From Bacteroidota bacterium (GTDB lineage Bacteria; Bacteroidota; Bacteroidia; Bacteroidales; B18-G4): a stretch of 33,451 nt of DNA. Below the pieces are notes generated by a model that was given only the letters and a program-made list of their open reading frames with translations, was not told the DNA's origin and ran no database searches. The position numbers were made by a program, and so were the translations under genes. The stretch covers positions 1-33,451 of the forward strand of contig JAHJRE010000165.1 of assembly GCA_018831055.1 (NCBI GenBank), given 5' to 3'. Within the stretch, counting starts at the first letter, position 1; every line of letters begins with the position of its first letter. Shown here piece by piece: positions 1 through 33,451 of the stretch.

Positions 1-1
1 A

Positions 2-237
2 AATGAAAAAACCTTGCACAAAAGTGCGAGGTTTTTTGTTGTTACCAACCATCAGTCCGGTTAGCTCGTCCCGCCTGAGGCGGGAAGGTCGTCACGCTAA
101 AAGCGTGACTACCCCGACCAAATGAAAAAACCTTGCACAAAAGTGCGAGGTTTTTTGTTGTTACCAACCATCAGTCCGGTTAGCTCGTCCCGCCTGAGGC
201 GGGAAGGTCGTCACGCTAAAAGCGTGACTACCCCGAC
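2..237. repeat. 119-bp tandem direct repeat, two copies, hairpin-rich
   Basis: Copy 1 (2-120) and copy 2 (121-237) are essentially identical up to the last base or two. Each unit carries three palindromes: a terminator-like AAAAAACCTTGCAC / GTGCGAGGTTTTTT stem, the palindrome TCCCGCCTGAGGCGGGA, and GTCACGCT-AAAA-AGCGTGAC. The first can act as a rho-independent terminator on either strand. No coding sequence is convincing here. The identity of the copies indicates a recent duplication. The left end may continue outside the window. Confidence 0.9.
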
Positions 238-243
238 ACTTGA

Positions 244-281
244 AAAGGCTTTGAAAATAAATATTTCAGAGCCTTTTTTTA
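244..281 (+). terminator. Rho-independent terminator, probably bidirectional
   Basis: An AAAGGCTTTGAAA arm pairs with TTTCAGAGCCTTT (one G-U pair) and is followed by seven T on the plus strand. It lies about 100 bp past the stop of the minus-strand gene ending at 381. On the minus strand the T tract is shorter, so it fits better as the end of a plus-strand transcript entering from the left, possibly serving both directions. Confidence 0.6.
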
Positions 282-380
282 TTTGTGAAGCCTATCTATT
301 TGATTGTTGGTTGAAACATGGTTGAAACATTTTCAACTGAATCCTTCTCAATTATTTTTCAAAATTCGCAAGTTGATAAA

Positions 381-2219
381 CTAAAAATGAAAATCAGTCA
401 AACCGATAACGCTTCCATCCGGGTTCTTCTCCGGTTGCCAGGATCGGACGTAGATCTTTGGGTTCATGCTGTCGTTCAGGTCGATTAGCAGGAACAGGTA
501 TCCTTTATCTGCATAGGTGGATGAATAGTAATTCTGTGCGATCTGTATGCCGTACAACTTATCTTCCAGCCGGTTGGTGCGGCTTACTTCATTATCTTCA
601 AACTGGATGTTGACAAACTCATTGCTGTTGAAGACGTTCCTTAAAGCCTTTATGTATGATTCTTTGGTATGGTAGATGTACTTTACCTTTTCATTGCCCA
701 GCTTCATGTACATTGCATCCAATGGGGTGTTATCATTTTTGAAGACATGCCCTACTATGATCAGTGCATTGTCTGCGAAGATGGATTCGATATAATCCAG
801 GCGCTTTAATGCATAGGCTGTCTTGTAATACTCCATGAACTGAATGAGCAAATAGCGTTCCTCCAGGGTTCCCCAGGGTTCGGGTTTGTTCATGATGTCA
901 CTAATGGCCTTTTTTCCCAATGCGAAAGAAACTGCATCGATCTTTTGCTCCTGGTTAAAAGTGAAAACTACATCTTCCAGGAATTTCTTCGTGTTGTTGT
1001 GATAAGAAAACATCATGGGAAGGGAACGGACAATGATCTCGTTGTTCACCTCTACGACCGTTATTGTATCCTGTAATGGTAAAACCTTTACATTTCCATT
1101 GGTTATCAGTTTATTATACATATCATATCCATCTTCTGTGAAATGCTCCCGGATGGATTGTGTATCCTTTTTTTCAATGGCATCATGAATATTCTCGATG
1201 ATCTTCTTATAATCCCTTGTTTGTATTTTCTTTTCCTGAGGAGCATGGTATTTCATGTTCATTTTTTTGGCCTGCATCCTGGGTATGTCATCCTTTTCCG
1301 GTAAAGAGATCCAATGTGCTGACTTTTTAAAATCGGGTGGGGGAGGAGTGTTTTGCATGACATTTCTTAGCTCAGTGTCGTATTTGCATTCATTCTCATA
1401 TTTATATTCTACCAGGAAACGGATGCGATCTGCATTGTCAGCATAGTTTCCAGACAATTCAATTGCGCCGAAACCATCCTTTGCACCGATGGGACCTGTA
1501 TAATTACTCCCGGAATAATACCAATAATCCAGGTTTCCAATAGGCTTACCTTTGTATTTCAGGAATACTGTATAGGTTATCATGTCCTTTTCCGGTTCTT
1601 TCAAAGTGTTGTGGATAGAAATATCAATGTTGCCCAGCAAGCTGTTTAATCGTTCGTATAAGAGTGTAGATAAAAGCATTTCCGGTTCACCTTCGAATGC
1701 ATATGTCATACTGTTGAACTCCGGGTGGGTGCGCAGAAGTACCAGTGCCCAGTAATAATAACGAAGGGCATCGCCTATTTTCAGGTTTGTATCGGCCTTG
1801 TAACCACAATCGACGAAGCTCAGGATCTTCTGCTTGCGGTTTACAAAGATCTTAGTAAGGTCTGTTTTTTTTATATATCGTAAAACTGTTGTTTCCCCAG
1901 ATCTTTCATTTATTGTCTCCAGAGACTCAAGGCCTTCCAGATGGCCTGTGGAATATGTTTTTAATACAGATTCCGTTAATTCATAGATGCTGTCGTTTTC
2001 CTCTCTCACATAGTTTGTAAAACTGCTTGTTACCTCCACGGATATCTTGGAAAACAGGTTATCTATGGCCTGTTTACCGGCTTTTTCGTAAGATTGGGAT
2101 ACTCCCTTGCCCCACAGGTAATCTCTGGAATTCATGATCTCATCCATGGTCTGCCCATAGGATAAGGAAACCGCAAGAAAGAAATATGAAATACACGTTA
2201 TTCGCACTATTGCTGTCAT
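381..2219 (-). CDS. Secreted protein with LPP20-like N-terminal domain and NTF2-like C-terminal region
   Basis: The protein has 612 residues and no clear assigned function. Residues 1-22 form a signal peptide (hydrophobic YFFLAVSLS, likely cleavage near YGQ). Residues about 34-130 (GKGVSQSYEKAGKQAIDNLF onward) have the 'G.G.S..eA...A...L...I.V.V.S' pattern of the LPP20 lipoprotein family, but there is no lipobox. The middle (about 140-300) contains a segment rich in Tyr and Trp. The segment around IQFMEYYKTAYALKRLDYIE, followed by FADNALIIVG, looks like the start of an NTF2/SnoaL-like fold. It is the most downstream gene of a minus-strand run with two PEGA-domain genes, so a shared envelope role is plausible. 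The LPP20 and NTF2 assignments are pattern-based and moderate in certainty. That the gene is real is near certain from its length and signal peptide. Confidence 0.8.
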   Translation of the reverse strand: MTAIVRITCISYFFLAVSLSYGQTMDEIMNSRDYLWGKGVSQSYEKAGKQAIDNLFSKISVEVTSSFTNYVREENDSIYELTESVLKTYSTGHLEGLESLETINERSGETTVLRYIKKTDLTKIFVNRKQKILSFVDCGYKADTNLKIGDALRYYYWALVLLRTHPEFNSMTYAFEGEPEMLLSTLLYERLNSLLGNIDISIHNTLKEPEKDMITYTVFLKYKGKPIGNLDYWYYSGSNYTGPIGAKDGFGAIELSGNYADNADRIRFLVEYKYENECKYDTELRNVMQNTPPPPDFKKSAHWISLPEKDDIPRMQAKKMNMKYHAPQEKKIQTRDYKKIIENIHDAIEKKDTQSIREHFTEDGYDMYNKLITNGNVKVLPLQDTITVVEVNNEIIVRSLPMMFSYHNNTKKFLEDVVFTFNQEQKIDAVSFALGKKAISDIMNKPEPWGTLEERYLLIQFMEYYKTAYALKRLDYIESIFADNALIIVGHVFKNDNTPLDAMYMKLGNEKVKYIYHTKESYIKALRNVFNSNEFVNIQFEDNEVSRTNRLEDKLYGIQIAQNYYSSTYADKGYLFLLIDLNDSMNPKIYVRSWQPEKNPDGSVIGLTDFHF

Positions 2220-2301
2220 GATATTTATGCTTTATATGTAATCAGTTTAAGTCTTTCTGAGTTATACAACTTCTGAACAATCCACGAACTTAAAAAAGTT
2301 G

Positions 2302-2318
2302 TTGGGGCTACGCCCCAA
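2302..2318. other. GC-rich hairpin downstream of the PEGA-FISUMP gene
   Basis: TTGGGGC-TAC-GCCCCAA is a perfect 7-bp stem with a 3-base loop. It lies 53 bp beyond the stop codon at 2371-2373. There is no T tract on the minus strand directly after it, so it is a poor intrinsic terminator. Comparable hairpins follow the FISUMP genes ending at 6654 and 7737. Confidence 0.6.
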
Positions 2319-2370
2319 ATCTCATTCTTTGCTTCACTCATGTTTCAAACAGTCAAATTGTCCATTAGTT

Positions 2371-4206
2371 CTAATCCCTGAGACAGCGAACAGAAAACCC
2401 GTTTGCCTTATTGGTGAGATACCGGTGCACATCATTGCTGTCATAGATCAACTCCCGGTACCATGCGTCGTAGGTACCTAGCTCCGTAGAGGACCAAAAA
2501 TAGGCGATGTAATTCAGATTGTTGAAAGCATCATTATTGCTGCGGTAACCGCCAGGGAGCACTGAAAATCCATAATCGTCTGTACCGTTTCCTCCACTAT
2601 TCCAGTCACTTGTGGATGTTAATTTTTTTACAGGAATATTACCCATAAATTCAATCAGAATTGACCAATCTTTATCAGATGGCAAATGCCAACCCTCTGG
2701 ACAAGCCCTCATTGCTGCAGCCCAATCATATAATCTACCATACTTCTCACAATTTATTTTTTTATTCTCATAACACCAACTGTTGTACATTTTAAATTTG
2801 AGGTTTTCTGCCATCCAGCATTGATTCCCAATCTTAACTACCTTATATTGTTGTCCATCCCGTCGATCAGTCCCAATGCCATTGCAATCTTTGAAGTTTA
2901 CATTTGAGTAAGCAGGACTCATAATGGAACTACCTTTGGACTCTTTAAGTGTTTCATCTATCTCTGTTGTCTGGTTTTCTAATACTTCTACAATACTTTC
3001 TTCCTCTTGGTATCCAGCCAATTGAAGTTTAATGTAGTGTGATCCTATGATTATGTTATTGATTACCAGTGGGGATTTTCCTTTATCTACCCCATCAATA
3101 GTTACCAGGGCTTCCGGCGGTTTTGTCCTAACTATCAGGGTGCCAGTGATGGGTTTTAGATCAATAGTTAGTTGTTTGGCTTCCCCTGCCAGTATATTAA
3201 GGGTTTGTTTTTCTGAATAGTGCTTATCTTTTTTAACTTCAATAATGTGTGTTCCTTCAATAAGCCTTACTAAAAAGCTGCCTTTTCCAAGACTTTCGTT
3301 ATTGATGAAGATCTCTGCTTCAGAATCAGTATTGATGCTAATCAATGCAAAAGTTGGGTTCATAGTTATGGGTATGCGGGTTATTTCTCCTTTAGTAATA
3401 GAGAACTCCTGCTGGACTGTTTCATACATATCCATCCTTACAGATAGTGTGTGGTTGCCAGGTGACAAGGGCTCAATGGTTGCAGGAGTAGTCTGATCTT
3501 CCTCCCGGCCATCAATGGTTATGATAGCTCCACTTTCAGGAGTTGTTTCAACGTATAGGCTTCCAAAATCGGGAGCTAATGCTTTTTCTATGGTTGTTGT
3601 TTGATCAGGGAGGATGGTGAATTCTCCTGTCAATTCATGGTACATGTCTTTCTTTAGAGTGTAACGGTAAATGCCGGCTTCAAAAGGCTGCTGAAAAGGG
3701 GTGGTCTTGCCGGTAGCGTTGTTATTAATGAATACATCAGCACCGGTGGGGTTACTTTTAATGAGCACCATACCTAATTGAGCAACGGCTCCCATTCCCG
3801 TAACGTTTCGCACCAGAACCATTTGGTAAACCGAAGAAGCCTCAATGGGTAACGGGAAATTGTAATACTTCTTTGCAAAACCATCCGCAAAGATTTCCAA
3901 CCGCCTCTCACCGGGTGAGACGTAAACACGGTATTCTCCATTGCTGTACGTTGTATTACCGCAATTTCCCTGGCTTGATATAAAACTAGCTCCTTGTATG
4001 TCTGTACTGACCTTTATCAATGCACAGTATTCTCCATCAATGTCTTTCCTGGGATTGCGCTGTGTAGAAAGGTCGGAAGCGTCCTTTTTAAAATCTTTTA
4101 CTTCAAATTCATCGGCAAAACCCCAAAAGGGAAAGAAAGCCAGGAAAATAACGATAATCTTCTTCGTGCTCACTTGGTTTGTTGATTTGGGTGAAATACC
4201 CTTCAA
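2371..4206 (-). CDS. Secreted PEGA-repeat protein with C-terminal FISUMP domain
   Basis: The 611-residue protein is probably exported. A hydrophobic stretch (KKIIVIFLAFFPFWGFA) ends at about residue 31, followed by the DEFEVKDF start of the mature protein, which is shared with the PEGA gene at 4405-6426. Residues about 135-425 carry four PEGA-type beta repeats (for example NPTGADVFINN, TPESGAIITIDG, KPPEALVTIDG). Residues about 440-611 are a FISUMP (TIGR02145-type) domain with GNQCWMAENL, PEGWHLPSDKDW, GYGFS-like DDYGFSVLPGGYR and a terminal SVRCLRD. PEGA domains are generally surface modules; the ligand is unknown. The far start is a TTG at 4204-4206. A GTG at 4171-4173 (VSTKK) is an equally good start, and neither has a Shine-Dalgarno site. 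The last 60 codons are DGR-like (see separate entry). Confidence 0.9.
   Translation of the reverse strand: MKGISPKSTNQVSTKKIIVIFLAFFPFWGFADEFEVKDFKKDASDLSTQRNPRKDIDGEYCALIKVSTDIQGASFISSQGNCGNTTYSNGEYRVYVSPGERRLEIFADGFAKKYYNFPLPIEASSVYQMVLVRNVTGMGAVAQLGMVLIKSNPTGADVFINNNATGKTTPFQQPFEAGIYRYTLKKDMYHELTGEFTILPDQTTTIEKALAPDFGSLYVETTPESGAIITIDGREEDQTTPATIEPLSPGNHTLSVRMDMYETVQQEFSITKGEITRIPITMNPTFALISINTDSEAEIFINNESLGKGSFLVRLIEGTHIIEVKKDKHYSEKQTLNILAGEAKQLTIDLKPITGTLIVRTKPPEALVTIDGVDKGKSPLVINNIIIGSHYIKLQLAGYQEEESIVEVLENQTTEIDETLKESKGSSIMSPAYSNVNFKDCNGIGTDRRDGQQYKVVKIGNQCWMAENLKFKMYNSWCYENKKINCEKYGRLYDWAAAMRACPEGWHLPSDKDWSILIEFMGNIPVKKLTSTSDWNSGGNGTDDYGFSVLPGGYRSNNDAFNNLNYIAYFWSSTELGTYDAWYRELIYDSNDVHRYLTNKANGFSVRCLRD
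2374..2553 (-). other. DGR-like variable region A at the 3' end of the PEGA-FISUMP gene
   Basis: These 60 codons run from the GGYR motif to SVRCLRD. They align without gaps to the ends of the FISUMP genes at 6654 and 7737. The ends are anchored by GGCGGTTACCGC and by a terminal 21-mer that differs from the other two genes at only two bases. Interior codons are mostly of NNC or NNT type encoding N, D, Y, S, T, I. This is the layout of a DGR variable repeat, but no template repeat is present in the window. Confidence 0.45.
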
Positions 4207-4345
4207 ATATTGTAAATTTTAAGGATATTTCAAAGGGAAATAACATTTATGATGGTTTGGTAAATATCTGTCATTGATCTTTGAATATTTGTGATGAACG
4301 CCAACTTCAAAAATCAACACAGAGCCAGCCCTGACGGAAGGAAGG

Positions 4346-4385
4346 GTTGATCGTTGTTCGTCAATCCCTTTGATTAACGATCAAC
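4346..4385 (-). terminator. Inverted repeat downstream of the PEGA gene
   Basis: GTTGATCGTT (4346-4355) pairs perfectly with AACGATCAAC (4376-4385), and TCAA/TTGA can extend pairing in the loop. It lies 20 bp past the stop of the gene at 4405. There is no strong T tract, so it may be a weak terminator or a transcript-end stabiliser. Confidence 0.45.
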
Positions 4386-4404
4386 GAATAGTGATTGTTG
4401 AAGA

Positions 4405-6426
4405 TTAGAAAGTGTAAGCAATGCTAAAAACCGCTCCATCTTGCAGCGGCATGACCGCAACATTCATTTTCCGCTTCACCTTTCCCTGCTTTGATGCATA
4501 AATGATGGCTGGCACCAGACAGGCTGCACTAATGCCATACAGCACAGGATAGATAATGTCAAAGGTCTCCACCTGGTTGTGCAGTTTGGTTGCATCACCG
4601 GTGGCTGTCTTGTATTCATCGTATTTCTGGTTTGCAGAAAGATAAAAGTACGTTCCCGCTCCGGCACTGGCTGCAGCGGCTCCCAGCCATGCCCATTTAC
4701 GGATTTTGTGTTTACGGTATTCCTGTTGCAGGCTGCCCTGATAGGTCTGCATCTGGAAGGTGAGCTTCTGGTTTTCACCTTCCTTGACCGTCACATTTTT
4801 ACTGGCTTCCAGGAAGCCTTGTTTTTCAATCTTGATGTCATAATTGCCGATGATCAGCGGGATCACTGCCGGTGTATTTTCTTTGCGTTTGTTGCCGTTG
4901 ATAAAAATATTCGCTCCTTTGGTTTCCATGGGCTCGGAGAAAACACTCACGCTGCCCATGATCGGCTCCGGCTCCAGGGTGATCTCTTCATTGCTGCCAA
5001 TGGTGATGTAGATTTTTTTTTCAGCATCCCGGTGTTTGTCCTTAACAGCTTTAAAGTTGTAGCTCCCGGGCTTCAGGTTTGCCTGGTAACTGTCCTTTGC
5101 TATCTGCCTTTCATCCTGTAAAATCGTTGCTCCCTGGGCATTCACCTTCACCGTACCGAAGTTTTTGGTAAGCACGATCAATCGCTCAGTTTGCTGACCG
5201 TCTTTCACCTCAATCGTTTCGGTTTCATCTGTCCACAGTTCCCTGGTGAGCCGTAGTTTGTATATTCCGGATGGCCATTGATCTTTCAGAAAAGGGGTGC
5301 TGCCTACCATCTGTTCATCGATATACACGGCGGCTCCTTCCGGTTCCGAGGTGATGTTCAATTGTCCGAAGGCTGGGACCAGTTCCAGGTTGAAGGATCT
5401 GTCGTCTCCATCTTCTATTGTGAATGTCTCCGTTTTGTCGTGATACAAATTAAATTCCGTTCGCAGGGTATGCTCCCCGCTTTCGATTTCCCTGCGGGCA
5501 ACAGGGGTTTGGCCGATAAGTTTATTATCGAGATAAACATCTGCTCCGGAAGGCGTGGATATCACTTCAATATATCCGAACCTGGGTTTGAGGTTTATCA
5601 GAGGCAGTTCCTTGGTTTCACCTTCCTGGAGGGTAAAAGTGCCGGAATAGGAATAATACAGTTCTTTCATCAGCATAAGCTGGTATTCCCCGGCAATGAG
5701 CTGGTCGGTAAATGGGGTGAACCCGACCTTCTGTCCGTTCAGGAATACCTCTGCCTGGTCCGGGGCAGAATATATGCTCAGGATTCCCGGAAGGTTCAGC
5801 CTGGTGGTGGCTGCTCCTTGTTGTAGGTTGATATCCACAATCTGGTCTTTTTCTACCGATATGGACTTGGTAATATCCTCAAAACCATCTTTGGTAAACC
5901 GGAAGGTATATTCTCCGGGGGGTAGCTGGAAGTCTGCCACGCTCTTTCCCTCAACCTGCACCGGTGCAGCATTGTTTCTGGAAATAAATACTCCGGGCTC
6001 ATTCAGCCGGAAGGTAAGTGTGATAAGGTTCTCATCAATGGCTGCAACAGCACCTCCTTTACGTTTTACCTCCAGGATATATACCCTGCCGGATTCCACG
6101 CTTCCCGGTATCTGGAACCATTCCGGCTTGAAATCCCTATGCATGAGCTTGATGGCCTTTTCTCCCGGTGAGACATACAGCCAGTATTCTCCTGGTGATT
6201 TTTGAACCACATCGGCTGCAATGCCACCGTTGGCATCAAAATCCATTCCCTGAATGTCTGTTAATACCTTGATGAGAGCGCAGGTTTTGCCGTCAATGTC
6301 CTTTTGGGGATTACGGGTAGCGGCCAGATCGCCATGGGATGCGTAGAATTTGATGATCTCGAATTCGTCGGCGAAGATTATTTTGCTTGAGAGTAGGAAT
6401 AAGAAGATTATGATGGGTTTATGCAT
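4405..6426 (-). CDS. Membrane-anchored PEGA-repeat envelope protein
   Basis: The protein has 673 residues. Residues 1-19 are a signal peptide (IIIFLFLLSSKIIFA), and the mature protein starts DEFEIIKF, like the neighbour at 2371. At least five PEGA-like repeats follow. They are recognisable by 'S.P.gA.Vyldg..iG.TP' patterns: APDQAEVFLNGQKVGFTPF, TPSGADVYLDNKLIGQTP, EPEGAAVYIDEQMVGSTPF and EPMETKGANIFINGNKRKEN. Near the C terminus lie two predicted membrane helices (WAWLGAAAASAGAGTYFYL and VLYGISAACLVPAIIYA), with a basic KQGKVKRK after the second. The protein is therefore probably anchored by its C-terminal end with the PEGA repeats in the periplasm or on the surface. PEGA modules occur in surface proteins of bacteria, but no catalytic motif is visible. 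It is transcribed in line with the PEGA-FISUMP gene, 198 bp apart. Confidence 0.9.
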   Translation of the reverse strand: MHKPIIIFLFLLSSKIIFADEFEIIKFYASHGDLAATRNPQKDIDGKTCALIKVLTDIQGMDFDANGGIAADVVQKSPGEYWLYVSPGEKAIKLMHRDFKPEWFQIPGSVESGRVYILEVKRKGGAVAAIDENLITLTFRLNEPGVFISRNNAAPVQVEGKSVADFQLPPGEYTFRFTKDGFEDITKSISVEKDQIVDINLQQGAATTRLNLPGILSIYSAPDQAEVFLNGQKVGFTPFTDQLIAGEYQLMLMKELYYSYSGTFTLQEGETKELPLINLKPRFGYIEVISTPSGADVYLDNKLIGQTPVARREIESGEHTLRTEFNLYHDKTETFTIEDGDDRSFNLELVPAFGQLNITSEPEGAAVYIDEQMVGSTPFLKDQWPSGIYKLRLTRELWTDETETIEVKDGQQTERLIVLTKNFGTVKVNAQGATILQDERQIAKDSYQANLKPGSYNFKAVKDKHRDAEKKIYITIGSNEEITLEPEPIMGSVSVFSEPMETKGANIFINGNKRKENTPAVIPLIIGNYDIKIEKQGFLEASKNVTVKEGENQKLTFQMQTYQGSLQQEYRKHKIRKWAWLGAAAASAGAGTYFYLSANQKYDEYKTATGDATKLHNQVETFDIIYPVLYGISAACLVPAIIYASKQGKVKRKMNVAVMPLQDGAVFSIAYTF

Positions 6427-6430
6427 GGTT

Positions 6431-6454
6431 ATATGGTTATATGGTTATATGGTT
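6431..6454. repeat. Octamer tandem repeat ATATGGTT x3 upstream of the PEGA gene
   Basis: Three exact copies of ATATGGTT sit at 6431-6454, with a degenerate fourth (GCATGGTT) at 6423-6430 that overlaps the start codon. The tract lies directly in the 5' untranslated region of the gene starting at 6426. The same octamer recurs before the gene starting at 32002. Confidence 0.85.
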
Positions 6455-6597
6455 GGGTGCTTTGATTTAAGGTTTCTGCTTTAGATATTATTTTTTTAGT
6501 TTTTAGATCTATTTTTTAATCTTTAATCTGTCAGCAAATTAATGCTTTCCTTGTAAACCGGTAATTCATTATAGAGTACCAAATTCTAAAAATTTTG

Positions 6598-6614
6598 ACC
6601 CCGCTTCGTGGGGT
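6598..6614. other. GC-rich hairpin downstream of a FISUMP gene
   Basis: ACCCC-GCTTCGT-GGGGT is a 5-bp GC stem; a further C-G pair is possible inside. It lies 40 bp beyond the stop codon at 6654-6656. It takes the same relative position as the hairpins at 2302-2318 and 7688-7709 after the other two FISUMP genes with similar 3' ends. Confidence 0.55.
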
Positions 6615-6653
6615 ATTGTTCAAATAAATCAAATTGTCAAAGTTTTAAATAGT

Positions 6654-7634
6654 CTAAAAATCCCGGAGACAACGAACAGACCTACCGTAGTCCTTATAGT
6701 AGTAGCTGCGGCTGACATCATCGAAGTCGTAGTACAATATCCGGCCCCATGCGTAGCTCGCATCGTACTCCGAAGAGGACCCAAAGTAGGCGCTGCTACC
6801 CATATAGTAGAAACTACCATAAATACTGCGGTAACCGCCAGGCAATGTGGAAAAGCCACTTGAATTTGTTGCTCCGGTGTTGGGTCTATTCCAATGTGTA
6901 TATCCGGCTTCCTTCATTGCTCCTCCGGCTATGCCATCGCCACTAAGATAATCTACCAGTATTGTCCATTCTGCATCACTGGGTACATGCCATCCGTCCG
7001 GACAAATGCCCTGTACACCGCTTGGAACAGCATTGCTGCTGGAAGCTCCGTTCATTAATGTGGCCCAGTCGTATAGCCGTCCGTAAATATCGCAGTAGGA
7101 GGAATTATTATCATAGCACCACGAGTTGCCGGTTTGATAATTCAGGTTCCCGGCCATCCAGCATTGGGTGCCTATTTGTACTGCTTTGTATGATTTACCA
7201 TTTCTTGGGTCTTTAAATGGGCTTGGGCATGCAAAATTAATGGATATTTCTGCAGGCGCAGAATGTCTTGTGCCTGCTGTGGCATAGATACGATATTGAT
7301 AAGTGATATCGGAACTGGGAATGATATCATTGTCTGTTGTTTCAAAGGTACCTGCAGGAATGATCCTATAGTTTAACTGCCATTCTGAGTTTCCAGCCTT
7401 ACGGTCGATAATGAAATTTTCAACATTAGATGCATCGCACTTCCACTCCAGCTTTTTTTCGGTAATGCTAATATCGGATATTTGCAGGTCATAAGGTGCC
7501 CAGGCAGAAGCCAGAACATGCTCATCATAAGGATTATCATACTCCCGTTTTTGGCAGGAATTAATCAAGACCGAAGAAAACAGAATAAAAAGCGCAATAA
7601 TTAGCTTAACAGAAATACCGTGTGATGATTTCAT
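6654..7634 (-). CDS. FISUMP-domain lipoprotein (one FN3 domain)
   Basis: The 326-residue protein has a lipoprotein signal peptide with lipobox LINSC (Cys27). It is followed by QKREYDNPYDE, a motif shared by the three lipoproteins of this cluster. Residues about 45-133 form a fibronectin type III-like domain ending in TYQYRIYATAG. Residues about 141-325 are a FISUMP domain: IGTQCWMAGNL, NSWCYDNN, YGRLYDWATLM, ICPDGWHVPSDAEW, GFSTLPGGYR and SVRCLRD. The FISUMP domain is thought to have a C-type-lectin-like fold related to DUF1566 and FGE-type domains, so a binding role at the cell surface is likely; the ligand is unknown. Residues 266-325 are unusually rich in Tyr, Ser and Asp. It lies 103 bp from the start of the neighbour at 7737 and is probably a paralogue made by duplication. 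Confidence 0.9.
   Translation of the reverse strand: MKSSHGISVKLIIALFILFSSVLINSCQKREYDNPYDEHVLASAWAPYDLQISDISITEKKLEWKCDASNVENFIIDRKAGNSEWQLNYRIIPAGTFETTDNDIIPSSDITYQYRIYATAGTRHSAPAEISINFACPSPFKDPRNGKSYKAVQIGTQCWMAGNLNYQTGNSWCYDNNSSYCDIYGRLYDWATLMNGASSSNAVPSGVQGICPDGWHVPSDAEWTILVDYLSGDGIAGGAMKEAGYTHWNRPNTGATNSSGFSTLPGGYRSIYGSFYYMGSSAYFGSSSEYDASYAWGRILYYDFDDVSRSYYYKDYGRSVRCLRDF
6660..6839 (-). other. DGR-like variable region B at the 3' end of a FISUMP lipoprotein
   Basis: This is the clearest of the three variable 3' ends. It starts at GGYR and ends at SVRCLRD; the interior is a run of TAC, AGC, GAC, GAT and TAT codons (for example SRSYYYKDYG). Such codons are what adenine-specific mutagenesis of AAC/AAT codons yields. 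The last 21 nt are identical to those of the gene at 7737, as is the 12-mer GCATGGGGCCGG. Against that gene I counted 20, 19 and 19 differences at codon positions 1, 2 and 3. Of 20 NNY/NNY codon pairs that change the amino acid, 16 keep the same third base. Confidence 0.5.
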
Positions 7635-7687
7635 ATTTACAAACTTTCAACTTTAAGAACTTTATAAACTTTTAACCCCTGGTTTTC

Positions 7688-7709
7688 TCCTCGCTGTCGC
7701 TTCAGAGGA
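7688..7709. other. Imperfect hairpin downstream of a FISUMP gene
   Basis: TCCT pairs with AGGA and CTG with CAG, with a two-base bulge and a 6-base loop. It lies 28 bp beyond the stop codon at 7737. It is weaker than the hairpins at 2302 and 6598 but in the same relative position. Confidence 0.35.
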
Positions 7710-7736
7710 TGAAATTAAAAAAATAATCAAATAGTC

Positions 7737-9296
7737 CTAATCCCGGAGACAACGAACAGAAAGTCCGGCGACCTTATTGTAGTCGTTGCGATACACACCG
7801 TTGTTGTCGAAGGTTAACCCCCGGCCCCATGCGTTAAAAGCGTCGCTTCCCGCAGAAGACCAAAAGTAGTCCTCGGCTCCTATACTGTAAAAATTCCAAT
7901 TGCTCCCGCGGTAACCGCCCGGCAATGCGGAAAAGCCATAGTCATTTGTACCGTTTCCGCCACTGTTCCATCCAGTTGAGGATTTTAATTTTTTGCCTGC
8001 ATCTGAACCACGGCATCCATCATTATTCCATACAGGATCACCAACATAATACTGGCTATCTACAGATCCCTCAAGTATTTTCCATTCCTCATCACTGGGA
8101 ATATGCCAATCCTCAGGACAAATACCCTTTACTCCGCTGGGAACTGCATTGCTGCTAGATGATCCATTCATTAATGCACCCCAGTTGTATAATCTGCCAT
8201 ATGTATCGCAGTTGGATGCATTGTTATCATAGCACCAGGAGTTGCTTGTCTGGTAATTCAGGTTTTCGGCCATCCAGCATTGAGTACCTATAAGGGTTGT
8301 TGAATATAATTTGTTATCCCTTAGGTCGGTATAGTTATGCCCGCAAATAAATATTTGGATATTATTTTCAGTGAATGTTGAATTATAAATATCAAAGAAA
8401 GCATAAATCCGGTAATATACATTGTCTCCATTATTAAAGTCACCACTATCCGTAAAGAGTGTAACATTTTCATTTACTGTCCCATATGCCGCCTCCCAGC
8501 TTGAATTGCCTAATTTGCGGTCGATTTTAAAACCGTCTTCACCCTGGCTGTGATCTGACCAGGTAAGCGATATTTCTTGCCAATTGACCTGAGTTAAATT
8601 TAAATTGTCCGGAGCCGGTATTTGGGTATTTATTTCGGATTGTGAAAACCCCGAATGAGCTGTATCAACATAAGCGTAAACTTTGTAATAGATCGTGTTA
8701 TTCAAGGGGAAATTATTATCTGTAAAGCCTGTCACATTTTCATTTATCGTTGCATAGGCTGTCTCCCAGGCTAAGTTTCCTACTTTACGGTCTATTTTAA
8801 AGCCGTCTTCACCGGTAGTACCATCCTGCCATGTCAGATGTATTTCAGTTAAAGAAATCAATTCTACATGCAAGTTCGTAATAGGTGATATACTGAAAGT
8901 TTTTGATATTTCTGCGGCATCAGAATGCTTCATACCGGCAAAAGCATAAATTCGGTATTGGTAAGTTATATCGGGATCCGGAATTATATCGTTGTCGGTT
9001 GTTTCAAAGGTTCCGACGGGTATTATTTTATATTTCAACTGCCATAGGTCATTTCCGACTTTGCGATCAAAGATAAAACCATCTATATGAGTTTCATTAC
9101 AATTCCATGTCAGCATTTTTTCAGAAAGGCTTATGTCAATTATCTGCAAATCGTACGGTGCCCAATCTGAGGGTGAAGCATTTTCATCGTAAGGATTTTC
9201 CCACTCCCGTTTTTGGCAGGAATAGATTATGGCCAAAGAAAACAGAATGAAAAGCGCAATAGCGACCTGAATTGAAATACGGTATGTTGATTTCAT
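7737..9296 (-). CDS. FISUMP-domain lipoprotein with three FN3 domains
   Basis: The start chosen is ATG at 9294-9296. It gives MKSTYRIS and a lipoprotein signal peptide with IIYSC (Cys27), exactly parallel to the paralogue at 6654. An ATG 60 bp upstream would add 20 residues that spoil the signal peptide. The 519-residue protein has the QKREWENPYDE motif after the lipid-anchor Cys. Three FN3-like domains follow, with repeated 'DGFKIDRKVGN..W' and 'YYKVYAYVD'-type strands. A C-terminal FISUMP domain contains IGTQCWMAENL, ICPEDWHIPSDEEW, DYGFSALPGGYR and SVRCLRD. The extra FN3 copies compared with its neighbours suggest internal duplication. The likely place is the outer membrane surface, with the FISUMP tip exposed; the partner is unknown. 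The last 60 codons are the DGR-like region C. Confidence 0.9.
   Translation of the reverse strand: MKSTYRISIQVAIALFILFSLAIIYSCQKREWENPYDENASPSDWAPYDLQIIDISLSEKMLTWNCNETHIDGFIFDRKVGNDLWQLKYKIIPVGTFETTDNDIIPDPDITYQYRIYAFAGMKHSDAAEISKTFSISPITNLHVELISLTEIHLTWQDGTTGEDGFKIDRKVGNLAWETAYATINENVTGFTDNNFPLNNTIYYKVYAYVDTAHSGFSQSEINTQIPAPDNLNLTQVNWQEISLTWSDHSQGEDGFKIDRKLGNSSWEAAYGTVNENVTLFTDSGDFNNGDNVYYRIYAFFDIYNSTFTENNIQIFICGHNYTDLRDNKLYSTTLIGTQCWMAENLNYQTSNSWCYDNNASNCDTYGRLYNWGALMNGSSSSNAVPSGVKGICPEDWHIPSDEEWKILEGSVDSQYYVGDPVWNNDGCRGSDAGKKLKSSTGWNSGGNGTNDYGFSALPGGYRGSNWNFYSIGAEDYFWSSAGSDAFNAWGRGLTFDNNGVYRNDYNKVAGLSVRCLRD
7740..7919 (-). other. DGR-like variable region C at the 3' end of a FISUMP lipoprotein
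   Basis: These 60 codons correspond without gaps to regions A and B. They begin at GGCGGTTACCGC and end with 21 nt identical to region B. The interior is rich in NNC/NNT codons (for example YRNDYNK, then GTC-GCC where an AAC pair could be ancestral). Third-base changes also exist, so B and C need not come from one template. Confidence 0.45.
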
Positions 9297-9342
9297 GACT
9301 TCCTGATTTGGGGTTGTTGCATTTCCAAGGTTTTTAAGATAA

Positions 9343-10320
9343 ACAACATCTTGCAAATTACAAAAAAAACAGGTCTGGAGAAAGGAAAAAATTACTTATG
9401 GATTTACTTATCCATCGTATGCGCTTTGCTATTATTCGTATCTAAAAGATGAATATTTGTATAGATGGTGTGTTAATATGATGTGGAGATACTCGTTGAT
9501 TTTCGCTATTTTTTTTCTAAAAGATACTAAAAACGGAAAAACGTATGTTTTGAAAGTGTATTTTTATAATTACCCGGATAGAAAAAAGGATGTATGGATT
9601 GTGATTAGTACTATGGATTTAAAGACAAAATTATTTTGGATGGTGTTAAAAGGCCGGTTTTCTATATTTATAACCGATCTCCAATTGATAAAATCCACAT
9701 AAGCCAGGGTTATTGTATTGTGTTGTAGGTAACTATTATTTTCCGGATAGTGGTTACGACGGACGACAATATTTATGGGAAACCGACCAACATTAGCTAT
9801 ACCTGAGAAAAGTCATTTACCCGGACTTTTTTGAAAATGAGATCTACTTGTGGATAGAGAATGGCATCCTTATTTTTAAGTATGTTAAGGATAATTCATT
9901 GGCATTTAAACCAAAACGTCCCAGAGAATATCATCACTGGACTGAATAAGAAAATGCATGTTTGTTGATTACGAGAAGTTACCGCAAATGGAAATGGGGG
10001 CAAGTTATTCTCGAACGACAATGGATTAAGGGTTCATTTGTAAGTTTTTGGAATGCACGAGGGTTATATATCTATGAAAATGATCAAGGCTTTGAATCGT
10101 TTCTTAGAGTATATGATCCGGAAATATGGCTGGAATGTATGCAACGCTGGGTGGATATCCTGTATGATGAAAAGACCAACCTGGCAAAGATTTTCCAGGA
10201 TCTGTTGCTGAATTATCATGAAGAGTTTCCTAAACTTGGAATCAATATTTATAATTTTCTCGAAGAAATCCAATTATTCTCCAGCTCAACATGCTTTGGG
10301 AGTGGACAGGGGAATTTATC
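9343..10320 (+). pseudogene. Frameshifted remnant of an unidentified gene
   Basis: This stretch between two FISUMP genes reads as one decayed plus-strand gene of about 320 codons. Frame 1 is open from 9343 to 9702 (includes KNGKTYVLKVYFYNYPDR). Reading then shifts near 9600-9650 to another frame (GVKRPVFYIYNRSPIDKIHI) and shifts again near 9720-9728 (GNYYFPDSGYDGRQYLW). From there one frame continues to about 10320 through in-frame stops TAG 9794-9796 and TAA 9947-9949 (FENEIYLWIENGILIFKYV; later FWNARGLYIYENDQGF, EIWLECMQRWVDILYDE and LLNYHEEFPKLGINIYNFL). The composition is that of a real, Trp- and Tyr-rich protein, not random sequence. I do not recognise the family. It has no visible partner and runs opposite to its neighbours. 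Confidence 0.6.
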
Positions 10321-10354
10321 AATAAATGTTTTATTGATTCCATTATCATTTTTT

Positions 10355-11371
10355 TTAATCTTTAAGGCAACGGGCAGAAAGGCCATAACCTTTACCTAAA
10401 TAGTTACTCCTGATCTCATCCCGGTCATTCTGAAAATCCCGATACCAGGCTTCTGCACTATTGCTTTCTGTTGATGACCAGAATAAACCATTAAATCCAA
10501 TATAACCTCCGTAGTATCCATTGTCATTGCGATAGCCACCGGGTAAAGCTGAAAAACCGTATTCATTTGTTCCGTTTCCCAAGTAATTCCAACCCGATTC
10601 AGCTTTAAGTTTTTTCCCTGCATCAAAACCACGGAAACCGGTTTGGTCCCATTCGGGATCACCGAGGCTATAATGGCTGTCTACATATCCTTCCAGAATT
10701 TTCCATTCAGCATGACTGGGAACATGCCATCCTGGAGGGCAAATACCTTGTACCCCGCTGGGAACACTATTGCTGCTGCTAGTACCACTCATCAGTGTTT
10801 GCCAGTCATAAAGCCGGCCAAGAGAATCACAATAGATTGCATTATTTTCATAGCACCAGGAGTTTCCTGCAACAGAATTTAAATTTTCAGCCATCCAGCA
10901 TTGTTCACCAATCAGGGTTGTTTTATAACTTAATCCATTCCTGTGATCTGTAAATGAAACTCCGCAAATAAATATAATTACGTTATTCTCTGCATAGTCC
11001 GAAAGGCCACCCCCATAGAACGCGGCTACCCGGTAATGATATATGTTTCCAGGAATGAAGTTGCCACTGTCGATGAAACTCATAAAATTTTTTCCTGTTT
11101 CCGCGTATCCTTCATTCCATGCACTGTCTCCTTCTTTTTTGTCTATTTTGAATCCATCTATCTGTGTCACATCACAATGCCAGGTAAGAAGAATTTTGTT
11201 TACACCTGTTTCCATTACATATAAGTCATAGGGTCCCCAATCGGAAAGATTATTGTTGCTGTCGTATGGATTATCCCAATCTTTCTTACCGCAAGCATGG
11301 TGTAATATAATACTTGTAGAAATAATGAAAATGATTATTACCGGAGAAAACAAACGGTAGGCAATTTTCAT
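10355..11371 (-). CDS. FISUMP-domain lipoprotein, divergent paralogue
   Basis: The chosen ATG at 11369-11371 gives MKIAYRLF and a hydrophobic signal (VIIIFIISTSIIL) ending at HHAC, a weak lipobox. It is followed by GKKDWDNPYDS, which matches the post-Cys motif of the two lipoprotein neighbours. An upstream ATG at 11407 would add 12 residues. The protein (338 residues) has one FN3-like domain (LLTWHCDVTQIDGFKIDKKE to YHYRVAAFYG). A C-terminal FISUMP domain follows: IGEQCWMAENL, SWCYENN, YGRLYDWQTLM, ICPPGWHVPSHAEW, EYGFSALPGGYR and SARCLKD. Its 3' end differs from those of the other three genes in synonymous bases and by one inserted residue, so it is an older relative and not part of the recently similar set. 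It is divergent from the KAP gene at 11665. Confidence 0.9.
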   Translation of the reverse strand: MKIAYRLFSPVIIIFIISTSIILHHACGKKDWDNPYDSNNNLSDWGPYDLYVMETGVNKILLTWHCDVTQIDGFKIDKKEGDSAWNEGYAETGKNFMSFIDSGNFIPGNIYHYRVAAFYGGGLSDYAENNVIIFICGVSFTDHRNGLSYKTTLIGEQCWMAENLNSVAGNSWCYENNAIYCDSLGRLYDWQTLMSGTSSSNSVPSGVQGICPPGWHVPSHAEWKILEGYVDSHYSLGDPEWDQTGFRGFDAGKKLKAESGWNYLGNGTNEYGFSALPGGYRNDNGYYGGYIGFNGLFWSSTESNSAEAWYRDFQNDRDEIRSNYLGKGYGLSARCLKD

Positions 11372-11599
11372 ACTTACTAATATCAGTTCTGATTTTTTTA
11401 GATTCATATTGGATGGTCAATTAACTAACTAAAGGTATGAAAAAAATCGGGTTGGGTAAAAGAAGAATGCCTGAAATTCATTAAATATCAGCTATGCATT
11501 ATTATTGGGTATTTGTATGTATTAGTAGGTTCTTCTGATAGAAAGGAGTATTAATTAACGTAAGTTATAGACCATCAGCATTTTTTCAGTCTGCAAGTA

Positions 11600-11630
11600 T
11601 TGCTTCGTATGAGAAATTATTTTATATTTA
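11600..11630 (+). promoter_or_regulatory. Candidate Bacteroidota promoter of the KAP NTPase gene
   Basis: TTG at 11600-11602 and TATATTTA at 11623-11630 are spaced by 20 bp. This fits the TTG (-33) and TAnnTTTG (-7) pattern of Bacteroides-type promoters except for the last base. Transcription would start about 25-30 bp before the ATG at 11665. Confidence 0.4.
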
Positions 11631-11664
11631 TAGCTCAATTGTGTAAAATTGAAACATCTTAACC

Positions 11665-13578
11665 ATGGAAAATACTGACAATTCCAGCACATCTAAATAC
11701 GGAGGTCATAACTATACATCCTCTATCAACGATATTCCCATAAATTACCTGAAAGATAATTTGCTGGGTATTGAAAACTATGCTCAGGCATTGGCTGATT
11801 TTATATGTACCAGTTCGACTCCATTAACTATTGGAATACAAGGTGAGTGGGGGACTGGAAAAACCAGTATTATGTTTATGATCAAAGAATTGTTAGGCAA
11901 GAAAAATGTTGCCTCGGCCTGGGTAAATACATGGGAATATTCTTTATTCAGAACTCCGGCAGAAACAACTCCTTCTGTACTTAAAGGGTTACTTGAAAAC
12001 CTGATAAAAACTTGTAAGGAAGAAGGGCACTGGAAAAATGAGCAACGTTTTAATGAGGTTAAAGACCAGGTATATAAAGGATTAGCGATGATTGGTAAAT
12101 TTGCCATAAATATTGCTGCAAATAAATTTGCTGGTGTTGATGCACCAGATATAAGCAAAGAAAGGCTAACTTCAGAAATTGCTGAAGTAAAAGAAAAGAT
12201 CAGAGATATAATAGATCTTATTATAAAAGATCCGGAAAACCCAATAGATAAGATCGTATTCTTTGTTGACGACCTTGATAGGATAGATCCGCCGGTGGCC
12301 GTTGAGATTCTTGAAGCATTGAAAAATATTTTTGATTTGAATTATTGTGTTTTTATCCTGGCTATTGATTATGATGTCGTTATAAAGGGGCTTGAAAAGA
12401 AATTTGGTCCTAAAACAGATAAAAATGAAAGGGAATTTCGGTCTTTCTTTGATAAGATTATTCAGCTGCCTTTCTCAATGCCAGTTAGTGCATATCAGAT
12501 TGATAAATTACTAAAAGCGAAATTTGAAAGCATTAATCTTAAGATTGATAATTCTTTTGAGGATGATCTCGTAAAAATTGTACAACTTGCCGTTGGATAT
12601 ACCCCCAGGAGTATAAAAAGATATATCAATTCATATTCTCTTCTTAAACGAATCCGTGACCTTGATAAAGATCATTCAGCAAGCAGTATGGAAGACTTTT
12701 GCCTTTTCACCCTCATTGGTATACAGATTTCATTTCCTACAGTTTATAGACTTATTAGTAAAGAACCTGATTTTACCAAATGGAATAAAGTATTTGCAAG
12801 ACAAAATGGTGTTGAAGAAATCATTTCTCCAGAAATGGATCATCATTTTATCGATGAAGAGTGGGAACAATTTCTCTGGAACTTTTGTCAAAAGGACACT
12901 TATCTGAAGGTTAAAGCATTATCAATTATTGAATTGTTAAATATCCTGAGAGATAAATTGGGTGAAGATCTACCAGATATAATTCAAAGCTCAATTGCTT
13001 TCACTTCAATTACATCCGTCGATGATGATGTTGAAGCAAAACAATCAAAACCATTTCAGCGGGTTGTATTGAATAATCTGGAGGAATATTTAAATAACAT
13101 GAAGTATTCCGAACTTAAGTTCAAATCCGTCAAGGAGTTAATCACCCATATTGAGAGATCTATAAGAGATCAATATCCCGATTTTGTTTATAAGTATTCG
13201 CCATCCATGGGTGTGACGATATATGCAAATGAAGGGGGAAGGTCAAAATTTGCTGGGATATCGATTTATCGAGGATTCAGTGTCGATATTAACTTGCTTC
13301 GTGATTTTCGTAAAGATTACCGTAAGCCTTTAATTGAAGGCATTGAAACTTCTAACATTAGAAATTATTCACATGGCATAGATTGGTACAAACTCATTGT
13401 TCCTACTATGGATGATTTCGAAAGTAGTAAAGGAAGAATTTTTCAGCTGATAGAAAATAGTAAGGACTTGAAAGAAAATCATTCTGGTAAAATTCTTAAA
13501 GAGAAGGATTTTGGTAAAAAAAATGCTGATTTGCTAAGTAAGTATTTATCAGATGATTATACATATGAACTTACCTAA
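11665..13578 (+). CDS. KAP family P-loop NTPase
   Basis: The 637-residue protein has the hallmarks of the KAP NTPase family. DNLLGIENYAQALADF precedes a Walker A GEWGTGKT (residues 60-67). VNTWEYSLF lies at about 87-95, a Walker B IVFFVDDLDR at 197-206, and FILAIDYDVV shortly after. GYTPRSIKRYINSY at about 312-325 fits the lid region of these STAND-like ATPases. Many KAP proteins carry membrane helices in the N-terminal half; here only a weakly hydrophobic stretch (AMIGKFAINIAANKF, about 141-155) is seen, so it may be soluble or membrane-associated. The C-terminal 250 residues are not recognised and could be the effector or target-sensing part. Family members include the phage exclusion protein PifA, so a defence role is possible but not shown. 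It stands alone, divergent from the FISUMP cluster. Confidence 0.9.
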   Translation: MENTDNSSTSKYGGHNYTSSINDIPINYLKDNLLGIENYAQALADFICTSSTPLTIGIQGEWGTGKTSIMFMIKELLGKKNVASAWVNTWEYSLFRTPAETTPSVLKGLLENLIKTCKEEGHWKNEQRFNEVKDQVYKGLAMIGKFAINIAANKFAGVDAPDISKERLTSEIAEVKEKIRDIIDLIIKDPENPIDKIVFFVDDLDRIDPPVAVEILEALKNIFDLNYCVFILAIDYDVVIKGLEKKFGPKTDKNEREFRSFFDKIIQLPFSMPVSAYQIDKLLKAKFESINLKIDNSFEDDLVKIVQLAVGYTPRSIKRYINSYSLLKRIRDLDKDHSASSMEDFCLFTLIGIQISFPTVYRLISKEPDFTKWNKVFARQNGVEEIISPEMDHHFIDEEWEQFLWNFCQKDTYLKVKALSIIELLNILRDKLGEDLPDIIQSSIAFTSITSVDDDVEAKQSKPFQRVVLNNLEEYLNNMKYSELKFKSVKELITHIERSIRDQYPDFVYKYSPSMGVTIYANEGGRSKFAGISIYRGFSVDINLLRDFRKDYRKPLIEGIETSNIRNYSHGIDWYKLIVPTMDDFESSKGRIFQLIENSKDLKENHSGKILKEKDFGKKNADLLSKYLSDDYTYELT

Positions 13579-13774
13579 AATGAGTATATAAATTGAAAAA
13601 TAACCAATCTGATTCAAAACCTTTCCCTAACAGCTTCCTCTTCAGCAGAGCTTGTTTCCGTTCCGGTTCAACACTTGCAAATTTCAACAAGCTTAACTAT
13701 ATTTACAACTTGTCAAAAAAGGCATCCATTTACCGGGCTTCTTGTCTTTAGTTATGTTTCAAGTCTGCTGTCAT

Positions 13775-14617
13775 TTAGTTTTTGTTGTAACCGAATGGGC
13801 CCCTTGTCAATAAAACTTCTTTCCAATATGATTCTCTGTTTATTATCACGTTGTCATCAATTCTCATAGAACGATATTCTAATAAACTGAATCTAAAATT
13901 TTGTCTTGCGTAGTCTATTCCGTTCTCTGAAATTATTTTTGTCAATTCGTCATTAAAGCCGTGTCCAGTACCTACATAAACAGCCCATCTTGACCAAATA
14001 CCAAAGTCACCATATGCAGAACCAACATATTTTTTGCCGTTTGATTTGTCAGCTATTACATAAACACCTTTGACTTTTTCTAACGCACCTTTCCAATCGT
14101 TCTTTTGATACTTGAAAACCATTTCTAACTCAGGAAAGTCAATGTTTATGTTTTCGTAGTCTGGGAAGTTAATTCCGTCAAAAGGTTTTTTAAGAATTTC
14201 TGATACAATAAAGTCCTTGTAATAGCCTTCAAGTCTGTATGCTCGTCCGCGTAAACCTTGATGGCGATAAAAGTCAATGACAAGACGCCCAATAAGTTCT
14301 TTATGTAATTCAACAAGTTCCAGCTCGTAGCCTACTTCTGTATTTGCTCAATCTTCAAGTCTTTTCACTACTCTGAAAATACCACCAAACAACCATTTAT
14401 TTGGTTCGTGATAAAATCGAATTAAGCTGAAAATATATTCTCGGTTAAAGTCGTTTTTGTTACCACGCCATTCATTCCAATTAACCCACTTGTCCCAACT
14501 TTCTAAATATACGTTTAAAGGTTGTTCGTGTCCGTTCCAACAAGCAAGATGCAATTTGTAGTAACTTAAATCACTTTCTATTAGTTTTAATATATTTTCA
14601 ATCTTGATTTCACTCAT
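13775..14617 (-). pseudogene. GIY-YIG nuclease gene interrupted by one in-frame TGA
   Basis: One continuous frame of 280 codons runs from ATG 14615-14617 to TAA 13775-13777. The only break is TGA at 14348-14350 (codon 90). Before it are the N-terminal residues MSEIKIENIL to FRVVKRLED. After it the frame continues with EVGYELELVELHKELIGRL, FPDYENINIDFPELE and a GIY-YIG domain: KGVYVIADKSNGKKYVGSAYG, the catalytic-type Arg in GIWSRW and the Glu in NRESYWKEVLL. Nothing else is damaged. The start overlaps the stop of the small gene at 14614 by ATGA, pointing to translational coupling. GIY-YIG domains are Mg-dependent DNA nucleases. A nonsense mutation is most likely; recoding or a sequencing error cannot be excluded. 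Translation restarting at ATG 14120-14122 would yield a 115-residue protein with the nuclease domain. Confidence 0.75.
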
Positions 14618-14877
14618 CCAATTCTGTTTTGAAGTTTGTGAGATTTGTTTTTCCAACCCGCAGCACTCTTTGAGTTTACATATTGAATTTTCAAGTCTGG
14701 GAAACTCTTTACAAACTGGATTTTCTTGTCAGGAAACGAATTGTCAAAAAACCAAATACTGTCACTTCCTTTAGCTTCTGATTTGTTCTTCGTAACATAA
14801 ACATAAAGGTCTGGGATAGATGTTACAATTTGAACTTTGAAATCTGGGAACGATGTTACTTCTTTAATTGTTGCCAT
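14614..14877 (-). CDS. Small FPD-repeat protein coupled to the GIY-YIG gene
   Basis: The 87-residue protein has no signal peptide and no family I can name. It contains four variants of one short repeat: SFPDFKVQIV, SIPDLYVYV, SFPDKKIQFV and SFPDLKIQYV, spaced as in a small beta structure, with AAGW near the C terminus. Its stop codon overlaps the start of the nuclease gene by four bases (ATGA), so the two are almost certainly co-translated. The protein might be a partner or inhibitor of the nuclease; that is inference from position only. Confidence 0.7.
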   Translation of the reverse strand: MATIKEVTSFPDFKVQIVTSIPDLYVYVTKNKSEAKGSDSIWFFDNSFPDKKIQFVKSFPDLKIQYVNSKSAAGWKNKSHKLQNRIG

Positions 14878-14984
14878 TTTTACTCTTGTTTTATTTTTTG
14901 CTTACTCTTCTCGGTTTTCAGCTTCCCCGTTGAGGTTCGTGGCTGTCGTTTTAGCCTGACCGCTATTTTAAATGTAACTAATAA

Positions 14985-15824
14985 TTAGTATTTTAAAGTA
15001 TCATTGCTTTTAGTGTATTTGATAAAAAACTTGTCAGGTGATGGATTTACATAAAACATTGCTGTATATATTGATTTTTGACCACAATATTCTTTGTACC
15101 TTCTCATAATCACTTGGGTTTCCGGGTAATTAGTAATCTCTGATACATAGAATTCATTTTCAAAATCAAAGCTCTCATCCATGCTACCGATCTTATAAAC
15201 AATCCTGTTTGAGAAAATTATTGGGCTGTTTTCCGGTGAATATGTCAGAGATTCAAAGTTCTTCCTGGGAAATCGCAAAAGATCACAACTGCGAATAAGG
15301 GTTGTGTTAATGTTGTATTCAGTGATCACCTTGGATGTGCCACTTGGAATGCAGATTACCTTTTCTTCTCCATAAGAAACTGAATAACCTGCGTTTGTCA
15401 GGATAGCGGTTGAAGCGGATAGCGAAATGATGTTGGTCTGGAGAAGGTCATAATAATTAATGCCGCTTACTGATTTGGCCCCGGAAGCGGATGCAGCCGA
15501 TGATACTCCCGAGCTACGTGAATAAGTTACAACCCTTTCTTTGTAATAATCATAGGCTATTCCATTATTCACGCAAAAACTCTTTCCCATCTCAATATAC
15601 AAATCCTCATCGGTCTTATTGTAAACCCTGAAGCTAAAATCACCATTCTCTCCCCAGAAATCATAAAAAACCCGACAATGATCGTTTTCAAAAACAATGT
15701 GGTCATCCTGAATCGGATAATTTTCTACTGACTTTGCTTTGTAAACCTGGTAATAGTTTGTAGTTGAACAGGAAGATAATACCAGTATGCTCAAAGTTGT
15801 AAGAACATAATTCTTTATTTTCAT
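14985..15824 (-). CDS. Hypothetical lipoprotein
   Basis: The 279-residue protein has a lipoprotein signal peptide (MKIKNYVLTTLSILVL) with lipobox LSSC, Cys at residue 19. The mature part contains FSFRVYNKTDEDLYIEMG, which looks like a beta-sandwich strand pair. A Ser/Ala-rich linker (SSGVSSAASASGAKSVSG) follows, and no known catalytic motif is seen. It stands alone, with 107 bp to the small gene at 14877 and a 366-bp empty stretch behind its start. Function is unknown. Confidence 0.85.
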   Translation of the reverse strand: MKIKNYVLTTLSILVLSSCSTTNYYQVYKAKSVENYPIQDDHIVFENDHCRVFYDFWGENGDFSFRVYNKTDEDLYIEMGKSFCVNNGIAYDYYKERVVTYSRSSGVSSAASASGAKSVSGINYYDLLQTNIISLSASTAILTNAGYSVSYGEEKVICIPSGTSKVITEYNINTTLIRSCDLLRFPRKNFESLTYSPENSPIIFSNRIVYKIGSMDESFDFENEFYVSEITNYPETQVIMRRYKEYCGQKSIYTAMFYVNPSPDKFFIKYTKSNDTLKY

Positions 15825-16150
15825 CGTGTTTTGATTTTGGTTATAACGGGCGTTGATTGCTTTTCATCAAATGTATGAGAAAAAATTAAATGTTAAAGAT
15901 ACTTCTGTGGTTTTTTTATGGAATTGCCACCGAGTAAGTGTTTTACCCAGTTTGTGAAAACCTGGTGCTTTCTTTCTGCGATAATCCTAACATAGTTGTT
16001 AATAAAAGAATATTTTTTGCCGAGGTTCAGTTAATTAGTATAGAAATGATGTAAGAACCTTTAGAACACTTTACTGACAGTTTATTTGAAGGATAAAGAT
16101 CGTTTTTATACTTATTTACTTTTTAGTAAGATGTGAGGTTTTGTGAGGTA
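15825..16150. other. Intergenic stretch without recognised genes
   Basis: AT-rich DNA between the lipoprotein start and the radC-like gene. I see no open reading frame of note, tRNA, long repeat or strong hairpin. It should hold the promoter of the lipoprotein gene, but no clear TAnnTTTG site stood out. Confidence 0.6.
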
Positions 16151-16183
16151 AAAAAATAAAAGAGAGCACAGATAGCTCTCTTT
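16151..16183 (-). terminator. Rho-independent terminator of the RadC-like gene
   Basis: AAAGAGAGC (16159-16167) and GCTCTCTTT (16175-16183) form a 9-bp stem with a 7-base loop. On the minus strand it is followed by a T-rich tract (TTTATTTTTT). It starts 8 bp beyond the stop codon at 16191. Confidence 0.85.
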
Positions 16184-16190
16184 CATAGCG

Positions 16191-16742
16191 TTAGATAATT
16201 CCTTCATCAGAAAACGAGTAATATGATTCGTTTGATATAATCAAATGGTCAAGTAATTTGATATCCATCAAATCATCAGATTCTTTGATCTTGCGAGTCA
16301 GTACAAGATCGCTTTCAGAAGGTTTAAGGTTCCCAGAAGGGTGATTGTGAGCAGCAATGATCGATGTGGCATTAGCTTTAAGAGATGTCTGAAAGATAAC
16401 CCGGAGATCTGCCACACAACCGGAGATGCCGCCTGTAGAGATATGGCTCCATCCCAGAAGGCAGTTGGCACGATCCAAGAGCAGGATAACGAATTCCTCA
16501 ACATGATCAATACGGTCACTCCATAGTTTCCTGAGCACATCATAGGCATCCCCTGAGCTGGAGATGCCTATGCGCTTGTTGTGTTCGATGACCTGTTTAT
16601 AGTTCACCGTTACCTCCGTAAAATAGTTCTGCAAGTTATCACCTGTACGCAGAACATCCTGGAGGCTACACATCTGCATTGATGAATCTGCCATTTTCGA
16701 TAGAGATTCTGGGATGGCTTTCAAATTCATCTGCAACGGCAT
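16191..16742 (-). CDS. RadC-like JAB/MPN domain protein
   Basis: The 183-residue protein carries the JAB metalloprotease-like motif of the RadC family: AAHNHPSGNLKPSESD, with His132, His134 and Asp145 as the expected metal ligands, and Glu83 in HVEEFVILLLD upstream. ISTGGISG (101-108) is also typical. Chromosomal RadC is usually longer, with an N-terminal helix-hairpin-helix part that is missing here. This short form is common on plasmids, prophages and conjugative elements of Bacteroidota. The biochemical function of RadC remains unsettled. Met1 is the longest choice; a start at Met17 (MADSSMQM) is possible. A strong terminator follows. It lies 94 bp from the AbiE toxin gene, in the accessory segment. 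Confidence 0.85.
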   Translation of the reverse strand: MPLQMNLKAIPESLSKMADSSMQMCSLQDVLRTGDNLQNYFTEVTVNYKQVIEHNKRIGISSSGDAYDVLRKLWSDRIDHVEEFVILLLDRANCLLGWSHISTGGISGCVADLRVIFQTSLKANATSIIAAHNHPSGNLKPSESDLVLTRKIKESDDLMDIKLLDHLIISNESYYSFSDEGII

Positions 16743-16790
16743 TGTTCAAGGATGTCCCCATGCCTTCACCATGCAAGCGCTTGATATCAT

Positions 16791-16818
16791 CCTGAAACCT
16801 GCACCCTGCAACCTGGAT
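16791..16818. repeat. Heptamer tract of four degenerate units
   Basis: Four consecutive 7-mers, CCTGAAA, CCTGCAC, CCTGCAA and CCTGGAT, lie between the RadC-like gene and the AbiE toxin gene. They use the same CCTGCAA-type word as the tracts at 27502-27543 and 28210-28307. Confidence 0.65.
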
Positions 16819-16836
16819 TATTGGGTTGGTTAATGG

Positions 16837-17628
16837 TTAGATTTTGTCAATTAATTCTTGTTTTACCAATTCATAGGCCACATTCATATCAAACTTTACC
16901 TCTGGTCTTATTAAGGAAGTAATATCGCCCAGAAAAAGCTCATCCTTCATTTTTGCATCCATGTTTAATGTAAATTCTCTTGCAGTTGCAGGTCTTTCAT
17001 TCGTAAAAGTCATGTATTCCCGATAACATCTTATTATTTCTCCGGTATTCAGAGGTGAATTACTAAGAGCATAGAATAGATCAAATAGATCCCTTCCCTT
17101 TTTTCTTTGATATAATGCCCTCAGTTTTGTCCCTAAAAGTTCTTCGAGTTTATATGAAACTATTTCCGACTCACCTTGAAAGTATGAACTGTTCAGGCTA
17201 TGATTGATCGAGTACCAGCCTAATACATTTAAATGTTCCCTGCAATTTATCTCTAGTTTTAACCTGCTTTGAACGATCGGTTCTATTTGTGTCTGGAACC
17301 GATATATGACTGTCGTATTATTTGCATTTTGTTTCACTGTTCGTGTTTTACCAATAAAGGAAAGTCTTTCACGTATTCTATGTAAGACTGGCTTTATAGG
17401 TCCGGGTTTTATTTGAACTAGATCGATATCCTCAGAATATCTTACTTGAGGCTTGAAGAATATTTTGTGTAACGCTGTACCTCCACGAAAAGCAAGATTC
17501 TCTCGGATCATTTTATCTGAGAACATCTCAACAAGGGTCCTTTCTATTATAAGATCTTGCTCCACCTGAGCATTACTCCGCCATGGGGCATTTTTCTGCC
17601 ACTCGGTAATAAATGCCCTTGGAATCAT
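16837..17628 (-). CDS. abiEii: AbiEii-type nucleotidyltransferase toxin
   Basis: The 263-residue protein has the nucleotidyltransferase core of AbiEii/AbiGii toxins. FRGGTALHK lies at residues 47-55 and RYSEDIDL at 63-70, with the metal-binding acidic pair in the second. LEELLGTKLRALYQRKKGRD then DLFDLFYAL is the third conserved motif of the family. AbiEii is the toxin of the type IV toxin-antitoxin system that causes phage abortive infection; the related MenT toxins transfer nucleotides to tRNA ends. It overlaps abiEi by four bases (17625-17628), which indicates a coupled operon in the usual antitoxin-first order. It looks intact. Confidence 0.9.
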   Translation of the reverse strand: MIPRAFITEWQKNAPWRSNAQVEQDLIIERTLVEMFSDKMIRENLAFRGGTALHKIFFKPQVRYSEDIDLVQIKPGPIKPVLHRIRERLSFIGKTRTVKQNANNTTVIYRFQTQIEPIVQSRLKLEINCREHLNVLGWYSINHSLNSSYFQGESEIVSYKLEELLGTKLRALYQRKKGRDLFDLFYALSNSPLNTGEIIRCYREYMTFTNERPATAREFTLNMDAKMKDELFLGDITSLIRPEVKFDMNVAYELVKQELIDKI

Positions 17629-18428
17629 AAATCGCTCTCCAATTGAATATTAACCTGTACTTTCCACTTCTGGTCAACGGGTCCGTATTTCTTACCAATA
17701 GGATTCAATAAGACGTTCCGGAACTTCTTGTTGGTAAGATGTTCTTTTACAATTTCAGCAAATTCGTTTGCATAGATTGCATTCTCCAGAATATACCCTG
17801 CACGCTGGTAAACAGAGTTAGGGAATTTGTTTTTGATAGCCTTTCGGAATAACCCAACTTTCATTTCCTCGGATAACTCGATTAATATTGAGATGATCCT
17901 GTTCAAACCCCCTAATAATTTCTCATAGTAGATCAAGTCTAGAAATGTGAGCTCTTTCCCAGATACTTTGAGGAACCCTGTATCCGTCTTTTTATCCTCA
18001 ATACCGGACTCCGGGAAGTTTTTCTTTTCAGAAAAATTAATGATGAGGTTGTCTTTCTTAACATTTCTAATATTTGGGCTTTCATTTACAACATAGAACT
18101 CCTGAGGCTGCTGGTGTGCAGCACCATGGAGCATGGCTGCACTGTATAATCCCACATAGTATTTTTTACCAATAAACTTCATAAGATCATCGGCAAATAA
18201 CTCCACAGGAAGAAGGCCCATGTTCCTATACTGATCCGGTATGATTATATAAAACCCCCTTCTCACATTATAGATTTCACCTTTGTTTTTAAGTCTGTCC
18301 AAATCTTTTTTAATGTTCCTGGTACTCTTACTTAGAACATTACCTAAATCTTCACTTCTAAATGAATATTTTCCATTTGACTTAAGATCATCTATATAAT
18401 CTACTGTATGTCTATAAGAATTCTCCAT
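17625..18428 (-). CDS. abiEi: AbiEi-type antitoxin / autorepressor
   Basis: The 267-residue protein matches the layout of type IV antitoxins. An N-terminal winged-helix part (about 1-70: YSFRSEDLGNVLSKSTRNIK, then LKNKGEIYNVRRGFYIIIP) is followed by an AbiEi C-terminal domain with YYVGLYSAAMLHGAAHQQPQ, and FYVVNESPNIRNVKKDNL further on. AbiEi proteins neutralise the AbiEii toxin without needing a stable complex and repress their own operon by binding inverted repeats. A suitable inverted repeat lies 23-59 bp upstream of this start. The gene overlaps abiEii by ATGA. Confidence 0.88.
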   Translation of the reverse strand: MENSYRHTVDYIDDLKSNGKYSFRSEDLGNVLSKSTRNIKKDLDRLKNKGEIYNVRRGFYIIIPDQYRNMGLLPVELFADDLMKFIGKKYYVGLYSAAMLHGAAHQQPQEFYVVNESPNIRNVKKDNLIINFSEKKNFPESGIEDKKTDTGFLKVSGKELTFLDLIYYEKLLGGLNRIISILIELSEEMKVGLFRKAIKNKFPNSVYQRAGYILENAIYANEFAEIVKEHLTNKKFRNVLLNPIGKKYGPVDQKWKVQVNIQLESDL

Positions 18429-18450
18429 TTAATTACTACTTGTAAAATGA

Positions 18451-18487
18451 CTTGCAATATACCCTTTTTTTAGGGGTTTATTGCAAG
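18451..18487 (-). promoter_or_regulatory. Likely AbiEi operator (inverted repeat)
   Basis: CTTGCAATATACCC (18451-18464) and GGGTTTATTGCAAG (18474-18487) are inverted with one mismatch around a 9-base T-rich spacer. It lies upstream of the abiEi start at 18428. A further half-like ACTTGTAA just before it (about 18438-18445) repeats ACTTGCAA in direct orientation. Binding by the AbiEi winged helix is the expected use. Confidence 0.65.
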
Positions 18488-18814
18488 CTCGACTGCATAT
18501 TTTTTCATTAGTACCAAAATCACCTCAATTATCTAATAGATGTTCATGATAATCTCCATTTTAAGTACTCCCCATTTTTCAAACCAGGTCGCTGTTCCCT
18601 CCCGCATATCCATGGAAGATATTGTTAGCGAGTTTTGTAGTGATTGTTATTCTCATGGAGATGAGATTATGGCATCAATATACGAAATATTTGGACGTAA
18701 TGATCAGGAGTTATTTTTTGACATAAGTGCATGGCCTATTTAGTGCGTCCCGGCTGAAATGAATGACGACAAATCTGAAAAAATCCTTACTTTAGCCTCG
18801 CCAACTATCATGAG
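18488..18814. other. Intergenic region between abiEi and the AraC gene
   Basis: This divergent intergenic stretch should hold the promoter of the AraC-type gene. A TTACTTTAGCC box at about 18788-18798 resembles TAnnTTTG but is not convincing. A plus-strand open frame at 18540-18743 (67 codons, starts MFMIISILSTPHF) has no family likeness and I do not call it a gene. Confidence 0.4.
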
Positions 18815-20011
18815 ATGCTGCCTTTTCTATCTATATCAGGATTAATACTATCCACTATAATTCTGTATTTTAATGCCAGGAGATTTGCTTCTTCAGTTTA
18901 TCTTGCCGTTTTCTTCTTTCTTGTCAGTTTATACAGTTTTAACCAATATGTCATACTGTCCTCTCAATCGGTATTATTGGTTGCTATTTTTTTTATGAAT
19001 TTCACTTTTTTGTTTTACCTGACAGGTCCCATGCTATTTTTCTATATCAGGAGTTTGCTTACAGATAAAGCACGCTTAAAAAGGATTGATATTCTGCATT
19101 TCATCCCGGCCGGGATTTTCTTTATAAATACAATTCCCTTTTATCTCTCATCCTGGACCTATAAGGAACATATAGCTTCAAGTCTCATTGAGAATGTGAT
19201 CTTTTTGAAGTCTTTCAGCGTTTCTTTTTTATATGAAATAATTCCCGCACCGTTGATATACCTGAGCCGCCCTTTCCTTTTGCTTTTCTATTCTTTATGG
19301 TCCTTTGTAATCTTCATCCGCTATTTGAATAATAAAAAATATTCAATGGTGCTTTCCCATCAGCGCTATATGAACAGGTGGATATGGATTTTGCTTTCAG
19401 TGATCATTGTTTTGACCGTCAGCCATTTGATTCCAATGTTCCTGGCTTATATGAGAGAGGACCTGAGATTTTATAACAGTTTTACTTTGCTGCAAACCAT
19501 TTCCGGCATAACGCTCGCCGGTTTGCTTACTTTGCTTCTTTTTTTTCCGGGAATCCTCTATGGTATGCCAAGGATCCCGGATCCGGAAAATAGTTTTGAT
19601 GATAAGTCCGATGCTAAAGATGCCAATGTTATTAATGCAAGGAAGACTCCTCAATTTGAATCCGAATATCTTCTACTTATCAGGCGTTCGGTCGATAATT
19701 GTATGGAGGAGTTCAAGCCTTTTCTTCAGCCCGATTGCAATCTTGTCTATATTTCAGGCCTTGTAAGAATTCCCGCTCACCATCTTGCCTATTACTTCAG
19801 GGAAGAAAAAAAGCAATCTTTTAACAGTTTTCGTAATGAATACAGGGTGAAATATGCAAAGTCGCTGATAATAAATGGGAAAGCAAAAGAAATGACACTT
19901 GAGGCCATCGGTTTGCTTTCCGGTTTTAAAACCCGGAAGACATTTATTGACTCTTTTAAAAAAGTAGAAGGTATTAGTCCGGGTGCTTTCTTAAACAGAA
20001 CAGAGTGTTAA
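18815..20011 (+). CDS. Membrane-bound AraC-family transcription regulator
   Basis: The 398-residue protein has about seven hydrophobic segments in residues 1-250 (for example FLSISGLILSTIILYF, SVLLVAIFFMNFTFLFYL, WIWILLSVIIVLTVSHL and ISGITLAGLLTLLLFF). A C-terminal AraC-type double helix-turn-helix follows: about residues 320-398, AHHLAYYFREEKKQSFNSFR, then GFKTRKTFIDSFKKVEGISP. This 7TM plus HTH_18 layout is common in Bacteroidota and probably senses an envelope signal while controlling nearby or distant genes. It ends 14 bp from the stop of the convergent hybrid kinase gene. The ATG at 18815 has no obvious ribosome site, which is normal here. Confidence 0.88.
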   Translation: MLPFLSISGLILSTIILYFNARRFASSVYLAVFFFLVSLYSFNQYVILSSQSVLLVAIFFMNFTFLFYLTGPMLFFYIRSLLTDKARLKRIDILHFIPAGIFFINTIPFYLSSWTYKEHIASSLIENVIFLKSFSVSFLYEIIPAPLIYLSRPFLLLFYSLWSFVIFIRYLNNKKYSMVLSHQRYMNRWIWILLSVIIVLTVSHLIPMFLAYMREDLRFYNSFTLLQTISGITLAGLLTLLLFFPGILYGMPRIPDPENSFDDKSDAKDANVINARKTPQFESEYLLLIRRSVDNCMEEFKPFLQPDCNLVYISGLVRIPAHHLAYYFREEKKQSFNSFRNEYRVKYAKSLIINGKAKEMTLEAIGLLSGFKTRKTFIDSFKKVEGISPGAFLNRTEC

Positions 20012-20024
20012 CCGATTCAGTTAC

Positions 20025-23000
20025 TTACAGGTGCTTCGCGATGATCTCCAACAGATCCTCCTTCCTGATCGGCTTGGTGATGTAATCATCACATCCCGCT
20101 TCTATGGCTTTTTCCCTGTCGCCGTAAAGAGCATATGCTGTTTGTGCTATGATCACTATCCCGGGCCTGGTTTTGCGTATCTCCTCTGTCGCTTCGTATC
20201 CATTCAGGCCGGGCATCTTGATGTCCATTAATATCAGGTTAATTTCAGGATGCTCCCTGGCTATCTCAATTGCCTCCTGACCATTGGAGGCATGAAAAAT
20301 TGTACGGCAATGATTCTTGAGAATCTCTGTAAGTAGCGCATCTGAAGAGGGAATATCCTCTGCAATCAATGCGTTTACATCCTTACTGAATGGTTTGTTT
20401 TTATTCTTCTCCTTGTTTTCCATCGTTTCCGGATTTTGTGTTTCCATAGTTTGGTGGGGCAGGCTGAAGTAAAACTCTGATCCCCTGTTTTTTTGCGATT
20501 TTACCCATATCTGCCCCCCTAACATTTCAACATATGCCCTCGATATGGCAAGTCCTAAACCGGATCCTTCGTAAGAATGTACCAGGCCGTTTTCTTCCTG
20601 GACAAACCGGTTGAAAATGATCCCCTGCTTGTCCCTGGCTATCCCAATGCCCGTATCCTTAACAAAGAATTCCAGGAACTTGTTCTTTACTTCATATCCA
20701 AATGTAATATTGCCTTTATGGGTATATTTCATTGCATTTTTTAACAAATTGGAAAATACTGCATAAAATTTTGATTTGTCGGTCTGCAGGTTGGCATCCT
20801 GCCATGGAAGCGGGCAAAAACTCTCAATCTTCAGTCCCTTTTTCCCGGCCTCCGCCTCAAAAAATCTGTAAAGTGATCGTATTTCATCATTAATATTAAC
20901 CGGACTAATATATACTTCCATTTGGCCCGATTCAATTTTTGAAATATCAATAATATCGTTGATGGTATTCAGCATCCGTATGCCGCTCTCTTCAATAACC
21001 TGTATGTATTTTTTCAATTGCTCACGGGTTAATCCTGATTCCTTGAGAAGGGAGGCAAATCCCAGGATGCCGTTCATGGGTGTACGGATCTCATGACTCA
21101 TGTTGGCAAGAAAGGCGGTTTTTAACCTGTCACTTTCTTTGGCTTGATCACGCGCTTGAATCAATTCTTCCTCCGTTTTTTTCCGTTCGCTGATATCCCG
21201 CGCAACAGCCCATAAATACTGAATATTGCCGTTCTTGTCCGTTACCGGGTAGGCCTGCAGTTCAACCGGAAATATCCTGCCGTTTTTATGGATGTATTCT
21301 TTCTCGTATGTTCCTGAATATTGCTTTTTTATGAGTTTTTTATCCCATATTTCCCTTTTTTCCCATTCTCTCCAGGGTTCTGCGGTTATTTCATAAAAAT
21401 CTTCCAGCGATTTTAACTCTTCCAGGGTATATCCCAGCATCCGGGAATAGGCTGTGTTGCAATCAATAAACCGTCCTTCAGGATCTACCATCACAAATCC
21501 GTCACGGCTCCCGTGGTAAATCTCGGTGTATGCCGCCTGGCTCGCTTCAAGTTCTAGTGCAGTCTGTTGCCGTAATACCATTTCCCCGATCAGCTTTGCC
21601 GAAATCCCAAGTCTCTCTTTAGCCAGGTCGATAATGAATGCCGGTCGCGTTTCGTATTCGTGACTCAACCGCTCCAGTTCTGCAAGCGGAACATCATACC
21701 GTTCAGCTATTTCCTTTAGTTTTTCCTCATCCTTGGGAGGATCCCCATGCCCAAAGTTGATAGAACCAATGACTTTATCTCCAACTGTGATTGGAATTGC
21801 ATATATAAACAGACCTCCATTGCATTCCGTCTCAACGGGCTTCCCCGTTTGCATTGATTTTAAACTGGCATCTTTCCAGCATGATTCATGACAATGCCAT
21901 TTGCCCGATTGCAGGGCCTCCCGGTTATCGCAGTTTTTACAAAGATCCCTGGAGGCAACGTCTAAATATCTGCACCAATTACTTGAAAATAGTCCTAAAG
22001 CATAATCACCGTTCTTTTCATAGATCGCTGCCGAGGTTTCAAGGAGGGAGAGATAATCACTCGCTATATCCATCAATACTTCCTTGCCAACGTGATTCAA
22101 TATGAGACCGTTTTTATTGAGTTCGGTCAAATCACCATAAACAGGAGGGGCATATTGCTTCTTGCTTTTCCTGGATTGAAGAAGCCATTCTATTTTTTTG
22201 AGTTCCTTTTCTTTCTCCCTGATGGCAGTAACATCCTCCCCCGAACTTAATGTTCCGGCGATGTTTCCTTCCGGGTCACGGATGATGCTGTTTTTCCAGG
22301 AAATGATCCTCGTTTCCCCTTTTCTCGTGATGATATTGTTTTCAAGACTTTCTATCCAGCCGGTTTCTCCTGTTATTAGTGCATTGAATACTTTTTTTAT
22401 TTCAGCGATGTTGTCCTGCGGAAGGAAATGATCAAACCAGTCCTTGCCAAGGATTTCCTGTTCAGGGTAGCCCAATATCTCAGAAGCTTTTTTGTTGACC
22501 AGAATAACCTTACCATGATTATCTATGGCAATAAACATATTTCCCGCAATGTCAAGGTATTGCCTGGCTTTTTCTTTTTCAATATGAAGAGAGATATTGA
22601 GCCTGTTCAGCTCCTCATTGCTGCTTGACAGCTCCTCATTTTGTGCCTGCAATTCCTCGTTTAACGAAGCAACTTCCTCATTCAATGCAAGCAAATCTTC
22701 ATACTGCGAAGCCATTAACGCACTTTGCTTTGTCAGCTCTTCATTTTTCCGCCTGAGCATATCATTTTGACTGGCAATTTCTGCCCTGGTTTCATTAATT
22801 ATTCTTTCATGCTCAATTCTTTCCGTGATATCGCTGATAGCCAGCCGGGCATAAGAATGACCGTTTTCATTGGAAAAATAAACAGCATTAATACTGGTGT
22901 AAATATTTTGATCGTTCCCGGTTCGCAAAACCAGTTCACAATGAGAGATTTGTTTCTCCTCAAAAAGCCTCTTGCAGGCAAGATAAGCTTTATCCTGATC

Positions 23001-23351
23001 ATCAGGATGGATGAATTTGCTTAATTTCTTTTCCTTCAGAGCATTTCTTGGGTACTTCAGCATGTTGCTGAATGTCAGGTTACAATTGTGGATTATGAAG
23101 TCCTCGTCAATAATTATATAGCCAACCGGGGCGTTGTCGAATAATTCAATGTATTGCTTACGTGAGTTGTCCAATACTTCCTGACTGTGTTTGAGTTCTT
23201 CGTTTTGCAACTCAAGTTCTACCTGATATATGCTAAGTTCTTCCAGAAGCTTTTCAGTGGTCATTTTTCCCGGATCGGCTACTTTACCGATTCTCCTTTG
23301 CCGGAGTATTTCTTCCGCTCTCTTTCTTAAGTCATTACTGTTTTGGCTCAT
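20025..23351 (-). CDS. PAS/PocR hybrid sensor histidine kinase
   Basis: The protein has 1108 residues and no signal peptide or membrane helix, so it is cytoplasmic. Order: PAS (about 62-180); coiled coil rich in 'NEEL' (185-265); PAS (265-380); a PocR-like ligand domain (about 410-600) with a Cys cluster C460, C471, C474, C487, C491; PAS (605-725); HisKA with FLANMSHEIRTPMNG (His753); HATPase with NLLKNAMKYT, DTGIGI and GSGLGLAI; and a receiver (about 992-1108) with LMDIKMPG (Asp1043), AQTAYA and ITKPI. It therefore autophosphorylates and passes the phosphate to its own receiver. No output domain follows, so a separate phosphotransfer protein or regulator is needed. It lies 36 bp after the CheB-CheR gene, which suggests one operon and a joint signalling function. 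Confidence 0.93.
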   Translation of the reverse strand: MSQNSNDLRKRAEEILRQRRIGKVADPGKMTTEKLLEELSIYQVELELQNEELKHSQEVLDNSRKQYIELFDNAPVGYIIIDEDFIIHNCNLTFSNMLKYPRNALKEKKLSKFIHPDDQDKAYLACKRLFEEKQISHCELVLRTGNDQNIYTSINAVYFSNENGHSYARLAISDITERIEHERIINETRAEIASQNDMLRRKNEELTKQSALMASQYEDLLALNEEVASLNEELQAQNEELSSSNEELNRLNISLHIEKEKARQYLDIAGNMFIAIDNHGKVILVNKKASEILGYPEQEILGKDWFDHFLPQDNIAEIKKVFNALITGETGWIESLENNIITRKGETRIISWKNSIIRDPEGNIAGTLSSGEDVTAIREKEKELKKIEWLLQSRKSKKQYAPPVYGDLTELNKNGLILNHVGKEVLMDIASDYLSLLETSAAIYEKNGDYALGLFSSNWCRYLDVASRDLCKNCDNREALQSGKWHCHESCWKDASLKSMQTGKPVETECNGGLFIYAIPITVGDKVIGSINFGHGDPPKDEEKLKEIAERYDVPLAELERLSHEYETRPAFIIDLAKERLGISAKLIGEMVLRQQTALELEASQAAYTEIYHGSRDGFVMVDPEGRFIDCNTAYSRMLGYTLEELKSLEDFYEITAEPWREWEKREIWDKKLIKKQYSGTYEKEYIHKNGRIFPVELQAYPVTDKNGNIQYLWAVARDISERKKTEEELIQARDQAKESDRLKTAFLANMSHEIRTPMNGILGFASLLKESGLTREQLKKYIQVIEESGIRMLNTINDIIDISKIESGQMEVYISPVNINDEIRSLYRFFEAEAGKKGLKIESFCPLPWQDANLQTDKSKFYAVFSNLLKNAMKYTHKGNITFGYEVKNKFLEFFVKDTGIGIARDKQGIIFNRFVQEENGLVHSYEGSGLGLAISRAYVEMLGGQIWVKSQKNRGSEFYFSLPHQTMETQNPETMENKEKNKNKPFSKDVNALIAEDIPSSDALLTEILKNHCRTIFHASNGQEAIEIAREHPEINLILMDIKMPGLNGYEATEEIRKTRPGIVIIAQTAYALYGDREKAIEAGCDDYITKPIRKEDLLEIIAKHL

Positions 23352-23387
23352 ACATAAGTCGGTTAAAACGATGTAAAACTTATTGGA

Positions 23388-26300
23388 TTAATCGGTTGGT
23401 ACTTCCTGGATCGTGAAAATACCTCCATCAATTTCCCCTTTCTCATCGTACATAGGGGAACCGTTTACCAGTATTTTTTTTGCGTTTCCTCCTGAGTCCT
23501 CTGTCATCATGACGTAATTCCTGATCCTTTCAACTCCATGTAAAATCCGACTCACAGGTAATTCCTTTTCCGGGATCTTGCTGCCATCCATACTTCGTAT
23601 ACTCCATCGTATATCATTATATTTCCTGTTTACAATGTCTTTCTTCTTTACACCAAGGATTGTTTCTGCACTATTGTTCGCATATGTGATCCTGCCTTTC
23701 CTGTTGACAACAAGTTTTCCCATAGGACTGTTCTCAAAAATCCTGTAAAGCAGATCGTGATTCCTCTTGATCTCTTCTTCCTGCTTCTTTCTCACGGTAA
23801 TGTCTTCAAAAGTCGTGTATACTCTGAAAGGTTGTTTGCTTCCCGGTATAAATTCGGGTATGGCGTTGATGTTTATCCATTTGTGTTTTTTTTCTGCAGG
23901 ATGGTATACCCCCATTATTGAGTTTCTTATCTCCTTCCCGGTTTTCAGTGCCAGCATGGAAGGGTGCTGGTCACCCGGATAATCACTGCCGTCTTCCTTT
24001 AGTGCCTTCCATCCCGGATCGGCCGAGGTTCTACCGCACATCTGATCAAAACTCAACCCAAGTATATTCTCTGCTGCCTTGTTGGCCGACACAATCTTTC
24101 CTGCAGCATCCTGGTAAACAACCCCATGTACAAGCGAATCAAACAGGTTTTTATATTGATCCTGGCTTTCTCTGAGCCTTGAAACATCAATCAGGGTGAT
24201 GGTCACTCCTTCTATGGCATTTTCTTCCGTCCGGTATGGCATTATCCTTAAAAGGTTCCAATTCCCTTCCGGATCTTTTACCTCCTTTTCAATCACTTTA
24301 AGTGTGTCCATCACACTATTAATGTCTTGCAGGAATTCAGGATAATCTACCTTCAGGGAAATATGGTTGATTGGCCTTCCCAGGTCCATTTCCATAACAT
24401 TGATCACGCGAGTGACTAAATCAGTATATTTTCTTATCCTGAGCTTATTATCGAGATATAAGATTCCTATATTGGTATTATTCAGAAGGTTGTTCATGTC
24501 ATTGTTAAGCAGGATCAGCTCTTCAATTTTTTTCTGATATTCCGAATTTACTGTATAGAGTTCCTCATTCACCGATTGAAGTTCTTCATTGGTGCTCTGA
24601 AGCTCCTCGTTCGATGCGATCAGTTCTTCATTGGTGCTTTGGAGTTCCTCATTTGATGTCTCGAGCTCCTCTATGGTTGCCTGCAGGTTTTCCTTGGTGA
24701 ATTGTAATTCCTTTTCAAGTTCAATATAATGCTCACTTAATTGGTTTTTTAGGTCAATATTCAGGATATTATTGTTTTTAGACTGAATTTCAGGTGTCTG
24801 GGCATTTTCAAAAGATATAAGAATGAATTTCTTTTTGCTGATCTTATCCGATAAGGGTCTTGCCGTAATATGTATAGACTGTTTCTGGTCTTTGATCTGA
24901 ATGTCCCTGAAAAATAATACTTTATTATCGTTCATCGCTTTATGAAGCATACTGCTGAGAACTACAGATACTTCTTTGGGAACCATATCCAGGATATCGA
25001 AACGGGCTTTGCCTTGCGGTATCCTGATAAAATTATTCACATCCTTGAAAACATGAAGTACGGTGAATTCATGATTAACGATAACCGATGATGGCAGGAA
25101 AAAGTCTAAAATGTCGGTCAGGACATTGTCGGGAAGGAGTTTGTCGGGTTCAAAATATGGGTATGCTAATTCGTTTTTCCGGCTTTTCAGTGAGATTCTT
25201 GGGGAAAGAGGTTGCAGGTAATTGTTTGTGACGGGAGGTTTGAACCCGGGTTTGTGTAAATACAGTTTCCATTTGCTGCTATGGGTTTCAAATCCTGCCG
25301 ATAACTCTCCCAATGATTCGCTGCTACCCAGGAAGAGTGTTCCTCCCGGATTCAGCGAATAATAAAACATGGACAGTATTTTCTGCTGAACATCGGGATT
25401 CAGGTAGATCAACATATTCCTGCAACTGATCATGTCCATCCTCGAAAATGGAGGATCCTTGATCACGTTTTGCTGGGCAAAGATTACCATTCGCCTGAGA
25501 TCTTCTTTCACCCGGTACCCTTTGTTCTCATGAACAAAATATTTCTTTATGAACTCAGGTGTGATATCCGCTGCTATGCTCTCCGGGTAAAAGCCTGTTC
25601 CTGCCATCTCGACGTGTTCCCGATCAATATCCGTTGCGAAAATCTTTATTTCATTCTGATATCTGTGCTTTTCCTTGTACTCGGTAAACAATATAGCCAG
25701 GGAATATGCTTCTTCTCCGGTAGAACAACCCACACACCATATTCTGATCGGGTTGCTGTCTTTCCTGGAAGAAAAAAGAGAAGGCAGTACCTTGCTTTCT
25801 ATGAGTTGAAATGCTTCTCCATCCCTGAAAAATTGTGTTACACCGATAAGAAGGTCTTTGTATAAAATATTTACTTCATATTGTGATTGTTCCAGGAACT
25901 CAAGGTATTGGTTGAAGTTTTCAATCTGGTTGATGGCAAGCCTCTTTTCCAGTCTTCGCGTTATAGTCGTGGGTTTGTAAGAGGTGAAATCAATGCCGAC
26001 ACGTTCGTTTATGATTTTCAATATCCTAGCCATCAGACTATTATCAGAAATCTCCGGTTTTGATTGCTCGGGTTTTGCTATGTATGGATGTTGAATGTAA
26101 TGCATTAATGTGTCGGGCATCTCTTCCGGGGAAAGAATGAAATCGACCATTCCGGTTGCAATGGAACTTTTTGGCATACCATCGAACTTGGCTGTCTGGT
26201 TATCCTGGACCATCACGATGCCTCCGTGTTCTTTAATAGAACGAATACCTAAAGCCCCGTCACTTCCTGTTCCAGATAAAACAATGCCAATAGCATTCTT

Positions 26301-26693
26301 CCCGAAATCCTGGGCCAGGGAACGAAAGAATATATCAATGGGAAGATTCAGGCTTCTTCCGGGATCCTGATCCGATAAAAAAAGCCGGCTGCCGAAAACA
26401 GTCATATTTTTCTTCGGCGGGATGAGGTATATGTGATTGGGACTTATGTCTATCCCGTCTTCAGCCGTTTGTATAGGCATCGTCGTAAATCTGGATATGA
26501 GCTCCCTCATCAGGCTTTTGTAATCGGGAGATAAATGCTGGATGATTACAAAAGACAAACCGGAATCAACCGGCATGTTCTTAAAAAAAACTTCTATGGC
26601 CTCCAGCCCACCGGCGGATGCCCCGATACCCACACAAAAGAATGGTTGTATTAATTTCTGCAGAGGCTTTTTGCCTGAGGAAATCTTTCCCAT
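23388..26693 (-). CDS. CheB-CheR-PAS fusion protein
   Basis: The start chosen is ATG 26691-26693 (MGKISSGKKP). A longer frame from 26780 would add 29 residues of AT-rich translation. The 1101-residue protein has a CheB methylesterase domain (18-200) with the triad Ser26 (GASAGG), His53 (IQHLSP) and Asp145 (SGTGSDG). A CheR methyltransferase domain (215-483) follows, with TQFFRD, WCVGCSTGEEAYSLA and SCRNMLIYLN. Next are a PAS-like region, a long coiled coil of NEELQSTNEEL-type repeats (about 665-735) and at least three PAS domains. CheB lacks its receiver domain, and the kinase end found in many such fusions is missing; the hybrid kinase at 20025 seems to provide it. No CheA, CheW or MCP gene is nearby, so this is probably a signalling system other than swimming chemotaxis. 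Confidence 0.93.
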   Translation of the reverse strand: MGKISSGKKPLQKLIQPFFCVGIGASAGGLEAIEVFFKNMPVDSGLSFVIIQHLSPDYKSLMRELISRFTTMPIQTAEDGIDISPNHIYLIPPKKNMTVFGSRLFLSDQDPGRSLNLPIDIFFRSLAQDFGKNAIGIVLSGTGSDGALGIRSIKEHGGIVMVQDNQTAKFDGMPKSSIATGMVDFILSPEEMPDTLMHYIQHPYIAKPEQSKPEISDNSLMARILKIINERVGIDFTSYKPTTITRRLEKRLAINQIENFNQYLEFLEQSQYEVNILYKDLLIGVTQFFRDGEAFQLIESKVLPSLFSSRKDSNPIRIWCVGCSTGEEAYSLAILFTEYKEKHRYQNEIKIFATDIDREHVEMAGTGFYPESIAADITPEFIKKYFVHENKGYRVKEDLRRMVIFAQQNVIKDPPFSRMDMISCRNMLIYLNPDVQQKILSMFYYSLNPGGTLFLGSSESLGELSAGFETHSSKWKLYLHKPGFKPPVTNNYLQPLSPRISLKSRKNELAYPYFEPDKLLPDNVLTDILDFFLPSSVIVNHEFTVLHVFKDVNNFIRIPQGKARFDILDMVPKEVSVVLSSMLHKAMNDNKVLFFRDIQIKDQKQSIHITARPLSDKISKKKFILISFENAQTPEIQSKNNNILNIDLKNQLSEHYIELEKELQFTKENLQATIEELETSNEELQSTNEELIASNEELQSTNEELQSVNEELYTVNSEYQKKIEELILLNNDMNNLLNNTNIGILYLDNKLRIRKYTDLVTRVINVMEMDLGRPINHISLKVDYPEFLQDINSVMDTLKVIEKEVKDPEGNWNLLRIMPYRTEENAIEGVTITLIDVSRLRESQDQYKNLFDSLVHGVVYQDAAGKIVSANKAAENILGLSFDQMCGRTSADPGWKALKEDGSDYPGDQHPSMLALKTGKEIRNSIMGVYHPAEKKHKWININAIPEFIPGSKQPFRVYTTFEDITVRKKQEEEIKRNHDLLYRIFENSPMGKLVVNRKGRITYANNSAETILGVKKKDIVNRKYNDIRWSIRSMDGSKIPEKELPVSRILHGVERIRNYVMMTEDSGGNAKKILVNGSPMYDEKGEIDGGIFTIQEVPTD

Positions 26694-26937
26694 CGATTTT
26701 TTTATGCCTAAAATAATAAATTTTTGATTGAATTGGTAAAGAAAAATATTCCAATTATTAACAATTATATATATGAACACATTTATTTATCCGCCAGGCA
26801 TTCAGTTCGGTCCTTTGTATGTTTTAATTCAATTATGCCTTGAATCTCAGTCAACGTAGCGATTAAGCGGAATAAAAGTTCGCCAAAACCCAATTGTGTT
26901 ATTACCGTGTACTATTGTTGTCAAAGAATTGCTATAA

Positions 26938-27369
26938 TCAAAACCGGTATGCCAATCCTATTCCGTACTTACTTGTCCGAAGGCTCAGTGATTGCTGTCT
27001 TTTATTATATTCGTTGGTGTATTTCTTTGTTTTGTTCGCTCCAATAGCCCATAAAACGATCCCTCCTCCCAGAGCAACCTCACCCACAACCATGAGGCCA
27101 ATTCCCGCCCAAACTTTGCCATCAATGTCGGTAGCGCTTCCTGATGAGTTTGTACTTGAACTTAATCCATCAACATAAAGTGCAATTCCCGCAATTAGTG
27201 CTGGAGCTCCAATAAATGTCAATACTATGCCGGTTGTTCGCATTCCACTGAATTTTTGTATCTTATCTTTAACCTGCTGATCGGATAATTTACCGATAGG
27301 TTGAGCCTGTATACCGACACATGCTGTTATTATCAGCACAAATACCAAAAGTGTTTTAATTGTTTTCAT
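26938..27369 (-). CDS. Small membrane protein with signal peptide
   Basis: The 143-residue protein has a signal peptide (TLLVFVLIITACVGIQAQ, cleavage near residue 22). Two glycine-rich hydrophobic segments follow (TGIVLTFIGAPALIAGIALYV and VWAGIGLMVVGEVALGGGIV), separated by a Ser/Thr/Asn-rich linker, and the C terminus ends KYGIGLAYRF. The ending in an aromatic residue suggests an outer-membrane-like strand, but the core is two helices. Small proteins of this design are frequent in Bacteroidota and lack a defined function. It is a single gene with about 170 bp on either side. Confidence 0.8.
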   Translation of the reverse strand: MKTIKTLLVFVLIITACVGIQAQPIGKLSDQQVKDKIQKFSGMRTTGIVLTFIGAPALIAGIALYVDGLSSSTNSSGSATDIDGKVWAGIGLMVVGEVALGGGIVLWAIGANKTKKYTNEYNKRQQSLSLRTSKYGIGLAYRF

Positions 27370-27501
27370 AATGAATTGATTTTGTTAATATCTGGACTCC
27401 CATCAAATATAAGAAAATTTATGTATCGGGAATGAATAATATCAGGATATAGGCTATGCGTTCCATGTTTTAGGCTACATGTTTCATGTTGCAGAATCCT
27501 G

Positions 27502-27543
27502 CACCTTGCAACTTGCAACCTGTAACTTGCAGCCTGTAACCTT
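27502..27543. repeat. Heptamer tract of six degenerate units
   Basis: Consecutive 7-mers CACCTTG, CAACTTG, CAACCTG, TAACTTG, CAGCCTG and TAACCTT stay in register and run into the stop codon of the gene at 27542. They differ at only a few fixed positions. Confidence 0.75.
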
Positions 27544-28096
27544 AAGGCTTTCTGTCGGTGATACTCTGAAGTTTTTTCCCGGGATCGTCATGATTAACCA
27601 CTGTTCCTGAAACAGCATCGTACCTGTAAAAACGGTAATCGGTTACTTCCCGTTCCCCTTCACGTTCCGGGATATTATACCTCATTTTAAACCCGGCATA
27701 AAAGGATTTGGCATATTCAACAGGAATAAGCTCCTGCATGCTTAAGGTGTTTTGTTCCGTTTTTCGGATCTTTCCGATCATGATCTGGCGGTACTGCTCA
27801 ATGATGGGATCAGAATAGAAAATGTAAAAACGCCCTTCGACACGCGTTACCAGGGTATCCCCATTGTTCTTCAATGTCAGGTTGATGGTATACCTGGCAT
27901 AACGGTCAATCACAGTATCGGGCTTTATGATTAATTCGTAGGTAAGCGAAGGAATATATTGAGTTATGCTTTTTTCACCCTCTTTATTTTCTCCCCCGAT
28001 AGAAATAAAATAATAACCTGCTGCCGCAGCAAGTGCTACGATTAAAAGAGGTATCCATAATCTTGAATATCCGGGCTGTGTTTTTTCTTTCTCCAT
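27542..28096 (-). CDS. Membrane-anchored hypothetical protein
   Basis: The 184-residue protein has a short basic and polar N terminus (MEKEKTQPGYSR). One helix follows (LWIPLLIVALAAAAGYYFIS, about 13-32), then a soluble domain. That domain (about 48-165) reads as beta-rich: LTYELIIKPDTVIDRYARYT, then INLTLKNNGDTLVTRVEG, a DUF or immunoglobulin-like sandwich pattern. It is probably exposed to the periplasm as a type II anchored protein. I recognise no family and no catalytic residues. It ends inside a heptamer tract. Confidence 0.75.
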   Translation of the reverse strand: MEKEKTQPGYSRLWIPLLIVALAAAAGYYFISIGGENKEGEKSITQYIPSLTYELIIKPDTVIDRYARYTINLTLKNNGDTLVTRVEGRFYIFYSDPIIEQYRQIMIGKIRKTEQNTLSMQELIPVEYAKSFYAGFKMRYNIPEREGEREVTDYRFYRYDAVSGTVVNHDDPGKKLQSITDRKP

Positions 28097-28209
28097 AGGG
28101 TTTCTTCTAATATTTGCTTACAAAGGTTTTTGACATTCCTAAAAGAGATGGTAAAAATACAATCAATTTTCCAGGAATGAAAGGTTCTGCTTTTGATTCC
28201 TGCTCTATG

Positions 28210-28307
28210 GTTGCAGGAAGCAGGTTGCAGGTTACAGGCTGCAGGTAGTTTGGGTGTGGGTGATGAGTGATGAGTTGTAGCTTGCAACCTGTCGCCTGTA
28301 ACTTTGT
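28210..28307. repeat. Fourteen-unit heptad array with inverted halves
   Basis: The whole 98 bp can be read in one 7-base register. Units 1-5 (28210-28244) are GTTGCAG, GAAGCAG, GTTGCAG, GTTACAG and GCTGCAG. Units 8-9 are GGTGATG and AGTGATG. Units 11-13 (28280-28300) are GCTTGCA, ACCTGTC and GCCTGTA, which are reverse complements of the first type. The ends can therefore pair (GTTACAGGC with GCCTGTAAC). No gene overlaps it. The rest of 28097-28480 is AT-rich and holds the presumed promoter of the esterase gene. Confidence 0.75.
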
Positions 28308-28480
28308 GTTAATGTTTCCCGATACTCATTAAATATTTTATTATGAAAAATTAATTTATGATTTTGAAAACAATTAATAACTATTTTGGTGCTTCCAGGC
28401 AGTTTTGATGATCAGATGGGTTCAATGGTAAGTGAAGGAGAGAGTAAATTACCGCGAAACTTCAATTAACAATATTTTAT

Positions 28481-29656
28481 ATGAGAAAAGGTCTAGCAAT
28501 AGGTATAGCATTATCATTCCTGGTCATAAATGTATTTACCCAGAATTTCCAGGAATTCCTTGATTACCTGAATACCATACCGGGCAGGGAAAGAGCTAGC
28601 GCAGTGGATAGTTTCATGGTTTCTGCCGGATCCCAGGGATTTCCATTTATCACCGGTGATACTGCCACATTTATTTACTTCGGAAAAGCAAAGTCTGTTC
28701 AGATCGCCGGCGATTTTAATAATTGGGATCCCTCTGTCTCGGATATGCAAGCGGTGAGAAATACCGGTTTGTGGCATTATTCTGCGGTTTTCCCGATGAA
28801 AGCCAGGCTGGATTATAAACTCGTGATCAATAAAAAAGAATGGATACTCGACAGCCTGAACCCCTTTACCTGCACCGGAGGTTATGGTACAAATTCTGAA
28901 TTGTCTATGCCTGCTTATGTTCAACCCTGGGAAGTATTAGAATATGAAGACGTACCCAAAGGCAGCATTTTAACATTCAATGTAAATAGCTCTTTTTTTG
29001 ATGATACTCACCAGATTCAGGTTTATCTTCCTCCAGGTTATCAGAAAGAACAAGGTGCTCGCTATCCGGTTGCTTATTTCACAGATGATTATGAATACCT
29101 GGACCTGGGTTTTACCAAAAATGTTATCGATAACCTTATAGATTCCAATCTCATTTGCCCTGTTATTGCGGTTTTTATCCGGCCAGTCAACCGTGATGAA
29201 GAATATGCCGGAATGATGATTGACGCGTTCCAGTCTTTTTACATCAGGGAACTCGTCCCCTGGATAGACCGGGAATTTAACACCCTTGATAAACCCCGTG
29301 CCCGGGCAATTATTGGTGCTTCCTATGGTGGGAACATCTCCGCCCTGATCTCCTTTAATTTCAGCGATGTGATCGGTAAATGCGGCCTTCATTCTGCCGC
29401 TTTCTGGCCGGATGATTATAAAGTTTTTCACATCATTGCCCCTGGTGAGAAAAAAGAGGTCACCTGGGCATCTTTTTGGGGTTTGTATGAGGGTGTATCT
29501 GCTAATTTGAGGGATTTCCGGGATTCACTGTTGGTAAAGGAATATGATCTAAAATGGCAGGAACTGCCTGAAGGCCATAGCTGGGGACTGTGGCGGGCAA
29601 CCACAGGCCCGATGCTGCAATACTTTTTTCCTCCGGATTTTATGGAAATTCCTTAA
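28481..29656 (+). CDS. Secreted esterase with N-terminal CBM48-like domain
   Basis: The 391-residue protein has a signal peptide (IGIALSFLVINVFT, cleavage near residue 20). Residues about 60-150 form a CBM48/E-set-like domain with KSVQIAGDFNNWDP and LDYKLVINKKEWILDS, as seen in glycogen-binding and Fes-type proteins. Residues about 165-385 are a D-type esterase (Esterase D/Fes family) with YLPPGYQ, the nucleophile Ser281 in IGASYGGN and His366 in PEGHSWGLW; the acid residue is not certain. Known relatives cleave acyl esters of xylan, feruloyl groups or siderophores; the substrate here is unknown. It has no partner gene and converges on the SelD fusion. The ATG at 28481 is preceded by an AT-rich stretch. 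Confidence 0.88.
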   Translation: MRKGLAIGIALSFLVINVFTQNFQEFLDYLNTIPGRERASAVDSFMVSAGSQGFPFITGDTATFIYFGKAKSVQIAGDFNNWDPSVSDMQAVRNTGLWHYSAVFPMKARLDYKLVINKKEWILDSLNPFTCTGGYGTNSELSMPAYVQPWEVLEYEDVPKGSILTFNVNSSFFDDTHQIQVYLPPGYQKEQGARYPVAYFTDDYEYLDLGFTKNVIDNLIDSNLICPVIAVFIRPVNRDEEYAGMMIDAFQSFYIRELVPWIDREFNTLDKPRARAIIGASYGGNISALISFNFSDVIGKCGLHSAAFWPDDYKVFHIIAPGEKKEVTWASFWGLYEGVSANLRDFRDSLLVKEYDLKWQELPEGHSWGLWRATTGPMLQYFFPPDFMEIP

Positions 29657-29668
29657 GGAAGCCGGATG

Positions 29669-29810
29669 ATTGGCAATTCTGTATTCTGTATTCGGTATGT
29701 TCAATCGGATATGCAATTGAAAATGTTAAATTTACAATACATTGACAATGTCATATTGCCTATTGACAATCCTATTGCAAATACAGAATACAGAATACAG
29801 AATTTCCAAT
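29669..29810. repeat. Long inverted repeat between convergent genes
   Basis: A 30-bp left arm (29669-29698) and right arm (29781-29810) are inverted copies with two mismatches, ATTGG.AATTCTGTATTC type, built of repeated TTCTGTA units. The 82-bp middle holds small repeats such as CATTGACAATG and TTGACAAT. It fills the gap between the convergent esterase and SelD genes, and the right arm ends at the stop codon of the latter. It could act as a bidirectional terminator or be a MITE-like repeat; no T tract is visible. Confidence 0.75.
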
Positions 29811-32002
29811 CACTCCACCCTAATTCTCCCGCTGCCTTTCCCGTTTATCTTCCCGATTATATTAGAAACAACCCCTTCTTTTTCAAGCCTTTTGAGTATT
29901 TCTTCGGCTTTGTGCTCCTGAATGGCAATCAACAAGCCTCCGGAGGTCTGTGCATCAAACAGCAAGGTTTTGATCGTGTCTCCCATGTTATCAGCGAAAT
30001 CAATAAACTTCCCAAAATGATCTCTGTTGCTTACCGTTCCACCCGGTACAATTCCGGTTGCGGCAAAGTTCACGGCTTGTTTCATTACCGGAGCTTTCTC
30101 AGCATAAACTTCCGCATCCACCTTCGATCCTGATGTCATTTCATAAAGATGCCCCAATAACCCGTAACCGGTAATATCCGTGCATGCATGAACGTTGAAT
30201 TCCTGCATAGCTTCTGCCGCTTTTTTGTTCAAAGTTGCCATTGTTTCAACCAGTTCTTTCCTGCCATGGTCATCCAGCAATCCCCGCTTGAGTGCCGTGG
30301 ATAATATCCCTGTTCCTAAGGGTTTTGTCAGAATAAGGATATCTCCGGGTTGTGCAGTGTTGTTTTTCAGGATTTTATCAGGATGGACCATACCGGTCAC
30401 TGCCATTCCAAACTTTGGTTCGGGATCATCTACCGTATGGCCTCCCAGGATAGGGATGTCTGCTTCGGCTGCGATCGCTGCAGCTCCAAGCAATATTTTT
30501 TCCAGTACATCCAAAGGGAGCCTGCTGCTCGGGAAGGCAACAATGTTCAATGCAAACAGGGGAGTGGCGCCCATAGCATAAATATCGCTCAGGGAATTCG
30601 CTGCTGCAATGCGGCCAAAATCAAACGGGTCATCTACAACCGGGGTGAAGAAATCAAGAGTCTGGACTAAAGCCTGATTTTCATTGATCCTGTAAACACC
30701 TGCATCGTCCGATGATTCATACCCCACCATTACCTGTGGATATTGCCCGACCGGAATATTTTTTAGTACCTTCTCCAGCACCTGTGGACGCATCTTACAG
30801 GCACATCCGAGTCCATGGGTAAAGGCTGTCAAACGTATGTTTTCTTCCGGTATGGATGTCCCGGAATATTCCCCCCGTATTCTTTGTGCTGCTTTAATGA
30901 TTATTTCGGAGGCTTTCTCCACCTCCTCCTCTGTGAGGAATCTTCCGGTCGTTAATCGAATGGTGCAACGGGATAAACTTTCCGGAACTCCCATGGCTGT
31001 CAGGGTTTCTGAGGCATGATCATCTTCGGTGTGACAGGCAGCTCCGGCTGAAATGGCTACTTTGTCGCCAATCTCCGAGATAAGTGTTCCGCTTTCCACA
31101 CCCGGAATGGTGAAATAGAGGGTGTTGGGAAGGCGTTTTTCCGGGTGCCCATTGATCCTGCCTTCGGGAATGCTCTCCAGGAGCTTATGCTCTAAAATGT
31201 TACGCAGGTAAAGATTGTGTTCCATTACCTGATGAAGATCCCTTGCGGCGATCTCTGCCGCTTTCCCCAATCCGGCAATCTCCAGCACGTTTTCCGTCCC
31301 GGCCCTGAGATCATGCTCGTGATTGGCACCATGGATGATCTTTTCCAGTCTGATTCCTTCACGCACATAAAGAGCTCCAACACCCTTTGGAGCATATAAC
31401 TTGTGACCTGCTACCGATAATAGGTCCACATTCTTTACATTGACAGGTATCTTTCCAACCGACTGGGCAGCATCCGTATGAAAAAGTATACCGTGCCCCC
31501 TGGCAATGGCACCGAATTCCTCTATGGGTTGTATCACACCTGTTTCATTGTTGGCATGCATGATGCTGATAAGGATCGTGCCTGGAGTAATGGCTTCTTT
31601 CAAATCATCCGGATTGATCAATCCTTCATGATCTGCCGGTAGGTAGGTTACGGTAAATCCTTGTTTTTCCAAATATTGGCAAACTTTTGCTACAGCCGGA
31701 TGCTCAATACTGCTGGTGATGATATGCCTGCCTTTATCCTTGTATGCCTGAGCTATCCCCTTAATAGCCAAATTATTGGATTCACTTCCACCGCTGGTAA
31801 AAATGATCTCAAAGGGTTTGCATCCCAATAATGCCGCCACACTCATCCTGGCTTCTTCAATCAAAATCCTTGATTTAGCCCCATAAGAATAGGAACTGGA
31901 AGGGTTCCCGAATGCCTCTTCCAGCAATGGTTTCATATAGGCTATCACCTCCGGATGCAAAGGAGTCGTTGCGTTGTAATCTAAATAGATGGGGTTGGGC
32001 AT
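29810..32002 (-). CDS. selD: Cysteine desulfurase-SelD (selenophosphate synthetase) fusion
   Basis: Residues 1-385 are a class V aminotransferase of the NifS/IscS type: ATTPLHPEV, TSGGSESNN, the PLP Lys201 (SVAGHKLYAPKG) and the persulfide/selenide Cys323 (SAGAACHTEDDHASETL). Residues about 388-730 are SelD: THGLGCACKM with Cys400, Cys402 and Lys403 (equivalent to Cys17, Cys19 and Lys20 of E. coli), MVGYESSDDAGVY, QTLDFFTPVVDDPF, GGHTVDDPEPKFG and DAQTSGGLL. A Cys stands where some SelD proteins carry selenocysteine. The enzyme should take selenium from selenocysteine or another donor and pass selenide directly to the ATP-dependent SelD domain, so little free selenide is released. It lies 30 bp after selU on the same strand, and the pair suffices in principle for tRNA 2-selenouridine. 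No selA or selB gene is in the window. Confidence 0.93.
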   Translation of the reverse strand: MPNPIYLDYNATTPLHPEVIAYMKPLLEEAFGNPSSSYSYGAKSRILIEEARMSVAALLGCKPFEIIFTSGGSESNNLAIKGIAQAYKDKGRHIITSSIEHPAVAKVCQYLEKQGFTVTYLPADHEGLINPDDLKEAITPGTILISIMHANNETGVIQPIEEFGAIARGHGILFHTDAAQSVGKIPVNVKNVDLLSVAGHKLYAPKGVGALYVREGIRLEKIIHGANHEHDLRAGTENVLEIAGLGKAAEIAARDLHQVMEHNLYLRNILEHKLLESIPEGRINGHPEKRLPNTLYFTIPGVESGTLISEIGDKVAISAGAACHTEDDHASETLTAMGVPESLSRCTIRLTTGRFLTEEEVEKASEIIIKAAQRIRGEYSGTSIPEENIRLTAFTHGLGCACKMRPQVLEKVLKNIPVGQYPQVMVGYESSDDAGVYRINENQALVQTLDFFTPVVDDPFDFGRIAAANSLSDIYAMGATPLFALNIVAFPSSRLPLDVLEKILLGAAAIAAEADIPILGGHTVDDPEPKFGMAVTGMVHPDKILKNNTAQPGDILILTKPLGTGILSTALKRGLLDDHGRKELVETMATLNKKAAEAMQEFNVHACTDITGYGLLGHLYEMTSGSKVDAEVYAEKAPVMKQAVNFAATGIVPGGTVSNRDHFGKFIDFADNMGDTIKTLLFDAQTSGGLLIAIQEHKAEEILKRLEKEGVVSNIIGKINGKGSGRIRVE

Positions 32003-32010
32003 GATTTATT

Positions 32011-32034
32011 ATATGGTTATATGGTTATATGGCT
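32011..32034. repeat. Octamer tandem repeat ATATGGTT between selU and the SelD fusion
   Basis: Two exact ATATGGTT copies (32011-32018 and 32019-32026) and a third with one change (ATATGGCT, 32027-32034) fill the gap between the selU stop and the start at 32002. The same octamer precedes the PEGA gene at 6426. Confidence 0.8.
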
Positions 32035-33064
32035 AAATTCCTCCCAGTAAATATGCAATTTCTTCGGTGTCTGTTGTTGTTAAATTAACTTCCGTGATCT
32101 TTTCTTTGGGCCTTTTAGAGAGCTGGTGCTTGTATGCCTTATCGTAATACGTCAACACTATCGCAATACTGTCGCTTATATGCCCTTGATCAACAGATTC
32201 AATGGCTTTCTTTGCGTTTTCGCTGCCCAGCCTCCGGCTGATTTGTGTAATAAGCTGTTTCAGAATATCTTTTTCGAAATGTCCGTACTCAGCTGTAAGT
32301 CGTGCAACTCTTTCTTCGAAGGGGATATTTATCATTATGACCCTGGCTTCCTGCATTTGTTTGAAAATGGGCGCGGGTATGGATACGTGACCTATGTTAA
32401 TGCTTTCATCTTCAAGCCATAGTCTCTTTCCTGGATCAGTGTCCAACCATTCCTCCGCCAACAAATTTTCAAAATGTTCGGTACGGCATTGTTCCTGTAA
32501 ACCCAGGTTACCGAAAACAGACCCTTTATGCCCGGCCAACTCTTCCAGATCAACTACCTGTTGGCCAAGATATTTCATTTTTCTTAGGATATCCGTTTTA
32601 CCGCTTCCTGTCATACCACCCAGTATGCTGATGTCTTTGGAAGCCTCAAATTGTTTTCTCGCAAAACTCCGGTACGACTTATATCCCCCGCTAAGAATGA
32701 TGGCTTCATACCCGCTCATCGATAATAATAATGCCATGGATTGACTCCTCATACCTCCACGCCAGCAATATAACACTACTTTTCCCTTTTTCCCGCAAAT
32801 CCGTGACGCATTTTCTAAATAACCTTCAATTTTCGCTCCAGCAATGTTATAACCCTTCTTTATTGCAGCGGTTTGACCGTTTTTATGGTATAACGTACCG
32901 ATTATTGCCCTTTCATAATCATCAAATAATGGGAAATTATAGGCCCGGGGAATATGTCCGCGCTGATATTCTCCGGGTGAACGAACATCCATAACAGGTA
33001 CCTGTACACTGAAATGGTTTAAACTTCGTGCATCAATGTAAGAAAAGGATGGCATCTTTGGCAA
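32033..33064 (-). CDS. selU: tRNA 2-selenouridine synthase
   Basis: The 343-residue protein is a close match to SelU/MnmH. An N-terminal rhodanese domain has VMDVRSPGEYQRGHIPRA and the catalytic Cys100 in LYCWRGGMRSQ. A P-loop domain has Walker A GGMTGSGKT (149-157), and GSVFGNLG follows. SelU replaces sulfur by selenium at position 34 of tRNA-Lys, -Glu and -Gln using selenophosphate, through a geranyl intermediate. The selenophosphate source is the fusion gene directly downstream. ATG at 33062-33064 is used; a second ATG three codons later is possible. The length fits the family. Confidence 0.95.
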   Translation of the reverse strand: MPKMPSFSYIDARSLNHFSVQVPVMDVRSPGEYQRGHIPRAYNFPLFDDYERAIIGTLYHKNGQTAAIKKGYNIAGAKIEGYLENASRICGKKGKVVLYCWRGGMRSQSMALLLSMSGYEAIILSGGYKSYRSFARKQFEASKDISILGGMTGSGKTDILRKMKYLGQQVVDLEELAGHKGSVFGNLGLQEQCRTEHFENLLAEEWLDTDPGKRLWLEDESINIGHVSIPAPIFKQMQEARVIMINIPFEERVARLTAEYGHFEKDILKQLITQISRRLGSENAKKAIESVDQGHISDSIAIVLTYYDKAYKHQLSKRPKEKITEVNLTTTDTEEIAYLLGGI

Positions 33065-33116
33065 AATTACAATTCCAGTGGTTCCGATTCAACAGATATG
33101 AAAAGAATAATATCGT

Positions 33117-33451
33117 TTATTCCATGATCTCAAATCTTTCCCTGCGTATGAAAGCTCCTTCCTTTGCTGTTTTTCCGTTCTTTTTCAGGAACTTGTGGCC
33201 CACTTCAATCAGATATATCCCTGGTTCCAGATCAATGGGGGGTTTATATGGCAGAAATTTTACCCGGTTGTCATCTTTTTCGGTTACCAGAAATTCACGG
33301 AATCTGACACGTTCATTGTTGGATTCTTTGTAAACGGAAATGTCGAAAGATGTGTTTAAGTCTGGTTGATTGTTGTATTTATAAGCTATATAAAGAGTTT
33401 CTTGCCTGTTAAATGATCTCTTTATCCCGGGACACTCTTCCAATGAAATGC
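33117..33451 (-). CDS. C-terminal part of an unidentified protein (runs off the right edge)
   Basis: At least 111 codons are open up to the window end without a clear start (ISLEECPGIK at the boundary), so the 5' end lies outside. The visible part reads IYLIEVGHKFLKKNGKTAKE, then FIRRERFEIME. It looks like the end of a beta-rich extracytoplasmic protein. The family is not recognised. It is 52 bp upstream of selU and might share a transcript with it. Confidence 0.6.
   Translation of the reverse strand, partial: ISLEECPGIKRSFNRQETLYIAYKYNNQPDLNTSFDISVYKESNNERVRFREFLVTEKDDNRVKFLPYKPPIDLEPGIYLIEVGHKFLKKNGKTAKEGAFIRRERFEIME

Follow-up and report, generated by a model that had tools for sequence, protein, structure and literature searches.

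The window, the whole 33,451-nucleotide stretch of DNA analysed here, belongs to a MAG assembly (G000) of 342 contigs that is 96% complete. It carries several FISUMP genes, all of those considered here on the minus strand, with a hairpin and a short coding remnant downstream of one of them (Table 1). The product of this gene, at 6654-7634, starts with a lipoprotein-like N-terminus, where a lipobox, LINSC, was seen by inspection only, continues with an FN3-like domain (FN3 matches cover residues 39-136), and ends with the FISUMP domain, which matches Pfam at E=5e-34 and passes the curated PF09603 cut-off (118.6 bits vs 33.9). The assembly contains 14 FISUMP matches. Four of these genes form a tight group by their C-termini, namely, the 6654, 7737, and 2371 genes of the window and a caspase(C14)-FISUMP gene on another contig (C42:6913-8244), and the 10355 gene falls outside it. 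A group II intron with its maturase (L032, G000:C42, ~4905-6912) starts immediately behind the caspase(C14)-FISUMP stop codon, at the 3′ edge of the variable region (VR) of that gene.

Table 1 Features at and around the 6654-7634 gene in the window
Feature	Coordinates	Strand	Remarks
PEGA-repeat FISUMP protein	2371..4206	-	VR at 2374-2553; template family in common with the 6654 gene
bAvd stub	6526..6585	-	NLVLYNELPVYKESINLLTD and a stop codon; N-terminal part of the DGR accessory protein, remainder of the cassette absent
Hairpin	6598..6612	-	CCCCACGAAGCGGGG, then T-run; lies between the VR and the stub of bAvd, an arrangement seen in complete FISUMP DGRs
FISUMP (PF09603) target gene	6654..7634	-	326 aa; C-terminal FISUMP domain holds the VR
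Variable region	6660..6858	-	60 codons at 6660-6839 plus ~20 bp of common sequence upstream
Paralogous FISUMP target gene	7737..9356	-	FN3 repeats; VR at 7740-7919
FISUMP gene without VR signature	10355..11407	-	Internal negative control

A 3′ segment of 180-200 bp is common to the four genes of the tight group, three in the window and one on C42. In the 6654 gene, BLAST extends it about 20 bp farther upstream than 6660-6839, to about 6858, and it ends at codon 60 (GAT). The first-pass annotation had taken the last 60 codons for a DGR variable region on the basis of base counts, all of which we were able to reproduce. On the minus strand, 6660-6839 and 7740-7919 differ at exactly 20 first, 19 second, and 19 third codon positions, the third base is kept in 16 of the 20 NNY/NNY pairs that change the amino acid, and the final 21 nt as well as GCATGGGGCCGG are identical. 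The described richness in TAC, AGC, GAC, and TAT amounts to 20 of the 60 codons. The third-base signal is stronger against the other two paralogues than against 7740-7919, with 22/17/9 differences at positions 1/2/3 and 19 of 22 third bases kept for C42:6919, and 26/19/13 differences and 21 of 22 third bases kept for 2374-2553. This signal is above chance, because signature-free FISUMP genes of the same genome (C3:6545 and C17:5937) show a third-position excess and third bases are without conservation in the 3′ end of the 10355-11407 gene, where 44/62 differ.

For 15 pairs, codon-position divergence was then compared between the VR and the portion of its FISUMP domain that lies upstream. Between the 6654 and C42 genes, 9 of 62 third positions differ in the VR and 49 of 86 upstream (p = 9e-8), and the corresponding counts for fourfold sites are 1/15 and 12/15, the upstream third positions and fourfold sites being near saturation. 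Positions 1 and 2 of this pair are equally diverged in both parts (39/124 in the VR, 54/172 upstream). A similar result was obtained with the 2371 gene (third positions, 14/62 in the VR and 51/86 upstream; p = 7e-6), and both p values hold after correction for the 15 pairs. Third-position homogenisation is weaker in the pairs with the 7737 gene (p = 0.06-0.33) and absent in those with the 10355 gene, where the third position is not reduced in the 3′ end. Ordinary duplication and selection give the same synonymous divergence inside and outside such a segment, and ordinary gene conversion homogenises every position, whereas homogenised third positions together with diverged positions 1 and 2 are the outcome expected of template copying with targeted mutation. 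The VR therefore bears the footprint of template copying and targeted mutation.

FISUMP DGRs of other genomes provide templates for comparison. In a Bacteroidales UBA6244 MAG (G150; L129/L268), a FISUMP VR is found with bAvd, a template, and an RT containing GLPIGNLTSQ. A genome of the same order as that of the window (G054; L119) encodes a FISUMP DGR with a template and an RT ORF that does not have the GLPIGNLTSQ segment; its VR mismatches all fall at template adenines with at most one exception, and non-adenine differences are at most 1/112. In the VR of this locus (minus-strand ORF 6193-7605 of G054:C101), A-to-G makes up 43 of the 44 adenine changes, and the spectrum of L163 is mixed. L163 (Bacteroidales RS_12_1, 5170-10412) holds a template repeat in a small ORF near three FISUMP VRs, two of them in one double-FISUMP protein, and no DGR RT was found in a search of its genome. 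Template-like copies with DGR-type RTs are also present in L302 (G170), L304 (G162), and L305 (G151). Among the FISUMP loci from public contigs that were scanned, 2 of 91 have a template nearby, and most FISUMP genes are therefore not located beside one.

The L119, L129, and L163 templates have nearly identical translations, with Asn at matching places, and at 23 codons two or more of these templates have AAY. Of these 23 codons, 22 are NNY in the 6654 VR, compared with 53% for its own upstream codons, and VRs with a template alongside have NNY at 23/23. Differences among the four VRs of the window genome concentrate on the adenines of the L119 template (odds ratio 3.6-6.6, p 1e-4 to 3e-8), whereas the odds ratios are 1.4-2.1 when one member of the pair is a FISUMP gene of this genome that has no VR. 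With templates of homologous DGRs as a proxy, variation is thus found at template adenines on a conserved backbone, as in DGR targets. Codon composition by itself was rejected as proof of a DGR origin, as NNY richness is in part explained by a preference for Tyr, Asn, Ser, and Asp; NNY reaches 0.9 in several FISUMP VRs from genomes with no detected DGR RT.

The FISUMP domain of the 6654 gene product was modelled by AlphaFold with a pLDDT of 97. VIA matches of the model are mostly C-type-lectin-like and include InvE (top, Z 9.3), Lcl (Z 8.7), and Mtd of the BPP-1 DGR (Z 7.0). Foldseek against the PDB gave weak matches (best E 0.3), and phmmer against the PDB gave none. The C-type-lectin-like fold predicted for this domain rests on VIA, and AlphaFold and VIA together place the VR within it, a property of DGR targets. 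The BPP-1 Mtd/Brt DGR (AY029185) likewise has a C-terminal VR in a C-type-lectin fold; unlike the 6654 locus, it serves a phage tail protein and has a complete TR and RT. The 6654 gene probably encodes a surface binding protein. Its VR has 12 Tyr and 5 Ser at the 23 template codons, with 20 single-adenine changes, 2 double changes, and 0 unmutated codons, and the L163 VR at 9658-9837 similarly has 12 Tyr and 20 single-adenine changes. When two adenines mutate independently, single changes make up at most 50%. The 20 single-adenine changes exceed this maximum, so selection probably shaped the 6660-6839 VR; Tyr/Ser-rich faces were probably selected for in both VRs.

Such enrichment of Tyr and Ser at variable codons (17/23) would also be expected if the FISUMP binding faces had diversified with no DGR involved, via duplication and gene conversion, with positive selection favouring surfaces rich in Tyr and Ser, and NNY-rich FISUMP C-termini are indeed common where no DGR is detected. 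However, this origin would have to explain why synonymous homogenisation is confined to the VR alongside highly diverged positions 1 and 2, why the VR differences match the adenine positions of DGR templates, and why a bAvd stub sits in the right place downstream. We regard it as very improbable.

The stub NLVLYNELPVYKESINLLTD, of about 18 codons including YNELPVYK, resembles the bAvd N-terminus of L129, MAQYNELPVYKATYDLL, in tblastn and HMM comparisons, and it is the only occurrence of the bAvd motif in the six frames of the window. Its frame starts 74 bases past the last VR codon, and in G150 bAvd starts at +73. All 5 base differences from G150 within YNELPVYK are synonymous. The flank of about 120 bases that runs from the VR end through the hairpin and T-run into bAvd aligns with G150 at a score of 40.5, compared with 26.5 for the best of 1000 dinucleotide shuffles, and the bAvd part alone scores 20.0, a value matched by 1 of 2000 shuffles. 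The hairpin and T-run may be no more than a terminator. When all six frames of the contigs of its own genome were searched without bias, the stub had E=0.46 and an unrelated segment scored better; when the search was limited to sequence downstream of FISUMP genes, E was 0.13. The stub is short and, taken alone, weak as a candidate bAvd remnant, and the weight lies on its position, strand, and frame together with the alignment of the DNA flank. The next gene (4405-6426) is about 100 bases away, so the locus lacks most of bAvd as well as the template and the RT. Truncated or frameshifted bAvd N-termini are also found downstream of FISUMP genes in L191, L111 (G054), L159, and, weakly, L149. In G006, which belongs to the family of the window genome, an N-terminal bAvd fragment of 39 residues lies +68 downstream of a FISUMP gene and the remainder is absent.

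Beyond the locus, a PF00078 search of the assembly returned three RTs, all group II intron maturases; Brt and the FISUMP-DGR RT profile gave nothing further, and no DGR-clade RT was thus detected in the 96% complete assembly. The RT beside the C42 paralogue was ruled out as a DGR RT by its matches to a group II intron maturase (NCBIfam TIGR04416) and to Rfam intron domains. A single group II intron RT is split into two overlapping halves at the ends of another contig, C36 (L041), which may be a circular element or else a collapsed repeat. The assembly has no match to a full bAvd gene, the N-terminal stub at the expected position apart. A template was not found in it by similarity, by the VR 3′-end pattern, with the G054 template, or with the composite VR pattern, which retrieves exactly the four VRs. 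The candidate at C2:16360 was ruled out as a chance match antisense to a gene that, from its own sequence, we take to be yidC-like. On viral contigs, the exact pattern gave no template, and 13 distant relatives came up when these contigs were scanned with the FISUMP alignment. The first-pass annotation had stated that its reading would be refuted if the complete genome lacked a DGR RT or template; neither was found in the assembly, which goes against that reading, although the result is not final for a MAG of 342 contigs and 96% completeness.

An intact DGR could act in trans, with its RT and template in the ~4% that this fragmented MAG lacks, on an element left out of the bin, or in other cells of the population, and the VRs would then still be rewritten. 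Another bacterium is reported to have targets in trans, degenerate loci, and strain variants whose RT is intact (PMC10907252), and L163 has a template and three FISUMP VRs in a genome where the RT was not found. Nevertheless, the VRs of the window genome are not fresh copies of one template, as any two of them differ at 9-25 of the 62 third positions, against at most 1/112 non-adenine differences in G054. At non-A positions of the G054 template, the four VRs differ pairwise by 17-26%; in L119, in L129, and for the L163 VR closest to its template, the VR and the adjacent template differ at about 0-4% of such positions. Moreover, the FISUMP-DGR RT profile found no DGR RT in any of the nine genomes of the family, one of whose members, G006, has only the bAvd fragment described above. 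We consider an intact DGR in trans unlikely, although less so than an origin with no DGR at all.

In our judgement, the 6654-7634 gene is probably a DGR target that ends in an orphan VR; its cassette is truncated, and the machinery was not found in the assembly. The DGR derivation put forward by the first-pass annotation is thus upheld by the footprint, the template register, the fold, and the stub. Its further proposal, that the DGR is active or recent and that its RT and template lie elsewhere in the genome, finds no support: the RTs of the assembly are all group II intron maturases, no template was found there, and the four VRs diverge at non-A positions. A DGR with an RT, bAvd, and an AAY-rich template would have copied one shared template into several FISUMP genes of the lineage, randomising the template adenines within a C-type-lectin-like domain that presumably binds ligands. 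The cassette behind the 6654 target would later have been truncated past ~18 bAvd codons, or the target and flank alone may have been duplicated. We infer this order of events, and a loss of the machinery in preference to an assembly gap. The four orphan VRs would now act as fixed alleles of binding proteins, because the assembled genome has these four VRs and no detected machinery.

DGRs with Fib_succ_major targets were described for 9 target proteins of human microbiomes (Ye 2014, PMC4159848). They share with the 6654 locus the target domain at the C-terminus, a lipoprotein example, and adenine-directed variation; unlike in these DGRs, bAvd at the 6654 locus is reduced to a stub, and searches of the assembly recovered neither RT nor template. 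A literature search for FISUMP by that name in connection with DGRs returned no report, such targets being reported as Fib_succ_major. The FISUMP-bAvd-TR-RT cassette of G150/L129 has the same target domain, VR register, hairpin and T-run, bAvd position, and VR 3′ sequence (TCTGTYCGTTG), but it is complete and its RT retains GLPIGNLTSQ. Thiohalocapsa PB-PSB1 has degenerate and trans-acting DGR loci, with strain variants in which the RT is intact (PMC10907252). As in the window genome, there are several VR targets in one genome and the machinery is missing at some loci, and CLec sensors and caspase-like peptidases occur near related loci; however, one complete locus is kept per class in Thiohalocapsa, whereas none was found in the window assembly. 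Both Fib_succ_major targets and degenerate DGR loci have been described before, and the 6654 locus adds a new, partly decayed example.

From a broader perspective, a lost DGR can be recognised by its footprints alone, namely, a homogenised VR backbone, NNY codons in template register, and an accessory-gene stub. Catalogues of DGR proteins that require an RT nearby would overlook such orphan targets, and these loci give a concrete set for asking what becomes of hypervariable receptors once the mutator is gone. The most interesting aspect is the recurrence of bAvd stubs behind FISUMP targets elsewhere. We can only speculate, and with some doubt, that FISUMP DGRs repeatedly shed their machinery in Bacteroidota while retaining the target together with the flank as far as the beginning of bAvd, which may have come about by deletion or by spread as a target-plus-flank unit. 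If so, these genomes would hold a standing library of pre-diversified, fixed lectin-like binders, in lipoprotein, PEGA, and caspase fusions. Finally, one genome that also holds L124 (G152) contains several copies of FISUMP-type DGR RTs on contigs C116, C249, C37, and C215 (L298-L301), some with stops or fragmentary.
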